Source: Magnetospirillum gryphiswaldense MSR-1 v2
GTDB lineage: Bacteria > Pseudomonadota > Alphaproteobacteria > Rhodospirillales > Magnetospirillaceae
Length of the DNA stretch: 64,000 bases
Assembly: GCF_000513295.1 (NCBI RefSeq)
Contig: NC_023065.1
Location: 4,155,001 to 4,219,000 of the forward strand
Reading direction: 5' to 3'
Notes under the pieces: generated by a model
The model's input: the letters and a program-made list of their open reading frames with translations, nothing else
Told to the model about the DNA's origin: nothing
The model's database searches: none
In this document: in pieces, positions 1-64,000 of the stretch
How the letters are laid out: each line of letters opens with the position of its first letter
Position numbering within the stretch: position 1 is the stretch's first letter
Program-made: the position numbers and the translations under genes

Positions 1-61
1 CCGCCAGCCTGATGGATCATGGAAGGTGGTGAAGTAATCTGCGTTTTCTGGCAGAACAGGG

Positions 62-83
62 GGGCGGCATCTGCCGCCCTTTT
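62..83 (+). terminator. Rho-independent terminator of the gene upstream of the window
   Basis: A 7-bp GC stem (62-68 with 73-79) around the loop ATCT is followed by TTTT. It ends about 10 bases before the ribosome-binding site of the DnaJ-type gene. It therefore closes an upstream transcript whose gene lies before the window, and argues that the DnaJ-type gene starts downstream of it. Bases 1-60 hold no gene that I can identify. Confidence 0.7.
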
Positions 84-105
84 GCATTGCCCAAGGATGA
101 TGCCG

Positions 106-1035
106 GTGAAGGACCCCTATCTGGTGTTGGGTGTGGCCAAGTCCGCGTCCGACGATGACATCAAAAAAGCCTATCGCAAGCTCGCGCGCGAGCTGCACCC
201 CGACGTCAATCCCGGTGACGCCCGGGCCGAGGAACGCTTCAAGGATATCTCGGCGGCCTATGATTTTCTGTCGGACGCGGAAAAGCGCCGGCAATACGAT
301 AATGGCGAGATCGACGCCACGGGTGCGGCCAAGCGCCGCACCTGGAGATCAGCCGGTGCCGGGGCGGGGGCTGGTGCGGGTTTCCGCAATGCCCGCACCT
401 CGTCCGGCTTTTCCTTTGGCGAGGATGTGGACGACATCCTGTCCGAGATGATGCGGCGCAAGGAAAAGGGACGTCAGCAATCGCACCGTTCCGGCGCCCA
501 GGCCGGCCACGCCACCAAGGGCGAGGATGCCCACCACGCTCTGACCATCACTTTCATGGACGCCGCCTTGGGGGCGACCAAGCGGGTTACCCTGGTGTCG
601 GGCAAGTCGCTGGACGTGAAGATCCCGGTGGGCGCCGTCGATGGCCAGTCGTTGCGTCTCAAGGGTCAGGGCTATCCCAGTTTCATGGGCGATGCCGACG
701 GCGACGCCTTCATCGACCTGAAGGTGGAAAGCCACCCCTATTTCGTCCGTCGCGACAAGGATGTGCTGCTGGACCTGCCCATTTCGGTGCAGGAAGCGGT
801 TTTGGGCGGCAAGGTGCCGGTGCCCACCGTGCACGGCAAGGTGATGCTGACCATCCCGGCCAATGCCAATACCGGTACGGTCATGCGTTTGAAGGGCAAA
901 GGCATCGATGGCGGCGATCAGTTGGTGACGCTGAAGGTGGTGCTGCCGGAAAACGATGCCGAATTCGCCAAGCTGGTGGAGAAATGGGGGGCACGCAACG
1001 GCTATGACCCCCGTGCCAAGGCGGGGATGGTTTAG
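106..1035 (+). CDS. DnaJ-class co-chaperone without zinc finger (CbpA/type II DnaJ)
   Basis: Cytoplasmic Hsp40 co-chaperone expected to stimulate the ATPase of DnaK. An N-terminal J domain occupies about residues 1-65, with the HPD motif near residue 31. A glycine/alanine-rich linker follows near residues 80-95, then the two beta-barrel substrate-binding domains of DnaJ_C to the end. The CxxCxGxG zinc-finger repeats of true DnaJ are absent, which makes this a CbpA-like type II protein of about 309 residues. I prefer the GTG at 106 because AAGGA lies 8 bases upstream (93-97). The ATGs at 97 and 100 have no usable spacing, and the open frame to position 19 runs through a terminator. Family assignment is firm; the exact start is not. 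Confidence 0.9.
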
Positions 1036-1048
1036 ATTCCGTATCCCC

Positions 1049-2440
1049 CTAGCCGCTTTTGACGGTGCGGCAGAACTGGACGAAGCGCGGCGCCCACGGG
1101 CTGGCGCCGACGCTGCGCATATGGGCGTAATTGGCCAACACGTTGCCGATGACCAGTCCGTCGCGGTGTTGGCCGATACCGGCGCCGCGCACCACCTCGT
1201 AGGCGAAGCGCGGATCGCCCTCCAGATTCTCCAGGCGGGAATGGTGGAATTCGTGCGCGGGCGTGATGCCGGGGCCGGGTTCCAGCCGCGGCCAGGGGAA
1301 ATGGGCGGTTTCGCGCAGGCGCACATAGCCGCGCCCCTGCGGTCGTGCATGCATCACCGCGTCGCCGGGGATGATGCCGACCATCTGCCGGCGTTCGCCG
1401 TTCCAGACGATGGCGCGCGACAGATACATCAGTCCGCCGCATTCGGCATAGACCGGCAGGCCGCCGCCGGCCTTGGCCGCCAGATCGGCACGCAAGCCCA
1501 CATTGGCCTCAAGCGCCTGGGCCTGGGTTTCGGGAAAGCCGCCGCCGATGAACAAGCCGTCCAGGTTTTCCGGCAGCTTGGCATCCTTGAGCGCGTCGAT
1601 GAACACCAGCCGCGCCCCGGCCCGTTGCAGGGCCAGCAGATCGTCGGCGTAGTAAAAACCGAAGGCGGCGTCGCGGACCACGCCGATGGTCACATCGGCG
1701 GTGGGCAGGGCAGGGGGGTGATGGGGCGAGGTTTCGATGGGGATGGTGTCGCGGGCCAGGGCGATGACCGCGTCCAGATCCACCTGATCGGCGACGCAAT
1801 CGCGCAAGGCGGCGACGGCCTGGGCGGCCTGTTCCGCCTCGTTGGCGGGGACCAATCCCAGATGGCGTTCCATGATGCGCATGGCCCCGGATCGCTGCAC
1901 CGCGCCCAACACCGGAATGCCGGTATAATGGGCGACCACCTCGCGCAGTTTCTTTTCGTGCCGAGGACCGCCGACCTTGTTGAGGATCACCCCGGCGATG
2001 CGCAAGCCAGTGTCGAAATTGCGATAGCCCAGCAGAAGCGGGGCGATGCCGCGGGTCATGCCCGAGGTATCGACCACCAGCACCACCGGCGCATCCAGCC
2101 AATGGGCCAGACTGGCGGTGGAATTGGCGCCCTCGAGGTCGACTCCGTCGAACAGGCCCTTGTTGCCCTCGATCAGGCTGAGATCGGCGTCCAGGCTGGC
2201 GCTGTCGAACAGGGCGCGGATTTCCTTGGGCGGCTGGGTGTGGAAATCCAGGTTGCGGCATTGCCGCCCGCTGGCGGCGCCCAGCCACAGCGGGTCGATA
2301 TAATCGGGGCCCTTCTTGAACGGTTGCACCCGCAATCCCCGTGCCGTCAGGGCGGCGGTCAGGCCGACGCTCACCGTGGTCTTGCCCGACGATTTATGTG
2401 CCGCCGAGATCAGCAGCCGGGGGGCGGGGCGATAGCTCAT
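1049..2440 (-). CDS. cobB: Cobyrinate (hydrogenobyrinate) a,c-diamide synthase CobB
   Basis: Glutamine- and ATP-dependent amidation of the a and c carboxylates of the corrin ring, a cytoplasmic step of cobalamin synthesis. The N-terminal dethiobiotin-synthetase-like domain starts with the P-loop AAHKSSGKTT. The C-terminal class I glutamine amidotransferase-like domain shows the nucleophile motif YAECGG and a later HEFHHS histidine region. Length is 463 residues, normal for CobB/CbiA. The start at 2440 overlaps the stop of the upstream ybiB-like gene as ATGA, so the two are translationally coupled. The cobS/cobT genes near 15-18 kb indicate the late-cobalt-insertion pathway, in which the substrate would be hydrogenobyrinic acid. 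A 13-residue upstream extension is open but overlaps the neighbour. Confidence 0.93.
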   Translation of the reverse strand: MSYRPAPRLLISAAHKSSGKTTVSVGLTAALTARGLRVQPFKKGPDYIDPLWLGAASGRQCRNLDFHTQPPKEIRALFDSASLDADLSLIEGNKGLFDGVDLEGANSTASLAHWLDAPVVLVVDTSGMTRGIAPLLLGYRNFDTGLRIAGVILNKVGGPRHEKKLREVVAHYTGIPVLGAVQRSGAMRIMERHLGLVPANEAEQAAQAVAALRDCVADQVDLDAVIALARDTIPIETSPHHPPALPTADVTIGVVRDAAFGFYYADDLLALQRAGARLVFIDALKDAKLPENLDGLFIGGGFPETQAQALEANVGLRADLAAKAGGGLPVYAECGGLMYLSRAIVWNGERRQMVGIIPGDAVMHARPQGRGYVRLRETAHFPWPRLEPGPGITPAHEFHHSRLENLEGDPRFAYEVVRGAGIGQHRDGLVIGNVLANYAHMRSVGASPWAPRFVQFCRTVKSG

Positions 2441-3456
2441 GCCCGGCCCGGCAGCGCCGTCTTGATGCGGTCGCGCCACATCACCTGGGCGGCGCCCTCG
2501 GCCTCTGCCACCGATTGGGCTCGACCGGAATAACGCAGCACGATGGCCATGGTGCCGGCGATGGCGGCGGCGGCCATTTCATCGACCACTTCGCCGCTCC
2601 ACAGCGCGGTCAGGCGGGCCAGATCCAGGCTTTCCTCTTTTTCCCGCACGCCCGAGACCAGGGCCGGCCAATCCTCGGCCCCGGCTTCGCCGTCTTGCAG
2701 GAACATCACCTCGCAGGGCTTTTCCGGGCGGCGCTCGACCTCGCCGCCATCGCCCTTGAACACCGCCATGGCCCGCTCGCCCATCAGGCGCGAGCCCTGC
2801 TGGTGCACCGGCATATAGGGCGGGTGGGTGACGCCGTTGATGGAGAAGGCGGCGTTCAGCGGATTGACCATGCGCGCCACCGTGTGGATGGGCGAACGCA
2901 GGCCCAGCAACTGGCGCAGGCCCATGACCTGATGCAAGGGCGGCGACAGATGCTCCAACGTCATATAGGCGAATTTATGCCGGTTCAGGTGCTCCGCCGC
3001 CTGGGCGAAACTTTCCGCCACCGGCACCCCCAGCGCCGCCAGCACTTCCGACGTATAGACCCGCCCGGCGGTATGGCCCTCGGCCCCGTGCATGAAGACG
3101 CTGATGCCGTGCTGGGCCAGACACAGCGCCGCCAGGATGTAATAGGGCAATTGCCGCGACTTGCCGGCATAGGACGCCCAATCGACGTCGATGGCGGGCA
3201 GGTTGGCCGGCAGGTTCAGGTGGTCCTTGATGCCCAGCGCCAGGCCGGCGGCCTCTTCCGGCAATTCGGTCTTGACCCTGAGCAGGCACAAAAACGCCCC
3301 CAATTGCGCCTGTTCCACCTGGCCTTGCATGATCATGCCCATGGCGGCGCGGGCCTCGTCCAAAGTCAGCGGTCGCGACAGGTTCGGCCCCTTGCCCAGG
3401 ATGCGCACGTATTGGGCAAAGGGGTGTTCTTGCGGCGACGGGGCTGAATGGCTCAC
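2437..3456 (-). CDS. ybiB: TrpD2/YbiB-family glycosyl transferase-fold protein
   Basis: A 339-residue protein resembling anthranilate phosphoribosyltransferase across its length, but of the TrpD2/YbiB branch, which binds nucleic acid rather than making tryptophan. No other trp gene is nearby. The start is GTG at 3456, chosen because AGGAGG lies 7 bases upstream. The stop overlaps the cobB start by four bases. In E. coli ybiB is in the LexA-controlled dinG-ybiB operon. Here a canonical alphaproteobacterial LexA box lies about 80 bases upstream, in the divergent intergenic region, which supports the YbiB rather than the TrpD interpretation. Function in DNA repair is inferred from that regulation and family, not from catalytic residues. 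Confidence 0.75.
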   Translation of the reverse strand: MSHSAPSPQEHPFAQYVRILGKGPNLSRPLTLDEARAAMGMIMQGQVEQAQLGAFLCLLRVKTELPEEAAGLALGIKDHLNLPANLPAIDVDWASYAGKSRQLPYYILAALCLAQHGISVFMHGAEGHTAGRVYTSEVLAALGVPVAESFAQAAEHLNRHKFAYMTLEHLSPPLHQVMGLRQLLGLRSPIHTVARMVNPLNAAFSINGVTHPPYMPVHQQGSRLMGERAMAVFKGDGGEVERRPEKPCEVMFLQDGEAGAEDWPALVSGVREKEESLDLARLTALWSGEVVDEMAAAAIAGTMAIVLRYSGRAQSVAEAEGAAQVMWRDRIKTALPGRA

Positions 3457-3534
3457 GGGACGGGCCTCCTGGCTGGAAATCTTATCAGCATGATACGCTA
3501 ATATAGGAATGGGGAAACAGGTCGATTTTATCTA

Positions 3535-3549
3535 GAACAAAAGCAGAAC
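3535..3549. promoter_or_regulatory. LexA (SOS) box GAAC-N7-GAAC
   Basis: GAAC at 3535-3538 and GAAC at 3546-3549 are separated by exactly seven bases, the direct-repeat operator of alphaproteobacterial LexA (GTTC-N7-GTTC on the other strand). It lies 18 bases before the ATG of the radical SAM gene and 79 bases before the GTG of the ybiB-like gene, between divergent genes that both have DNA-damage links. Read from sequence; binding is inferred. Confidence 0.75.
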
Positions 3550-3567
3550 AGTGACTATGCTGTGCCT

Positions 3568-4635
3568 ATGTCGCACAGCATCCCCCATCGCGGCGTTTCG
3601 GGCAATCCCGATGGCCGCTTCGAAACCCATCGGCGTCAGGCCGAGGATGATGGCTGGGATCTGGCCGACGATCCGCTGCCGCCTTTGGCCACCACGGTGC
3701 AGGTGGATGCCAGCCGTTCCATCCTCACCCGCAACCAGTCGCCCGATATTCCCTTTGATCGTTCCATCAACCCCTATCGTGGGTGCGAGCATGGCTGCGT
3801 CTATTGTTTCGCCCGTCCAGGGCATTCCTATCTGGGCTTGTCGCCGGGGCTGGATTTCGAAACCCGGCTGTTCGCCAAGCCCGACGCCGCCAAGCTGCTG
3901 GAACGGGAATTGCGCAAGAAATCCTATGTGCCGGCGCCCATCGCCTTTGGCACCAACACCGATCCCTACCAGCCGATCGAGAACAAATGGCGGGTGATGC
4001 GGCAATGCCTGGAGGTGTTGCGCGATTTCAACCACCCGCTGACCATCGTCACCAAGGGTCATCTGATCGTGCGCGATCTCGACATCCTGGCCCCCATGGC
4101 GGCCAAGGGGTTGCTGCATGTGGGGGTGTCGCTGACCAGTTTGGACCGCGATCTGTGCCGGCTGCTGGAGCCGCGCGCGGCCGTTCCCGCCGCGCGGCTG
4201 GCGGCCATGCGCAAACTGACCAGGGCCGGGGTGCCGGTGACCGCCATGGTCGCCCCGGTGATCCCCGGCCTGAATGACCACGAGATCGAGGCCATCCTGA
4301 CTGAGGCGACCAGGGCTGGGGCGGGGTCGGCCATCCATATCCTGCTGCGCCTGCCCTACGAGGTCGGCGACCTGTTCAGCCAATGGCTGAGCCAACATTA
4401 CCCCGACCGCGCTGGCCATGTGCTGTCGCTGTTGCGGCAAAACCGCGATGGCCGGTTGAACGATGCCCGCTTCGGCAATCGCATGACCGCCAGTGGCCCC
4501 CATGGCGCCATGCTGTCACAGCGCTTCAACCTGGCCTGCCGCAAGCTGGGTTTGACGCATGAACGGGGGTGGCGGCTGGACTGCACGCAATTCCGCCCGC
4601 CGCCCAAGGCGGGCGACCAGTTGGCGCTGTTATGA
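3568..4635 (+). CDS. PA0069-family radical SAM protein (spore photoproduct lyase-related)
   Basis: A 355-residue radical S-adenosylmethionine protein. The iron-sulfur cluster motif is CEHGCVYC (CxxxCxxC spacing), preceded by the family-typical SINPYRG. It belongs to the SplB-related COG1533 group, whose best-known member repairs UV lesions in spores; the substrate of the PA0069 branch is not established to my knowledge. I use the ATG at 3568; a GTG two codons upstream (3562) is also open. The LexA box immediately upstream suggests SOS induction and hence a DNA-repair role. No partner gene follows in the same transcript, because the next gene is a lipoprotein 55 bases downstream with its own start signals. 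Confidence 0.88.
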   Translation: MSHSIPHRGVSGNPDGRFETHRRQAEDDGWDLADDPLPPLATTVQVDASRSILTRNQSPDIPFDRSINPYRGCEHGCVYCFARPGHSYLGLSPGLDFETRLFAKPDAAKLLERELRKKSYVPAPIAFGTNTDPYQPIENKWRVMRQCLEVLRDFNHPLTIVTKGHLIVRDLDILAPMAAKGLLHVGVSLTSLDRDLCRLLEPRAAVPAARLAAMRKLTRAGVPVTAMVAPVIPGLNDHEIEAILTEATRAGAGSAIHILLRLPYEVGDLFSQWLSQHYPDRAGHVLSLLRQNRDGRLNDARFGNRMTASGPHGAMLSQRFNLACRKLGLTHERGWRLDCTQFRPPPKAGDQLALL

Positions 4636-4690
4636 TCACGCGCAATGTGAGATAAGCGTTTTTATTACAAACCATTGCGAGTGTAATGTG

Positions 4691-5281
4691 ATGTCGTTCA
4701 AATCCTTGTGCGTCGCTTTCGGCTTAACCCTGTCGTTGGCCGCCTGTGCCGTCGGCAATACGGTGGATTATCGCGACGTGGTGCCGCCCTTGGGGGTGTC
4801 GGGATCTAAGAGCGTGGCTGTCGAGGCGGTGGATCAGCGCCCCTACGTGCTGGCCGGCGACAATACCCCCCAATGGGTGGGGATGGTGCGTGGCGGCTTC
4901 GGTAATCCGTTCGGCGTGCATACGGTTTCCGGCGCACCGCTTTCCAGCGATTTGACCCAGTCCATCATCGACAGCCTGAAGCAGGGCGGCGTCAAGGCGG
5001 TGCCGGCGACCGCCCGCATGGCGACGGATCGGACCTTGCTGGTGACGATCAAGAATTGGAAAAGCGATTCCATGGTAACCACCTCGATCTATATCGATGC
5101 CGAGGCGGAAGTGCGCGATCAAGCGGGCACGGTTCTGGCCCGAAATTCCGTGCAGGAGCGGGTGGTCAACGAAGGCGAGGTGGCAGTCCTGCCCCCTGGT
5201 AAGCTGGAGCGGGCGAAGGCAGTGTTTCGTCGCCTGATGGACCAGTTGCTCAACAGCAGCATCCGCGACGCGTTGCGGTAA
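4691..5281 (+). CDS. Putative lipoprotein (YajG-like)
   Basis: A 196-residue protein starting at ATG 4691 with a lipoprotein signal: a hydrophobic stretch to residue 16, then lipobox LAAC with the acylated cysteine at position 19. The mature part carries a repeated pattern of beta-strand segments and ends in a basic helix. The general layout (AVEAVDQRP near the start, a C-terminal LLNSSIRDAL segment) resembles YajG-type outer-membrane lipoproteins, but I cannot assign a function. Residues before M45 of the longer open frame overlap the radical SAM gene and are not coding. The gene is convergent with yqgE, 21 bases apart. Confidence 0.75.
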   Translation: MSFKSLCVAFGLTLSLAACAVGNTVDYRDVVPPLGVSGSKSVAVEAVDQRPYVLAGDNTPQWVGMVRGGFGNPFGVHTVSGAPLSSDLTQSIIDSLKQGGVKAVPATARMATDRTLLVTIKNWKSDSMVTTSIYIDAEAEVRDQAGTVLARNSVQERVVNEGEVAVLPPGKLERAKAVFRRLMDQLLNSSIRDALR

Positions 5282-5302
5282 AGGCGCGCGGTGCCGGGTG
5301 CG

Positions 5303-5869
5303 TCAGGCGTGCCCGGCTTCCACCGACAACAGGCTGAGGTCGATCCCCAGCTTGTGGATGGCCGCTTCCCACTTGCCGTCCAGATCGGTGCCGAACAGCA
5401 ATTGCGGATCGGCGGGGACGTTGAGCCAGGAATTTTCCTTGATCTCAGCGTCCAACTGGCCGGCGCTCCAGCCGGCATAGCCCAGTGCCAGGATGCTTTG
5501 GTCGGGGCCGGCACCCTGGGCGATGGCGCGCAGCACATCGACGGTGGCGGTCAGCGCGATACCGTCTTGCACCAGCATGGTCGAATCGTGCCGGTAATCG
5601 TCGGAATGCAGGACGAAACCGCGCCCGCCTTCCACCGGCCCGCCCAGATGGACGCGGATAGAGGCGCAATCGGGGCCGGTCTCGATGCCCAATTGCTCGA
5701 GCAGTTCAGAAAAGGTCAGGCCGTCGAACAGGCGGTTGATCACCAGACCCATGGCGCCTTCGGCCGAATGGGCGCACAGATAGACCACCGTGCGCGCGAA
5801 GCGGGGATCCTTCTGCTGCGGCATGGCGATCAGGAATTGTCCGGCCAGATAGCCCAGGGTCTTTTGCAT
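5303..5869 (-). CDS. yqgE: UPF0301 protein YqgE/AlgH
   Basis: A 188-residue member of the conserved YqgE/AlgH family of unknown biochemical function. It matches the family at the N-terminus (GYLAGQFLIAMP), in the central MGLVINR segment and in LGYAGWSAGQLDAEI. I start at ATG 5869 because GGAG lies 7 bases upstream; an ATG two codons earlier (5875) sits too close to that site. It is divergent from the dsbD-type gene (132-base intergenic region) and convergent with the lipoprotein gene. Confidence 0.92.
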   Translation of the reverse strand: MQKTLGYLAGQFLIAMPQQKDPRFARTVVYLCAHSAEGAMGLVINRLFDGLTFSELLEQLGIETGPDCASIRVHLGGPVEGGRGFVLHSDDYRHDSTMLVQDGIALTATVDVLRAIAQGAGPDQSILALGYAGWSAGQLDAEIKENSWLNVPADPQLLFGTDLDGKWEAAIHKLGIDLSLLSVEAGHA

Positions 5870-6001
5870 GGTCATGCTCCACAGATAGGCCGGAACGCGT
5901 TTCGGTGCAACCCTGCAAAACCACTGCGCATGACCGGCAGTTAAGTTGACAGAAGGGGTGGGGGTTTGCTGTGCTGCCCGTGCTGTTTGCCAAAGGAATG
6001 G

Positions 6002-7945
6002 ATGATGCGTCGGTTGTGGGTGGCTGTGCTGGGGATGGTGGCTTTGCTTGGCCACGAGGTGCGGGCGGCGGAGAGTGCTGCGTCGGACTGGTCAGGCAAC
6101 GAAGCCGGCAAGGTCCGCCTGCTGGCCGCAAGCGATTCCATCGGTGCGGCGGCCACGTTGCGCCTGGGCCTGCACTTTCAACTGGCGCCGGGATGGAAGA
6201 TTTATTGGCGCACGCCCGGCGACGCCGGCTATCCGCCCAAGCTCGATTGGGCCGGGTCGGCCAATGTGGGCGACGCGACTATTTTGTGGCCGGCGCCCAA
6301 GCGTTTCGTCCTCGCCGGGTTGCAGAACCACGGCTATGCCGGCGAAGTGGTGCTGCCCCTGGATATGCCGGTGACCCGACCGGGGCAAAAGGTGGGGTTG
6401 CGGCTTAATCTGGACTATCTGGCCTGCGCCCAGATTTGCGTGCCCATGCAGGCGGCGCTGGCTTTGGACCTGCCCGCCGGGACAGCGCAGCCCTCCGCCT
6501 TCGCCCATCTGATCAGCCGTTACGCCGCCCAGGTGCCGGGCGCCGGCGACCGCCACGGTCTGAGCCTGACCGCCGTCGAGGCGGTGGGGACGGGCGATGC
6601 CTCGGTGCTGCGGCTGACGGTCAAGGCCGAAAGCGCCTTCGACCATCCCGACATGTTCATCGAGCCGCCCGAGCGCGCCGGCTTCGAGGCGCCGCAAGTC
6701 CAGCTCTCCGCTGATGGCCGCCAGGCGACGCTGGAAGCGCGGGTGGTCCCCGGCACCCTGACCGGCGCCCTGATTGACGGGCCGTTGACCATCACCCTGG
6801 TCGATGGTGCCCGGTCATTGGAAACCACCCTCACTCCCGTCCTCGGTCAGGTCCAGGCGGTAAGCGCCGCGCCCGAGCCGGTGGCGTTGTGGTCCATGTT
6901 GGGCATCGCCGTCCTCGGCGGGCTGATCCTCAATCTGATGCCCTGCGTGCTGCCGGTATTGTCCATCAAGGTGCTGGGGGCGCTCAGTCATGGCGGCGGC
7001 CATCTCGGCCATATCCGCGCCGCCTTCATCGCCTCGGCCCTGGGCATCGTCGTCTCGTTCCTGGCTTTGGCCGCTGTCGCCATCGCCGTCAAGGCGGCAG
7101 GGGCGGCGGTGGGCTGGGGCATCCAGTTCCAGCAGCCGTGGTTTCTGGCGGTGATGATCGTCCTGTTGCTGGGTTTCGCCCTCAATTTGTGGGGATTGTT
7201 CGAAATCCGGCTGCCGTCGGTGCTGATGAATGTGGGGGCGGGCGGTGCCCATCACACGCTGTTGGGCCATTTTCTGTCGGGTGCTTTCGCCACCTTGCTG
7301 GCGACGCCGTGTTCGGCCCCCTTTCTTGGCACCGCCATCGGCTTCGCCCTGGCCCGCGGCCCGGCGGAGATCGTGGCCATCTTCGCCGCCCTCGGCCTGG
7401 GCATGGCCCTGCCTTATCTGCTGGTGGCGGTTTATCCGCAGGCGGCGCAAGCCCTGCCCAAGCCGGGGCGGTGGATGGTGCGGGTGCGCCAGGCCATGGG
7501 CGTGGCCCTGGCCGCCACCGCCCTGTGGCTGGCCGGCATCCTGGCCACTCAGACCGGACTTTTGCTGCCGGAGGCGCCGAAGACGTCCAATGCCGTGGTC
7601 TGGGGCAAGTTCGATCAGGCTTTGGTCGATCAGGCGGTGGCGGCGGGCAAGGTGGTGTTCGTCGATGTCACCGCCGATTGGTGCATCACCTGCAAGGTCA
7701 ACAAGGCCGCCGTGCTCGACCGCGACCCGGTGGCGGCGCGGTTGGCCGATGGCTCGGTACTGGCTTTACGTGCCGATTGGACCAACCCCGATGACGGCAT
7801 CGCCCGTTATCTGGCGTCGTTCGGGCGTTATGGCATTCCGTTCAATGCCGTCTACGGCCCCAAGGCGCCGGGGGGTATCGCCTTGCCTGAATTGTTGAGC
7901 GCCGACGAGGTGTTGGCGGCGATCAAGCAGGCGGGCGTAAATTAA
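6002..7945 (+). CDS. dsbD: DsbD/ScsB-type thiol:disulfide interchange protein
   Basis: Membrane reductase that passes electrons from cytoplasmic thioredoxin to periplasmic thiol proteins. A signal peptide occupies about residues 1-22. The periplasmic N-terminal domain contains the cysteine pair CAQIC. An eight-helix-type transmembrane core follows, with the two redox cysteines in LMPCVLP and TPCSAPF. The C-terminal thioredoxin-like domain carries WCITC at about residues 560-564. At 647 residues it is the size of ScsB-like DsbD proteins. Start ATG 6002 follows AAGGA; an adjacent ATG (6005) is equivalent. Its TAA overlaps the stop of the convergent receiver-cNMP gene in a shared TTAA. Cytochrome maturation or periplasmic repair are likely clients, but none is encoded beside it. 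Confidence 0.9.
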   Translation: MMRRLWVAVLGMVALLGHEVRAAESAASDWSGNEAGKVRLLAASDSIGAAATLRLGLHFQLAPGWKIYWRTPGDAGYPPKLDWAGSANVGDATILWPAPKRFVLAGLQNHGYAGEVVLPLDMPVTRPGQKVGLRLNLDYLACAQICVPMQAALALDLPAGTAQPSAFAHLISRYAAQVPGAGDRHGLSLTAVEAVGTGDASVLRLTVKAESAFDHPDMFIEPPERAGFEAPQVQLSADGRQATLEARVVPGTLTGALIDGPLTITLVDGARSLETTLTPVLGQVQAVSAAPEPVALWSMLGIAVLGGLILNLMPCVLPVLSIKVLGALSHGGGHLGHIRAAFIASALGIVVSFLALAAVAIAVKAAGAAVGWGIQFQQPWFLAVMIVLLLGFALNLWGLFEIRLPSVLMNVGAGGAHHTLLGHFLSGAFATLLATPCSAPFLGTAIGFALARGPAEIVAIFAALGLGMALPYLLVAVYPQAAQALPKPGRWMVRVRQAMGVALAATALWLAGILATQTGLLLPEAPKTSNAVVWGKFDQALVDQAVAAGKVVFVDVTADWCITCKVNKAAVLDRDPVAARLADGSVLALRADWTNPDDGIARYLASFGRYGIPFNAVYGPKAPGGIALPELLSADEVLAAIKQAGVN

Positions 7946-8919
7946 CCCCGACGGGCGCGGACGCGGGCGCGGGCCTCGGCCAGTTCGCGCCCCATCTTGC
8001 GGATGTCGTGCAGCAGGGTTTCCAGCACCAGGATGACCAGATCGGGGGTGCGGTTGAGCTGGGATTTCAGCGCCGCCTTGGGCAGCACCAGACAGACGGT
8101 GTCGGTCAAAGCCTCGGCCGAGGCCATGCGCGGTTCGTCGTCGATCAGGGCCATTTCGCCGAAGACGCCGTTGTCGATCAACTCGCCCAACACCACTTTT
8201 TGGGCGCCGATGACTTTGAAGATGGAAACCCGACCGCTTTCGATGACATAGGCCTCGTCGCCCACATCGCCTTCGGCAAAGATCGGCTCCCCCGCCTTGA
8301 AGCGCCGCCGTGACGACCGCTCGCCGCCGGTCCTGGCCGCCTGGGTGCTCTGGTCCATGGCCTGACGCACCATGGGTTGGGCGATGCCCGGCGGGATTTC
8401 GATCAACGGCCTGGGTTTGGGCAAGGGGGCCGAGTGGCGGCGGTTGACGCCATCGGGCGGCGGGCGGTCCATGGTGCGGCGGCAGGGGCCGACGAATTCG
8501 TCGGCCTGGACGAAGGGGCGTGGGTTCAACAGTACGCTGCGCACGCGGCGAAACAGGGATTCCGCCGAAACCGGCTTGGCCAGAAACTCGGTGATGCCGG
8601 CATTGCGGGCCAGCACCACCGTATCCATGTCGGCGGCACCCGAGACCATGATGATGGGAATGTCGGTGCACGACGGCACTTCCTCGGCGCGGATCAGCTT
8701 GGTGAAGGCGATGCCGTCCATGGGCTGCATGTCGTAATCCACCAAGACCAGATCGATCTTGCGGTCGCGCAGGATTTCGACCCCTTCGGGGCCGTCGCCC
8801 GCCTCGACCACCTGCCGGGCGCCAAAGGAGTGCAGCGCCGATTTGATGAACGATCTGGCATAACGGCTGTCATCGATGATCAGCACGGTGATGGTGCTGA
8901 GGTCGATGTCGACGATCAT
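7942..8919 (-). CDS. Response regulator receiver fused to a cyclic-nucleotide-binding domain
   Basis: A 325-residue cytoplasmic signalling protein. The receiver domain occupies about residues 5-130, with the IIDDS acidic pair, the phospho-acceptor aspartate in LVDYDMQP and the lysine in AKPVS. A proline/arginine-rich linker of roughly 60 residues leads to a Crp-like cNMP-binding beta barrel (FAEGDVGDEAYVIESG and FGEMALIDDEP). There is no helix-turn-helix after the barrel, only a short charged helix, so it is not a standard Crp/FNR transcription factor. The open frame extends 40 codons upstream, but ATG 8919 has AAGGA in front and matches the domain start. It diverges from ubiTUV. No kinase is adjacent. 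Confidence 0.85.
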   Translation of the reverse strand: MIVDIDLSTITVLIIDDSRYARSFIKSALHSFGARQVVEAGDGPEGVEILRDRKIDLVLVDYDMQPMDGIAFTKLIRAEEVPSCTDIPIIMVSGAADMDTVVLARNAGITEFLAKPVSAESLFRRVRSVLLNPRPFVQADEFVGPCRRTMDRPPPDGVNRRHSAPLPKPRPLIEIPPGIAQPMVRQAMDQSTQAARTGGERSSRRRFKAGEPIFAEGDVGDEAYVIESGRVSIFKVIGAQKVVLGELIDNGVFGEMALIDDEPRMASAEALTDTVCLVLPKAALKSQLNRTPDLVILVLETLLHDIRKMGRELAEARARVRARRG

Positions 8920-9025
8920 GGTTTGCGCATCCTTGCGGCCCGATTGGCGGCTTATAAGTAAGATGCCTCTTTCTAGCGACAAACAAGTTTCGTTCCAAGC
9001 GGCGTCTGTCCCATCCGCAGGCCGC

Positions 9026-9039
9026 TTGACGGTGGTCAA
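9026..9039. promoter_or_regulatory. FNR-type palindrome TTGAC-N4-GTCAA upstream of ubiTUV
   Basis: A perfect 14-base palindrome with the spacing of FNR/Anr/Dnr boxes (TTGAT-N4-ATCAA consensus, here with C/G at the inner positions). It lies 58 bases before the ubiT start. A site centred at 9032.5 would activate a start near 9074 if placed at the usual -41.5. Oxygen-controlled expression fits the oxygen-independent pathway encoded downstream. Binding is inferred. Confidence 0.65.
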
Positions 9040-9097
9040 CGCGCGGGTCTATGACCTCTGCCGAATATCTGACCCCTCCTTCAAAGGACGGTATCAT

Positions 9098-9778
9098 ATG
9101 ATGGAAGGGCAATTCCGGCCGGGGACAAAACCCATGACGCCGCCGTTTTCTCCGGTTCTGCTGCTGGGACTGGCCTTGCGCCCGGTGCGCCCGGCGGTGC
9201 TGCAACCCTTGTTCGACGCCATGCTGCGGCTGGTGCGCAGTCGTCACCCCGATATTCTGGAACGCCTTGAGGCCTATGGCGACAGGATAGTGTGCATCGA
9301 TCCGGTGGATCTGCCCTTTGCCCTGCTGCTGGAGCCCAACCCCGAACAGCCGCGCCTGACCGTGCGTCGTTTCGTCGATGCCGACGAGGTCCACGCCACC
9401 ATTCGCGGTCCGCTGGAGACCCTGATCGCCCTGGCCGAGGGCAAGGTGGACGGCGACGCCCTGTTCTTCTCCCGCCAATTGGTGGTGGAAGGCGACACCG
9501 AAGTGGTGGTGGCGCTCAGGAACGCCATCGACGGCGCCGGCATCGATCTGGTCGCCGATCTGGCCTCGGCCCTGGGGCCGTTGGCCAATCCGGCCCAGCG
9601 TGCCGCCACCGGCATGTTGGAGATGCTGTCGTCGTTGCGCGGCAGCGTCGAGACCGTGCGTCAGGCGCTGATCGCCCCGGCCATGCAGAATGCCACCGCC
9701 CGCGACGCCCGTCTGGCCGAGTTGGAAGACGAGGTCAAGGCCCTGCGCAAGGCTGCCCGCCGGGGGATTGGCCGATGA
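9098..9778 (+). CDS. ubiT: Ubiquinone anaerobic biosynthesis accessory factor UbiT (SCP2 domain)
   Basis: A 226-residue SCP2 sterol-carrier-like lipid-binding protein, identified by sequence and by being first in an overlapping ubiT-ubiU-ubiV operon. UbiT is thought to bind ubiquinone intermediates in the cytosol for the oxygen-independent hydroxylation route. The central region has the SCP2-like strand pattern (VHATIRGPLETLIALAEG, then ALFFSRQLVVEGDTEV). The C-terminus is a charged helix (LAELEDEVKALRKAARRG). Start ATG 9098 follows AAAGGA by 9 bases; ATG 9134 is an alternative. The stop overlaps ubiU as ATGA. An FNR-type palindrome precedes the operon. Confidence 0.87.
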   Translation: MMEGQFRPGTKPMTPPFSPVLLLGLALRPVRPAVLQPLFDAMLRLVRSRHPDILERLEAYGDRIVCIDPVDLPFALLLEPNPEQPRLTVRRFVDADEVHATIRGPLETLIALAEGKVDGDALFFSRQLVVEGDTEVVVALRNAIDGAGIDLVADLASALGPLANPAQRAATGMLEMLSSLRGSVETVRQALIAPAMQNATARDARLAELEDEVKALRKAARRGIGR

Positions 9779-10764
9779 TCCGCCCCGAGCTGGTTTGCCC
9801 CGCCGGCACCCCCGCCGCCCTGAAAAGCGCCGTCGATGCCGGAGCCGATTGCGTCTATGTGGGCTTTCGCGACGAAACCAACGCGCGGAACTTCCCCGGC
9901 CTCAATTTCAGCCGCAAGGAACTGGAAGAGGGCATCGCCTATGCCCATGCCAGGGGCGCCAAGGTGCTGGTGGCCATCAACACCTTCCCTCGTGCCGGTC
10001 ACCCGGAATTGTGGCACCGGGCGGTGGACGATTCGGCCCGGCTCGGCGCCGATGCGGTGATTTTGGCCGATATCGGCCTGATCGATTATGCCGCCCGCAC
10101 CCACCCGGAACTGCGCCTGCATCTGTCGGTGCAGGCGGCGGCGTCCAACCCGCAATCCATCGGCTTTTACGCCGGCAATTTCGGCGTCCGCCGGGTGGTG
10201 CTGCCGCGTGTGCTGACGGTGCCGGAAATCGCCGCCATCAACGCTGCCGTGGCGCCGGTGGAAACCGAAGTATTCGTCTTCGGCGGGTTGTGCGTCATGG
10301 CCGAGGGCCGTTGTGCCCTGTCGTCCTATGCCACCGGCCAATCGCCCAACATGAACGGCGTCTGCTCGCCCGCCAGCCATGTACGCTATGTGGAAAGCGG
10401 GCGCGGCGTCACCTCGCAACTGGCCGGTTTCACCATCAACCAGTTCGGCCTCAACGAACCGGCGGGCTATCCGACGCTGTGCAAGGGCCGCTTCAACGCC
10501 AATGGCAAGACCAGCTATCTGTTCGAAGAGCCGACCTCGCTCAATACGCTTTCCATGCTGCCCGATCTGGTCAAGGCCGGGGTCACCGCCTTCAAGATTG
10601 AGGGCCGCCAGCGCGGTCGCGCCTATGTGGCGGCGGTGGTCCAGGCTTTCCGCGCCGGATTGGATGCGGTGATGGAAGGGCGTCCTCTGCCCGAGATGGA
10701 TTTGGACAGCATCACCGAAGGCGGGCGCCAGACCACCGGCGCCTATGAAAAGGCATGGCGATGA
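9775..10764 (+). CDS. ubiU: UbiU, U32 peptidase-family subunit of O2-independent ubiquinone hydroxylase
   Basis: A 329-residue U32 'peptidase' family protein that, with UbiV, forms a [4Fe-4S] heterodimer hydroxylating ubiquinone precursors without oxygen. The four cluster cysteines are at residues 173, 180, 197 and 236. Their spacing equals that of E. coli UbiU (169, 176, 193, 232), which separates it from true collagenase-like U32 proteins. The N-terminal barrel begins LVCPAGTPAALKSAVDAGAD. The start ATG 9775 overlaps the ubiT stop by four bases. A longer open frame from 9292 lies inside ubiT and is not coding. Confidence 0.94.
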   Translation: MIRPELVCPAGTPAALKSAVDAGADCVYVGFRDETNARNFPGLNFSRKELEEGIAYAHARGAKVLVAINTFPRAGHPELWHRAVDDSARLGADAVILADIGLIDYAARTHPELRLHLSVQAAASNPQSIGFYAGNFGVRRVVLPRVLTVPEIAAINAAVAPVETEVFVFGGLCVMAEGRCALSSYATGQSPNMNGVCSPASHVRYVESGRGVTSQLAGFTINQFGLNEPAGYPTLCKGRFNANGKTSYLFEEPTSLNTLSMLPDLVKAGVTAFKIEGRQRGRAYVAAVVQAFRAGLDAVMEGRPLPEMDLDSITEGGRQTTGAYEKAWR

Positions 10765-11681
10765 ACAAGCGCGATTCCCTGTCCCCGGTTCGCCTCACCC
10801 TGGGGCCGGTTCTGTTCAACTGGAAGCCGGAGAAGCTGCGGGATTTCTATTTCCGCATGGCCGATGAATCCTGCGTCGACAGCGTTTGCGTGGGCGAGGT
10901 GGTGTGCTCCAAGCGCACGCCGTTCTTCACCCCCTATCTGCCCGAGGTGATCGAGCGGTTGCAGGCGGCGGGCAAGGAGGTGATCCTGTCGTCGCTGGCC
11001 CTGATCATGACCGCGCGCGAGGCCGAGCAGGCGCGCGAACTGACCATGACCGACGGTTTGTTGGTGGAAGCCAATGACGTGTCGGTGGTGGCGATGATGG
11101 GCGGGAAGCCGTTCGTCGCCGGGCCTCTGCTCAACATCTACAACGAAGGCACCCTGGCCTATCTGCACCGCATGGGCGCCACCCGCGCCTGCCTGCCGGC
11201 GGAACTGCCCGAAAGCGTCATCGCCACCCTGGCCGCGGGTGATGGACCCGAAATCGAGGTGCAAAGCTTCGGTCGTCTGCCCCTGGCCATTTCGGCGCGC
11301 TGCTATCATGCCCGCTCGCGCAATCTGGCCAAGGACGGCTGCCAATATGTCTGCGCCGAGGATGCCGACGGCATGGATGTGGATACCCTGGACGATGATC
11401 CGTTCCTGGCGGTCAACGGCACCCAGACCATGTCTTATCATTACCTGGGACTGCTGGCCGAGCTGAGCGCGCTGCGGCGCCTGGGCGTCAATCGCTTTCG
11501 CCTGTGGCCGCACGATGTGGACATGGTGGCGGTGGCAGGTCTGTTCCGCGCCGCCGCCGATGGTCTGATCGATGCCGAGGAGGCCGGCCAGCGTCTGACC
11601 GAGCTGTGTCCGCGGGCCGAATTCGCCAATGGTTATTTCCATGGCCGCGAAGGCCATGCTTATGTCCAGGCGGAAGTCTGA
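10755..11681 (+). CDS. ubiV: UbiV, U32 peptidase-family subunit of O2-independent ubiquinone hydroxylase
   Basis: A 308-residue partner of UbiU. Cluster cysteines are at residues 51 (VVCSKR), 183, 196 and 200. The 13- and 4-residue spacings of the last three match E. coli UbiV (180, 193, 197), so the [4Fe-4S] site looks intact. The start is ATG 10755 or ATG 10761, the latter sharing ATGA with the ubiU stop; both lie within reach of AAGG. It is the last gene of the ubiTUV unit, followed by a 106-base gap. Together the three genes let the cell make ubiquinone under anoxia, consistent with a respiratory microaerophile or denitrifier. Confidence 0.93.
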   Translation: MAMNKRDSLSPVRLTLGPVLFNWKPEKLRDFYFRMADESCVDSVCVGEVVCSKRTPFFTPYLPEVIERLQAAGKEVILSSLALIMTAREAEQARELTMTDGLLVEANDVSVVAMMGGKPFVAGPLLNIYNEGTLAYLHRMGATRACLPAELPESVIATLAAGDGPEIEVQSFGRLPLAISARCYHARSRNLAKDGCQYVCAEDADGMDVDTLDDDPFLAVNGTQTMSYHYLGLLAELSALRRLGVNRFRLWPHDVDMVAVAGLFRAAADGLIDAEEAGQRLTELCPRAEFANGYFHGREGHAYVQAEV

Positions 11682-11787
11682 CGGCGCCTCTTGTTCGCGT
11701 CCTCAACCCTGGGCATAATCCAATCTCGGGGTGATTGTCGGCGCAAGGGGGCTTGTGCCGGCGTGGTTGGTTATGGGGACAGGGGAA

Positions 11788-12813
11788 ATGGCCGAGGCAG
11801 TCAGCAGCAACGCCAAGACGAATGACAGCGATGACGGTGTCATCCGCTTCGAGCACAAGTTTTTTGGCTCGTTCGATGATCTGTATTTTCGTCTGACCGA
11901 TACCGGCGAGGCGGTGGCGGTGCTGAAACTGGCCGCCAACGAAGCCATCTTGGGCTTCGACGGCATCAAGCGCGAATTCATGCTGAAGCCCGATTCCGCT
12001 GATGCCAAGATGCTGGACAAGGTGGCGGAAGGCTTGCAGTTCGTCCGCGGCTTGCGTCCGGGCGAGTCCCTGCCCAAGGAAGTGACCACGCGCGAGGCGT
12101 CGTGGGATCCAACCGAACGCCATCGCCGTATCGCCCGCCAGCGCCTGACCATGCAGTTGGTTACTTGGCTGACCGGCAACGAACACATCTTCACCTCGTC
12201 GGAAGAACTGATGCAGGTGGCCGATGATCCGCAGGTGAAAAAGAACATCAACCTGGCCTTCGCCGAGGCGGCGGAGGAACTGGGGTTGGGGCGCGAGCGC
12301 CGCGAAGAGGTGGTGCAATACATCGAAACCCTGGCCAAGGAATTGGCCTATATCGAGTGCGAGCGGGATTTCTTTGCTGAAATCTGCAAGATCGATGAAA
12401 AGGTGCAGACATTACGGCGCATCTATTCCGCCGATCGCTCGATGATCGATACCACCGATCAGGTGGCGCGTCTGTCGCAGCGGGCCTTGAAGGTGTTCCG
12501 CGACTATTTCGAGCAGGTGGATGCCCAGACCGGCGAAATCCTGTCCATGTTGAAGAACATCGACAATCAGATCGACTACATCCGCTCGGTCCGCGACGAA
12601 GTGCACCGCCGGCAATTGCCGTGGGAAGATTTCGTCCCCATCTGGAAGTCGCTTTACGCCGTGCGCTCGGACGAAAACACCAACCGCATCCGCGACCTTT
12701 ACCAGTTCCTGGCGCCCCGGTTCATGCAGGTGAATGAATGGGTGCTGGTCACCAAGCGCGGCTTTGAGACCGGTGGCAAGAAAAAGCCCATCGGCGGGAC
12801 CATGCGCTGGTAG
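11788..12813 (+). CDS. Conserved hypothetical protein, predicted helical
   Basis: A 341-residue soluble protein that I do not recognise. It has no signal peptide or membrane segment. The N-terminal third is mixed (IRFEHKFFGSFDDLYFRLTD), while the middle and C-terminal parts are strongly helical and charged, with likely coiled coil around QVARLSQRALKVFRDYFEQV and the following segment. ATG 11788 is chosen because GGGGA lies about 9 bases upstream; the frame is open to 11731. It is a single-gene unit: 106 bases after ubiV and followed directly by two tandem terminators. Composition matches the surrounding chromosome, so it is probably core rather than acquired. Confidence 0.6.
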   Translation: MAEAVSSNAKTNDSDDGVIRFEHKFFGSFDDLYFRLTDTGEAVAVLKLAANEAILGFDGIKREFMLKPDSADAKMLDKVAEGLQFVRGLRPGESLPKEVTTREASWDPTERHRRIARQRLTMQLVTWLTGNEHIFTSSEELMQVADDPQVKKNINLAFAEAAEELGLGRERREEVVQYIETLAKELAYIECERDFFAEICKIDEKVQTLRRIYSADRSMIDTTDQVARLSQRALKVFRDYFEQVDAQTGEILSMLKNIDNQIDYIRSVRDEVHRRQLPWEDFVPIWKSLYAVRSDENTNRIRDLYQFLAPRFMQVNEWVLVTKRGFETGGKKKPIGGTMRW

Positions 12814-12814
12814 G

Positions 12815-12862
12815 CACCGATGCGCTGCATCGATTTTTCACCGATGCGCCGCATCGATTTTT
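12815..12862 (+). terminator. Two tandem terminators in a 24-bp direct repeat
   Basis: Two 24-base units (12815-12838 and 12839-12862) differ at a single loop base. Each holds a 6-bp hairpin CGATGC/GCATCG with a 3-base loop followed by A and TTTTT, that is, a rho-independent terminator. They begin two bases after the stop of the upstream gene and end 18 bases before the IS630 element. Confidence 0.8.
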
Positions 12863-12888
12863 CACTGGCGCGCCGGTCTAGAGCATTT

Positions 12889-13494
12889 TCACATCGAGCG
12901 TCCATATCCGTCGTGGGCGAAGAAATTGGCGCATTCCTCGGGCGGAAACAGGTCGATGAGTTTTCCGATCACGTCCCATAAGGTGTTGATGGTGCGGGCT
13001 TGCGCCTTTCGCAGCAGGCTCTTGAGCTTGGCGAAGGCGAGCTCGATGGGATTGAGGTCTGGGGAGTAGGGCGGCAGATACCGCAGGGTGGCCCCTCGGG
13101 CTTCGATGAGTTGCTTGACCCCTGCCACCTTGTGGGCGGGCAGATTGTCCATTACGACGATGTCGCCGGGCCGCAAGGTCGGAGCCAGGACCTGCTCGAC
13201 ATAGGCCAGGAAGATCGCGCCATTCATCGCCTTGTCGATGACGAAGGGGGCGGAGATTCCGTCATGCCGGAGCGCCCCGACGAAGGTGGTCATTTTCCAA
13301 TGACCGTGCGGCACCGCAGCCAGCAGCCGCTGACCGCGCGGCGCCCGTCCGTAGCGCCGGGTCATGTTGGTCGATGCCCCGGTTTCATCAAGGAAGACCA
13401 AGCGGGTTGGGTCCAGCGCCGGCTGCTCGGCTCGCCAGGCGATGCGTCCTTCGGCTACGTCGGGACGTTCCTGCTCGGCAGCATGCGCACTCTT
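12889..13494 (-). CDS. IS630-type transposase, catalytic part (orfB, reached by -1 frameshift)
   Basis: Carries the DDE catalytic triad of IS630 enzymes: aspartate in FLDETG, aspartate in [10 protein letters not shown] and glutamate in YSPDLNPIE. It has no convincing start of its own; the only early initiator is a TTG at 13401, inside conserved sequence. The frame remains open back to the A7 run at 13493-13499 and reads [17 protein letters not shown] before FLDET, as in full-length IS630 transposases. It should therefore be made as a fusion with orfA after -1 frameshifting. Both halves look intact, so the element may be active. Confidence 0.88.
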
Positions 13495-13850
13495 TTTTTC
13501 AGACTGAGGTCGAGCCGCTCAAGCGTGTTCCACAGGCCGCCGACGCTGATCGACACGCCCAATTCGGCCAGAACCCAGGCGCGCAACTCAGCCAGCGTGG
13601 CATCGGGCTCGACCTTGATCTGCGCCTGCAACGCCTCAAGGTGAGCCGCCAGCTTCTGTCCTGGCCGCCCAGGCCGTGGCTTCACCGTCGTCTCGCCGGT
13701 GGCCCGGCGGCGGCCTTGGGCCTTGTAGATGTACGAAACGCTCACCCGGAACAGCGGCGCCACCTCGTAGGCGCTCATGCCGCTGTCCACAGCCGCCAAA
13801 ACTCTATCGCGCAAGTCCTGAGAATAGGACTGCCCTGAGCGCCACGTCAT
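13455..13850 (-). CDS. IS630-type transposase, DNA-binding part (orfA)
   Basis: A 131-residue frame with an N-terminal helix-turn-helix region ([20 protein letters not shown] and following), a GRPGQK linker motif and a second HTH-like winged part. It binds the inverted repeats. In zero frame it ends 15 codons after the slippery run; with -1 shifting it continues into orfB. ATG 13850 has GAGG 8 bases upstream. Confidence 0.88.
13493..13499 (-). other. A7 slippery run for -1 programmed frameshift in IS630
   Basis: Seven Ts on the plus strand (A7G on the coding strand). Zero frame reads CTG AAA AAA AGA; slipping back one base gives AAA AAA AAG and enters the orfB frame without a stop. The same site recurs at 63763-63769 in the second copy. 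Confidence 0.8.
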
Positions 13851-14045
13851 CGCATCATCCTCGGGAGCGTTGTTACCGAAGATGTTGAATCACAAAATGA
13901 CCTCAGGGGGAATCCTCTACCGATTCCGCTCGGCGTGAAACCGCTCTAGGCGGATGCCCCCACTTCGCCACAATCGCGTCATGGTCGCGACACGATGTCC
14001 GGGCATTGTTCCCGTCATCGCATAACTCTACCAAGTGAGTTGACC

Positions 14046-14921
14046 ATGATCCGCAAGGCCGTTCTTCCCGTCGCCGGTATGGGCACCCGTGTTCTGCCCG
14101 CCACCAAGGTGCTGCCCAAGGAGCTGCTGCCGGTGGTGGACAAGCCCCTGATCCAGTACGCGGTGGAAGAAGCCGCCGAGGCCGGCATCACCGATATCGT
14201 CCTGGTCACCGCCAAGGGCAAGGAATTGCTGGTCGACCACTTCGACCGCTCGCCCGAACTGGAGCGCCAGTTGGAAGAGCGCGGCAAGCTGGAATTGCTG
14301 GAAATCGCCCGCTCCACCTGCCCCAAGGGGGTGACCATCACCGCTGTGCGCCAGCCGGCGCCCCTGGGTCTGGGCCATGCGGTGTGGTGCGCCAAGCCGG
14401 TGATCGGCAACGATCCCTTCGCCGTGCTGCTGCCTGACGACCTGATCTTCGGCAAGCCCGGCGCCCTGGCCCAAATGGTCAAGCAATGGGAAATGACCCG
14501 CGGTCATCTGGTGGCGGTGGAAAACGTGCCGCTTGAGCACGTGAACCGCTACGGCATCTTGGACGTGATCGAGGAAAACGGTCAGGTCGCCCGGGCACGC
14601 GGCATGGTGGAAAAGCCGAAAGTCGAAGATGCCCCCTCGACCCTGTCGGTGATCGGTCGCTACATCCTGGAGCCGGCGGTGTTCGATTATCTCGACCGCA
14701 AGCAAAAGGGCCAGGGTGGTGAAATCCAGCTGACCGACGCCATCGCCGCCTCTATTGCCCAGGTCGGCCTGTCCGGCTTCCGCTTCGTCGGGACTCGCTA
14801 TGATTGCGGCACCAAGGCCGGCTATGTCCAGGCCATCATCGACCGGGCCCTGGCCCATCCCGATACCGCCGCCGCCACCATGGCCCACATCCAGGCCATG
14901 ACCGGGCGCCGGGTCGCCTGA
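14046..14921 (+). CDS. galU: UTP-glucose-1-phosphate uridylyltransferase GalU
   Basis: Makes UDP-glucose from UTP and glucose-1-phosphate for envelope polysaccharide synthesis. A 291-residue cytoplasmic enzyme. The nucleotidyltransferase signature is at the N-terminus (LPVAGMGTRVLPATKVLPKE), with conserved LGLGHAVWCA, LLPDDLI and GGEIQLTDAI segments further on. ATG 14046 is the natural start; the open frame upstream lacks support, and the ribosome-binding site is weak. The IS630 element ends 99 bases upstream, so the galU promoter region has been rebuilt or shortened. A strong terminator follows. Confidence 0.95.
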   Translation: MIRKAVLPVAGMGTRVLPATKVLPKELLPVVDKPLIQYAVEEAAEAGITDIVLVTAKGKELLVDHFDRSPELERQLEERGKLELLEIARSTCPKGVTITAVRQPAPLGLGHAVWCAKPVIGNDPFAVLLPDDLIFGKPGALAQMVKQWEMTRGHLVAVENVPLEHVNRYGILDVIEENGQVARARGMVEKPKVEDAPSTLSVIGRYILEPAVFDYLDRKQKGQGGEIQLTDAIAASIAQVGLSGFRFVGTRYDCGTKAGYVQAIIDRALAHPDTAAATMAHIQAMTGRRVA

Positions 14922-14952
14922 TCTCTTGCCCTCTGACCGCTCTGCCACTGGG

Positions 14953-14985
14953 CCCGCCGGAACGACCTTCCGGCGGGTCTTTTTT
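14953..14985 (+). terminator. Rho-independent terminator of galU
   Basis: A 10-bp stem CCCGCCGGAA/TTCCGGCGGG (14953-14962, 14968-14977) with a 5-base loop is followed by TCTTTTTT. It abuts the stop codon of the convergent small gene at 14985. Confidence 0.9.
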
Positions 14986-15284
14986 CACGCATAGATATCG
15001 ACGATGGTGCCGCGCCCGCCCTTTTCCAGGCTTTGCGCCAGGGCATCCGCCGACTGGGCCAGTTGGGCGATGCGGGCCTGTGCCTCGGCCAGAGACTTGG
15101 CTTGCACCTGGATGGCCGAGGTGTCGTCGGTTTGGCTGTTGGGGGCGCCGGGCTTGACCGATTCGGGCGACTGCCCGCGCCGCGCCGCCGCTACCTCGGC
15201 GGCGCTGTAACACATATAGCCGTTGACCATCACCGGATAGGTGACCGACGAGGCGGTGAGCGAGGCAGAAGCCGAGACGGGCAT
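14985..15284 (-). CDS. Small conserved hypothetical protein
   Basis: A 99-residue protein I cannot assign. The N-terminal part contains SVTYPVMVNGYMCYSAAEVA, followed by a basic ARRG; a low-complexity linker (PESVKPGAPNSQTDDTS) leads to a C-terminal alanine-rich helix (AKSLAEAQARIAQLAQSADA). There is no signal peptide or membrane segment. ATG 15284 is chosen because GGAGG lies 6 bases upstream; the longer frame to 15311 has no such site. It is a single gene, convergent with galU. Confidence 0.6.
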   Translation of the reverse strand: MPVSASASLTASSVTYPVMVNGYMCYSAAEVAAARRGQSPESVKPGAPNSQTDDTSAIQVQAKSLAEAQARIAQLAQSADALAQSLEKGGRGTIVDIYA

Positions 15285-15365
15285 GTCACCCTCCTTCGTC
15301 GGCGCGATCAATGACCCATTCGTCGATTATAGCACGATAACTGGGCGAATAGAAAACACGGTGCG

Positions 15366-15402
15366 GAAAAACAAAACGCCCCGCTGCAAAGCAGGCGGGG
15401 CG
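15366..15402 (-). terminator. Terminator of the J-domain/cobS/cobT operon
   Basis: On the minus strand a GC-rich stem (15402-15377, CGCCCC paired with GGGGCG, inner TGC/GCA with a one-base bulge) is followed directly by TTTTGTTTTT (15376-15367). It lies 52 bases after the cobT stop. Confidence 0.8.
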
Positions 15403-15453
15403 GCATAGTTTTTGGTCATACTGATTATTTAGCAAAACATGTACATTCTGTGC

Positions 15454-17364
15454 CTATCTGAGTCCAGGCCTGATTGCGCCCGTCACACCTTCTTCATCGA
15501 AAAGTGCGGTCAATTGGCGCATGACGGCACCGCCCAATTCCTCGGCGTCCATGATGGTGACAGCACGGCGATAATAGCGGGTGACATCGTGACCGATGCC
15601 GATGGCGATCAATTCCACCGGCGATTTGGTCTCGACATAGTCGATGACGTCGCGCAGATGCTTTTCCAGATAGTTGCCGGAATTGACCGACAGGGTCGAA
15701 TCGTCCACCGGGGCGCCGTCGGAAATCACCATCAGGATGCGCCGCTGTTCGCTGCGGGCGATCAGGCGGTCATGGGCCCACAGCAGGGCTTCGCCGTCGA
15801 TGTTTTCCTTCAAGATGCCCTCGCGCAGCATCAGCCCCAGATTTTTGCGGGCGCGGCGCCACGGCGCGTCGGCGGCCTTATAGACGATGTGGCGCAGATC
15901 GTTGAGGCGGCCCGGTTGTTGCGGCTTACCATCGGCCTGCCATTGCTCGCGCGCTTGGCCGCCCTTCCACGCCTTGGTGGTGAAGCCCAGAACCTCGACC
16001 TTGACGGCGCAGCGTTCCAGCGTGCGGGCCAGAATCTCGGCGGACAGCGCCGCCACCGTGATGGGCCGCCCGCGCATGGAACCGGAATTGTCGATCAGCA
16101 GCGTCACCACGGTGTCGCGGAAATCGGTTTCCTTCTCGTGCTTGAACGACAGCGAATGGGTGGGGTTGGCGACGATGCGGGCCAGCCGCCCGGTATCGAG
16201 GATGCCTTCTTCCAGGTCGAAGTTCCATGACCGCGTCTGCTGCGCCATCAGCTTGCGTTGCAAGCGGTTGGCCAGTTTGGAGACGACGCCTTGCAGATGG
16301 CTCATCTGCTGGTCGAGCTGATTGCGCAACCGGGTCATTTCCTCGGGCTCGCACAATTCTTCCGCCGTGATCACCTGATCGTACTTGGTGGTATAGGGGT
16401 GATAGGGCTTTTCGCCATTGGCGCCGGCCTGGGGGGTGAAGGTCTGGCGCTGGCGCGACGGCCCGCCGGCTTCCTCGGTGCCGGCGCCGGTCATCAGCAC
16501 CTCTTCCGAGGCGCTTTCCAAACCGTCCTGCTCGCCCGAGCCCTCGGCGGCACTGGGCGCCGCCTTGGGTTCCCCCTCGCCCTGCTGACCCTGGCTCTGG
16601 CTGTCGCCGTCCTTGTCCTTCTGCCCTTCCGACTGGCCTTCGCGTGCCTCTTGGCCTTCCTCGTCCGACTGCTTTTCTTCCGATTCCAGTTCGGATTCGT
16701 CGAAGATGTCCAACTGGACCAGCAGATCCTTGAGGCCGCCGGCAAAAGCATCTTCGTTGGCGATCAGGTCGCGCAGGCCATCGAGGCTGTGCCCGATCTT
16801 TTCCTCGATATAGGGCCGCCACAGGTTGACGGCGCGCTCGGCCGCCGCCGGCGGTTCAAGTCCGGTGAAGTGCTCGCGAGCGATGAAGCGCATGGCTTCC
16901 GACAGCGGCATGTCGTCGCGCTTGGTGATGCGGTCGATGCCCTCGGCCCGGCAGCGCTGTTCCAGCACGCCAGCGATGTTTTCCGCCACCCCGGCCATGC
17001 GCCGGGCGCCCAGGGCCTCGATGCGGGCCTGCTCCACCGCCTCATAGACCTTGCGGGCCTGCGGGTCGGGCGGCATGCGCCGGGCATGTACGGAATCGTT
17101 GTGATAGCGAAAGCGCAGAGCCACCGCGTCGGCGGTGCCGCGCAGACGCACCAGATCGCCCGCCGTCAGGTTCTTTTGCGGGCTGGGCAGCTTGATTTCC
17201 AGCCCGCGCACCGTGGCGGCACCGGCAACGAAGCCCACATCCAGATCGGCGCGCCCGGCAATGGCGCGCAGGGCCATGGCGGTGGCCCGCTTCATGGTGT
17301 CGGTGGGGCTTTCGTCGCGCGTCGGTGCCGACGACGACGGATTTGCCGAATTGCGCTCTGGCAC
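15454..17364 (-). CDS. cobT: Cobaltochelatase subunit CobT
   Basis: Subunit of the ATP-dependent CobNST complex that inserts cobalt into hydrogenobyrinic acid a,c-diamide. About 636 residues: an N-terminal alpha-helical domain, a long acidic low-complexity linker rich in E, D, Q, S and G (around [17 protein letters not shown]), and a C-terminal von Willebrand A domain whose MIDAS begins LLIDNSGSM (DxSxS). The start is GTG at 17364 with AGGAG 7 bases upstream; the frame beyond it overlaps cobS. CobS ends 13 bases before. cobN is not in this window. Confidence 0.93.
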
Positions 17365-17377
17365 CGGCCAGACTCCT

Positions 17378-18379
17378 TTACAGGGCGACCCGCGCCGGGG
17401 TTTCGGGCAGTTCGGTTCCGAAGCAGCGCTGGTAGTATTCAGCAATGATCGGGCGCTCGACCTCGTCGCACTTGTTGAGGAAGGTGAGACGGAAGGCAAA
17501 GGCGATGTCACCGAAAATGGTGACGTTTTCAGCCCAGGTGATCACCGTGCGCGGGCTCATGACCGTCGAGATATCACCGTTCATGAAGCCCTGACGCGAC
17601 AAATCGGCCAACGACACCATCCGGCCGATGGTGGTTCGGCCATCGTCGTTGTCATAGCTCGGCAGCTTGGCGGCGATGATGGCGCATTCGGCATCGTGCT
17701 CAAGGTAATTGAGGGTGGCGACGATGTTCCAGCGGTCCATCTGGCCCTGGTTGATCTGCTGGGTGCCGTGATAAAGGCCGGTGGTGTCGCCCAGGCCCAC
17801 GGTGTTGGCGGTGGAAAACAGCCGGAAGGCCTTGTGCGGACGGATCACCCGGTTCTGGTCCAGAAGGGTCAGCTTGCCCTCCACTTCCAGCACGCGCTGG
17901 ATCACGAACATGACGTCGGGGCGACCGGCGTCGTATTCATCGAACACCAGGGCGCAAGGGTGCTGCAACGCCCATGGCAGGATGCCCTCGCGGAACTCGG
18001 TGATCTGCTTGCCGTCCTTCAGCACGATGGCATCCTTGCCGATCAGGTCGATGCGGCTGACATGGCTGTCGAGATTGACACGGATGCACGGCCAATTGAG
18101 GCGCGCCGCCACCTGCTCGATATGGGTGGATTTGCCGGTGCCGTGATAGCCCTGGACCATGACGCGACGGTTGAAGGCGAAGCCGGCCAGGATGGCCAGC
18201 GTGGTGTCGCGGTCGAAGCGATAGGCGGGATCGATGTCCGGAACATGTTCCGAGCCGACGCTGAAGGCGGGGACGCTCAGATCCACGTCGATGCCGAAGA
18301 CGTCGCGGACGTTCAGCGTGATATCGGGCATGGCGAGCGGATGATCCGAAGCAAGCGGGCTGGCAGTGGTCGCGGTCAT
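17378..18379 (-). CDS. cobS: Cobaltochelatase subunit CobS (AAA+ ATPase)
   Basis: AAA+ motor of the cobaltochelatase; forms rings with CobT that drive cobalt insertion by CobN. 333 residues from ATG 18379. Walker A is GYHGTGKST, Walker B is [10 protein letters not shown], and a sensor-type asparagine sits in [12 protein letters not shown]-initiated extension to 18421 would overlap the J-domain gene stop and is less likely, although the ribosome-binding site for 18379 is distant. It lies between the J-domain gene (38 bases upstream) and cobT, the standard alphaproteobacterial order. Confidence 0.94.
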
Positions 18380-18417
18380 GATGATGTGATTTTCCCTCTT
18401 GGCCGGCGGTCCGGCGG

Positions 18418-18996
18418 TCAATCTTCTGCTGTCAGGCTGTCAAGCAAGGTCTTGTAAGCCTGAGAGATCACTTTAAAGGTTTCCTCGGCGTCCTTGTCGC
18501 CGCCATTGGCATCGGGGTGATGCTGTTTGACCAGCTTCTTGTAGCACGCTTTCAGGGTGGCGACCGATGGCATTTCCGTCAACCCCAGCACGCGCAGGGC
18601 TGCTTCTTCCGGTGAGGGCGGGCGGGTACGGGCTTTTTTCATCTCTTCCGCCTCTTCCTCGAACACGCCCAAGGGATCGTGCATGGAAAAGGTGAAGTGC
18701 TTGTTGCCGGTCTTGGCCCCCAACGGCCACGTCTGACGCTGCCAGGTGGTGGAGCGGCGGATTTCATCCTCGATCTGGTCTTGGCTCATGCCCTTGTAGA
18801 AATCCCATGAGGCGTTGTAGGCGCGCACGTGATCGAGGCAGAACCAGTAATATTCGTTCAACTGATCGCGGGAGCGCGGCGCGCGGAACTCCCCCGCCCC
18901 GTTACAGCCGGGATGGTCGCAGTCCCGTACTGCCGGCTTCGATGCCGGGTCGGGATGCCAAGTGGACCAGGACCGTTTCGACGAATTCGCTTTCAT
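18418..18996 (-). CDS. J-domain protein of the cobS-cobT operon
   Basis: A 192-residue protein with a C-terminal J domain (residues about 135-190) carrying the HPD motif in [11 protein letters not shown]. The N-terminal part has a cysteine/histidine cluster ([12 protein letters not shown] and [10 protein letters not shown]) that may bind metal. This architecture is common in alphaproteobacteria directly before cobS. A role in assembling or remodelling the CobST AAA+ complex is a reasonable inference from position but not shown. Usually bolA lies nearby on the other strand; here an MCP gene separates them. Confidence 0.85.
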
Positions 18997-19246
18997 CTCG
19001 ACAATATGATGGGCGACGGCGAACGAGGCAAGGCGAGGATAAAATCAGGTCTGCCAAAGCCATATTTAACAGCCTATTGCGTGTTAATTACAATGCGCCA
19101 AAACGGTTAATGGTGAAGGGCAAGATTCTGAAAAATATAGCTTTTCCGGCATATGCCTTTATGGTTAATAATTGCTAATTTCAATGCTTACACACCACAA
19201 AATACAACAGACCTTTCGCCTTAATTGGCGATGAGAAGGGGTTGCC
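18997..19246. other. AT-rich divergent intergenic region
   Basis: 250 bases between the divergent J-domain gene and an MCP gene, clearly richer in A and T than the flanking genes. It contains several TTAA tetramers but none at the N7 spacing of a CtrA box, and a 10-base palindrome GGCATATGCC. Promoters for both directions must lie here, but I cannot place them. Confidence 0.4.
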
Positions 19247-20929
19247 ATGAACGCAAAAACTACCTCTATCAGCGCACGCGTGTGGGCACCTGTACTTCTT
19301 TTGATTGTCGCCCTCGCCATGCTGACCGGCTACAGCCTGAAATTGCTGTCCACCTCGGTGATGGAAGAACATCAGGCCAAGGTCAAGAGCATCGTCGAAA
19401 CCGCCATCGGCATCATGGGGCGCTACCGCAAGGAAGTGGATGCCGGCCGTCTGAGTGAAGAGGATGCCCGCAAGCAGGCGTTCAGGGCCCTGGATGGCAT
19501 GCGCTATGACGGCAGCGAGTATATTTTCGCCTTCGACGACAAGGCGACCACCTATGTCCATCCGAAAGCCGATCTGATCGGCAAAAGTCTTATCGAACTG
19601 AAGGACGTGAACGGCGTCTATATCGTGCGCGAACTGATCAACCAGGCCAAAGCCGGCGGTGGTTATGTCCATTACGTCTGGCCCCGCACCGGAACAGATG
19701 CGCCGGTTCCCAAGATCTCTTATGCCCAAATGGTTCCCGGCTGGAACTTCATGGTTGGGACCGGTGTCTATGTGGACGATATCGATGCCATGATCCGGGG
19801 TTTGGCGGTCGAATTGGGGTTGGTGGCCCTTGTCGTGATCTTGGTCACCCTGGTCATGGCCTGGATGGCCATCCGGTCGGTGGTCTCGCCGTTGCGCCAA
19901 ATGACCGCGCGCATGAACAGCTTGGCCGCCGGTGACGCCGACAGCCCGGTGATCGGCGATGACCGCGGCGACGATATCGGCGCCATGGCCAAGGCCCTAT
20001 TGGTCTTCCGCGACAATGCCCGCGACAAGATCCGGTTGGAGGCCGAACAGGAAGCGGCGGCCAAGCGGGCCGAATCCGAGCGGGCCGCCGCCATGGCCCG
20101 TGTCGCCGACGACTTCGAGGCCAATGTGGGCAACATTGTCGGTGCCGTGGTCAATGCCGCCAGCCATTTGCGCACCATTGCCCAAACCATGCGCGAAACC
20201 GCGTCCACCGGCAGCGAAAGCGCCACCCATGTGGTCAGTGCGGCGGAAGAGGCCTCGGCCAACGTGCAGACGGTGGCCGCCGCCAGCGAGGAATTGTCGG
20301 CGGCGATCAGCGAGATCGGCCAGCAGGTCACTCGCTCCGCCGACATCAGCGAGGCGGCGGTGACCGAAGCCGGTCGCGCCAACGAGATGGTGCAAGGCTT
20401 GGCCCAGGCAGCGGCGCGTATCGGCGAGGTGGTCAAGCTGATCAACGACATCGCCAGCCAGACCAACCTGTTGGCGCTCAACGCCACCATCGAGGCGGCC
20501 CGCGCCGGCGATGCGGGCAAAGGTTTCGCCGTCGTCGCCAACGAGGTCAAGGCGCTGGCCAATCAGACCGCCAAGGCGACCGAGGAAATCGGCTCGCAGA
20601 TCAACGGCATCCAGTCGGAAACACGGGCGACGGTGGCGTCCATCGAAGGCATGGGCGGCACCATCAGCAATATCAACCAGATCGCCTCGGCCATCGCCGC
20701 CGCCGTCGAGGAACAAAACGCCGCCACCCAGGAAATCAGCCGCAACGTACAATTGGCGGCCGAGGGGACCAACAGCGTATCGCGCAATATCGGCACCGTG
20801 CGCGAAGCCGCCGGCGAAACCGCGCAAGCGGCGGAAGGCCTGCTGTCGGCGGCCGAATTGCTGGGCAGCCAAAGCGAGAAATTGCGGAGCGAAGTGCAGA
20901 GCTTCCTGCATTCGGTGCGCGCGGCCTGA
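19247..20929 (+). CDS. Methyl-accepting chemotaxis protein with single Cache domain
   Basis: A 560-residue chemoreceptor. The first transmembrane helix is at about residues 12-32. A periplasmic single Cache-type domain follows ([44 protein letters not shown]), typical of small-carboxylate sensors. The second transmembrane helix is near 185-210, then HAMP and the cytoplasmic signalling domain with the conserved hairpin tip (around [20 protein letters not shown]). Start ATG 19247 has GAAGGGG upstream. It lies between the J-domain/cobST block and bolA, closed by a terminator, and so looks like an insertion into an otherwise conserved neighbourhood. The ligand cannot be read from sequence. Confidence 0.92.
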
Positions 20930-20945
20930 GTGTGATTTATGACGG

Positions 20946-20990
20946 GACAGGACTTGACGCTGCTGCCTTTGCGGCCCAAGTCCTGTCTTT
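20946..20990 (+). terminator. Terminator after the Cache MCP gene
   Basis: An 11-bp perfect stem GACAGGACTTG/CAAGTCCTGTC (20946-20956, 20977-20987) with a 20-base loop is followed by TTT. It separates the MCP transcript from bolA. Confidence 0.65.
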
Positions 20991-21012
20991 CCCGCTTCGC
21001 AAAGGAACCGTC

Positions 21013-21303
21013 ATGTCGGTCCGCACCGCCATCGAAAGCAAATTGACCCAGGCCCTGGCCCCGCAAAGCCTGGAGATCATTGATGATTCCCATCGCCATG
21101 CTGGCCACGCCCATCGCATGACCGAGCCGGGCCATGCCGGTCAGGCTGGCGAAACCCATTTCAAGGTGGCGGTGGTGTCGGCGGCCTTCGCCGGCAAGTC
21201 ACGGGTGGAGCGTCACCGCATGGTCAATACGCTGCTGGCCGAGGAACTGGCCGGTCCGGTCCACGCCTTGCAATTGGTGACCAAGACCCCGGACGAGGCT
21301 TAG
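21013..21303 (+). CDS. bolA: BolA family protein
   Basis: A 96-residue BolA-like protein with the family core: IDDSHRHAGH, a central THFKVAVVS strand and SRVERHRMVNTLLAEEL, ending in HALQLVTKTPDEA. BolA proteins pair with monothiol glutaredoxins in iron-sulfur trafficking or act in stress and morphology control. ATG 21013 follows AAAGGA; an upstream open stretch crosses the MCP terminator and is not coding. It is convergent with the hemerythrin gene. Confidence 0.9.
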   Translation: MSVRTAIESKLTQALAPQSLEIIDDSHRHAGHAHRMTEPGHAGQAGETHFKVAVVSAAFAGKSRVERHRMVNTLLAEELAGPVHALQLVTKTPDEA

Positions 21304-21348
21304 CTCTTGCCAATGGCCCGTGGCGGGCCGCTCAGGCGCCGCTCGGGC

Positions 21349-21915
21349 TCATCCAACCCCCCAAGGGGCCGGGGCCAGGGCGACGATGCGGCTGTAAAGC
21401 CCACGCATTTCCTCGCGCGCGTCTTCCGAAAACAACGGGTCGCGGTTGTCGGCGAAGGCATTGTCCATGGCCGCCCAATCCTCGGCGCTCAGTTCCTTGG
21501 CCGCTAAAGGCAGGATGATGCTTTCTTCCTTGTGCATGTGGCCCATGCTCATTTCCGCGTAACTCACCAGCATGTCGGCGAAACGGGCACCAGCCCCCTC
21601 GGCACCCTTATCCACCTCGGCCAGGGCGGCGCGCAGACGGGCGATTTCCTCCGGCCCGTCATGGTGTTCTTTTTCCAACTCGGCCAAAGTGGCTTCGGCC
21701 ACCGCGGAAACCCGGCGCAGCGCCTTGAACAGGTATTCATTTTCCTTGGGATGGTGGAAGCGCTCGGGGAAGGCGTCGATATAATCGATGATGGCGCCCA
21801 GCAACGCGGTGTCAAAACGCTGACCATCGCGCATGGCATAGCCCACCGTGCGCAGAACATGAAGGACACGGTACAAATTCCGGTGCTCAGACTTGATGAT
21901 TTGCAGGGCGCCCAT
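21349..21915 (-). CDS. Hemerythrin domain-containing protein
   Basis: A 188-residue four-helix-bundle protein with the non-heme di-iron ligand pattern of hemerythrin-like proteins. Candidate ligands are histidines in IIKSEHRNLYRVL, FHHPKENEYLF, LEKEHHDG and MGHMHKEESIILPL, with glutamates beside them. Such proteins bind oxygen or nitric oxide, or take part in iron-sulfur repair (RIC/YtfE-like); I cannot decide which. It starts at ATG 21913-21915 and diverges from the old yellow enzyme gene across a 96-base promoter region. It is unrelated to the magnetosome genes. Confidence 0.85.
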   Translation of the reverse strand: MGALQIIKSEHRNLYRVLHVLRTVGYAMRDGQRFDTALLGAIIDYIDAFPERFHHPKENEYLFKALRRVSAVAEATLAELEKEHHDGPEEIARLRAALAEVDKGAEGAGARFADMLVSYAEMSMGHMHKEESIILPLAAKELSAEDWAAMDNAFADNRDPLFSEDAREEMRGLYSRIVALAPAPWGVG

Positions 21916-21952
21916 GGCAGGTAATCCGCGCTATACGATGTGATTAGACAAG

Positions 21953-21979
21953 ATTATAATACACTTTATCGCCAGTCAA
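21953..21979 (-). promoter_or_regulatory. Likely sigma-70 promoter for the hemerythrin gene
   Basis: On the minus strand TTGACT (21979-21974) is followed after 15 bases by a perfect TATAAT, or after 17 bases by TAATCT. It lies in the intergenic region and points at the hemerythrin gene. Confidence 0.5.
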
Positions 21980-22011
21980 CATGACAAACTGTATCACGAC
22001 AGGAGTCCCCC

Positions 22012-23106
22012 TTGACCGCATCCGCTCTCCATCCCCTGTTTCAGCCCCTGCATTTGGGCCCCATCACCCTGGCCAACCGCATCGTCATGGCGCCCCTGAC
22101 CCGTAACCGGGCCGATGCCGGCAACGTGGCGGCGGCGATCACCGCCGATTACTACGCTCAGCGCGCCGGTGCCGGACTGATCGTGGCCGAAGGCTCGCAG
22201 GTCAGCCCCATGGGCCAAGGCTATCTGGCGACGCCGGGTATCCACAGCTCCGAACAGGTGACCGGCTGGCGCCGGGTCACCGATGCGGTGCACGCTGCCG
22301 GCGGTCGTATCTTCCTGCAATTGTGGCATGTGGGCCGGGTGTCGCATGTGTCGCTGTTGCCCGGCCAAGCCGCCCCCCTGGCGCCATCGGCGGTCACCGC
22401 CAATACCAAGACCTATCTGGGGGAAGGTTTCGTGCCGGTCTCGGCGCCGCGCGCCCTTGATCTGGCGGAAATCCCCGGCATCGTCGACGATTTCCGCCGG
22501 GGCGCCGCCAATGCGGCCCTGGCCGGCTTCGACGGCGTCGAAATTCACGCCGCCAACGGCTATCTGATCGATCAGTTCATGAAGGATGGCGCCAACAAGC
22601 GCGACGATGCCTATGGCGGTTCCATCGACAACCGTACCCGCCTGTTGGCCGAGGTGGCCGCCGCCGTCTGCGCCGAGATCGGACGTGACCGCGTCGGCGT
22701 GCGGCTGTCGCCCGCCGGCCCCATCAACGATTGTGCCGACACTGCCCCGCAAGCCTTGTTCGAACTGGCGGTGGACAAGCTTGACGCCATCGGCCCGGTC
22801 TATATCCACATGATCGAGGGCATCACCGGCGCCACCCGCGATACTGATCCGGTGGTGGATTTTCAGGCGCTACGCCGCCGTTTCAGTGGCGTCTACATGG
22901 CCAATAACTGCCTTGACCTGACCAGCGCCCAGGCGGCCATCGACGGCAAACGGGCCGATCTGGTGTCGTTCGGGCGCGATTTCATCGCCAATCCCGATCT
23001 GGTCGAGCGCCTGCGCCGGGGCGCCCCGCTCAATGCCCTTGACCGCGCCACCTTGTATGGCGGCGGGGCCAAGGGCTATGTGGATTATCCGGCGCTGGCG
23101 GAATGA
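22012..23106 (+). CDS. Old yellow enzyme family ene-reductase (NemA-like)
   Basis: A 364-residue FMN-dependent oxidoreductase that reduces activated double bonds, nitro compounds or N-ethylmaleimide with NAD(P)H. A TIM barrel with the family substrate-binding pair in EIHAANGYLIDQF, upstream LQLWHVGR, and a C-terminal phosphate-binding region (DLVSFGRDFIANPDL). The start is TTG at 22012: AGGAG sits 6 bases upstream and no ATG fits. It is divergent from the hemerythrin gene, and its stop is three bases from the convergent MCP stop. Detoxification of electrophiles is the usual role; the natural substrate is unknown. Confidence 0.92.
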   Translation: MTASALHPLFQPLHLGPITLANRIVMAPLTRNRADAGNVAAAITADYYAQRAGAGLIVAEGSQVSPMGQGYLATPGIHSSEQVTGWRRVTDAVHAAGGRIFLQLWHVGRVSHVSLLPGQAAPLAPSAVTANTKTYLGEGFVPVSAPRALDLAEIPGIVDDFRRGAANAALAGFDGVEIHAANGYLIDQFMKDGANKRDDAYGGSIDNRTRLLAEVAAAVCAEIGRDRVGVRLSPAGPINDCADTAPQALFELAVDKLDAIGPVYIHMIEGITGATRDTDPVVDFQALRRRFSGVYMANNCLDLTSAQAAIDGKRADLVSFGRDFIANPDLVERLRRGAPLNALDRATLYGGGAKGYVDYPALAE

Positions 23107-23109
23107 TCT

Positions 23110-24768
23110 TCAAGCGGCGCGGACGGTGGACAGAAAGCCCTCGACCGCCTCGCCCAGGATTTGCGAGTGGCCGTTCAGGTCGTTGGCGGCGACCAGAACG
23201 GTTTCCGCCGCCTGGGCATTGGTATCGCTGGCCTGGCTGACCTCGACGATGCTGTCGCTGACCGCCTGGGCGCTGCCGGCCACCCGTTCCAGCGACGTGG
23301 CGATTTCCGCCGTCGCCGCTTCCTGTTCCTCCACCGCCGCCGCGATGCCCTGGGAAATGCCGTCCAGGGCGCGAATGGTCTGACCGACGCCGCCGATCGC
23401 GCCGACCACGTCGTGGGCAGCGGCGCGGATCTGGTCGATCTGGGCGGCGATGTCGGCGGTGGCCCGGGTGGTCTGGTTGGCCAGGGATTTCACTTCATTG
23501 GCGACCACGGCGAAACCCTTGCCGGCTTCGCCCGCTCTTGCCGCTTCGATGGTGGCGTTAAGGGCCAACAGATTGGTTTGTCCGGCGATCTCGTTGATCA
23601 GGGTCACCACCTGACCGATATGCTTGGCCACTTCGGCCAATTGGTCGGCGCTGGCCATGGCCTTGTCGACCTCGCCCACCGCCACCCGGCTGGTGTCGGC
23701 GGACAGGGTCACCTGACGGGCGATCTCGCGGATGGACGCGGCCAGTTCCTCGGTGGCGGTGGCGACGTTTTGCACGCCCGCCGACGCCTGTTCCGACGAT
23801 TGCGCCACGCTGGCGGCATGATGGCCGGCATGGCTGGCCCCGGTATTCATGCTGTCGGCGGCATGGCGCAGGGTATTGGCCGAGACGAACACCTGGGTGA
23901 CCACCCCGGCCACCCGTTCCTCGAACACCCGGGCCATGTCGTGGATGGCTTGGGTGCGCTCGGCATCGGCGCGCCGCTTGGCCTCTTCCTGCTCTTGGCG
24001 CATTTTCTCCAAGCCCAGGGAATTGGTCTTGAACACGTCCATGGCCCGGGCCATGGCACCGACCTCATCCGAGCGGCGCCACGCGGGGATATCGACGAAC
24101 AGATTGCCTTGGGCCAAAGCGTTCATGGCGTTGGTCATCTGCTTGAGCGGCCCGGCGATAGAGCGGGTCAGCAGCGCCGACAGCACCAATCCGGCGATCA
24201 GGGCCAGCACCGCGCCGACCAGAACCCGATCACGGCCATGATGGGAAATGGCTTCGGCGGCCTCGGCGGCGTCGGCGTTTTGTCCCAGATAATCGGCGGC
24301 GATCCGTCCCACCAACTCGGTGGTACGGGCACCCTGGGCCAACATGGATTGGGTGGTGGCGGCGGAAATGCCGCCGGTGGCTTCGATTTCAGCCACCAGC
24401 GCCGCCATTCCGGCATGGTATTCGTGGAAGACCGTGTTCAGTTCCGCCAGCCGGGCATCTTGCTCGTCCATGCGCACCAGGGCGGCGATGGCCGCGTTCA
24501 AAGCCTGATCGGCGGCATCGACGCTGGCCCGGTTATCGGCGTTGGCGGTCAACGAATATTCGCGCAAGGCCCGGCGCAGCACCAGGAACTCGCGTTCCAC
24601 CTGCTTGGCCGCCAAGGTCACCTGCTGGGTATGACGCAAGCGATCCAATTGCACGTCAACCCGGCTCATGCCGTCAAAGGCAAAGCCGGCGACAACCGCC
24701 AAAATCAACAGGACGACGGAAAAGCCGCACAGCATGCGCTGGCCGATGGACAAGGAATTGATCCGCAT
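23110..24768 (-). CDS. Methyl-accepting chemotaxis protein with four-helix-bundle sensor
   Basis: A 552-residue chemoreceptor. The first transmembrane helix is at about residues 12-32, then a helical periplasmic domain ([20 protein letters not shown] and onward) of the 4HB type. The second membrane helix is near 185-205, then HAMP and the signalling domain with the conserved tip around [23 protein letters not shown] 24768 has a GGGGG site 4-5 bases upstream. A perfect CtrA box (TTAA-N7-TTAA) lies 68-82 bases upstream, suggesting cell-cycle or motility control by CtrA. It has the same C-terminal pentad-less end (STVRAA) as the other MCP in the window. Confidence 0.92.
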
Positions 24769-24835
24769 GACGCCCCCTACCATTCCTGATCAGGGGGTAA
24801 CCTTAGGCGCGAATGCTGCAACGCAAAAGTGAAGG

Positions 24836-24850
24836 TTAACGGACTCTTAA
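24836..24850 (-). promoter_or_regulatory. CtrA box TTAA-N7-TTAA upstream of the MCP gene
   Basis: TTAA at 24836-24839 and 24847-24850 with exactly seven bases between: the canonical CtrA operator. It lies between the chorismate mutase-like gene stop (24852) and the MCP start (24768), so only the MCP can be its target in this orientation. ctrA itself is encoded 2 kb away. Binding is inferred. Confidence 0.65.
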
Positions 24851-24851
24851 G

Positions 24852-25154
24852 TTACTCTTTGGCGTCGTGGATGTGCATCCACTCCTTGCTTTCAAAGATG
24901 ATGAAAGCGTCGATCATCGAGCGGTAGATACGCTCGATGACGTCGGGGTCGCAGCTTTCTTCCATGGCCATGTGGCGAACCTTGAGGACGATGGCTTCGA
25001 TGCGGGCCTGATCGACCACCGCCGCCTTGGTTTGCTTGAAGCCGGCGGCTTGACGCACATAGCCGGCCCGTTCCGCCAGCAGCGGCACGATCTGGCGATC
25101 CAGGCGGTCGATATTGTCCCGCACTTCGCCCAGATTCAGGCACTTCACCACCAT
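24852..25154 (-). CDS. Chorismate mutase-fold protein (AroQ/PchB type)
   Basis: A 100-residue all-helical protein of the AroQ class. It matches the fold at the N-terminus (EVRDNIDRLDRQIVPLLAERAGYV), the lysine helix (AAGFKQTKAAV) and the C-terminal helix (DPDVIERIYRSMIDAFIIFE). It is closer to the PchB/isochorismate-pyruvate-lyase-like small proteins than to bifunctional PheA. ATG 25154 follows AGGGAG. It starts 13 bases after the gshA stop, so it is probably co-transcribed with glutathione synthesis, a link I cannot explain. Function as mutase or lyase is undecided. Confidence 0.82.
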   Translation of the reverse strand: MVVKCLNLGEVRDNIDRLDRQIVPLLAERAGYVRQAAGFKQTKAAVVDQARIEAIVLKVRHMAMEESCDPDVIERIYRSMIDAFIIFESKEWMHIHDAKE

Positions 25155-25167
25155 GCTCCCACTCCCT

Positions 25168-26535
25168 TTAATAGGCGTATTCGGAAAAGATCGGATCGAC
25201 GCTGCCGCCCCAGCGGCCCGCATAGGCTTCCAGCATGTCTTCCGCCGGGGTCCGGCCCGAGGCGGCGATGGCCTGAAGCGTGTCCAGATAGATGCTTTCG
25301 TCGCGGCCCGAATCGTTGAAGCGTTGGCGGTTGCGCAAGCCCTGGGCCGCCAGCCCCAGAACCTCGACGGCGATGTCGCGCAAGGATCGTCCGCCCACCT
25401 GCGCCCGCAGCCCCAGGCGCGGGGCGTCGGCGCGCAATTGCTCGCGCTCGGCCATGGACCAGTCCTTGACCACATCCCAGGCGGCATCAAGCACGGCGTC
25501 ATCATACAGCAGCCCGACCCAGAAAGCCGGCAACGCCGACAATCGTCGCCACGGACCGCCATCGGCACCGCGCATTTCCAGGAATTTCTTCAGCCGCACC
25601 TCGGGGAAGGCGGTAGTCATGTGATCGGCCCAATCGCCGATGTTCGGCACCTGTCCGGGCAAGGCCGGCAGCCGGCCATCGAGGAAGGCGCGGAACGACT
25701 GGCCCGAGGCGTCGATGTACTGGCCGTCGCGATAGACGAAGTACATGGGCACGTCGAGCATGTAATCCACATAGCGCTCGAAGCCGAAGCCGTCTTCAAA
25801 GACGAAGGGCAGCATGCCGCAACGGTCGGGATCGGTGTCGGTCCACACGTCGGAGCGCGATGACAGCAACCCCGACGGCTTGCCGTCGATGAACGGGCTG
25901 GAGGCGAACAGCGCCGTGGCCAAAGGCTGCAAGGCCAGCGACACCCGGAACTTCTTGACCATGTCGGCTTCGGAGGCGAAATCCAGGTTCACCTGCACGG
26001 TGCAGGTGCGCAGCATCATGTCCAGGCCCTTCGAGCCGCGCTTGGGCATGTACTCGCGCATGATCTTGTAGCGGCCCTTGGGCATCCACGGGGTGTCGGC
26101 ACGCGACCATTTGGGCTGAAAGCCCATGCCGAGGAAACCGATGCCCAGATCCTGGGCCACCTCTTTCACCTGTTTCAGATGGGTATAGGTTTCGCAATTG
26201 GTCTGGTGGAGGTCCTCCAGCGGCGCGCCCGATAATTCCACCTGGCCGCCGGGCTCCAGCGTTACCGAGGCGCCGGTGTCATCCAACAGGGCGATAACGT
26301 TGCCGTTTTCGGCCACCGGGTGCCAGCCGAAGCGTACCAGCCCGTCGAGCAGCGCCTTGATACCGCGCGGGCCGTCATAGGGCAGGGGGCGCAGATCATC
26401 GGTGGTGAAGGCGAATTTTTCGTGCTCGGTGCCGATGCGCCAGTTTTCCTTGGGCTTGCTGCCCGATGCCAGCCAGTCGGCCAGTTGCGCCCGCGAGGTG
26501 ATGGGCTCGAGGCTGGGTTTGGCGGGTGCTGACAT
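25168..26535 (-). CDS. gshA: Glutamate-cysteine ligase GshA (alphaproteobacterial/plant type)
   Basis: First step of glutathione synthesis, joining glutamate and cysteine with ATP. A 455-residue cytoplasmic enzyme of the rhizobial/plant class, with the conserved GTEHEKFAF at the N-terminus, [22 protein letters not shown] and a central [11 protein letters not shown] 26535 is preferred over the open frame to 26586, with AAAGG 7 bases upstream. It is followed by the chorismate mutase-like gene in the same direction. The 137-base gap to ctrA upstream should hold its promoter. Confidence 0.93.
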
Positions 26536-26672
26536 GAAGAGCCTTTGGCGTCTGGGGATGTTCGGGGACGAACCGGCGCCCAGCAAACGCTTTCACGTTT
26601 GCAGCGTCAAGCCCGCATTTCCCCATGATATGGGGCGGGAACGCCAATGCGCACGGGTTCGCCTTGAAAAAA

Positions 26673-27374
26673 TCAGACGGCGTGCGCCTGACCCAGCCCA
26701 TCGGGATCGCGCAGCACATAGCCGCGCCCCCACACCGTTTCGATGTAATTGTCACCACCGGTGGCGGTGGACAGTTTCTTCCTGAGCTTGCAGATGAAGA
26801 CGTCGATGATCTTCAATTCCGGCTCGTCGATGCCGCCATACAGGTGATTGAGGAATTGTTCCTTGGTCAGGGTCTGGCCCTTGCGCAAGCTCAGCAATTC
26901 CAGGATGCCGTATTCCTTGGCGGTCAGGTGCAGGGGCTCGCCGCCCACATCGACGGTGCGCTGGTCCAGGTTGACCGACAGCTTGCCGGTCTTGATCACC
27001 GATTGGGCATGGCCCTTGGAACGCCGGACGATGGCCTGGATACGGGCCACCAACTCGCCCTTGTCGAACGGCTTGGTCAGGTAATCGTCGGCGCCGAAGC
27101 CCAGGCCCTTGATCTTCTTATCCGGCTCGGTCAGTCCCGACAGGATCAGCACAGGGGTCTCGATGCGCGAGGCACGCAGCCGCCGCAGCACTTCATAACC
27201 GTCCATGTCCGGCAGCATCAGGTCCAGCAATATGATATCGTAATCATAGAGCTTGCCGATCTCGAGCCCATCTTCGCCCAAGGCCGTGGTGTCCACCACC
27301 ATCCCCTCGGCCTTCAGCATGGTCTCGATGACCTGAGCCATCATCCGGTCGTCCTCGACCACCAGCACACGCAT
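26673..27374 (-). CDS. ctrA: Cell-cycle response regulator CtrA
   Basis: OmpR-family DNA-binding response regulator that, in alphaproteobacteria, binds TTAA-N7-TTAA sites and controls division, replication and, in Rhodospirillales, mainly motility. 233 residues. The receiver begins MRVLVVEDD, with the phospho-acceptor aspartate in [11 protein letters not shown] and KPFDKGEL. The winged-helix domain carries [18 protein letters not shown] and [13 protein letters not shown] 27374 is the family start; the open frame to 27449 is not supported. It is divergent from the flagellar fliI-fliJ genes, and a CtrA box is found upstream of an MCP 2 kb away. Confidence 0.95.
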
Positions 27375-27429
27375 ACCTGTTGTCCCCGTACCCACTTCTT
27401 GAGGATTAAGTAACCATACGGGGGTAAGC

Positions 27430-27448
27430 TGGCGACTGCAAGTCGCCA
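27430..27448. repeat. 8-bp inverted repeat between ctrA and fliI
   Basis: TGGCGACT and AGTCGCCA separated by GCA. It lies 27 bases before the fliI start and 56 bases from the ctrA start. There is no T tract on either side, so it is an operator or leader hairpin candidate rather than a terminator. Confidence 0.5.
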
Positions 27449-27474
27449 AGCACGTTCCCAGTCTGGATATCGCC

Positions 27475-28827
27475 TTGAAATTTCACGTCCGCAACGTCAC
27501 CACCGACATCGAACGTCTGGCCGGCATCCAGGTTTATGGCCGGGTGGCTGGCGTCCAGGGCATGCTGATCGAGGCCGGCGGCGTACAAAGGCAGATTTCC
27601 GTCGGCGATCGCTGCCACGTGGTCGCCCGCGATGGTCGCCGGGTCCCGTGCGAGGCGGTGGGGTTCAGGAATGGCCGGGCGCTGCTGATGCCGTTCACCG
27701 CCATCGACGGCATCGGCCTGGGCTGCCGCACCGAAGTGCATGAATCCGAACCGGTGGTCCACCCCTCGGATGCCTGGCTGGGCCGGGTCATCAACGCCTT
27801 CGCCCAGCCGGTCGACGGGCTGGGGCCGCTGCCCTTGGGCGACAATCCCTATCCCATCCGCGCCACTCCGCCTTCCGCCCATTCGCGCCAACGTGTCGCC
27901 GGCAAGGTCGATCTGGGGGTGCGCGCCGTCAACTCCTTCCTGACCATGTGCCGGGGCCAGCGCATGGGCATCTTCGCCGGCTCCGGCGTCGGCAAGTCGT
28001 CCATCTTGTCGATGATGGCCAAGAACACCTCGTGCGATGTCTCCATCATCGGTCTGATCGGCGAACGCGGGCGCGAAGCGCGCGAGTTCATCGAGGACGA
28101 TCTGGGCGAAGAGGGGATGAAGCGCTCGGTGGTGGTGGTCTCCACCTCGGACGAAAGTCCGCTGATGCGCCGTCAGGCCGCCTATCTGACCCTGTCGGTG
28201 GCGGAATATTTCCGCGACCAGGGTAAGGATGTGCTGTGCATGATGGATTCGGTCACCCGTTTCGCCATGGCCCAGCGCGAAATCTCGCTGTCGGCGGGCG
28301 AGCCGCCGGCGTCGAAAGGCTATACCCCCACCGTCTTCGCCGAATTGCCGCGCCTGCTGGAACGCGCCGGCCCCGGCACCGGCAAGGGCTCGATCACCGG
28401 TCTGTTCACTGTGCTGGTGGACGGCGACGACCACAACGAACCCATCTCGGACGCCGTGCGCGGCATCCTTGACGGCCACATCGTCTTGGATCGGGCCATC
28501 GCCGACCGTGGCCGCTATCCGGCGGTCAACATCCTGCGCAGCGTGTCGCGTACCATGCCCGGCTGCAACAACGAGCAGGAAAACGCCCTGGTCAGCCGCG
28601 CCCGCAAGCTCTTGGCGACCTACGAGGACATGGCCGAGCTGATCCGCCTGGGCGCCTATCGCAAGGGTACCGATCCGGCGGTGGACGAGGCCATTCATTA
28701 CTACCCGATGATCGAAAAGCTGCTGACCCAGGGCAAGAAAGACGCCACCTCGTTGCGCGATTGCTATGCCCAACTGGCCCAGGTGCTGGGCATGCCGTTC
28801 GACGGCGACGGCATGGGCAAGCGCTAG
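27475..28827 (+). CDS. fliI: Flagellar export apparatus ATPase FliI
   Basis: Cytoplasmic ATPase that energises the flagellar type III export gate. 450 residues. Walker A is [12 protein letters not shown], Walker B lies in [19 protein letters not shown], and the catalytic-glutamate segment is [15 protein letters not shown], all F1-beta-like. The start is TTG at 27475; no ATG or GTG fits, and GGA is 8 bases upstream. fliJ follows after three bases. The divergent neighbour is ctrA, a known regulator of flagellar genes in this group. Confidence 0.93.
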
Positions 28828-28830
28828 ACC

Positions 28831-29274
28831 ATGGCCAAGCAAGCCAAGGGGCTGAAAACCCTGATCCGGCTGGCCAAGTTCGAGGTGGATGAAAAGCGCC
28901 GGGTGCTGACCGCCTTGCAGACTGAAGAAGAAAGAACCCTGCACGACATCCTGCAATCGGAAGTGCAACTGCGCAAGGAACAGGAACTGGCGGCGAGCGA
29001 CGCCGTCGGCATCGGCTTCATGTATGGCGCCTATCACCGCGCCTGGATGGACGAGCGGCAAAAACTGTTCGCCCGTCTGGGCACCATCCGCCAGCAGATC
29101 GAATTGGCCCGCGACGAATTGGCCGAGGCCTTCCGCACCCAGAAAACCTATGAGGTCACCCAGGCCAATCGCGAAAAGCGCGAACAGGAAGAAGCCGACC
29201 GCAAGGAACAGAACTTCCTGGACGAGGTCGGCATGACCCAACATAGACGAAAGACCGAAGCGGCAAACGACTAG
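28831..29274 (+). CDS. fliJ: Flagellar export chaperone FliJ
   Basis: A 147-residue, almost entirely helical and charged protein predicted to form the long antiparallel coiled coil of FliJ, which inserts into the FliI ring and escorts export chaperones. Identification rests on position (three bases after fliI) and on the coiled-coil pattern, since FliJ sequences are poorly conserved. The C-terminal end is strongly charged (REKREQEEADRKEQNFLDE). Confidence 0.85.
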   Translation: MAKQAKGLKTLIRLAKFEVDEKRRVLTALQTEEERTLHDILQSEVQLRKEQELAASDAVGIGFMYGAYHRAWMDERQKLFARLGTIRQQIELARDELAEAFRTQKTYEVTQANREKREQEEADRKEQNFLDEVGMTQHRRKTEAAND

Positions 29275-29335
29275 TTTTTCCGCACAGGCCATCCGGGTTA
29301 AGCTGCTTCCCATACGGGGAATGGGGGGCGGACGA

Positions 29336-30109
29336 ATGAAACATGCGGCTTGGTTGGCTGTCGTCGTGATGACGGTCATAACGGGGATGGGGTTTGGAAG
29401 CGCTGTGGCGCGCGAGGTGACGGTGGCGGTGCCCCGTTCGGTCCCACCCTATGTCATCCCCGAGAACTGGAGCGGCATCGAATACGAGGTGGTCAAGCGG
29501 GCCCTGGCCCTGGCCGGTCACACCATGATCCCCAGACTGACCGTGCTGGCGCGACTGCCCAAGGAAATGCAGGCCAAGGAAATCGACGCCGCCATGACCA
29601 TGCGGCCCGAAACCGGGGTGGTCGCGTGTTACAGCAACAGCCACGTCACCTATCGCAATTATGCCGTCAGTCTGGAAAAGAACGACGTGCGCGTGGGCTC
29701 CGTCGCCGACCTCGCTGACAAATCGGTGGTGGCGTTCCAGAACGCCCATGTCTATCTGGGCGAGGACTACGCCCGCGCCACCCAGAAAGCCGCCAGCTAT
29801 CGCGAGGAAGCCAATCAGGTGGTGCAGGCGCTGCTGCTGTACAGCGACCGCATCCAGGTGGTGGTCGCCGATCACAACATCTTCCGCTGGTTCGCCGCCG
29901 AGGTGCGCGGCAAGGTGGACGTGACCCAGCGTCTGCGGCTGCACCCGATTTTCCCGCCCACCGATTATCAGATGGCGTTCCGCGATCCAGCGCTGTGCGC
30001 CGAGTTCAACCAAGGCCTTGCCCGGCTCAAGGAAAGCGGCGAATTCGACCGCATCGTCGCCCGCTATCTGTCGCAGATGGAAAACAATCTGGCCCAGGCG
30101 GTGAAATAA
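29336..30109 (+). CDS. Periplasmic solute-binding protein, family 3-like
   Basis: A 257-residue secreted protein: signal peptide about residues 1-25 ending SAVAR, then two lobes of a type II periplasmic-binding fold (EVTVAVPRSVPPYVIPEN, GIEYEVVKRALALAG, AAMTMRPE, VGSVADLADKSVVAFQNA). ATG 29336 has a G-rich site upstream. No ABC permease or ATPase gene is nearby, so it may serve a distant transporter or act as a receptor or enzyme-like binding protein. It follows fliJ by 61 bases, but I see no flagellar link. The ligand is unknown. Confidence 0.8.
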   Translation: MKHAAWLAVVVMTVITGMGFGSAVAREVTVAVPRSVPPYVIPENWSGIEYEVVKRALALAGHTMIPRLTVLARLPKEMQAKEIDAAMTMRPETGVVACYSNSHVTYRNYAVSLEKNDVRVGSVADLADKSVVAFQNAHVYLGEDYARATQKAASYREEANQVVQALLLYSDRIQVVVADHNIFRWFAAEVRGKVDVTQRLRLHPIFPPTDYQMAFRDPALCAEFNQGLARLKESGEFDRIVARYLSQMENNLAQAVK

Positions 30110-30145
30110 GGCGCAGCCAACCCGGCTTGTGCTATAGACCGGCGC

Positions 30146-31087
30146 ATGAGTGAACCATCCTCCCTTCCCGTTCCCCAGCCCACCGGACTGACCGGCTATC
30201 TGGCGCCCGAGGGGTTCGAGGCCGAATTGCGGCATGAACTGGGCGATATCGCCCAGGAGCATGGCCGGCTGCTGCTGTCCCCCGGCCCGGCCAAGCCCGC
30301 CGCCTGGGCCCAGAATGTCTGGCACGATGTGCTTCGTATCCCCATCGCCTCCATCGGCGAAGGGGCGCGGGTGCTGAAATCCCTGCAGCGCAACTGGTGG
30401 CCCTATACCCCCGACCTGCACCGGCGCACGGCGCTGATGGTGGAGAAGCTGCCCAAGGTGTCGGCCAAGCCGCTCACTTTCGGCCAAGCAGCGCCGACCG
30501 CGCCGTTGGGGTCGTTCACGCTGTTGGATGAATACACGCTGTTGGCCGCGCCGCACTGTTCCTCGGCCTTTCCCAACGGCGAATGCGCTTTGATCGAGGA
30601 CCGGGTCAATCCGCCCAGCCGCGCTTATCTGAAATTGTGGGATGCCTTCACCGTGCTGGGCTTTGGTCCCAAACCGGGTGAAACCTGCCTGGATTTGGGC
30701 GCCTGCCCCGGCGGCTGGACCTGGGTTCTGGCGTCCCTGGGCGCGCAGGTCATCGCCGTCGACAAGGCGCCGCTGGACCCCAAGGTGGCGGCCATGCCAG
30801 GGGTATCGATCCGCCAGGAAAGCGCCTTCGGTCTGGACCCCGCCAGCCTGGGGCCGGTGGATTGGCTGTTCTCCGACATCATCTGCTACCCCGAGCGCCT
30901 GTACCGGCTGGTGCAGAACTGGCGGGAAAAAGGGCAGGTCAAAAACTTCCTGTGCACCATCAAATTCCAGGGTGAAACCGACCACGCCACCGCCGCCGCT
31001 TTTGCCGCCATCCCCGGGTCACGGCTGCTGCATCTGTCCCATAACAAGCATGAACTGACCTGGGTCCTTCGTAAGGAGGAAAACTGA
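30146..31087 (+). CDS. RlmM-like rRNA 2'-O-ribose methyltransferase (FtsJ fold)
   Basis: A 313-residue SAM-dependent methyltransferase resembling RlmM, which methylates a ribose in 23S rRNA. The N-terminal half contains a THUMP-like region. The catalytic Rossmann domain has the SAM motif LDLGACPGGWTW. The K-D-K-E tetrad candidates are in SRAYLKLWDAF, LFSDIICYPE, CTIKFQGE and HKHELTWVL-like context at the end (NKHELTWVL). The gene stands alone between a binding protein and an unknown gene. Assignment to RlmM specifically, rather than another FtsJ-type enzyme, is moderately secure. Confidence 0.82.
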   Translation: MSEPSSLPVPQPTGLTGYLAPEGFEAELRHELGDIAQEHGRLLLSPGPAKPAAWAQNVWHDVLRIPIASIGEGARVLKSLQRNWWPYTPDLHRRTALMVEKLPKVSAKPLTFGQAAPTAPLGSFTLLDEYTLLAAPHCSSAFPNGECALIEDRVNPPSRAYLKLWDAFTVLGFGPKPGETCLDLGACPGGWTWVLASLGAQVIAVDKAPLDPKVAAMPGVSIRQESAFGLDPASLGPVDWLFSDIICYPERLYRLVQNWREKGQVKNFLCTIKFQGETDHATAAAFAAIPGSRLLHLSHNKHELTWVLRKEEN

Positions 31088-31161
31088 AGGCGATGTTGCC
31101 TCGCCGGCCCCGACGCGGTACACCATTTCGGGGACCGCATTAATCCAGGGTTTTTAAGCGC

Positions 31162-32271
31162 ATGACCGCCATCACTCTTCCGCCGCCGGTGGACATCGAC
31201 GGCAACACCAAGAAGGCCATCATCGACGGCCTGAAAAGGGTGCTGGCCCGGCTGCAACAAGCCAGCCTGATCGATCCGGACCTGAGCTATCAGGATCTGA
31301 TCGCCCATCCGCAGCCGCTGGAACACTTCATCACCGTCTTCATCGCCCACCGCGACCAATGCGACGACATCGTCACCGCCAAGGACGGCCAGCCGGTCCG
31401 CGACGACGATAAGATGCTGGTGTGCAATGTCTCGTTGAACCAGATCCAGCAATTGCTGGTGCGCACCTGCGCCAAGAAGGTGTTCGAGGCGGAAAAGACC
31501 GAACAGACGGTCACCGAGACGGTGACCAAGAAGGCCCTGTTCGGCCTGATCAAGAAGACCGAGCAGGTGGAAGTCACCCGCATCGCCGCCGATCCCATCG
31601 AGGAACGCAAGGTGCGCGAGCTGATGCGCTATATCGCCTATGGCTGGCAATTGCCGCTGTTGGAAGCCTATCGCCAGCACCTGCATTACCAGCAGGTCAT
31701 GGCCATCGAGGAAGACGTCCTGGCCCTGCGCACCGCCGATGCGGTGGCCACGGTCGGCAAGTTCAGCCCGGAAATCCTGACCAAGGTCAAGGCCGCCGCC
31801 GGCCCCGATTTCGTCGACATCCTGCTCAACCGGCCCCAGGCCATCGCCGGCGTCGCCGTGTGGAACCGCGAGATGTACGAGTTCTATCGCAAGCTTCTGG
31901 GCGATCACGCCTGGGATTTCTTCGCCCGCGACAAGAGCTTCTTCAACGTCGTCGCCGCGCTCGACAAGGCCAATGCCAAGGTCTACGGCGAGGTCCTGTG
32001 CTATATCGCCGCCGAGAACCTAGAGGAAATCCAGCGCCTCAACATCGACAAGGCCGAGGTTCTGGTGTCGTCGCTGCGCTCCGCCTTCGGCAACAAGGCG
32101 CCGGTGGTGTTGGGGCATCCCAATCTGGGCAAGGATATCCTGCGCAAGGTGGTCGACAACCTGCTGCACATGAGCCAGGAAAAGGACAAGCTGATGACGT
32201 CCTTCGCCCTGACCTGCAAAGCGATGGTCCCCACCGTCATGGAATGGCTGGCCAAGCAGCCGCGCGCCTGA
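31162..32271 (+). CDS. Conserved hypothetical cytoplasmic protein
   Basis: A 369-residue protein without signal peptide or membrane helix that I do not recognise. It is largely helical. Notable stretches are a threonine/glutamate run (TEQTVTETVTKKALFGLIKK), a mid segment EFYRKLLGDHAWDFFARDKS and a C-terminal GHPNLGKDILRKVVDNLLHM. Its stop shares a base with the ATG of the downstream nucleoside transporter (TGATG), so the two are translationally coupled, the only functional clue. A role linked to transporter regulation is speculation. Confidence 0.6.
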   Translation: MTAITLPPPVDIDGNTKKAIIDGLKRVLARLQQASLIDPDLSYQDLIAHPQPLEHFITVFIAHRDQCDDIVTAKDGQPVRDDDKMLVCNVSLNQIQQLLVRTCAKKVFEAEKTEQTVTETVTKKALFGLIKKTEQVEVTRIAADPIEERKVRELMRYIAYGWQLPLLEAYRQHLHYQQVMAIEEDVLALRTADAVATVGKFSPEILTKVKAAAGPDFVDILLNRPQAIAGVAVWNREMYEFYRKLLGDHAWDFFARDKSFFNVVAALDKANAKVYGEVLCYIAAENLEEIQRLNIDKAEVLVSSLRSAFGNKAPVVLGHPNLGKDILRKVVDNLLHMSQEKDKLMTSFALTCKAMVPTVMEWLAKQPRA

Positions 32272-33509
32272 TGGCCGTTCAAAGCGCCGTCGGCATCGCC
32301 GGATTGGTGGCCATCGCCTGGCTGCTGTCGGAACAACGCCGGCTTGTGTCATGGCGGATCATCGCCGCCGGCCTGATCGTCCAGTTCCTGCTGGCGCTCT
32401 TGCTGCTGAAGTTTCCGCCGTCGCAAACCCTGTTCCTGGGGCTGACCCGGCTGGTCGATGCCGTGCAGGCGGCAACCATCGCCGGCACTTCCTTTGTGTT
32501 CGGCTATGTGGGCGGCGGTCGTTCGCCCTTCGCCGTCACCGACCCGGGCGCCGGTTTCGTCCTTGCCTTCCAGGCCTTGCCCCTGGTCCTGCTGATGAGC
32601 GCGCTGTCGGCGTTGCTTTATCACTGGCGTATCCTGCCCCTGGTGGTGAAGGCGTTTTCGCGTCTGCTCGAGCGCAGCATGGGCCTGGGCGGCGCCGTTG
32701 GCGTGTCGTCGGCGGCCAACGCTTTCGTCGGCATGGTCGAGGCGCCCTTGCTGATCCGCCCCTATCTGGCCCGGCTGTCGCGCGGCGAATTGTTCGTGGT
32801 GATGACCGGCGGCATGGCCACCATCGCCGGCACCATGATGGTGCTGTACGCCACCTTCCTGACCGGGGTCATCCCCGATCCCATCGGCCATCTGTTGACC
32901 GCCTCCCTGATCAGCGTCCCCGCCGCCATCATGGTGGCCAAGATCATGATCCCCGACGATACCCGCACCGGCGGCCAGGACGATCAGCCCATGGTCTATG
33001 CCAGCAGTATGGATGCGGTGGTTCGGGGCACCGCCGACGGCGTCGGCCTGCTCATCAACATCATCGCCATGCTGATCGTACTGGTGGCCCTGGTCGCCCT
33101 GGCCAACGGGCTGTTGGCGCTGTTGCCCGAAATAGCCGGGGCGCCGGTCACCTTGCAGCGGCTGATGGGGCTGGTCATGGCCCCCATCGTCTGGTTGATG
33201 GGCATTCCCGCCGCCGAGATGATGACCGCCGGCGCCTTGATGGGCACCAAGACGGTGCTGAACGAATTGCTGGCCTATGTGGATCTGGCCCATCTGCCGG
33301 CGGGCGCGTTGTCGGAACGCTCGCGCGTCATCATGACCTATGGGCTGTGCGGCTTCGCCAATTTCGGCTCGCTCGGCATCATGATCGCCGGTCTCGCCGC
33401 CATGGCGCCCGAGCGCCGCGACGACATCGTCGCCTTGGGCGGACGCAGCATCATTTCCGGCACCTTGGCGTCGTGCCTGACCGGCGCCGTGGTCGGTATT
33501 CTGATATGA
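32271..33509 (+). CDS. Concentrative nucleoside transporter (NupC/CNT family)
   Basis: A 412-residue inner-membrane protein with about ten hydrophobic segments. It carries the CNT core signatures: [40 protein letters not shown] and a C-terminal [18 protein letters not shown]. These proteins import nucleosides with protons or sodium. Start ATG 32271 overlaps the stop of the preceding unknown gene. It is followed after 52 bases by a GGDEF-EAL gene. The exact nucleoside specificity is not readable. Confidence 0.92.
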
Positions 33510-33561
33510 CCGATTATCCATCCGTCACAATTGTTTTCCGTACGTTTACAAGCCGGCGTCG

Positions 33562-36500
33562 ATGCGTCATCTTCATCGAACCATGAATGGCAGCGCACAA
33601 CTCAAACGGCTCCTCGTCATCGAGGACAATCCAGGCGACCAGCGCCTCATCGAGATCAAACTCGCTGAGGCCATGCCGGGTTGGAAAGCCGATTGCCGCG
33701 CCACTCTGGCTGATGGCATCGCCATGGCCATCAGTACCGATTATACCTGCATCCTGGCTGATCTGGGCCTGCCCGACGCCGCCGGCCTGACCTCGGTGCT
33801 GCGGCTGACGGAAGCCGCCCCCGACAAGGCGCTGGTGGTGCTGACCGGATTGGATGACGAACGGGTGGCGCAAGACGCCATCCGCGCCGGCGCCCAGGAT
33901 TACGTGGTCAAGTCGCTGGCCGGCCTCGACATGCTGCCCCGCGTCATCCGCCACGCCATCGAACGCCAGCAATCGCGCACGGCGCTGGAACTGTCGCACC
34001 AGACGGCGCAAGCGCTGCTGGACGCCAGCCACGACATGGCCATGCTGCTGGACGAAGACGGCCACATCATCACCTTGAACGCCCAAGCCGCCGAGGCCTT
34101 CGGCCGCCGCTCGGAAGAGCTGGAAGGCATGGACGTTTTCACCCTGATGCCGCCCGATCTGGCCGACCGCCGCCGCGCCTTCTTCGCCAAGGCGCTGGAA
34201 TCGGGCCGCACCATCCAGTCCGAGGACAATGACGGCCCGCGCTGGTTCACCCATCGCTTCCTGGCGGTGGGGGCCGAGGGCGCGGCGCGGCGCTGTGCCA
34301 TCTTCTCGCGCGACATTTCGGGCGAACGGGCAGCGGCGGCCAATCTGGAAGCGGCCAAGGAAGAGGCCGAGTTGGCCAACCGGTCGAAGACCGAGTTCAT
34401 GGGCCGCATGAGCCGCGATATCCGCACGCCCCTGAATGACGTCATCGGCTTCTCCGAGATGATCGCCACCGAGATGCTGGGGCCGCTGGCCCCCTCGGGC
34501 TATCGCGAATACGGTGAAACCATCCTGGCCTCGGGCTCGCAGATCCTGAAGATGCTGGACCGCATCACCGACGTCTCCATGCTGGAATCGGCGCTGTTGA
34601 AGGACCAATCGTCCTATCGCGATCTGGTCGAGCTGTCGCCCGACTTGATCTGCGTCTGCGTCGACGGCGCCATCGAGCGCATCAACGCCGCCGGCCTGGG
34701 CCTGCTGCGCGCGCCTGCCGCCAGCGCCTGCGAGGGCAAGCCCTTCGTCGATTTCATCCACCCCGATTATCGCGGTCTGTTCGACATGGGCATCGAAGCC
34801 CTGTACGAGGAAGACCATCCGGTCCCGGTCAAGGTGGTGACCTTCGCCGGGCGGGTGCGCGACGTGGAAATCAACGCCGTCCCCCTGCGCCGCGACGGCC
34901 ACACCGCTGCTCTTCTGGTCGGACGCGATACCACCGAGGTGACGGCGGCCATGCGGGCGGTGGCGGCGCGTGAACATCGCATCCGCGCCATCATGGACAC
35001 CGTCTTGGACGGCATCGTCACCATCGACGAGGACGGCCTGATCGTCTCGGCCAATCTGTCGGTGGAACGTATCTTCGGTTATCCGCTGTCGGAACTGATC
35101 GGCGCCAATGTGTCGATCCTGATGCCCGAACCCGATGCCGGTCGTCATGACAGCTATATCAAGAACTACCTGCAAGGCCAGGGTGGCGGTCTGATCGGCT
35201 CGGGGCGCGAGGTGATGGCCCGGCGCAAGGACGGCTCGCTGTTCCCGGTGCATCTGTCGGTGTCGGAACTCAGGCTCGACAAGCGCCGTCTGTTCACCGG
35301 CACCATCCGCGATCTGACCGAAAACAAGCAATTGGCCCAGCGGGTGGCCTATCTCGCCAATCACGATTCGCTCACCGACCTGCCCAACCGCACGCTGCTG
35401 TGCGACCGCCTGGGCCAAGCGCTGGCGGCGGCGCGTGGCACCGGCCAGCATGTGGCGGTGATGACCATCGACCTTGCCGGCTTCACCATGATCAACGATT
35501 CCCTGGGCCATGACGTCGGCAACGGCGTGCTGCGCGAGACGGCGCGGCGGCTGGCCCAATGGGTGAGCTTGCATAACGGCACCGCCGCCCGGCTGGCCGG
35601 CGATGAATTCGCCGTCATCCTGCCCGGCTTGCGTGATCTGGCCGGAGTCAGCGCCGGCACCGAGCAGGTGCTGGAGATGCTGAACCGGCCCATGACCGTC
35701 GGCGGCAGCGATCTGGCCCTGCCGGTGGATATCGGCGTCTCGGTGTTCCCGCGCGACGGCGACGAGCCGTTGGACCTGCTGCGCAACGCCGAGATGGCGC
35801 TGCATCAGGTGAAGAAGCGCGAGGATCAGCGCCTGGGTTTCTTCGACACCGCCATGTCCTATGCGGTATCGGAACGCCTGACCCTGGAGCGCTCGTTGAA
35901 AGAGGCGCTGAAGGCCGGCCAGTTCGAGCTGTTCTATCAGCCGCAGGTGCGGCTGTCGGATTATGCCCTGATCGGGGCCGAGGCGCTGATCCGCTGGCGC
36001 CATCCTGAGCTGGGCACCATCGCGCCGGACAAGTTTATCCCCGTCGCCGAGGAAACCGGCCTGATCGTGCCCTTGGGTCGCTGGGTGTTGGAGCAGGCCT
36101 GCCGTCAGCTCAATCTGTGGCAGCACCAGGGGCTGACCCAGGTGCGCATGGGCGTCAACATCTCGGGCCGCCAGTTCCGCGAGGTCGATCTGGCCGAAAC
36201 CGTGGCCGAGGTCATTCGCGGCAGCGGCATTGATGCCCGCCTGCTTGACCTGGAACTGACCGAAAGCATGTTGATGGCCGATGGCGAAAGCACGCTCAGG
36301 GTGCTGCGCCGACTGGCCGATCTGGGGGTGACCCTGTCCATCGACGATTTCGGCACCGGCTATTCCAGCCTGGCCTATCTGAAGCGTTTCCCGGTCCATA
36401 CCGTCAAGATCGACCGCGCCTTCGTCCGCGATCTCGATCATGACGAGGATGGCCGCACCATCGCCAAGGCCATCGTATCCTTGGCCCATTCGCTGAATTT

Positions 36501-36672
36501 GAAAACCATCGCCGAAGGTGTGGAAACCGAAGCCCAGGCTTCGCTGTTGCTGCATCACGGCTGCGATGAAATCCAGGGCTATCTGATCGGTCGCCCCATG
36601 CCGGTGGCGGATTTCGCCGTCTTTGCCGCCGGCTATGACGGATCGTCCTGGGCTAAAGGGGGGAAAGCATGA
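33562..36672 (+). CDS. Receiver-PAS-GGDEF-EAL signalling protein with degenerate histidine kinase box
   Basis: A 1,036-residue cytoplasmic multidomain protein. Order: receiver (phospho-acceptor Asp67), PAS (about 145-250), a HisKA-like helix pair, PAS (about 355-455), PAS (about 465-590), GGDEF (about 600-755), EAL (about 770-1020). The HisKA-like motif reads [10 protein letters not shown], with Arg285 where the phosphorylated histidine belongs, and no ATPase domain follows. The GGDEF signature is AGDEF (679-683), probably weak or inactive. The EAL motif is intact at 807-809 ([11 protein letters not shown]), and DDFGTGYSS is present. It is thus more likely a c-di-GMP phosphodiesterase. ATG 33583 is an alternative start. 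It overlaps the next receiver gene by ATGA. Confidence 0.9.
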
Positions 36673-37043
36673 GCGGCACCGTGGTCATCGTCGAAGACAA
36701 CGCCATGAACATGAAGCTGTTGGATCAGGCGCTGACGATCGCCGGCTATCGCACGGTCAAGTCTCCCGACGGGGAAAACCTGGTGGAGCTGACCGCCGAC
36801 GGCGCCCAGGTGGTGCTGATGGACATCCAATTGCCCAAACGTTCGGGCGTCGATCTGCTGAAGGAATTGCGCGACGATCCGCGCACCCGCACCATCCCGG
36901 TGCTGGCGGTGACCGCCTTCGCCGATCCGGAATCGGTCAGCGGCTTCTTGTCGGAAGGTTTCAACCAAGTCATCACCAAACCCATCTCCGTGCGCAAGCT
37001 GCTCGACGAAGTCGAGCGCTATTGCAGCGAAACGCGGGATTGA
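36669..37043 (+). CDS. Single-domain response regulator (DivK-like)
   Basis: A 124-residue stand-alone receiver. It has the acidic pair in [14 protein letters not shown], the phospho-acceptor aspartate in [12 protein letters not shown], the threonine in AVTAFAD and the lysine in [11 protein letters not shown], and the overall pattern of DivK (VEDN.MNMKL and MDIQLP). It overlaps the REC-PAS-GGDEF-EAL gene by four bases, so they are expressed together and may belong to one phosphorelay. Whether it is the cell-cycle DivK or a paralogue dedicated to this operon cannot be told here. Confidence 0.87.
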
Positions 37044-37131
37044 GTGTGGAGGAATTGGTGACGAGGTCGGGCCTTTAGAGGGTCGCCCTCGGCTGGGCGT
37101 GGCGTCGCGTGGACCGCCCGCCGTTTCCGAT

Positions 37132-38262
37132 TCAGTTTCCCCGCAGATCGCCGGCGATTTGGCGACCGCGGCTTAATTGGCGGGCGCTCATACCCTTGGC
37201 CAGTTTGTCGCGGGCATCCTCGGCGTCCTTCAGCCCGGCGCTGGCGGCAAGTTCATAATTGACCCAGGCGCGCACCGGATCGGGGGCGAACAGGCCTTGG
37301 CCGCTGGCGGCCAGATCGGCCAGCAATTTCATGGCATGGGGTTCGCCGGCGATGGCCGCCGCCGATAGCCAGCGCATGGCCTGGCCCAGATCGAAGGGCA
37401 GGTCGCGCCCGCCCAGATAGGCCTCACCCAGCATCAAGGCGGCTTGCGGGTGGCCGCGCAAGGCGGCCTTGGTCAGCCAATATTCACCATGGATCATGCC
37501 GGGACGCATGATGTCGATCCAGCGGTCGGTGCCGGCGGCCTGCTCGGCGGCGTCGCGGGTGGGATACAGACGGTCGCGTTCGGTGTTGTCCTTTTCGCGG
37601 CCGATATCCTTGAACAGCAGACGCCACGCCGCCGGCTCGGCCAGCAGCATGCTGCCCAGGCGGAACTGGGCCTCCACATTGCCGGCGATGGCGGCGATGC
37701 GGTACCAGCGCTGGGCCTTGGCGTGGTCGACCACCATGCCTTCGCCGAACTCATAGATGCGCCCCAGGGCCAAGATGGCACGGGTGTTGTCCTGGGCGGC
37801 CATCTGTTCCAGCCAGCGCACACCGGCGGGGCCGCCGATGGACTCGGTCTGCCCATCCAGATAAAGCGTCAGAAAGCGCTGGCGCGCCTCGGCATCGCCT
37901 AAATCACCGGCGCGATACCACCACTCGGCCGCCGCCGCCGGGTCGCGCTTGCCGAACCAGCCCTGCTCGTGTCCGTTGGCCAGCAGGATGGCGGCCTGGG
38001 GCGTGCCGTTGCTGGCGGCCAAGGCCAGCCATTGGGCCGCCTCGGTCGGGTTCTTCTTGATGCCCTTGCCACCATTCAGCAGGCTTTGGCCCAGTTCCAG
38101 TTGGGCGGCGACGTCGCCCTCGGCGGCCTGTTGGGCCAGACTGGGTTTGGCCGGGGTGACAGCCTTGGCGGCGGGGGCCGATTTGGCGGCCGGCTTGCCT
38201 TGCGCCATGGCCTGACCGGCAAAGGCGGCGGCGATCACGGCGGCGATGACGGCAATCCTCAT
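37132..38262 (-). CDS. Exported Sel1-repeat (tetratricopeptide-like) protein
   Basis: A 376-residue protein with a signal peptide (residues 1-20, ending AMAQ) followed by an alanine/lysine/proline-rich stretch and about six to eight Sel1-like repeats. Examples are GDVAAQLELGQSLLNGG, NVEAQFRLGSMLL, HPQAALMLGEAYLGG and EPHAMKLLADLAASG. Such solenoids scaffold protein complexes in the periplasm or at the envelope. ATG 38262 starts it directly. No partner is evident in the neighbourhood. Confidence 0.85.
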   Translation of the reverse strand: MRIAVIAAVIAAAFAGQAMAQGKPAAKSAPAAKAVTPAKPSLAQQAAEGDVAAQLELGQSLLNGGKGIKKNPTEAAQWLALAASNGTPQAAILLANGHEQGWFGKRDPAAAAEWWYRAGDLGDAEARQRFLTLYLDGQTESIGGPAGVRWLEQMAAQDNTRAILALGRIYEFGEGMVVDHAKAQRWYRIAAIAGNVEAQFRLGSMLLAEPAAWRLLFKDIGREKDNTERDRLYPTRDAAEQAAGTDRWIDIMRPGMIHGEYWLTKAALRGHPQAALMLGEAYLGGRDLPFDLGQAMRWLSAAAIAGEPHAMKLLADLAASGQGLFAPDPVRAWVNYELAASAGLKDAEDARDKLAKGMSARQLSRGRQIAGDLRGN

Positions 38263-38293
38263 TTAGGCGGCGCTTTCATGGTAACACGATGGG

Positions 38294-38322
38294 TCGGGGG
38301 CGCATGATTCCACAGCCCCCGA
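38294..38322. repeat. 8-bp hairpin between the Sel1 and PCD genes
   Basis: TCGGGGGC (38294-38301) and GCCCCCGA (38315-38322) with a 13-base loop, between two minus-strand genes. No T tract on either strand, so a terminator is doubtful. Confidence 0.4.
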
Positions 38323-38337
38323 TAACTGTAAATGAGC

Positions 38338-38628
38338 CTATGCGCCGAATGTGTCGATCATGTGGGCGAGTTTGAGATCCAACTGGCTGAGACCGCCACA
38401 CTCATGGGTGGATAAGGTAATGATGACCCGGTTGTAGACGTTGCTCCATTCCGGGTGATAATCCAGCTTTTCGGCCGCCAGGGCGACGCGACTGATGAAG
38501 CCGAAGGCCTGGGAAAAATCCTTGAATTTGAAATCCTTGGTGATGGCATCTCGGCCAGGGGAGGGGGCCCATCCGGACAAATCGGCCAGGGCTTGGGTTC
38601 GTTCTTCCGCAGTCAGGCGTTGGGGCAT
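38338..38628 (-). CDS. 4a-hydroxytetrahydrobiopterin dehydratase (PCD/PhhB)
   Basis: A 96-residue pterin-4a-carbinolamine dehydratase. It dehydrates the 4a-hydroxypterin formed by aromatic amino acid hydroxylases, or acts in Moco/folate-related pterin recycling. The signature [15 protein letters not shown] and the later [17 protein letters not shown] carry the conserved histidines and aspartate. Its size is typical. It diverges from the zincin-lon pair across 77 bases. Confidence 0.92.
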
Positions 38629-38705
38629 GGTGCATCCTGTCTATGATCACCCCATTTTTAATGGGCACCCTTCACGCCCGCTTCAAGGCGAGGTAAGCTG
38701 AGGTC

Positions 38706-39119
38706 ATGTCAAGAGTGATCCCCCCGCACACGGTTCCGCCCAGCCAGGCCGACCTGGAAACCATCGCCCACGCCGCCTTCGCCGAGATCCCCGAGGAGCT
38801 GCGCGTCTATGCCGCCGACGTGGTCATCCGCGTCGACGACTTTCCCGACGAGGACACCGAGCAGGAAATGGGGCTGGAAACCCCCTTCGACCTGCTGGGT
38901 TTGTATCGGGGGGTGTCCTTGCCGCTGCAAAGCTTTTCCGAATTCGGGCCGCGCAACGACGTCGACCAGATCTATCTGTATCGCCGCCCCATTTTGGATT
39001 ACTGGTGCGAAACCGGCGAGGATCTGACCAGCTTGGTCAAGCATGTGCTGATCCATGAGATCGGCCACCATTTCGGCTTCAGCGACGACGACATGGAACG
39101 CATCGAGGACGAAGCCTGA
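38706..39119 (+). CDS. Zincin-like metallopeptidase family protein
   Basis: A 137-residue member of the small zincin-like family found in many actinobacteria and alphaproteobacteria. The zinc-binding HExxH motif is in LIHEIGHHFGFSDDDM, where the third ligand would be the following histidine/aspartate region. There is no signal peptide. The stop overlaps the start of the Lon-family protease gene (TGATG), suggesting linked function in protein quality control. No substrate is known to me. Confidence 0.87.
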   Translation: MSRVIPPHTVPPSQADLETIAHAAFAEIPEELRVYAADVVIRVDDFPDEDTEQEMGLETPFDLLGLYRGVSLPLQSFSEFGPRNDVDQIYLYRRPILDYWCETGEDLTSLVKHVLIHEIGHHFGFSDDDMERIEDEA

Positions 39120-41524
39120 TGCTGCAATCGCCCTTGTCGCCAGAGCTCTTGTTCACCGTCTGCGATCCGCAATCGTTGCCGTTTGACAGCACTGACGACC
39201 TGGGGGATGCCGATGACGCGGTCGGACAGGAACGGGCGGTCGAGGCCATCCGTTTCGCCGTCGGCATGCGCCACCGTGGTTTCAACCTGTTCGCCCTGGG
39301 GCCGGAAGGTACCGGGCGGCGCTCGCTGGTGATGCGGCTGCTGTCGCGGCAGGCGGCAGAACGGGCGGCGCCCGGCGATTGGGTCTATGTCAACGATTTC
39401 GACCAGAACCAGCGGCCCAAGGTCTTGTCCTTGCCGGCGGGGCGCGCCAGTGGGCTGAAGAAGGACATGGATTGGCTGGTGGGGGAATTGGGCCAGGCCC
39501 TACCTGCCGCCTTCGAGGCCGAGGAATACCGCAACCGCCGGCAAGCCATCGAAGACGAGTTGAAGGAACGGCAGGAAACCGCCTTCGGCACCGTCGCCCA
39601 TGAGGCCGGGGAAAGCAGCGTGGCGCTGATCCGCACTCCCGTCGGTCTGGCCCTGGCGCCGATGAAGGACGGCGAGGTACTGTCGCCGGACGAGTTCAAG
39701 AAGCTGCCCGACGATTCCCAGGATCGCTTCAAGGCCGACATGGCGGCGTTGCAGGAAAAGCTGGAAGCGACCATCAAGCAGGTACCCAAATGGGAGCGCG
39801 AAACCCGGGCCCGCCTGCGTGCCCTGGATCACGACGTGGTCGCCTTCGCCATCGACCATCTGCTGGAAGAACTGACCGCCAAATACACCGATCTGCCGCA
39901 GGTGCAGACTTATTTGCAGGCGGTGTCGGCGGATGTCGCCGCCAATGTGGGCGACTTTCTGGGCGAGGATGAGCGGTCGAAGATACGCCGTGCCCTGGGG
40001 GGGGATTCATTCCGCCGCTACCGCGTCAACGTGCTGGTGGACAATGCCCAGGCCCAGGGCGCGCCGGTGGTCTATGAGGATTATCCGACCCAGCCCAATC
40101 TGATCGGTCGGGTCGAGCATCTGGCCCAGTACGGTGCCCTGATCACCGATTTCAACCTGATCCGCGCCGGTTCGCTGCACAAGGCCAATGGCGGCTTCCT
40201 GGTCATGGATGCGCGCAAGCTGTTGATGAACCCGTTCGCCTGGGAAGACCTGAAACGGGCGCTGAAGGCGCGCGAAATTCGCATCGAAAGCCCCGGCCAG
40301 TCCATGGGGCTGTTCTCCACCTTCAGCCTGGAGCCCGAGCCCATCCCCTTGGATATCAAGGTGGTGCTGATCGGCGACCCCATGCTGTATTACCTGCTGT
40401 CCCACCATGACCCGGAATTTTCCGAGTTGTTCAAGGTGGCCGCCGATTTCGATTGGCGCATGGACCGTTCGCCCCGGGCGGTGCTGGAATTGTCGCGCTC
40501 GGTGGCGGCTCTGGTGCGCAAGGAAGGCCTGTTACCGCTTGATCGCAGCGGCATGGCCCGGGTGATCGAGCAGGCTTCGCGTCTGGTCGAGGATGCGGAG
40601 AAACTGTCCACCCACATGGCCTCGCTGGCCGATCTGGTGCGCGAGGCCGATCATTGGGCTCATGCCGCCAGTGCCAGACAAATCGCCGCCGCCCATGTGC
40701 AGCAAGCCATCGATGCCGCCATCCGTCGCCAGGACCGGGTGCGTGAAAACGTGCAGGAGGAAATCCAGCGCGGCATCATCCACGTCGCCACCGATGGCGC
40801 CGAAATCGGCCAGATCAATGCCTTGGCGGTGCTGCAACTGGGTAATTTCGCCTTTGGTCATCCCGTCCGCATCACCGCGCGCATCCATGCCGGCAAGGGC
40901 GACGTCATCGACATCGAGCGCGAGGTCGATCTGGGCGGACCGTTGCACGGCAAGGGCGTGCTGATCCTGTCGGGCTTCTTGGCCGCCCGTTTCGGTGCGC
41001 ACGAGCCGCTGTCGCTGTCGGCGTCGCTGGTGTTCGAGCAATCCTATGGCGGCATCGACGGCGATTCCGCCTCGTCCACCGAATTGTACGTGCTGCTGTC
41101 GGCGCTGGCCGATCTGCCCATCCGCCAGGATCTGGCGGTGACCGGTTCGGTTGACCAGTTCGGACGGGTGCAGGCCATCGGCGGCGTCAACGAAAAGATC
41201 GAAGGCTTCTTCGACCTGTGCGCGGCGCGCGGCCTGAGCGGCAGCCAGGGGGTGCTGATTCCGGCCAGCAACGTCGCCCATCTGATGCTGCGCGCTGATG
41301 TGGTCGAGGCCTGCCGCCAGGGCCGCTTCGCCATTTATGCCATCGACCATGTGGATCAGGGCATCGAAGTGCTGACCGGAGTGCCGGCGGGCGAGGCCGA
41401 TGCCCAGGGCCGCTACCCCACCGGCACCGTCAACCGCAAGGTCCAGGCCCGTTTGGCCGCCTTCGCCAGCCGCGCCGCCCTGCGTCTGGTGCCCGAGCGG
41501 GACAAGAAGCCCGAGACGGAATAG
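39119..41524 (+). CDS. Lon-family ATP-dependent protease (LonB-like, AAA_32 type)
   Basis: An 801-residue AAA+ protease of COG1067. The N-terminal ATPase part has a Walker A of the form GPEGTGRRS with arginine in place of lysine, as is common in this branch, and a long helical insertion. The C-terminal Lon protease domain has the catalytic dyad Ser650 (in GDSAS) and Lys693 (in GGVNEKIEGF), 43 residues apart as in E. coli Lon. It is not the classical Lon, since the N-terminal substrate domain is absent. It is translationally coupled to the zincin gene. Confidence 0.92.
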   Translation: MLQSPLSPELLFTVCDPQSLPFDSTDDLGDADDAVGQERAVEAIRFAVGMRHRGFNLFALGPEGTGRRSLVMRLLSRQAAERAAPGDWVYVNDFDQNQRPKVLSLPAGRASGLKKDMDWLVGELGQALPAAFEAEEYRNRRQAIEDELKERQETAFGTVAHEAGESSVALIRTPVGLALAPMKDGEVLSPDEFKKLPDDSQDRFKADMAALQEKLEATIKQVPKWERETRARLRALDHDVVAFAIDHLLEELTAKYTDLPQVQTYLQAVSADVAANVGDFLGEDERSKIRRALGGDSFRRYRVNVLVDNAQAQGAPVVYEDYPTQPNLIGRVEHLAQYGALITDFNLIRAGSLHKANGGFLVMDARKLLMNPFAWEDLKRALKAREIRIESPGQSMGLFSTFSLEPEPIPLDIKVVLIGDPMLYYLLSHHDPEFSELFKVAADFDWRMDRSPRAVLELSRSVAALVRKEGLLPLDRSGMARVIEQASRLVEDAEKLSTHMASLADLVREADHWAHAASARQIAAAHVQQAIDAAIRRQDRVRENVQEEIQRGIIHVATDGAEIGQINALAVLQLGNFAFGHPVRITARIHAGKGDVIDIEREVDLGGPLHGKGVLILSGFLAARFGAHEPLSLSASLVFEQSYGGIDGDSASSTELYVLLSALADLPIRQDLAVTGSVDQFGRVQAIGGVNEKIEGFFDLCAARGLSGSQGVLIPASNVAHLMLRADVVEACRQGRFAIYAIDHVDQGIEVLTGVPAGEADAQGRYPTGTVNRKVQARLAAFASRAALRLVPERDKKPETE

Positions 41525-41642
41525 CACTGTTGCGCAGACGCAACGCTTGGATTCATTTGACTCGGATTCGCAATCAAGGCCTTTGCAGCGGGCCTGGGGA
41601 CATTATATGAGTCCCTGACAAATGTTGCATTGCCGAAAGCCG

Positions 41643-42251
41643 ATGATCCGTAGCACTGCCGCCTTGATGTTGTGTCTGCTCGCCGCCACCCCCGCATGGG
41701 GTGGTGATGCTGTGCGTCCGCGTCTGGTCCCTGGCGGCAATTCGCCGGCACTCCCCAGCTTGGCCGATGAAAATCGGGTGGCGGTCTATTCCTTGGGCGG
41801 ATTCAGCCTGGGCACGCTGTCGGCCCCGGCCGCCTCCACCCCCGGACTGTCTCTTGCCGGGGGTGACGGCATGGTGGTGGGCGGCTACACCGCCTATTCC
41901 GGTGATTGGTTGCGTCTGTCGACCTCGTTGGTCTCGGGCGGTGGTGTCGGCACCGCCGATTTCACCGCCAGCCAGATGGTTTCGCCCTTGGGCGTCGATG
42001 GCATCGCCGCCCTGTCCTTGGGCTATCAATGGACCCAGTCGGGCGCCTTCAGCCTGAATCCGGCGCAGATGGGGGTATCGGTGGGCTCTTTGGGCGCCGC
42101 CAACGATCTGTCGTTGTCGCTGTCCTTCACCCACGACGTCACCCCGTCGTTTTCCATGGGCGGCTTCGCCGCCGCCAGCCGGGGCGAGGACGAGGCCAGC
42201 AAGGTCAATTCCGGCCTGCATTTCGGCGCAGGGCTCGAGCTGAAGTTCTGA
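41643..42251 (+). CDS. Exported hypothetical protein, possible outer-membrane protein
   Basis: A 202-residue protein from ATG 41643 with a signal peptide ending AWGG near residue 20. The mature protein is rich in G, S, A, L and V with alternating strand-like segments (LSLAGGDGMVVGGYTAYSG, LSLSLSFTHDV, LHFGAGLELKF) and ends in phenylalanine, the usual last residue of an outer-membrane beta barrel. I do not recognise a family. The upstream 118-base gap contains a 6-bp hairpin without T tract near 41528. Convergent with icd. Confidence 0.6.
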   Translation: MIRSTAALMLCLLAATPAWGGDAVRPRLVPGGNSPALPSLADENRVAVYSLGGFSLGTLSAPAASTPGLSLAGGDGMVVGGYTAYSGDWLRLSTSLVSGGGVGTADFTASQMVSPLGVDGIAALSLGYQWTQSGAFSLNPAQMGVSVGSLGAANDLSLSLSFTHDVTPSFSMGGFAAASRGEDEASKVNSGLHFGAGLELKF

Positions 42252-42316
42252 TCTTCCCCAAACGATGCCTTTCTGGGCGGCTTCCGCCCCTGGGGCTTCT
42301 CATTGTCCCCAAACAA

Positions 42317-42350
42317 AAACCCCGCCGGATGCATCCGGCGGGGTTTCGTT
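42317..42350 (-). terminator. Bidirectional terminator between icd and the exported protein
   Basis: A long perfect stem built on AAACCCCGCCGGAT/ATCCGGCGGGGTTT (42317-42346). On the minus strand it is followed by TTGTTT, completing a T-rich tail for icd; on the plus strand a weaker TTTCGTT follows. It lies 24 bases past the icd stop. Confidence 0.85.
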
Positions 42351-42373
42351 GATCAGCGAGGATCGGATGGGTG

Positions 42374-43591
42374 TCAGGCGACGCCCATCTTCTTCTTCAG
42401 GTTTTCGTCCAGCTTGTCCAGGAACTGGGTGGTGGTCAGCCAGGGCTGATCGGGGCCGATCAGGATGGCCAGATCCTTGGTCATGAAGCCGGCTTCCACC
42501 GTCTCGACGCAGACTTCCTCCAAGGCGGTGGCGAACTTGGCCACCTCGGGAGTGTTGTCGAACTGGGCGCGGTACAGCAAGCCGCGGGTCCAGGCGAAGA
42601 TCGAGGCGATGGGGTTGGTCGAGGTTTCCTTGCCCTTCTGGTGCTCGCGGTAGTGACGGGTCACGGTACCGTGGGCGGCTTCGGCCTCGACGGTCTTGCC
42701 ATCGGGGGACAGCAGGACCGAGGTCATCAGGCCCAACGAGCCGAAGCCCTGGGCGACGGTGTCGGACTGGACGTCGCCGTCATAGTTCTTGCAGGCCCAG
42801 ACGAATTCACCCGACCACTTCAGGGCCGACGCGACCATGTCGTCGATCAGGCGGTGTTCGTAGGTCATGCCGTACTTGTCGAACTCGGCCTTGAATTCCT
42901 TCTCGTACACTTCCTGGAAGATGTCCTTGAAGCGACCGTCATAGGCCTTGAGAATGGTGTTCTTGGTCGACAGGTAGACCGGCCACTTCTTGGCCAGGCC
43001 GTAATTCATGCAGGCGCGGGCGAAACCACGGATGGATTCATCCAGGTTGTACATGCCCATGGCAACGCCCGAGCTGGGGAAGTTGAACACTTCGTGTTCG
43101 ATGACCTGACCGTCCTCGCCGACGAACTTCATGGTCAGGATGCCGGGGCCGGGCACCTTGAAATCGGTGGCGCGATACTGGTCGCCGAAAGCATGACGAC
43201 CGATGACGATGGGCTTGGTCCAGCCGGGAACCAGGCGCGGCACGTTCTGGCAGATGATCGGCTCGCGGAACACGGTGCCGTCAAGGATGTTGCGGATGGT
43301 GCCGTTGGGCGACTTCCACATCTTCTTGAGGTTGAATTCCTTCACGCGCGCTTCATCGGGGGTGATGGTGGCGCACTTGACGCCGACGCCGTACTTCTTG
43401 ATGGCTTCGGCGGCATCGATGGTGACTTGGTCATTGGTTTCGTCGCGGTACTCGACGCCCAGGTCGTAGTACTTCAGATCCACGTCCAGATAGGGCAGGA
43501 TCAGCTTGTCCTTAATGAACTTCCAGATGATGCGGGTCATCTCGTCGCCGTCGAGCTCGACGATGGGATTGGCGACCTTGATCTTATTCAT
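42374..43591 (-). CDS. icd: Isocitrate dehydrogenase (NADP+)
   Basis: TCA-cycle enzyme converting isocitrate to 2-oxoglutarate. 405 residues, of the eukaryote-like homodimeric class usual in alphaproteobacteria. It begins [18 protein letters not shown], has the substrate loop [19 protein letters not shown], the conserved [20 protein letters not shown] and the coenzyme region [18 protein letters not shown] 43591 is the natural start. Transcribed alone and closed by a strong terminator; a candidate promoter is at 43685-43712. Confidence 0.96.
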
Positions 43592-43684
43592 CGACGTGTT
43601 CCCCGTGTTGACGGTATTGGCAAAATTCCGCTGGGGTGCGCCTCACGTCATGCGGAGACCTGACAAACCCCGGACAGCGGGGGC

Positions 43685-43712
43685 ACGATAGCATTCCCGA
43701 CCACGAACGCAA
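43685..43712 (-). promoter_or_regulatory. Candidate sigma-70 promoter of icd
   Basis: On the minus strand TTGCGT (43712-43707), a 16-base spacer and TATCGT (43690-43685), about 94 bases upstream of the icd start. Spacing is good but both boxes are imperfect. Confidence 0.35.
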
Positions 43713-43798
43713 GCGGCAAAAACTACACCTATGGATGGGAAACGGGCAGGGCGGGTAATTCGGTATCGATTTTCCGTAACCTGAAATTTCGACAACCC

Positions 43799-43811
43799 GT
43801 GATATTGTCAC
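43799..43811. promoter_or_regulatory. GTGA-N5-TCAC palindrome upstream of cytochrome c'
   Basis: A perfect 4+4 inverted repeat with a 5-base spacer, 65 bases before the cytochrome c' start. It resembles half sites of the Crp/FNR superfamily, but the spacing is odd (5 rather than 4 or 6), so the regulator is uncertain. Confidence 0.35.
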
Positions 43812-43876
43812 AGACGCCCCCGAGGCTTGGGAGTAAGCCCTGGGGACGAAGATCAATCGGACGGAGGACTTTTTCC

Positions 43877-44335
43877 ATGCGTTTCATCCCCAAGGCCATG
43901 ACCGCCGCCGCTTTGGCCGTCGCCGTGATCGGCTTTGCCGCCCCCGCTTCGGCCCAGCAGAAGCCGGAGGAAACCTTGAAGATGCGCCAAGGTCTGTTCC
44001 AGGCGGTGCGCATGAATTTCGGCCCCATCGGCGCCTTCGCCCAGGGCAAGGGCGATCTGCCCGCCGATGCCGCCGCCAAGGCCGAGAACGTGGCCGCTTT
44101 GGCCCGCATGCTGCCCATGGCCTTCGGCAAGGGTTCGGAAGCATTGTCGGGCAGCAACACCAAGGCCGAGGCTTTCACCTCCGCCGATTTCCTCAAGGGC
44201 TTCCCGATGATGGAGGAAGCGGCCGTGAAGCTGGCCGCCGCCGCCAAGTCGGGTGATGCCGAGGCCATCAAGGCCGCCGTCGGTGGCGTTGGCAAGACCT
44301 GCAAGGGCTGTCACGACACCTTCCGCAAGGAATAG
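43877..44335 (+). CDS. Cytochrome c' (class II c-type cytochrome)
   Basis: A 152-residue periplasmic heme protein. A signal peptide occupies residues 1-26 (ending ASAQ). The mature four-helix bundle carries the single heme motif CKGCH near the C-terminus, as is diagnostic for class II. Cytochromes c' bind nitric oxide and protect against nitrosative stress. ATG 43877 has GGAGG upstream. A palindrome lies 65 bases upstream and a strong terminator follows. A b-type cytochrome gene that often pairs with cytochrome c' lies 0.9 kb downstream on the opposite strand, with a hydrolase gene between. Confidence 0.93.
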   Translation: MRFIPKAMTAAALAVAVIGFAAPASAQQKPEETLKMRQGLFQAVRMNFGPIGAFAQGKGDLPADAAAKAENVAALARMLPMAFGKGSEALSGSNTKAEAFTSADFLKGFPMMEEAAVKLAAAAKSGDAEAIKAAVGGVGKTCKGCHDTFRKE

Positions 44336-44363
44336 AACTGAACCGCCGTCTTGGCGTATGATC

Positions 44364-44393
44364 GGCTCCGCGTTTCGACGCGGAGCCTTTTTT
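44364..44393 (+). terminator. Rho-independent terminator of cytochrome c'
   Basis: A 9-bp stem GGCTCCGCG/CGCGGAGCC (44364-44372, 44379-44387) with a 6-base loop is followed by TTTTTT. It ends 13 bases before the hydrolase start. Confidence 0.92.
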
Positions 44394-44405
44394 ATTGGGG
44401 GGCGC

Positions 44406-45182
44406 ATGCGTTTTGTCCTGACGCTGGTTTTCTTGGTGCTCTCGGCCTTGCCCGCCCAGGCGTTGGACCCGGCCTCCACCGGGGTGGTCCTGCTGCATGG
44501 CAAGTGGAGCAAGCCCGAGCAGATGAAGCCGGTGCAGCAAAGTTTGGGCGCCGCCGGCTTTACCGTCGTCGTCCCTCAGATGCCGTGGTCGGCGATGCGG
44601 CTGTATGACCGCTCGTTCGATCAGGCCATGGACGAGATCGACGCGGCGGTTGCCGGTCTGCGTGCCAATGGGGCCAAGCGGGTGGTGATTGTCGGGCAAA
44701 GCATGGGCGCCAACGCCGCCTGGAACTATGCCACCTTGGGACGCGGTTTGGCGGCTGTGGTGCTGATCGCCCCCGGTCATCTACCCGATCTCGGCCATCT
44801 GCGTGACAGTGCAGCCGCCGATGTGGTTCAGGCACGGCAAATGCTGGCATCCGGCGATGGGGATAAGGTGATGCCGATCACCGATTACAATACCGGAAAT
44901 CGCACCCGCTCCCTGTCCATGCCGGCCGGGGTGTTCCTGTCCTATTTCGCCCCCGACGGTCCTGCCGCCATGGGGGAAAGGGCAGGGCAAATCCGCGAGC
45001 GGAATATATTGTGGCTGGCGCCCAAGCAGGATCCGATCACCAGGATATTCGCCGAGCAGGTGGCGCCCAAACTGCCCGCCGCTATCGTCTTTAGCCGACA
45101 GGACATGGATAGCGACCATCTGGGGGCGCCCGCCGCCGCCGCCGAACCGTTGACGCAATGGCTGCTGGCGCTGGGGGATTAA
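44406..45182 (+). CDS. Exported alpha/beta-hydrolase-fold protein
   Basis: A 258-residue periplasmic protein: signal peptide residues 1-19 (ending AQAL), then an alpha/beta hydrolase core. HG appears in VVLLHGKWSKPEQ (oxyanion region), the nucleophile serine in VVIVGQSMGANAAW, and acid/histidine candidates in the C-terminal DMDSDHLG. It resembles DUF3530-like hydrolases, but the substrate is unknown. ATG 44406 follows a G-run. It lies directly after the cytochrome c' terminator, so it needs its own promoter or read-through. A 29-base tandem repeat begins at its stop codon. Confidence 0.8.
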   Translation: MRFVLTLVFLVLSALPAQALDPASTGVVLLHGKWSKPEQMKPVQQSLGAAGFTVVVPQMPWSAMRLYDRSFDQAMDEIDAAVAGLRANGAKRVVIVGQSMGANAAWNYATLGRGLAAVVLIAPGHLPDLGHLRDSAAADVVQARQMLASGDGDKVMPITDYNTGNRTRSLSMPAGVFLSYFAPDGPAAMGERAGQIRERNILWLAPKQDPITRIFAEQVAPKLPAAIVFSRQDMDSDHLGAPAAAAEPLTQWLLALGD

Positions 45183-45289
45183 ACGCCGGCGCCTCCGGCT
45201 GATTCATTAAAACGCCGGCGCCTCCGGCTAATTCATTAAAACGCCGGCGCCTCCGGCTAATTCGTTAAAACGCCGGCGCCTCCGGCGCC
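45181..45289. repeat. 29-bp tandem repeat, 3.75 copies, at the cytochrome b 3' end
   Basis: Units at 45181-45209, 45210-45238, 45239-45267 and a partial at 45268-45289. They are near identical, with single-base changes (TGATTC/TAATTC, CATTA/CGTTA). Each unit contains a small hairpin GCCGG-CGCCT-CCGGC. The partial copy at the right is the coding end of the minus-strand cytochrome b gene (EAPAF and stop), so the array looks like repeated duplication of that gene's last codons and stop. The array fills the space between two convergent genes. No unique spacers, hence not CRISPR. Confidence 0.9.
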
Positions 45290-45948
45290 AGGGCCAACCC
45301 TCCCCAAACCACCAGACAAGCCACCGCCAGGGCGGCCAAGGCCAGCAGCGGATGACGGAAGCGGATGCCTTCGACCCCCTCGGGCGCCTGCTTTTCACCG
45401 GTGATCATGGCCCGGACCAGATCGTCCTTCTTCACCAGACGATAAAACAGCACCGCCGCCAGATGCACGGCGATGAAGGCCAGCAGCAGCTTGAAGCCGA
45501 TGCGGTGCAGCGACGACAGCAGGGCCACGTCCTTGGATGACAGCAGATGGGCCAGCGGGCCTTGGCTTAAGATGTCGTCGCTGGTGAACAGGCCGGTGAC
45601 GCCCTGAACCAGCACCAAGGTCAGCAGGGCCAGCACGCTGAAAGCCCCCAACGGGTTGTGACCGACCGAGCGCACGGCGCCGTTGCGGGCGGCGGTCAGA
45701 TAGGCCAGAACTGATTTGGGGCCGCGGACGAAATGGCTGAAGCGGGCGGTTTCACTGCCGATCACCCCCCAGATCAGGCGGAACAGGATCAATGCGATCA
45801 CCGCCGGGCCGACCAGCATGTGGATCAACAACTGTCCAAGCTCACCGCTTACTCCCATCACGATGATCAGCAGCACCAGAGCCCAGTGGAACAGCCGGGT
45901 GGGCAGATCCCAGACTTTGACGCGGCGGATGGGGGGGGATGGGCGCAT
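45265..45948 (-). CDS. Cytochrome b561-family di-heme membrane protein
   Basis: A 227-residue inner-membrane cytochrome b with four main helices. Heme-ligand histidines are expected in TRLFHWALVLL, in the second helix near LLIHMLVGP, and in SLHRIGFKLLLAFIAVHLAAV. A short fifth hydrophobic segment closes the protein. It resembles the b-type partner commonly encoded beside cytochrome c' in proteobacteria. Here it is on the opposite strand, with a hydrolase gene between them. Its 3' end is the source of the 29-base tandem repeat. Confidence 0.87.
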   Translation of the reverse strand: MRPSPPIRRVKVWDLPTRLFHWALVLLIIVMGVSGELGQLLIHMLVGPAVIALILFRLIWGVIGSETARFSHFVRGPKSVLAYLTAARNGAVRSVGHNPLGAFSVLALLTLVLVQGVTGLFTSDDILSQGPLAHLLSSKDVALLSSLHRIGFKLLLAFIAVHLAAVLFYRLVKKDDLVRAMITGEKQAPEGVEGIRFRHPLLALAALAVACLVVWGGLALAPEAPAF

Positions 45949-46125
45949 GCTTTGTCTCCTGATGTCGTCGGCTGATTTTTCCGTGTTGGTTGTCTGCGGT
46001 CAATGAATGATCCAGCACGTCGCCCATGCCCATCGGCCATAACCATCGTCCAGGATGCTTGCTCTGGGGGGCGCGAGGCGCTACGCTTTCCCCGATTCCC
46101 TGAAGCCACCCTGGCGGATGCCTCT

Positions 46126-47058
46126 TTGACCCGACCCGTATTCATTTCCCTGATCGGACTGGCCGCTGCGCTGCTGGCCGTGTTGTTGGCCCTGACCCTG
46201 GGCAAAGATGACGACGGCAAGGCCGTGGCCACCGTGGGCGGAACCAATGCCCCCGCCGTCAGCGGCGACGCTGCGGCCAACGACCCCAGCTTCGACGTGG
46301 TCCGCATCGGCGAGCGCGGCGATGCCGTTCTGGCTGGCCGGGCCGTGCCCAAGGCCGAGGTGGTCATTCTCGACGGTGGGGTCGAAATCGGTCGGACCAT
46401 CGCCGATGGTCGGGGTGAGTGGGTGTTCGTGCCCAGCACTCCCATGGCCTCCGGTGCGCGCCAGTTGACCTTGCGGGCTCACAATCCCGATGGTTCGGTG
46501 ACCAATTCCGGCGCCCCGGTGGTGTTGGTGGTCCCTGATCGTCCGGGGGAGCAGATTCTGGCGTTCAAGCCGCTGCCTGGAGGTGGCGCCAAGTTGTTGA
46601 TCGGTCCGCCCTTGGGCGAGGGCGGTATCTCCATCGACATCGTCGAGGCTGACAACAAGGGGCGCCTGTTCATCGGTGGGCGCGGTCCCGCCGGCGGCAA
46701 GGTTCATGTCTATCTGGGCAATGCTTTCGTCGGCGCCGCTACCGTCGAAAGCGACGGTACCTGGAAGGTGACCGCCACCCTGCCGAAGGGTGACAACATC
46801 ACCGTGCGGGCCGATCTGGTCGATGCCAAGGGCAAGGTGCTGGCGCGGGTGGAAATGCCGGTGGCCGCGCAAGGCGAACTGAAAGCCGCATCCGACACGG
46901 CGGTGGTGGTGTCGGCGGGCAATTCGTTGTGGCGCATCGCCCGGCGTATCTATGGCTCGGGTGAGGCCTACACCATTATTTATAAGGCCAATAAGGACAA
47001 CATCCGCGATCCCGACCTGATCTATCCCGGTCAGGTGTTCCAGTTGCCCAAGCGTTAA
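46126..47058 (+). CDS. Membrane-anchored LysM peptidoglycan-binding protein
   Basis: About 310 residues. An N-terminal signal-anchor helix (VFISLIGLAAALLAVLLALTL) is followed by an extracytoplasmic region with two bacterial Ig/cohesin-like beta segments (VVRIGERGDAVLAGRAVPKA and RLFIGGRGPAGGKVHVYLGN) and a C-terminal LysM domain (NSLWRIARRIYGSGEAY through YPGQVFQLPKR). It probably binds peptidoglycan. The frame is open from ATG 46003, but that would place 41 polar residues before the anchor. A TTG at 46126 with GGCGGA upstream puts the anchor at the N-terminus, so I use it. Tail-to-tail with the next gene. Confidence 0.8.
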   Translation: MTRPVFISLIGLAAALLAVLLALTLGKDDDGKAVATVGGTNAPAVSGDAAANDPSFDVVRIGERGDAVLAGRAVPKAEVVILDGGVEIGRTIADGRGEWVFVPSTPMASGARQLTLRAHNPDGSVTNSGAPVVLVVPDRPGEQILAFKPLPGGGAKLLIGPPLGEGGISIDIVEADNKGRLFIGGRGPAGGKVHVYLGNAFVGAATVESDGTWKVTATLPKGDNITVRADLVDAKGKVLARVEMPVAAQGELKAASDTAVVVSAGNSLWRIARRIYGSGEAYTIIYKANKDNIRDPDLIYPGQVFQLPKR

Positions 47059-47070
47059 CGCGCCGGAAAC

Positions 47071-47577
47071 TCAGCGTCGGGTGGGAGCGGGTAATGCCTT
47101 GCGCCGCCATTCCGGGCGCAGCGCCGGCTGGCCCGGCTTGGCCGGTGCCATGGGCGGACGCAGGTAAAGCGCGACCAAATCCAGATAAGGTGTGGCCGGA
47201 ATGATCAGCATGGCCACCGTGCTGATCAGCTTGGTGGCGGTGACCGGTCGGTCGATTTCCACCTCGGTGCCCAGGACCAGGCGGCCTTGGGCGACGCGGA
47301 AGCGGGATTTCAGCGCATCGTTGGCAGCGCCCATGATCTGGTTGAGACCGGCCCGCGCCGCCGGCGATTCGGCGGAAAACGGCATGGGGCCGACATCGCC
47401 GACCACCCGCAGATGGCCGTGATCGTCCTTTTCCTCGTAGCGGATGGCGAAGCGGATGTCATGGAAGGTGAAGTCGAACTGAAAGACGCCGCCCGGATTG
47501 ATGGGCAGAGCTTCCAGGGCTTCCATATCCAGGGGCAGGCACATGCCGCCGATGATCAGATGTTTAGGATCGGGCAT
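47071..47577 (-). CDS. Conserved hypothetical protein
   Basis: A 168-residue protein starting ATG 47577 (MPDPKHLIIGGMCLPLDME). The centre contains FQFDFTFHDIRFAIRYEEKD; a single hydrophobic stretch (LISTVAMLIIPATPYLDLVALYL) near the C-terminus is followed by a basic proline-rich tail (PAKPGQPALRPEWRRK). It may be peripheral or membrane-associated. I do not recognise a family. It sits between the LysM gene and the divergent psd-pssA pair, 134 bases from the psd start. Confidence 0.6.
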   Translation of the reverse strand: MPDPKHLIIGGMCLPLDMEALEALPINPGGVFQFDFTFHDIRFAIRYEEKDDHGHLRVVGDVGPMPFSAESPAARAGLNQIMGAANDALKSRFRVAQGRLVLGTEVEIDRPVTATKLISTVAMLIIPATPYLDLVALYLRPPMAPAKPGQPALRPEWRRKALPAPTRR

Positions 47578-47711
47578 TGGGACTTTGACTGTTTCACGGA
47601 CCGGCGTTGACGGTAGCACGTCCCGATTCCGGATAAAACCGCCATAAGCCTATTAACGGCGGCTGTTCGCACGTTTACAATGCGCAGCCATCAAAACGCA
47701 CGAGGTTCACC

Positions 47712-48419
47712 TTGCAGTCTCAAAACCTGTCCATGTCCAGCTACATCATGGTCCCGATCCATCGGGAAGGCTGGCCGTTCATCGCCCTGTTCGCCGTCGC
47801 GGCGATCTTGTTGGGTCTGCTGTGGCAACCTTTGGGCTGGCTGGGGCTGGTGGCGACCTTGTGGTGCGCCTATTTCTTCCGCAATCCCGACCGGGTCACC
47901 CCCACGCGCGACGGTCTGGTCATCAGCCCCGCCGACGGTGTGGTCTGTTTGGTCGGCGATGCGGTGCCGCCCGCCGGCCTGGGCCTGGGCGAGACGCCGC
48001 GCCCGCGCGTTTGCGTGTTCATGAGCGTGTTCGACGTCCATATCAACCGCGCGCCGCTGTCGGGCCGGGTGACCAAGCTGGCCTATCATGCCGGCAAGTT
48101 CGTCAATGCCGCCCTCGACAAGGCGAGCGAGGAAAACGAACGCATGGCGGTGGCGCTGGAATTGGAAGACGGGCGCTCTGTCGCCTTCGTCCAGATCGCC
48201 GGTCTGGTGGCACGACGCATCCGCTGCGATCTGGTCGAAGGCCAGACCATCCGCGCCGGCGAGCGTTTCGGCCTGATCCGTTTCGGTTCGCGCGTTGACG
48301 TCTATTTCCCCGAAGGGGTTCAGCCGCAAGTCACCTTGGGGCAGCGCTGCATCGCCGGAGAAACCGTGTTGGCCGACCTCAATTCGACCGAACCGGCCCG
48401 CCAGGGCGAGGTGCGCTGA
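47712..48419 (+). CDS. psd: Phosphatidylserine decarboxylase
   Basis: Converts phosphatidylserine to phosphatidylethanolamine at the inner membrane. 235 residues, the short proteobacterial/archaetidylserine-type form. It has a hydrophobic N-terminal anchor and the self-cleavage site in [13 protein letters not shown], where the serine after glycine becomes the pyruvoyl group; [13 protein letters not shown] is also conserved. The start is TTG 47712 because GAGG lies 6 bases upstream; ATG 47733 lacks a site. pssA follows after one base. Confidence 0.93.
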
Positions 48420-48420
48420 G

Positions 48421-49275
48421 ATGTTCAAGCCATCAGCCCCAGGCCAGCCCCGGCGCCGTCTGATCCGTCCGCCCAAGCTGCCCGGCCTGTCGCTGAACAA
48501 GCTTATTCCCAATATCCTGACCGTGCTGGCCCTGTGCGCGGGGCTGACTTCGATCCGCTTCGCCCTGCATGGCAAGTGGGAGCACGCGGTGCTGTCCATC
48601 GTCCTGGCCGCCATCCTCGACGGTCTGGACGGGCGGGTGGCGCGGCTGCTGCAAGGGACGTCGAAATTCGGCGCCGAGTTGGATTCCCTGTCCGATTTCG
48701 TCAGTTTCGGCGTCGCTCCGGCCATGGTGCTGTATTTCTGGACCATGCAGGGCGCCGGCGGCTTCGGCTGGGCCTTGGTGCTTTTGTTCGCGGTGTGCTG
48801 CGCCCTGCGGCTGGCCCGTTTCAACACCATGCTGGGCAATGCCGACCTGCCGCCTTATGCCTATAATTTCTTCACCGGCATTCCCGCCCCCGCCGCCGCC
48901 GGGGTGGTGCTGCTGCCCATGGTCGCCAGCTTTGAATTCGGCGACAGCTTTTTCGCCCGCCCCACCGTGGTGTCGGTCTTTCTGCTGGGGGTGGCCTTCC
49001 TGATGGTCAGCACCATCCCCACCTTCTCTTTCAAGAAGGTTCGCATCCCCAATGCCTGGGTGTTGCCGGTGCTGTTGATCGTCGGCCTGCTGGCCGCGTT
49101 CCTGGTGACCGAGCCGTGGTTGACCCTGGTGGTGCTGGGTTTTGCCTATGTCGGCCTGATTCCCGTCAGTATCCGCGCCTTCCGCCGGCTCAAACGCCAG
49201 GCCGAGGCGGTGGTGCAGGCGGAGACGCTGGTGGCGGCTCCTTCTGATAGTGACGAAAATGCCACGGTGTCGTGA
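48421..49275 (+). CDS. pssA: CDP-diacylglycerol-serine O-phosphatidyltransferase
   Basis: Makes phosphatidylserine, the substrate of Psd, so the two adjacent genes complete phosphatidylethanolamine synthesis. A 284-residue integral membrane enzyme with about eight helices. The CDP-alcohol phosphotransferase motif spans DGLDGRVARLL through GAELDSLSDFVSFG and holds the metal-binding aspartates. ATG 48421 follows the psd stop by one base. Confidence 0.95.
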   Translation: MFKPSAPGQPRRRLIRPPKLPGLSLNKLIPNILTVLALCAGLTSIRFALHGKWEHAVLSIVLAAILDGLDGRVARLLQGTSKFGAELDSLSDFVSFGVAPAMVLYFWTMQGAGGFGWALVLLFAVCCALRLARFNTMLGNADLPPYAYNFFTGIPAPAAAGVVLLPMVASFEFGDSFFARPTVVSVFLLGVAFLMVSTIPTFSFKKVRIPNAWVLPVLLIVGLLAAFLVTEPWLTLVVLGFAYVGLIPVSIRAFRRLKRQAEAVVQAETLVAAPSDSDENATVS

Positions 49276-49302
49276 AACATTGAATCTTCTCTAAGGCGGT
49301 CC

Positions 49303-49331
49303 TTGCCGTGGGTGACGTCCTGCGGTAGAAA
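49303..49331 (+). promoter_or_regulatory. Candidate sigma-70 promoter of the ompA-like gene
   Basis: TTGCCG (49303-49308), a 17-base spacer and TAGAAA (49326-49331), giving a leader of roughly 45 bases before the ATG at 49380. Confidence 0.45.
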
Positions 49332-49379
49332 CCAGACTAATCGCGTGCGAACCTGTTAATGCATAAGGAAGCCCTCTCA

Positions 49380-50339
49380 ATGCGTACCATGAAGACTCTG
49401 CTGGTTGCTGGCGTTCTCGCCGCCCTGCCCGTCGCCGCCAACGCCCAGTGGTATGTTGGTTTGGACGGTGGCGCCAATTACATGCAAGACCCGGGTTCGT
49501 CCACCGGCGCCGATTCCGATTGGGGTTGGGTTGGTCTGGGCCAGGTCGGCTACAGCTTCGGCGCTCCCAAGGTGGAGTTTGAAGTCGGCTACCGCGCCAA
49601 CGACTCGATCGACTCGATCAGCACCATGGTCAACGGCATCTATGACTTCATGCCGACCGGCAAGTGGCATCCCTTCGTCGGCGCCGGTATCGGCTGGGCT
49701 TGGCTGGACGGCGACTTCGCCGGGAACGGCGCCCGCAATTCCGATAACGCTTTCGCCTACCAGGGCATCGCCGGCGTCGGCTACGACCTCGACAGCAACT
49801 GGGCTTTGAAGGCTCAGTACCGTTACTTCGCCACCCTGGACGCCGATGTGGGCACCGCCAATTCGGGCGACAGCGATTATCGCAACCACTCGATCCTGGC
49901 CGGCTTCACCTACAAGTTCGGCGCTCCGGCTCCGGTCGTTGCTCCGGCCCCGGCTCCGGTTCCGGTTGCCGCCCCGGCTCCTGCCCCGGTCGCCAAGCCC
50001 GTGCCGACCCCCAAGAACTTCATCGTGTTCTTCGACTTCAACAAGTCGGACATCACCCCGGAAGCTTCCAAGGTCATCACCCAGGCCGTCGATACCGCCA
50101 AGAAGGGCAAGACCACCCGTGTTGACCTGACCGGCCACGCCGACCGTTCCGGCCCGGACAAGTACAACATGGCTCTGTCGCTGAAGCGCGCCAACGCCGT
50201 CAAGGCCGCCATGGTCAAGCAGGGCATCCCCGCCGACCAGATCTCGGTTGTCGGCAAGGGCGAAGCGGTCCCGCTGGTCCAGACCCCCGACGGTGTGCGC
50301 GAGCCGCAGAACCGCCGCGTCGAAATCGTCCTGCCCTAA
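49380..50339 (+). CDS. OmpA-family outer membrane protein
   Basis: A 319-residue abundant-type porin-like protein. The signal peptide ends at NAQW near residue 22. An eight-stranded OmpA-like barrel follows (WYVGLDGGANYMQ through ILAGFTYKFG), then a Pro-Ala-Val hinge (repeats of APAPVP) and a C-terminal OmpA/MotB peptidoglycan-binding domain (FFDFNKSDITPEA, LTGHADRSG, NRRVEIVLP). ATG 49380 has AAGGA upstream; the ATG at 49359 lacks one. Codon choice is more uniform than in neighbours (gcc, ggc, aag, ctg), as expected for a highly expressed gene. It ends in a strong terminator. Confidence 0.94.
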   Translation: MRTMKTLLVAGVLAALPVAANAQWYVGLDGGANYMQDPGSSTGADSDWGWVGLGQVGYSFGAPKVEFEVGYRANDSIDSISTMVNGIYDFMPTGKWHPFVGAGIGWAWLDGDFAGNGARNSDNAFAYQGIAGVGYDLDSNWALKAQYRYFATLDADVGTANSGDSDYRNHSILAGFTYKFGAPAPVVAPAPAPVPVAAPAPAPVAKPVPTPKNFIVFFDFNKSDITPEASKVITQAVDTAKKGKTTRVDLTGHADRSGPDKYNMALSLKRANAVKAAMVKQGIPADQISVVGKGEAVPLVQTPDGVREPQNRRVEIVLP

Positions 50340-50359
50340 TCGGTTGGTCGTAGCGAAGA

Positions 50360-50388
50360 CCCCCGGTCCTAAGGACCGGGGGTTTTTT
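50360..50388 (+). terminator. Strong terminator of the ompA-like gene
   Basis: A 10-bp perfect stem CCCCCGGTCC/GGACCGGGGG with loop TAA, followed by TTTTTT. Confidence 0.95.
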
Positions 50389-50522
50389 GCGTTTTAGGAA
50401 AGCATGGCTATCGTTCGGCCCAAATGCGGATGTCTTCCGGGTGGTTGAGAGGCAATCGCGGGCGCGTGATCGTCATGGTCATCGGCTGATTGCCCGCAAT
50501 TCTCAGCCAGAGAGGCGTTTGC

Positions 50523-51164
50523 ATGTACGTTCCGTCCCATTTTGAAGAAGCCGAAGTCGACATTCTTCACGACCTCATTTCATGCCATCCGTTCGGGGTC
50601 TTGGTGACGTATGGGATCGACGGTCTGGACGCCAACCACATTCCCTTTGAACTGGACAAAGGGGAAGGGTCGCTTGGCGTGCTGCGTGCTCATGTGGCAC
50701 GGGCAAATCCGCTTTGGCGGAATGTAAGCGACGGCGATGAGGTGCTGGCGGTATTCCAAGCCGGTGACGCCTACATCTCACCCAACTGGTACCCCAGCAA
50801 GCACGAGTCCCATAAGCAGGTTCCAACTTGGAACTACAAGGTTGCTCACGCTTACGGACGCATCGTCGTCAAAGATGACGAACGAACCGTGCGCGGCATC
50901 GTCGCCCGCCTGACCAAATCCCACGAAGTGTCGCAGCCCGTACCGTGGAAGATGAGCGATAGCCCCAAGGCGTTCATCGACACCATGGTGAAAGCCATTG
51001 TCGGGATCGAGATCCACGTCACGCGCCTGATTGGGAAATCCAAGCTGAGCCAGAATCGGGAGCCGCGAGACATTCGAGGGGCTGCTTTAGCCTTGAAAAG
51101 GCAAGGTGATCACCTGATTGCCGACGCAATGCTCGCCTGCGTCTCGGCCAAGGAGGAGGTATAG
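50523..51164 (+). CDS. PaiB-type FMN-binding protein
   Basis: A 213-residue member of the PaiB family: FMN-binding split barrel with the N-terminal motif MYVPSHFEE, a central ISPNWYPSKHESHKQVPTWNY and the C-terminal IVGIEIHVTRLIGKSKLSQN. In Bacillus PaiB is described as a negative regulator of sporulation and protease genes; in other bacteria the role is unclear and may be enzymatic. ATG 50523 has GAGAGG 7 bases upstream. Codon usage is slightly less GC-biased than neighbours, so horizontal gain is possible but not strong. Single-gene unit. Confidence 0.88.
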   Translation: MYVPSHFEEAEVDILHDLISCHPFGVLVTYGIDGLDANHIPFELDKGEGSLGVLRAHVARANPLWRNVSDGDEVLAVFQAGDAYISPNWYPSKHESHKQVPTWNYKVAHAYGRIVVKDDERTVRGIVARLTKSHEVSQPVPWKMSDSPKAFIDTMVKAIVGIEIHVTRLIGKSKLSQNREPRDIRGAALALKRQGDHLIADAMLACVSAKEEV

Positions 51165-51212
51165 GGGTAAAATCAGTGGGCAAAGCCGACTGGCCGCTGA
51201 ATGCAGGCAGCT

Positions 51213-51806
51213 CTAATCAAACAGCCCTTGCCAGGGCGCCCATCCACAGATGAAGTCGGCCAGCGCGGCATAACCGCCAGCGCCAGGGTGGACGCCATCC
51301 CCGGCGCCCGCTTCATCCATCCAGGAACGGTGCTGGCGCAGAAACCCATGGATGGGCAGATAAGGCAGGTCCAGGCGTGCGGCAAGGGCCGTGAAATCCT
51401 CACACAAAGAGGTGATACGGCCATCGGCGGCAGCATCGTCCGCGATGGGGGCGGGGCCGATGAAGAGGGTGCGGGCATAGGCTTGGGCGGGGCGCAGCAG
51501 GCATTCCGCTTCGGCCAGGGTGTGTTGAGGCGGAATGTTCTGGGCGGAATCATTGGCGCCAAAAGAAAAGATCAGGCGACGCTGGGCGGGAGCGATGCCA
51601 TCCAGCCGGGCTTGGGCTTCGACCTGCCAGCGCCGGTGAATTTGTGCGGTTTTATCGCCGCGAATGCCCAGGTTGTAGACGGTCAGGTCGGGCGAAGCGG
51701 TCCTCTGTGAGGCGCAGGCGCGACCGACCCAGCCCAAGCCAGTGGGATCGCCGGTGCCGTTGATGAAGCTGTCCCCGAAGAAACACAACCGCAAGGCCGC
51801 GGGCAA
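51213..51806 (-). CDS. GDSL/SGNH-family hydrolase
   Basis: A 197-residue esterase/lipase of the SGNH superfamily. All four blocks are visible: GDS in CFFGDSFING (nucleophile), the glycine in LGIRGDKT, asparagine in FGANDSAQN and the Asp/His pair in DGVHPGAGG. No signal peptide, so it acts in the cytoplasm. The start is not an ATG: TTG at 51806 is closest to the upstream stop, another TTG lies four codons later. It follows the AK-rich exported protein by three bases and may share its transcript. Substrate unknown. Confidence 0.87.
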   Translation of the reverse strand: MPAALRLCFFGDSFINGTGDPTGLGWVGRACASQRTASPDLTVYNLGIRGDKTAQIHRRWQVEAQARLDGIAPAQRRLIFSFGANDSAQNIPPQHTLAEAECLLRPAQAYARTLFIGPAPIADDAAADGRITSLCEDFTALAARLDLPYLPIHGFLRQHRSWMDEAGAGDGVHPGAGGYAALADFICGWAPWQGLFD

Positions 51807-51809
51807 GGG

Positions 51810-52415
51810 TCAGCCCTTGCTGGCGGCCTGCGTCGCCGGCTTGGCGGCGGGCTTGTCGGCCTTGGCTTTTTCCGCCTTGGCCTTGCTGGAATCGGGTTTC
51901 GGCGCTGCCTTTTCGGCCTTGGCCTGCTTCACCGGCGACGGAACCGGCGCGGCCGAGCAGCCGGCGGTGGCCGGGATCGGCTTTTCAATGGTATTGGCCG
52001 CCCAGTTTTCCATCTCGTGCGGCGACAGGTCCAAGACGGTATCGAACAGCTTGACCTGGGTGTCGCAATATTCTTCCACGTGCTGCGCCCGCATGGAGGC
52101 GTCGTTGGACAATTGGGTGACATAGCGGTCCATGCCGCTTTGGCCCTTGCCCAGGCGTCCGAACATGCCGCGCAGGTGGGTGGCATTGGCATTCATGGTG
52201 GTGCCGAAGCGGTTGACCCAGGTGGACCATTTGCCGCGGAAGTCGACCTCGGTGCCCTGGCACTTGAGGGCGGCGACCATCAACTCGTAATGCAGCTGGC
52301 GCACCTGCATGGCCCGGATGTCTTGCGGCGTATAGCATTGCTGCTTGGCGAAGGCCGGAGCGGCGATGGCGATGCAGACGAGGGCGGCAATGGCGCTGCT
52401 GGATTTACGAATCAC
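51810..52415 (-). CDS. Exported hypothetical protein with lysine/alanine-rich tail
   Basis: A 201-residue protein from GTG 52415 (GAGG 6 bases upstream), with a signal peptide ending PAFAK near residue 24. The mature part begins QQCYTPQDIRAMQVRQLHYE and has four cysteines (two near the N-terminus, CDTQ and GCSA), possibly disulfide-bonded. The last 45 residues are a repetitive Ala-Lys-Pro tail. I do not recognise a family. An ATG-like extension to 52502 has no signal-peptide logic. It is followed by the GDSL hydrolase gene. Confidence 0.65.
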   Translation of the reverse strand: MIRKSSSAIAALVCIAIAAPAFAKQQCYTPQDIRAMQVRQLHYELMVAALKCQGTEVDFRGKWSTWVNRFGTTMNANATHLRGMFGRLGKGQSGMDRYVTQLSNDASMRAQHVEEYCDTQVKLFDTVLDLSPHEMENWAANTIEKPIPATAGCSAAPVPSPVKQAKAEKAAPKPDSSKAKAEKAKADKPAAKPATQAASKG

Positions 52416-52505
52416 TAAGTGCCTCGCGATGGTGGGTTTCAAAGCGGCGCCAGTGTGGCGAAGCGTCGGCGAAAGTGCAACATTTCCGACGACACCCTTC
52501 ACCTT

Positions 52506-53525
52506 TTACCCGGCATTTCCCGCATTCCGGCCGGTGGGGGCCAGCAAGGCCAGGAATTCGGCGCTGACACGCTCCCAAGAAAAGCGACAGGCATGGTCAC
52601 GGCATGACGCGGATGGAATGTCCAGGGCGGCCAGGGCGGCGGCCCGCAGGTCATGGTTCAGCACGCCGGCGGGGGAATCGCCGATCACGTCCAGCGGGCC
52701 GGGGACCGGAAAGGCCGCCACCGGCACGCCCGAGGCCAGGGCTTCCAGCATGACCAGTCCGAACGTGTCGGTTTTGGAGGGGAAGACGAAGCAATCGCCG
52801 GCGGCGAAATAGCGCGATAATTCGGCGTCGCCATTGGCGATGCGCCAGTGCACCTGGGGAAAGCGCTTCATCAGGCCGGCGCGGGCGGGGCCATCGCCGA
52901 CCACCATTTTCGAACCCGGCAGGTCCAGCGACAGAAACGCCGGCAGGTTTTTTTCCACCGCCACCCGGCCCACATAGAGGAAGAGGGGGCGCGGCAGATC
53001 GACGAAATCCTTGGCCTGGGGGTGGAAGGTGACGGCATCGACGCCGTGGCTCCATTCCACCGCATTGACGAAGCCCCATTCCGCCAATTCCCGCCGTACC
53101 GACGGCGATGGGCACATCACCGCCGCCGAGGGGGCGTGAAATCGCCGCATCAAGGCATAGGGCCAGGATAGCGGCACGCCGGTACGGGCGCGGACGTAAT
53201 GGGGAAACTTGGTGTGATAGGCGGTGGTGAAGGGCAGGCGCCGGTCCAGGCACCAGCGCCGCGCCGCCCAGCCCAACGGGCCTTCCGTCGCCAGATGGAT
53301 GGCGTCGGGGGCGAAATCGTGCAGGGCTTGACCAAGCCCGGCGGCGACGAATAGCGACAGCTTGATTTCCGGGTAGGACGGACACGGGATGGTCCTGAAT
53401 TGCCCTGGCTCGATCACCAATAGCTGGTGACCAAGGCGCTCCAGCTGGCCGCACAGACTGGCAAGGACGCGGACCACGCCGTTGCGTTGGGGGTGCCAGG
53501 CGTCGGTGACGATGGCGATGCGCAT
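52506..53525 (-). CDS. Glycosyltransferase family 4 protein (SQDG/mannosyltransferase-like)
   Basis: A 339-residue GT-B-fold glycosyltransferase. The N-terminal acceptor domain starts MRIAIVTDAWHPQRNGVVR. The C-terminal donor domain has FLYVGRVAVEKNLPAFL, the MVVGDGPAR loop and the E-x7-E-like FPSKTDTFGLVMLEALASG, resembling glycolipid glucosyl/mannosyltransferases. A role in glycolipid or envelope glycan synthesis is likely; donor and acceptor are not determined. ATG 53525 has a purine-rich site upstream. Divergent relation to none: murI upstream is in the same direction, 73 bases away with a GC hairpin (53563-53579) between. Confidence 0.87.
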   Translation of the reverse strand: MRIAIVTDAWHPQRNGVVRVLASLCGQLERLGHQLLVIEPGQFRTIPCPSYPEIKLSLFVAAGLGQALHDFAPDAIHLATEGPLGWAARRWCLDRRLPFTTAYHTKFPHYVRARTGVPLSWPYALMRRFHAPSAAVMCPSPSVRRELAEWGFVNAVEWSHGVDAVTFHPQAKDFVDLPRPLFLYVGRVAVEKNLPAFLSLDLPGSKMVVGDGPARAGLMKRFPQVHWRIANGDAELSRYFAAGDCFVFPSKTDTFGLVMLEALASGVPVAAFPVPGPLDVIGDSPAGVLNHDLRAAALAALDIPSASCRDHACRFSWERVSAEFLALLAPTGRNAGNAG

Positions 53526-53598
53526 GGGGGCCTCCTTCGGGGCGTTTGCGCATGCCTAAGCCGCCGCCGCTGTGGCGGCAAGTGACGAAGCGATGAAA

Positions 53599-54411
53599 TC
53601 ACAAATCGATCAGTTCCACCGGTGGTGCCGTCCCCAGGCCGGGGAAAAAAGCGCCGGCGGTGGCGGAAAAGCGGGCCGGGGCGTCGGTGGTGTAAAGATG
53701 GATGCCGCCTTTGCCGCTGCCGGCGGCCAATCCTTTTTGTGCCAGCATGAGGGCGGCCCGTTCAGCCACCGCCTGGGCGCAATCAACCAGCACCGGAATG
53801 GGCCCCAGCACCTTGCGTAAGGAGGGGGCAAGCAGCGGGAAATGCGTGCAGCCCAGCACCAGACAATCGGCTGCGCCGTCGCCTTGGAAGTGCTCGGCCA
53901 GATATTGGCGGATCATGGCCTCGGCGATGGGCCCTTCGGTCAGCCCTTCTTCCACCATGGCAACGAAGAGCGGGCAGGGCACCGGGGTGATGGCGGCTGT
54001 GGGTCGCTGAGCGGCAATCGCCCGGTCGAAGGCGCCGGAGCGGCAGGTGCCCTCGGTGGCGGCGACGACGATGCGCCCGCCGGGCGACAGGGCGGCGGCC
54101 TGCTCGGCCCCGGCATCGATCACGCCCAAGACCAGAAGATCGGGAAAATGCTGGGCCAAGGCGGCGGCGGCATGGGCCGAGGCGGTGTTGCAGGCCAGGA
54201 CCAGCATTTTTATGTCCTGCGACCTGAAAAAAGCCGCCGCCCTCAACACATATTGAATAATCGTCTGCGGCGCTTTGGTTCCATAGGGTAAACGTGCGAC
54301 ATCACCCAGGTACAGCAATGTCTCTGCCGGCAGGCGGCGGTGCAGGGCCGCGGCCACGGTCAAGCCGCCGACACCGGAATCGAACACCCCGATGGGGCGG
54401 GTGCAGTTCAT
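53599..54411 (-). CDS. murI: Glutamate racemase MurI
   Basis: Provides D-glutamate for peptidoglycan. 270 residues. Both catalytic cysteines are present, in LACNTASAHA and LGCTHFPLL, with the N-terminal GVFDSGVGGLTV. ATG 54411 is the family start; the open frame to 54453 reaches into the promoter region. It diverges from the six-gene signalling operon; the 290-base region between them carries regulatory signals annotated separately. Confidence 0.95.
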   Translation of the reverse strand: MNCTRPIGVFDSGVGGLTVAAALHRRLPAETLLYLGDVARLPYGTKAPQTIIQYVLRAAAFFRSQDIKMLVLACNTASAHAAAALAQHFPDLLVLGVIDAGAEQAAALSPGGRIVVAATEGTCRSGAFDRAIAAQRPTAAITPVPCPLFVAMVEEGLTEGPIAEAMIRQYLAEHFQGDGAADCLVLGCTHFPLLAPSLRKVLGPIPVLVDCAQAVAERAALMLAQKGLAAGSGKGGIHLYTTDAPARFSATAGAFFPGLGTAPPVELIDL

Positions 54412-54440
54412 ATGCTCTAAGGTATTGACCGTAGAATGAT

Positions 54441-54451
54441 CGGGATTATCC
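54441..54451 (+). repeat. CGGGATTATCC element, copy 1
   Basis: An 11-base sequence repeated exactly at 54519-54529, 78 bases downstream in the same orientation. The core GGATTATCC is itself nearly palindromic (GGAT-T-ATCC). It lies between murI and the six-gene operon; the second copy is next to the operon's -35 box. Candidate operator. Confidence 0.45.
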
Positions 54452-54518
54452 AAGATTTAGTCCCTATTACCTATTGCGCACAGGTTCCATTTGCGCAGTC
54501 ATATGGTTATTTTGGTGC

Positions 54519-54529
54519 CGGGATTATCC
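54519..54529 (+). repeat. CGGGATTATCC element, copy 2, beside the -35 box
   Basis: Exact repeat of 54441-54451. It ends six bases before the TTGGCG -35 box of the operon promoter, a good position for an activator or repressor. Which protein would bind is unknown. Confidence 0.45.
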
Positions 54530-54534
54530 GGCCC

Positions 54535-54563
54535 TTGGCGGTTTTATGTAAATAGCCTATAAA
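54535..54563 (+). promoter_or_regulatory. Sigma-70-type promoter of the six-gene signalling operon
   Basis: TTGGCG (54535-54540), a 17-base spacer and TATAAA (54558-54563). A start near 54570 would give a leader of about 130 bases. It is the only good promoter seen between murI and the first operon gene. Confidence 0.6.
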
Positions 54564-54664
54564 TGTAGTTGGGGAAATGGCCGGTGCCGTGCATTGGTAT
54601 GGTTAGCGGAGTTGGGAGGCATGGTTTGTCTGGCTTGAGCGGGTCTCTGCATTGGTCAAGGGCG

Positions 54665-54686
54665 CGGCCCGCCACACAGCGGGCCG
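54665..54686 (+). promoter_or_regulatory. 8-bp leader hairpin next to the ribosome-binding site
   Basis: CGGCCCGC (54665-54672) and GCGGGCCG (54679-54686) with loop CACACA. The AGGGGG ribosome-binding site follows immediately at 54687. There is no T tract, so it is a possible translational control or transcript-stability element rather than a terminator. Confidence 0.45.
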
Positions 54687-54701
54687 AGGGGGCTTGATCC
54701 C

Positions 54702-55481
54702 ATGTCGTGGTCGTTGGCCCGCAAGGTATCCGCCGCGTTGATCGCCATTTTGGTGTGCACCATGATGGTGACGGCTCTGTTCGGCTTTTTCAAGTTCCAG
54801 GACGTGATGTCGGAGCTGGTGCGCTCCCGTTACAGCTTCGTCGCCTTCACCATCAAGCAGAAGGTGGAAGACAGTCTGAACCTGGGTTTCGCCCTGCGAC
54901 AATTACGTCAGGTGCAAGAAACCATCGAGCTGGAAAAAGCCCGTGACGAGCAGGTTCAGGGCATCGAGATTTATGACGCCAAGGGTGAAATTCTCTTCAA
55001 CAGCGACCGAGGCCGCATCGGCGCCTCGGTGCCGGAAAATTGGCTGTTGCCGTTGAGTCTCACCAATTTGCAGCCTTTCGCTTTCCTCGACGAGGATTCC
55101 AACGTCGTCGGCCTGCCCCTGGTCAACAGTCTGGGCAAGGTCGAAGGCGCGGTGGTGTTGCTTTATCCCACCGGCTATGTGGAGCGTGAATTGGGCCCCA
55201 TGCTGTGGCGTCTGGCCGGCGAGATCGCCGGGCTGGTGGTGGTGTTCAGTCTGCTGGCCGTGGTCGTGGCCAGCATCGCCCTGGGCGCGGTGCGCCGGCG
55301 CCTGCACGCCATGGAACATGCCCTGCTTCTGGCCCCGGGGGCCGAGGCGCCGCTGGATGATGTGGCGACGGTAAATGAATTCGACGGGCATTTCGGCGAG
55401 TTCGTCGCCAAGACCCGTGAAGCGGTTGAACATATCAAAGCGTCGACCGATGAAGTCGAACGCCTTGACCGGCTTGCGTGA
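54702..55481 (+). CDS. Membrane sensor protein without output domain (operon gene 1)
   Basis: A 259-residue protein: membrane helix at about residues 8-32, a periplasmic domain to about residue 165, a second helix near 170-198 and a cytoplasmic tail of about 60 residues that resembles a HAMP or linker helix (RRRLHAMEHALLLAPG) but carries no kinase, methyl-accepting or cyclase domain. The periplasmic part has a PAS/Cache-like strand motif (GIEIYDAKGEILFNSDRG). The same type of motif recurs in the sensor parts of genes 2 and 5 of this operon. ATG 54702 follows AGGGGG by 9 bases; gene 2 starts seven bases after its stop. Probably a signalling subunit for a neighbour. Confidence 0.75.
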   Translation: MSWSLARKVSAALIAILVCTMMVTALFGFFKFQDVMSELVRSRYSFVAFTIKQKVEDSLNLGFALRQLRQVQETIELEKARDEQVQGIEIYDAKGEILFNSDRGRIGASVPENWLLPLSLTNLQPFAFLDEDSNVVGLPLVNSLGKVEGAVVLLYPTGYVERELGPMLWRLAGEIAGLVVVFSLLAVVVASIALGAVRRRLHAMEHALLLAPGAEAPLDDVATVNEFDGHFGEFVAKTREAVEHIKASTDEVERLDRLA

Positions 55482-55488
55482 GGGGGCC

Positions 55489-57585
55489 ATGCGTCTCGAC
55501 TCGTCCCGCTCATTGTTGATCCGGTTGCTGATGCTGGCGGTGCTGGTGCTGGTGCCGCCCATGGTCATCGGTTCGTACCGGGCGCTCGATAGTTTCAAGC
55601 GGGGCTTGAGTCCGGAAATGGACCTGAAGGCCGCCGCCATCGCCCGCGATCTGGTGGCGCAACTGGAACGCGCCGTGGGCTTTGGCATTCCCGTCGATAA
55701 GCTGGTGGGGGTGGATGAATTCTTTGCCCAGGTGCTCAGTGCCAATCCGGAAATCCGTTATCTGGGGATCACCGATGCCAAGGGTGATATCCTGTTTTTG
55801 CGCGGGGCGCTGTCCGAGCAGTTGAACGACGCCTATCGCAGCCGCTCGGGCGCGGTGCTGGACGATACCGGATTGAAGGCGAACATCGCCGACTTCGTCG
55901 ATCTGGCTTTGCCCGTCCATGTGCGGGATGTCGCGGTGGCGCAGGTCCATGTGGGCTTTGATCAGGATTACGTCGCCACTCAGTTGTTCGGTATTTTCTA
56001 CGATATCGCCGTGGTGCTGGTGACGTCGCTGATCATCGCCTTCGAGGTTCTGCTGTTCGTGGTGGTGTTCAACGTTTCCGGCCCGATGAAACTGGTGGCC
56101 GAGGTGGTGGCCCAGGCCCGGCGCGGCGACTTCACCCGGGTGCCGGGGATCACCTCGTCCGACGAGGTGGGGCATTTCGTTCGTGTCTTCAACAGCGCCA
56201 TGCGCCAGGTCGATGGTGCCTATCGCGGCCTGATGGCCTATATCGATGAAGTGCGCAGCGGCCATTTTGATCGCGATGTGGCTGGTCAGGTGAGTGAGAT
56301 CGCCGATCGGGTGCGCTTCCTGTTCCGTTTCCATCCTTCGGGGGCGCCACAGGTCCTGCGCGAGAAACTGTCGTCGGACGTGCGGCTGCCGTTGTTCCTG
56401 TTTATCTTCGCCGAGGAGCTGAGCCGCGCCTTCATGCCGCTTTATGCCCAGGCCTTGCCGTCGCAGGCGGGCTGGCTGACGCCTGAAGTGCTGATGGCGC
56501 TGCCCATCGCCGTGTTCATGGCCGGTATCGCCGTGGGCTCGTTGTGGGCGGGGGCGGTGACCGAACGGCTGGGCAGCCGCAAGGTGTTCCAGTTCGGTCT
56601 GGCTCCGGCGGTGTTGGGCTGCGTCATGAGCGGGTTGGCCCAGGGCGTCGTTGAACTGAGCCTGTGGCGCGGCATCGCCGGCCTGGGCTATGCCCTGGTG
56701 ACGGTGGCCTGCCAAAGTTATATCTCGAAGACCACGGTGGACAGCAACCGCGCCACCGGTCTGGGCAGTTATGTCGGCGCGGTGCTGACAGCGGCCGTTT
56801 GCGGCACCGCCGCCGGCGGTGTGCTGGCCGAGCGCATCGGCTTCGCCCCCACCTTCTTCGTCTCCACCGTGTTGATCCTGGTGTCCGGCTGGCTGCTCAG
56901 CCATCTGCTGTCGGTGGTGGACCACGGTGCCCCGGTAGTGGCCCCGGTTCCGTCCGGTCGCCCGTTGCTACGCATCTTCGCCAATTGGCGGTTCACCGTC
57001 CTGGTACTGTTCGCCGCCATTCCGGCCAAGATGGCGCTGACCGGCTATTTCTTCTTCCTGGTACCGCTGACCTTGTGGAGTTCGGACCATTCCTTGGCCG
57101 AACTGGCCCGCATCATGGTGCTGTATCCCCTGGTCATGCTGGCGGTGTCGTCGCAATCGACCCGCCTGGCCGATCAGATAGGCTGGCGCATCGGTCAGGT
57201 GGCCCTGGGCGGGCTGATCGGCGGTGCCGGTATTTTGTCCATGCTGGCTTTCGACGGTACGCTGCCCTTGGTCATCGGCATCGTCTGTCTGGGTATTTCC
57301 CATGGCATGTCGGCATCGCCGCAATTGGCGGCCATTCCCGATATCTGCTGGATCGAATGCAATCGCCACGGTCGCACCCAGGTTCTGGCCTTGCTGCGCA
57401 CGCTGGAACGGGTGGGTTCGGTGATCGGTCCGTTGCTGGCCGCTGGCTTCCTGCTGCACTGGGGACCCAAGGGGGCGGTGATCGGTCTGGGGGCGGTGGT
57501 CCTGGTCATGGCTGCCATCTTCGCCATGGTCGCCGGCGCCTATGGCAGCGGCCCGCACCTGGAAACCGAGGAGGACGCCCCATGA
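55489..57585 (+). CDS. Sensor-HAMP domain fused to an MFS transporter (operon gene 2)
   Basis: A 698-residue fusion. Membrane helix about 8-29; periplasmic PAS/Cache-like domain to about 165 with YLGITDAKGDILFLRG; helix about 170-195; HAMP about 195-245 (GPMKLVAEVVAQARRGDF, SSDEVGHFVRVFNSAM). From about residue 300 an MFS-type bundle of about 12 helices follows, with a loop 2-3 motif (GSLWAGAVTERLGSRKVFQ) and its related second-half copy. HAMP normally leads into kinase or chemoreceptor outputs; joined to a transporter it suggests signal-gated transport or transport-coupled signalling. ATG 55489 has AGGGGG upstream. It overlaps gene 3 by ATGA. No frameshift at the junction: one continuous frame. 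Confidence 0.85.
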   Translation: MRLDSSRSLLIRLLMLAVLVLVPPMVIGSYRALDSFKRGLSPEMDLKAAAIARDLVAQLERAVGFGIPVDKLVGVDEFFAQVLSANPEIRYLGITDAKGDILFLRGALSEQLNDAYRSRSGAVLDDTGLKANIADFVDLALPVHVRDVAVAQVHVGFDQDYVATQLFGIFYDIAVVLVTSLIIAFEVLLFVVVFNVSGPMKLVAEVVAQARRGDFTRVPGITSSDEVGHFVRVFNSAMRQVDGAYRGLMAYIDEVRSGHFDRDVAGQVSEIADRVRFLFRFHPSGAPQVLREKLSSDVRLPLFLFIFAEELSRAFMPLYAQALPSQAGWLTPEVLMALPIAVFMAGIAVGSLWAGAVTERLGSRKVFQFGLAPAVLGCVMSGLAQGVVELSLWRGIAGLGYALVTVACQSYISKTTVDSNRATGLGSYVGAVLTAAVCGTAAGGVLAERIGFAPTFFVSTVLILVSGWLLSHLLSVVDHGAPVVAPVPSGRPLLRIFANWRFTVLVLFAAIPAKMALTGYFFFLVPLTLWSSDHSLAELARIMVLYPLVMLAVSSQSTRLADQIGWRIGQVALGGLIGGAGILSMLAFDGTLPLVIGIVCLGISHGMSASPQLAAIPDICWIECNRHGRTQVLALLRTLERVGSVIGPLLAAGFLLHWGPKGAVIGLGAVVLVMAAIFAMVAGAYGSGPHLETEEDAP

Positions 57586-58619
57586 TGATGCGCCGTGTGC
57601 TCCTGGGCGCCGCCCTGTCGGCGGCTGTGTTCGCCGCCCTGCCGGCCCAGGCCCAATCTCCGGGCCAATCTCCGGCCAAGCCCTATCGCATCTATATGGC
57701 GCTGTGGCGCGGCTGGGAAGATGCCGCCCAGGGCTTCAAGGACTACTTCACCAACCAGAACATTCCGGTCGAGCTGATCATCCGCGACGCCGGCCAGGAC
57801 CGGGCCAAGCTGCCGGAATTCGTGGCCGAGGCCAAGCAATTGGGTGTCGATCTGGTGTTCACCTGGGGCACCACGGTGACGGTGGACATGTTGGGCACCT
57901 ATGACAAGGTCGACCCGGCTAAGCACATCACCGATATTCCCGCCGTCTTCGCCATCGTGTCGCAGCCGGTGGGGGCCAAGGTGGTGCCCGATCTGGCGTC
58001 GTCGGGCCGCAATATCGCCGGCACCAGCTATCTGGTGCCCATGGATACCCAGGTAAACCTGCTGCAATCCTATCGTCAGGTGCGCAAATTGGGCATGGTT
58101 TACAATCCCTTGGAAAAGAACTCGCTGGTGGCCGCCGACGAATTGCGCGAACTGGGACGCAAGAACGGCTATGAGCTGGCGGTGGCCGCGGTGGACGTGG
58201 TCGATGGCAAGCCGGTGGTGGAAAGCATCGCCGGCAAGGTGCGCGACCTCAAGCAGGACGGGGTGGATTTTCTTTATATCCCCCCCGACACCTTCCTTAA
58301 CGTCAATCGCGACGTCCTGACCGGTGCCGCCTTGGCGGAAAAGATGCCCAGCTTCGCCGCCGCCGAAAACCCGGTACTGTCGTCCAAGGCCATGTTCGGC
58401 GGGGTCTATCGTTATTACACCGTCGGCCAACTGACCGCCTACAAGGCGGAACAGATCCTGGTCCACAAGAAGGCGCCGGCGGACCTGCCCATCGACCCGC
58501 CGCGGCGTCTGTCCATCATCATCAACATGCCGGTGGTGCGCGCGCTTGAATTCTATCCGCCCATGGGGCTGCTGAGCTTGGCCGAAGTGGTGGATAGCGG
58601 CGCCGAGGTCCGGCCATGA
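57582..58619 (+). CDS. Periplasmic substrate-binding protein, ABC_sub_bind type (operon gene 3)
   Basis: A 345-residue secreted protein with a signal peptide (residues 1-24, ending AQAQS). The mature part has the type I periplasmic-binding fold of the ABC_sub_bind (TrpX-like) family: PYRIYMALWRGWEDAAQGFK, LGVDLVFTWGTTVTVDM, KLGMVYNPLEKNSLVAADEL, FLYIPPDTFLNVNRD. No ABC permease or ATPase gene lies in the operon, so it more likely delivers a ligand to the sensor domains or to the MFS fusion. ATG 57582 overlaps gene 2; its stop overlaps gene 4 (ATGA). Ligand unknown; relatives bind tryptophan or other aromatic amino acids. Confidence 0.85.
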   Translation: MMMRRVLLGAALSAAVFAALPAQAQSPGQSPAKPYRIYMALWRGWEDAAQGFKDYFTNQNIPVELIIRDAGQDRAKLPEFVAEAKQLGVDLVFTWGTTVTVDMLGTYDKVDPAKHITDIPAVFAIVSQPVGAKVVPDLASSGRNIAGTSYLVPMDTQVNLLQSYRQVRKLGMVYNPLEKNSLVAADELRELGRKNGYELAVAAVDVVDGKPVVESIAGKVRDLKQDGVDFLYIPPDTFLNVNRDVLTGAALAEKMPSFAAAENPVLSSKAMFGGVYRYYTVGQLTAYKAEQILVHKKAPADLPIDPPRRLSIIINMPVVRALEFYPPMGLLSLAEVVDSGAEVRP

Positions 58620-59524
58620 ACAAGGAGCACACGCCGTTGCGGATCGTCATCTGCACCAAGCGCGATCTGGCCGGGGCGCTGATTCTCAATCAGCTGTTGC
58701 CGCGTCTGGGTGGCGACACGGTCATGGTGCTGCTGTCGGACAAGACCCGCCCGGTGGAACAGGCGGTGCCTGAACTGGCCGAGATGAAGTTTCTCGAGCG
58801 CGATTTGCCCATGGATACGCTGTTTCCGCTGATCGACCGCCTCGACGACGATGGCGCGCCGGCGGAGCTGGCCACCTTCGACGGGTTGGCGCAGCGCTTT
58901 GGCGTTCCCATCCAGGTGATCGGCGACATCAACGGCCCCGAGGGCGAAGAGATGTTGCGGCGCTTCGCCCCCGACATCATGTTGTCGGCGCGATTTTCGC
59001 TGATTTTCCGCCGTAATGTCTTCGATATCCCCCGCTTCGGCACCTATAACGTCCATCCTGGCGCCTTGCCGCGCTATGCCGGCCTGTTCGCGCCGTTCCG
59101 CTGCATGTTGGAAGGCGGTGATGCCATCGGCTGCACCCTGCACCGGGTGGATGACGGCATCGATACCGGCCCGGTGGTGGGGATCGGCTGGCTGCCAATC
59201 CAGGCGGAACGGTCCTTGCTGTGGCATGTGGTCAACACCTATGGCGCCGGCCTCGATCTGTTCATGACCGTCCTCGACGGTCTGCGCCAGGGTCAGGGCC
59301 CCGACTTGCAGGGTCAGGACCGCTCGCTGCGGGTTTACGGCAGCCTGCCGGGGCGTGAGGCCTTCGACGCCTTCCGCTCCAAGGGGTTGCGGCTGTACGA
59401 CCCACAGGAATACATGGACGTTCTGCGCCGTTTCATGCCGGCGGAGAGCGCCGTCCAATTGCAGGCCATCGCCGGAGCCGCGGCTGAAAAGGTGGGGGCG
59501 TCATGCTGCTGCGCACACGCGTAA
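58616..59524 (+). CDS. Formyltransferase-fold protein (operon gene 4)
   Basis: A 302-residue protein whose middle part matches the catalytic domain of 10-formyltetrahydrofolate-dependent formyltransferases. The catalytic Asn and His lie in YNVHPGALPRYAG, the aspartate in LHRVDDGIDTGPVVG. The N-terminal 80 residues differ from methionyl-tRNA formyltransferase and there is no Fmt C-terminal tRNA-binding domain, so it is not a housekeeping Fmt. The C-terminus has CCCAHA. The substrate is unknown; amino sugars or an amine ligand are possibilities. It overlaps gene 3 by four bases and gene 5 by 22 bases, so it is firmly part of the operon. Confidence 0.82.
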   Translation: MNKEHTPLRIVICTKRDLAGALILNQLLPRLGGDTVMVLLSDKTRPVEQAVPELAEMKFLERDLPMDTLFPLIDRLDDDGAPAELATFDGLAQRFGVPIQVIGDINGPEGEEMLRRFAPDIMLSARFSLIFRRNVFDIPRFGTYNVHPGALPRYAGLFAPFRCMLEGGDAIGCTLHRVDDGIDTGPVVGIGWLPIQAERSLLWHVVNTYGAGLDLFMTVLDGLRQGQGPDLQGQDRSLRVYGSLPGREAFDAFRSKGLRLYDPQEYMDVLRRFMPAESAVQLQAIAGAAAEKVGASCCCAHA

Positions 59525-62481
59525 CGCTGATCGTTTCCATAACCTATTCGCTGCTGGTCGCCGGCCTGACCTTCGCCGGCCTCAAAAGCGAGGAACTGGC
59601 CGATGAGCGCTATGCCCAGGCGACGCTGAACGGGCAGGAAATCTTCTGGCGCAAGCTGGTGGAAAACACCGTCCAGCGCCTGGAAACCGATGCCCGCGGC
59701 ATCGCCGGCAACATGCAGATCGTCACCGCGGTGGATCACCGCGACCCGGCCCAGACCCTGGTCCATATGGGGCCGCTGGCCGAGGCGATGAAGACGCGCG
59801 GCACCGTCAGCCGCCTGGAAATCCTGGACCGCGACGGCGAGCTTTTGTACAGCTCGCGCGGGTCTTTGCTGGAGCCGCCGATCCTGGACGCCGGCACCGT
59901 GCGTGCCATCGTCGATGGCAAGCGCCCGGTGCGCGGGGTGTTGCAGGACGCGTCGCGGACCTTCACCGCCACCTTGGCCTTTCCGTTGCAGATCGGCGGT
60001 GACGAAGTGGCCGGCATCGCCGTGCTGGCCGCCGACATGCAGCCGCCCTTGTCGGAGTTCCAGGCCTCCACCGGCTCGGACATCTTCCTGGTCGATCGCA
60101 ACGGTCATTTGGCCCAGGGCACCAACGATGCCCTGTGGTCGGTGTTCAACGGCAAGATCAGCGTGCGCAAAAGCCGTCTGCTGACCTGGGCCGAGGGCGA
60201 AAAGTACTATTCCGTCGTCGTCTTGCCGGTGCAGGACGGTTTCAATCGGGTCATCGGCGCCCTGGTCACCGCCAGGGACGTGTCGGAAACCCAGGCACGC
60301 CAACGCCTGATCCGGGTCATCGCCATCGGTGCCGTCATCGGCTTCCTGGTGCTGGTGCTGGGCATCTTCTACGTCTATCTGCGCCGGTCCTTCCATCCGC
60401 TCGACGAAGCCATCGCCGTGTTGAACGCGCTGTCGCGCGGCGATACCTCGGTGACCTTGGAAGTCAGGAACGACAAGGACGAAATCGGTCGCATCGCCGG
60501 CACCGTCGGCGTGTTCCGCGAAAACACCGTCAAGCTGGACCTGATGCAACAGCGGCGCGAACGCCAGCGCCGCCGGCAGGAATTGTTCATCCGCCTGCAG
60601 ATGCTGAAACTGTCGGAAATGCTGGAGGAAGAGGCCCGCGCCGCGATCTTGTCGGACATGAAGCAGATCGAGGCCATGGCCGAAAGGAAGGCCGGGTCCG
60701 AGGATGCCGCCGACAGCGGCAAGGGCGAGTTGGAAGTATTGGGCGTGGCCTTCCAGACCATGTCCGACCGCATCCGCGAACAGCACCTGTCGTTGGAAAC
60801 CCTGATCGCCGAACGTACGCGCGAGGCCGAGGTCTTGCGCGAAGCCCTGCGCACCCGCGACCAGTTGAACGCATTGCGGCAGGAACTGGATTTCGCCCGC
60901 GAACTGCAATTGTCGTCGCTGCCGCAGGTTTTCCCGCCCTTCCCCGACCGCGACGAATTCCAGATTCACGCCGCCATGGTTCCGGCCAAGGAAGTCGGCG
61001 GCGATTTCTACGATTTCTTCCTGCTCGATCATCATCATCTGGGCATCGTCATCGGCGACGCCTCGGGCAAGGGTGTGCCGGCGGCCATGTTCATCGCCAT
61101 CGCCCGCTCGCTGATCAAGGCGGTGGCGCCGCTGTCGCGCTCGCCCGGCGAGTGCCTGGCCTTCGTCAATACCATGTTGTCGGCGGACAATCCGCAGACC
61201 CTGTTCGCCACCTGCTTCTACGCGGTGGTCGACACCCGCTCGGGCGAGGTGGCCTTCTGCAATGCCGGCCATCCGCCGCCCCTGATCCTGCGCCAAGGTC
61301 AAAATGTGGACGCCATCCGCGATGTCTCGGGGGTCGCCTTAGGGGTGATGGAGGATCTGGAATACGATACCGGCACCTTCACCATCGCCCCCGATGATAC
61401 CATCGTGCTTTACACCGACGGCGTCACCGAGGCGCAAGACGTGTCCGAGACGCTGTATGACGAACCGCGACTGATCCAGACCCTGCGGGGCTTGGGCCCC
61501 ATTCACCCGGAACAGGTCATCGCCACCGTGCAGCGGGCGGTCGAGGCCTTTGTCGGCGACGCCCCGCAATTCGACGATATCACCATGCTGTCGCTGCGTT
61601 TCGACCGTGTCAGCGTTCATGACGGTGGCATCGAGACTCAGCAACGGCGATTGATGCTGACCGGCTTCCAGGGCAGTGGCGGCGAGGCGGTGCCCGAGCC
61701 CGTTTCCACACCATCTCCGACACCGCCGTCGACTCCGGTTCCGCCGCCAGCCCCCATCGCTGTCTCGGTGTCCGCCGTACGGGCGCCCGCCGCGCCGACG
61801 AACCCGCCGGCGAAGCGGCCCAGGATCATGGTCCAGCCGGTGTCGGCCCCGACCTCGGCCCCGGCCCCGACCCCGGCCCCGACCCCGACGGTCGCTCCCG
61901 CTCCCGCCAAGGCACCGGTGATGGCGGTTTCCACGGCCAAGCTGATCAAGACCGATGCGGCCAAGCCGGCGGTTGCGCCGGTGGTCAATGGCGCCAGCGT
62001 CACCAAGCGTCCTCGGGTGGTGATGCAGCCGCCGAAGCCCAAGCCCGTGCCGCATACCCGGCTGGAAGTGACGATTGCCAACGATCTGGATGAATTGGCG
62101 CGTCTGGCCGGTCTGGTCGATGAATTCGTCGAGCGCAACAGCATGCCGGAGCGAATTTCTTTCAATCTAAATCTGTGTTTGGACGAGTTGATCACCAATA
62201 TCGTCTCTTATGGCTACGAGGACGGCCACCACCACGATATCCACGTTAAATTCGCGCTGGACAATGGTCGTCTGATCACCGAAATCATCGACGACGGCAA
62301 AGAGTACAATCCCTTTACCGATGCCCCCGAACCCGATCTGGCCTTGGATGTGGACGACCGTCCCATCGGCGGATTGGGGGTATTCCTGGTCAAGGAATTC
62401 ATGGATCGCACCGATTACCGCCGCGAGGGCGGCACAAATATCGTGACGCTGGAAAAGAACGTCACCGAACAGGAGAGTTAA
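59503..62481 (+). CDS. Sensor-HAMP-SpoIIE phosphatase fused to an RsbW-like kinase domain (operon gene 5)
   Basis: A 992-residue membrane protein. Helix about 8-27; periplasmic Cache-like domain to about 265 (RLEILDRDGELLYSSRG); helix about 270-292; HAMP about 293-350; coiled coil; PP2C/SpoIIE phosphatase about 455-700 with all metal-site motifs (GGDFYD from residue 499, GDASGKGVPAAM, NAGHPPPL, LYTDGVTEA). A Pro/Ala/Thr-rich linker spans about 730-855, then an RsbW/SpoIIAB-type ATPase domain about 865-985 with N box Glu895...Asn899, DDGKEYNPF and GGLGVFL. So one chain holds both the phosphatase and the kinase of a partner switch. The STAS protein follows four bases later. Confidence 0.93.
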   Translation: MLLRTRVTLIVSITYSLLVAGLTFAGLKSEELADERYAQATLNGQEIFWRKLVENTVQRLETDARGIAGNMQIVTAVDHRDPAQTLVHMGPLAEAMKTRGTVSRLEILDRDGELLYSSRGSLLEPPILDAGTVRAIVDGKRPVRGVLQDASRTFTATLAFPLQIGGDEVAGIAVLAADMQPPLSEFQASTGSDIFLVDRNGHLAQGTNDALWSVFNGKISVRKSRLLTWAEGEKYYSVVVLPVQDGFNRVIGALVTARDVSETQARQRLIRVIAIGAVIGFLVLVLGIFYVYLRRSFHPLDEAIAVLNALSRGDTSVTLEVRNDKDEIGRIAGTVGVFRENTVKLDLMQQRRERQRRRQELFIRLQMLKLSEMLEEEARAAILSDMKQIEAMAERKAGSEDAADSGKGELEVLGVAFQTMSDRIREQHLSLETLIAERTREAEVLREALRTRDQLNALRQELDFARELQLSSLPQVFPPFPDRDEFQIHAAMVPAKEVGGDFYDFFLLDHHHLGIVIGDASGKGVPAAMFIAIARSLIKAVAPLSRSPGECLAFVNTMLSADNPQTLFATCFYAVVDTRSGEVAFCNAGHPPPLILRQGQNVDAIRDVSGVALGVMEDLEYDTGTFTIAPDDTIVLYTDGVTEAQDVSETLYDEPRLIQTLRGLGPIHPEQVIATVQRAVEAFVGDAPQFDDITMLSLRFDRVSVHDGGIETQQRRLMLTGFQGSGGEAVPEPVSTPSPTPPSTPVPPPAPIAVSVSAVRAPAAPTNPPAKRPRIMVQPVSAPTSAPAPTPAPTPTVAPAPAKAPVMAVSTAKLIKTDAAKPAVAPVVNGASVTKRPRVVMQPPKPKPVPHTRLEVTIANDLDELARLAGLVDEFVERNSMPERISFNLNLCLDELITNIVSYGYEDGHHHDIHVKFALDNGRLITEIIDDGKEYNPFTDAPEPDLALDVDDRPIGGLGVFLVKEFMDRTDYRREGGTNIVTLEKNVTEQES

Positions 62482-62485
62482 GGAA

Positions 62486-62812
62486 ATGGAGATTCGGGAA
62501 GACCAAGCTGATGGCGCGATAATTTTGGTTCCTGTCGCCCGTGTCGACAGTGCCACCGCCAAGGCTTTCGAGGTCCGGGTCCTCGCCGCCGTCAATTCCG
62601 GCGCGGGCAAGATCGTCATCGACTTCGCCGAGCTTGACTATATCTCCAGCGCCGGCCTGCGTGTCGTCCTGGTGGGGGCCAAGATGACCCGTGTCCCGCG
62701 TAAATTCGCCCTGTGCGGCATGAAGCCGCATATCCGCGAAATCTTCGATGTGTCCGGTTTTGCCCGCATCCTGACTATTCTGCCCGATCGCGCCGCTGCC
62801 TTGTCGGCATAG
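62486..62812 (+). CDS. STAS-domain anti-sigma factor antagonist (operon gene 6)
   Basis: A 108-residue SpoIIAA/RsbV-like protein. The phosphorylatable serine region is DYISSAGLRVVLVGAKM. The N-terminal strand pattern (AIILVPVARVDSATAKAFEV) and C-terminal helix (IREIFDVSGFARILTILP) complete the STAS fold. It should be the substrate of both activities of gene 5: phosphorylated by the RsbW-like domain and dephosphorylated by the SpoIIE domain. No sigma factor or separate anti-sigma factor is encoded in the operon, so the final target is elsewhere or is not a sigma factor. Last gene of the operon. Confidence 0.92.
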   Translation: MEIREDQADGAIILVPVARVDSATAKAFEVRVLAAVNSGAGKIVIDFAELDYISSAGLRVVLVGAKMTRVPRKFALCGMKPHIREIFDVSGFARILTILPDRAAALSA

Positions 62813-62917
62813 ATGCCATGACCGGGCTCGGCTAGAACCAAAGGATAGGCTCTGCTACACTCGAAAAGTTTACAATCGTATCCCTTCGGGATCGATCTGC
62901 AACAACGGGAGGATGCC

Positions 62918-63151
62918 ATGGCCGATCCCTTCAAGGGCTTTACCGAATTCCAGGCCGCTTGGCTGAAAGCGTGGTCCCATTCGGCGCAGAACATGACCAC
63001 CATGCTGACCCACATGCTGGATATGCAGCAAAAATTTCTGAGCCACGCGGCCAAGTACCATCGCGATCATGTCGAAATCGCCACCGGTGCATCGCTGACC
63101 GACAAGTACGGGAAGCGCGCCCACGATATCGATCCCGAGCGGGACATTTAG
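62918..63151 (+). CDS. Small hypothetical protein, stop codon formed at the IS630 junction
   Basis: A 77-residue protein from ATG 62918 (GGGAGG 5 bases upstream). It is helical and amphipathic (FTEFQAAWLKAWSHSAQNMTT, MLDMQQKFLSHAAKYH) with a polar charged end (DKYGKRAHDIDPERDI). It loosely resembles phasin-like or small PHA-associated helices, but I do not assign it. The stop TAG consists of the TA target dinucleotide plus the first G of the IS element, so the original protein either ended here with TAA/TAG/TAT-type sequence or was longer. A short hairpin (62880-62892) precedes it. Confidence 0.6.
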   Translation: MADPFKGFTEFQAAWLKAWSHSAQNMTTMLTHMLDMQQKFLSHAAKYHRDHVEIATGASLTDKYGKRAHDIDPERDI

Positions 63152-63158
63152 AGCATTT

Positions 63159-63764
63159 TCACATCGAGCGTCCATATCCGTCGTGGGCGAAGAAATTGGC
63201 GCATTCCTCGGGCGGAAACAGGTCGATGAGTTTTCCGATCACGTCCCATAAGGTGTTGATGGTGCGGGCTTGCGCCTTTCGCAGCAGGCTCTTGAGCTTG
63301 GCGAAGGCGAGCTCGATGGGATTGAGGTCTGGGGAGTAGGGCGGCAGATACCGCAGGGTGGCCCCTCGGGCTTCGATGAGTTGCTTGACCCCTGCCACCT
63401 TGTGGGCGGGCAGATTGTCCATTACGACGATGTCGCCGGGCCGCAAGGTCGGAGCCAGGACCTGCTCGACATAGGCCAGGAAGATCGCGCCATTCATCGC
63501 CTTGTCGATGACGAAGGGGGCGGAGATTCCGTCATGCCGGAGCGCCCCGACGAAGGTGGTCATTTTCCAATGACCGTGCGGCACCGCAGCCAGCAGCCGC
63601 TGACCGCGCGGCGCCCGTCCGTAGCGCCGGGTCATGTTGGTCGATGCCCCGGTTTCATCAAGGAAGACCAAGCGGGTTGGGTCCAGCGCCGGCTGCTCGG
63701 CTCGCCAGGCGATGCGTCCTTCGGCTACGTCGGGACGTTCCTGCTCGGCAGCATGCGCACTCTT
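63159..63764 (-). CDS. IS630-type transposase, catalytic part (orfB, copy 2)
   Basis: The encoded residues from FLDETG to the C-terminus are identical to those of copy 1, including the DDE triad. It is entered by -1 frameshifting at the A7 run 63763-63769 and has no start of its own. Confidence 0.86.
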
Positions 63765-64000
63765 TTTTTCAGACTGAGGTCGAGCCGCTCAAGCGTGTTC
63801 CACAGGCCGCCGACGCTGATCGACACGCCCAATTCGGCCAGAACCCAGGCGCGCAACTCAGCCAGCGTGGCATCGGGCTCGACCTTGATCTGCGCCTGCA
63901 ACGCCTCAAGGTGAGCCGCCAGCTTCTGTCCTGGCCGCCCAGGCCGTGGCTTCACCGTCGTCTCGCCGGTGGCCCGGCGGCGGCCTTGGGCCTTGTAGAT
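63725..64000 (-). CDS. IS630-type transposase, DNA-binding part (orfA, copy 2, partial)
   Basis: C-terminal part of orfA, identical to copy 1 where present. By the 50,270-base offset its ATG would be at 64120, outside the window. Confidence 0.85.

What the first reader, a model, noticed from the sequence alone, without database searches (positions are those of the whole stretch)
54535..62812. Six-gene operon combining sensors, an MFS transporter, a binding protein, a formyltransferase and a partner switch
Seen: six plus-strand genes with gaps of at most seven bases or overlaps (55489 follows 55481 by 7; ATGA at 57582 and 58616; a 22-base overlap at 59503; 4 bases at 62486), one promoter and one leader hairpin. 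Known: SpoIIE/RsbW/STAS modules control sigma factors or other targets; ABC_sub_bind proteins bind aromatic-type ligands. Inference: a periplasmic binding protein presents a ligand to three membrane sensors; one gates an MFS carrier, another drives the SpoIIE/RsbW switch on the STAS protein, and a formyltransferase modifies the transported or signalling compound. I know no described system with this combination.
Basis: partly seen in the sequence, partly recalled or inferred. Interest (0 to 1): 0.9.

Follow-up and report, generated by a model that had tools for sequence, protein, structure and literature searches.

The report
Sensor-transporter operon with formylating enzyme
A conserved bacterial gene set joins a transporter-like sensor and a lone binding protein to an enzyme that probably tags a small molecule, and to an on/off protein switch; relatives swap the switch but tend to keep the enzyme matched to the sensor, which hints at an undescribed way of making or handling and sensing a small molecule.

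Summary
In 27 of 30 orthologous operons the order A(cache-like)–B(cache–MFS)–C(binding protein)–(D, formyltransferase FT)–E(SpoIIE/RsbW)–F(STAS) is intact; three are cut by contig ends. FT is missing in 6 of 30, broken in one, and in one genome survives alone at the same site. Outside the family the B–C core (A-like gene before B in 31 of 46 loci) recurs from Rhodospirillales to Vibrio and Nitratidesulfovibrio with other outputs: SpoIIE, histidine kinase, GGDEF–EAL, T6SS cluster, ECF sigma. In 32 of 46 loci a small-molecule enzyme sits beside it: FT, GNAT, ATP-grasp, GCS2 and others. Enzyme type follows sensor phylogeny (8 changes against 19 shuffled, 0 of 500); SpoIIE presence does not (119 of 500). 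In 20 new loci the nearest sensor predicted the enzyme 15 times: 14 of 14 at 40% identity or more, 1 of 6 below; 9 of the 20 are the reference rows' own genus. The MFS domain is exporter-like; C is the genome's only ABC_sub_bind protein. Best reading: ligand-handling sensor plus amine-modifying enzyme driving a partner switch. Ligand and transport direction are unknown. The leader hairpin is not above chance.

The parts
54535..54565 (+). putative sigma-70-like promoter (TTGGCG-17-TATAAA) shared by the operon
   Evidence: Conserved block in the 5 upstream regions aligned; no plus-strand hit in the consensus scan.
54702..55481 (+). gene A: membrane protein, helix - probable single Cache/PAS-like domain - helix - cytoplasmic helix (259 aa)
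   Evidence: No Pfam match above threshold; AF2 model poor (pLDDT 57), weak Foldseek matches to WalK, KinD, DcuS, CitA sensor domains; an A-like gene stands directly before B in 31 of 46 loci outside the family.
55489..57585 (+). gene B: Cache-HAMP-MFS fusion (698 aa), exporter-like MFS domain
   Evidence: Pfam MFS_1; Cache and HAMP sub-threshold; PDB profile hits led by NorA, then EmrB, VMAT, MdfA, with a weaker one to an L-lactate transporter; acidic residue in what I take as the first MFS helix in 44 of 46 rows, window included.
57582..58619 (+). gene C: orphan ABC_sub_bind (TrpX-like) binding protein; N-terminus looks like a signal peptide (by eye)
   Evidence: Pfam 85 bits; NCBIfam TrpX 87.8 bits against cut-off 390; only PF04392 match in the genome.
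58616..59524 (+). gene D: formyltransferase (FT), N145/H147/D183 conserved; accessory
   Evidence: Formyl_trans_N; these columns invariant in the 10 rows aligned; Foldseek Met-tRNA formyltransferase 1fmt TM 0.58; lost in 6 of 30 operons.
59503..62481 (+). gene E: dCache-HAMP-SpoIIE PP2C phosphatase-RsbW-like HATPase kinase fusion (992 aa)
   Evidence: Pfam; PP2C motifs and the kinase N-box and GGLG motifs invariant in the 7 rows aligned; the DDG motif keeps both D but its G varies.
62486..62812 (+). gene F: STAS protein, candidate phospho-serine S54/S55 in DYISSAGL
   Evidence: Pfam STAS; YISSAGLR invariant in the 11 rows aligned.

Best explanation
The operon is a ligand-handling sensory module wired to a partner switch. 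C, a periplasmic binding protein with no ABC transporter genes beside it, binds an amino-acid-like (amine-bearing) small molecule and reports it to the A/B membrane pair; B couples a Cache-HAMP sensor to an MFS carrier that most likely exports the compound or its modified form. The accessory enzyme (here an N-formyltransferase, elsewhere an acetyltransferase or an ATP-dependent ligase) modifies the same compound. Occupancy is passed to E, whose phosphatase and kinase domains set the phosphorylation of the STAS protein F, and F controls a target outside the operon. SHOWN here: gene order and its conservation, the recurrent core, the enzyme slot and its match to sensor phylogeny, interchangeable outputs, conserved catalytic motifs. 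INFERRED: ligand class, export direction, physical coupling of C to A/B, FT substrate, signal flow to E, and F's target.
For: Order kept in 27 of 30 orthologous operons, other 3 contig-cut. Among the neighbouring genes (6 before, 7 after B) a C-type gene is found in 42 of 46 first-set and 25 of 28 second-set loci. An enzyme lies near the core in 32 of 46 first-set loci. Enzyme type on the B tree: 8 changes, shuffle mean 19.1, 0 of 500 as low; on the C tree 9 against 19.1, 0 of 500; SpoIIE presence 11 against 12.4 (119 of 500) and 12 against 12.1 (291 of 500). FT orthologues (E below 1e-40): 25 of 99 relatives, 24 of them in the operon, one of these broken; in 289 class genomes three, the window's own and two others, all beside the core. 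C is the only ABC_sub_bind match in the genome. B's MFS domain matches drug and amine exporters best. Amino-compound enzymes occur beside or downstream of some cores: alanine racemase (L109), ATP-grasp after GNAT (L089, L100, L102), class III aminotransferase and PALP enzyme (L136). E and F motifs conserved.
Against: FT is dispensable: missing in 6 of 30 operons, and alone without A, B, C, E, F at the syntenic site of G016, so it may have its own job. A glycosyltransferase gene lies beyond murI on the FT side of the locus and stays with FT in G016, which favours a sugar substrate. Enzyme prediction from the nearest sensor failed in 5 of 6 new loci below 40% identity (a line drawn after seeing the data), and L134, predicted FT, shows none in its short contig. 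Ten uncut loci of 46 have no such enzyme (L048, L058, L088, L090, L091, L107, L116, L117, L118, L120). RraA-like, HMGL-like and ketopantoate-transferase-like neighbours are not amine acylators. B also has weaker matches to importers (L-lactate, aromatic acid symporters). A is not found before B in 15 of 46 loci. No ligand, transport, phosphorylation or transcript data. Cache/HAMP in B are sub-threshold and A's fold is unsure.
Confidence: 0.42

Rival explanations
1. Nutrient or toxin sensing only: C and A/B sense an external compound, and the enzyme detoxifies or assimilates it inside the cell; nothing is made for signalling. GNAT and FT would inactivate an amine toxin, and the carrier would pump it out.
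For: The MFS domain is nearest to drug efflux carriers; GNATs often inactivate amines (general knowledge); FT-only survival in G016 fits a stand-alone role.
Against: ATP-grasp, GCS2, racemase and aminotransferase neighbours look more biosynthetic than detoxifying; T6SS clusters as neighbours do not fit simple detoxification.
Confidence: 0.27
2. The enzyme is an output, not part of ligand handling: FT N-formylates a surface sugar or another cell component, and the partner switch senses envelope or carbon state as SiaABCD does.
For: FT resembles ArnA, WbkC and other sugar N-formyltransferases as well as Met-tRNA formyltransferase; a family 4 glycosyltransferase gene (52506-53525) lies beyond murI and is kept in most relatives and in G016; E is a distant match to SiaA (84 bits against cut-off 700).
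Against: The enzyme follows the sensor core phylogeny while SpoIIE does not; no amino-sugar synthesis gene was seen among the genes scanned next to the operon.
Confidence: 0.18
3. C and B form a binding-protein-dependent MFS importer, analogous to TRAP transporters, with sensing secondary.
For: Stable B-C pairing, no ABC genes in the operon, weaker B matches to importers.
Against: Best matches of the MFS domain are exporters; a binding-protein-dependent MFS importer is not known to me (recall).
Confidence: 0.08
4. Historical linkage: the genes are neighbours by inheritance at a fixed murI site and are not one functional unit.
For: The operon sits at one syntenic place beside murI throughout the family where the contig reaches.
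Against: Order kept at 47-95% identity of B with overlapping genes; the core and an enzyme recur together at other places in other families.
Confidence: 0.05

Closest known systems
SiaABCD partner switch of Pseudomonas aeruginosa (PMC7647112, abstract and outline seen)
   Same: Membrane PP2C phosphatase and a kinase set the phosphorylation of an anti-sigma-antagonist-like protein.
   Different: Here phosphatase and kinase are fused in E, F is a classical STAS, no diguanylate cyclase is in the operon, and an A-B-C front end plus FT is attached; E scores 84 bits against the SiaA cut-off of 700.
RsbU/RsbW/RsbV and SpoIIE/SpoIIAB/SpoIIAA modules (recalled)
   Same: SpoIIE, HATPase_c_2 and STAS domains with conserved motifs.
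   Different: No sigma factor among the window's six genes; one relative (L129) has an ECF sigma gene beside the core.
CbrA and UhpC/UhpB type transporter-sensors (CbrA PMC7096432, abstract and outline seen; UhpC recalled)
   Same: A transporter-family domain used in sensing and fused to or paired with signalling domains.
   Different: CbrA is an SLC5-kinase fusion; here an MFS domain carries an N-terminal Cache-HAMP and is paired with a binding protein and an enzyme.
TrpX binding proteins of tryptophan ABC transporters (PMC9382623, search listing and start of abstract)
   Same: C belongs to the ABC_sub_bind family, nearest NCBIfam model TrpX.
   Different: 87.8 bits against cut-off 390; no ABC permease or ATPase gene in the operon.
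Met-tRNA and sugar N-formyltransferases (FMT, ArnA, WlaRD, WbkC)
   Same: Fold and catalytic N-H-D residues (the triad is recalled).
   Different: 16-24% identity in the 50 structural matches listed; Formyl_trans_N covers residues 110-198 only; this subfamily is found beside the sensor core in 24 of 25 relatives that have it.

Membership tests
SpoIIE/RsbW/STAS partner switch | PP2C phosphatase motifs GGDFYD, GDASGKG, DD | tested here: met
   Invariant in the 7 rows given of 30 operons.
SpoIIE/RsbW/STAS partner switch | GHKL kinase N-box, DxG, GxG motifs | tested here: met
   LDELITNIV and GGLGVFLV invariant in 7 of 7; in IIDDGKEYNP both D invariant, the G of DDG variable.
SpoIIE/RsbW/STAS partner switch | STAS protein with phospho-acceptor Ser | tested here: met
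   YISSAGLR invariant in the 11 rows given; phosphorylation itself not testable.
SpoIIE/RsbW/STAS partner switch | cognate sigma factor or other target | tested here: inconclusive
   None among the six genes or the flanking murI and 77-aa genes; a target in trans was not searched.
SiaABCD | SiaA equivalog score | tested here: not met
   84 bits, cut-off 700.
SiaABCD | SiaD diguanylate cyclase in the operon | tested here: not met
   No GGDEF match in the six genes or the two flanking genes scanned.
ABC transporter (TrpXYZ type) | TrpX equivalog score | tested here: not met
   87.8 bits, cut-off 390.
ABC transporter (TrpXYZ type) | permease and ATPase genes adjacent | tested here: not met
   Absent among the eight genes scanned; the rest of the genome was not searched for them.
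methionyl-tRNA formyltransferase | TIGR00460 score | tested here: not met
   42 bits, cut-off 201.5.
10-formyl-THF N-formyltransferase superfamily | N-H-D catalytic residues | tested here: met
   N145, H147, D183 invariant in 10 of 10; L149's FT-like protein lacks the N.
DHA1-type MFS exporter | profile similarity to drug/amine exporters | tested here: met
   NorA, EmrB, VMAT, MdfA hits lead; weaker importer matches exist.
DHA1-type MFS exporter | antiport of a compound | not testable with these tools
   Needs transport assay.
quorum-sensing type signalling | the cell makes, releases and responds to the same molecule | not testable with these tools
   Only gene linkage bears on it.

The most novel reading that the evidence does not exclude
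A-B-C plus its slot enzyme is a cell-cell or self-signalling device of a kind not described before: the enzyme caps an amino-acid-like precursor (formyl, acetyl, peptide or gamma-glutamyl bond), the sensory MFS exports it, the orphan binding protein reads the returning molecule, and the read-out is plugged into whatever output the lineage owns (partner switch, two-component, c-di-GMP, ECF sigma, T6SS). FT-less operons would be eavesdroppers.
Probability: 0.2. Interest if true: 0.92.

Novelty: new variant of a known kind. Interest (0 to 1): 0.7.

Why it matters
The output half is a known partner switch, but the front end (sensory MFS, orphan binding protein, matched small-molecule enzyme) recurs across Pseudomonadota and on a Nitratidesulfovibrio plasmid with swapped outputs, and in the lists returned by ten full-text searches no title or abstract describes it (only the top 8-20 of each list are shown). 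If the enzyme makes or tunes the ligand, each lineage's enzyme type tells what chemistry the sensor reads, which makes the long-standing question of unknown sensor ligands directly testable for this family.

Tried and rejected
Leader hairpin: no better than shuffles. Cys-rich FT tail (CCCAHA): looked like a metal site, but it falls in the 22-base overlap with the start of E (read), so I take it as a by-product. Gene A structure: model too poor to use. Viral contigs: a pattern scan with B found no relative; megablast of the operon found no plasmid match. SpoIIE as the constant partner of the core: rejected, its presence does not follow the core's tree. 'Family' labels on the tree were mostly single-member and say little.

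Limits of the counts. Enzyme labels were given after looking at the first 46 loci; the second set of 28 was classified by HMMs built from the first. L062 was fetched but has no B and was left out; near-duplicate rows L056, L102, L117, L120 and six extra rows of the window's family were left out of the label counts. Nine of the 20 second-set loci with an enzyme are of genus g45, which is also the genus of the reference rows L050 and L119 that predicted them; without them 6 of 11 were right. The A label comes from an iterated profile that also hits other Cache-HAMP proteins. The phylum and order searches scored only the best few candidates per genome, so their tallies are lower bounds.
Full report
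OBSERVATION. The six plus-strand genes and all stated spacings are exact. Pfam gives MFS_1 for B, ABC_sub_bind for C, Formyl_trans_N for D, SpoIIE + HATPase_c_2 + HAMP for E, STAS for F; A passes no family, and the Cache and HAMP parts of B are below the curated cut-offs. A TTGGCG-17-TATAAA block is conserved in the 5 upstream regions aligned, though the simple scan lists no plus-strand promoter. The leader folds no better than shuffles.

CONSERVATION IN THE FAMILY. B has an orthologue (47% identity or more) in 30 of 99 genomes searched, the window's own included. In 27 of 30 the order A-B-C-(D)-E-F is complete; the other three (G012, G003, G021) are split or cut by contig ends (loci L039-L047 and L063-L087). 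Two E genes whose kinase part gave no tblastn piece (L073, L082) do carry it. murI lies upstream wherever the contig reaches, a glycosyltransferase gene beyond it in most, and a conserved 77-aa gene follows F in 24 of 30, window included. FT is missing in 6 of 30 (G053, G048, G043, G040, G045, G049) and broken by an internal deletion in G054; a B tree gives three changes of FT presence with unresolved forks, so one to three losses. In G016 the same site holds FT alone, with A, B, C, E and F gone. FT orthologues below E 1e-40 occur in 25 of 99 relatives, 24 of them in the operon, and in 3 of 289 class genomes (own, G372, G256), all beside the core: directly upstream of A in L098 and convergent with E in L105. 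So this FT subfamily is nearly confined to this neighbourhood, yet neither it nor the rest strictly needs the other.

THE CORE ELSEWHERE. Searches with B gave matches at E 1e-20 in 26 of 289 class genomes and 10 of 398 phylum genomes (lower bounds) and matches on Azospirillum, Vibrio and Nitratidesulfovibrio plasmids. I examined 46 loci with B outside the window's operon type (L048-L061, L088-L092, L096-L122; L062 had no B). An A-like gene stands directly before B in 31 of 46; it is not found in, for example, the ATP-grasp and GCS2 groups. A C-type gene is among the neighbours in 42 of 46. An enzyme lies near the core in 32 of 46: GNAT, FT, D-Ala-D-Ala-ligase-like ATP-grasp, GCS2, ketopantoate-transferase-like, RraA-like, HMGL-like; of the 14 without, 4 are contig-cut. 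GNAT assignment of several proteins (L052, L100, L108, L119) rests on homology to L055, L089 and L121, which pass the Pfam cut-off, not on their own Pfam score. Outputs near the core differ: SpoIIE in 14 of 46, with or without HATPase and STAS; histidine kinase and response regulator (L061); GGDEF-EAL (L122); T6SS genes (L088, L092, L116, L117, L118, L120). In the second set L129 has an ECF sigma gene beside the core.

ENZYME FOLLOWS SENSOR, SPOIIE DOES NOT. On a 52-row B tree, 31 labelled rows need 8 changes of enzyme type; shuffled labels need 19.1 on average, minimum 16, 0 of 500 as low. SpoIIE presence needs 11 against 12.4 (119 of 500). On the C tree the figures are 9 against 19.1 (0 of 500) and 12 against 12.1 (291 of 500); with loci lacking an enzyme added as a state, B 12 against 25.4 and C 13 against 24.2, 0 of 500 each. 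Labels were given after inspection. A second set of 28 loci came from an order-wide search of 317 genomes, 76 with B at E 1e-25, and was classified by HMMs from the first set: 20 have an enzyme, and the nearest labelled sensor predicted it in 15; 14 of 14 at 40% identity or more, 1 of 6 below, a line drawn after seeing the data. Nine of the 20 are genus g45, also the genus of the rows that predicted them; without these 6 of 11 were right. L134, predicted FT, shows none on its short contig. So swaps happen at depth, but enzyme and sensor go together at closer range.

PARTS. C is the only ABC_sub_bind match in the genome. B's MFS domain is closest in the PDB to NorA, then EmrB, VMAT and MdfA, with weaker importer matches; 44 of 46 rows, window included, keep an acidic residue in what I take as the first MFS helix. 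FT keeps N145, H147 and D183 in 10 of 10 rows; its model (pLDDT 79.5) matches Met-tRNA formyltransferase, TM 0.58, and sugar formyltransferases next. E and F keep nearly all catalytic and acceptor motifs in the 7 and 11 rows aligned. A's model is poor.

MECHANISM. I read this as a sensor that handles an amine-type ligand: C binds, A/B sense and B probably exports, FT caps the compound, and E/F relay by a partner switch. Gene architecture, linkage statistics and motifs are shown; ligand, direction, substrate and target are inferred. A self-made signal is the boldest reading not excluded; FT loss in six operons and FT alone in G016, beside murI and a glycosyltransferase, argue against FT as sole ligand source and keep a sugar substrate open.

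NOVELTY. In ten full-text searches no listed title or abstract describes this combination; lists were capped and the library lacks most subscription papers. SiaABC (PMC7647112) and CbrA (PMC7096432) were seen as abstract and outline, PMC10924467 as passages only, and it is unrelated. UhpC, the Rsb/SpoIIA modules, the FT triad and typical roles of DHA1 and GNAT proteins are recalled.

Noticed in passing
window 62918-63151 (+): A conserved 77-aa gene follows the operon in 24 of 30 relatives, window included, and stays beside FT in G016 where the rest is gone; no Pfam family.
   Followed up: partly
window 52506-53525 (-): A family 4 glycosyltransferase gene beyond murI, kept in most relatives and in G016; it may bear on the FT substrate.
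   Followed up: partly
window 63159-63671 and 63725-64000 (-): A DDE_3 transposase ORF and a second ORF that may be its other half (not searched).
   Followed up: partly
L088, L092, L116, L117, L118, L120: The sensory-MFS/binding-protein pair sits inside or beside type VI secretion genes in Vibrio and other Pseudomonadota, once with an ATP-grasp gene.
   Followed up: partly
L129:11592-12158: ECF sigma factor gene directly after A-B-C, with SpoIIE upstream: a candidate output target.
   Followed up: no
L135, L136: A-B-C-GNAT-SpoIIE followed by a PALP enzyme, and in L136 also a class III aminotransferase; in L135 the PALP frame runs on into an IS66 transposase match.
   Followed up: no
L149:7711-8550: FT-like gene convergent with a distant B-C pair, but the catalytic Asn is replaced by Gly.
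   Followed up: partly
L077, L079: Gene A gives two pieces in different frames (from the coordinates).
   Followed up: no
L039: A contig titled 'Stygiobacter' carries an operon 92-95% identical to the window's; probably a mislabelled MAG.
   Followed up: no
L054, L057: RraA-like and 2-hydroxyacid dehydrogenase genes precede A-B-C in two relatives.
   Followed up: no
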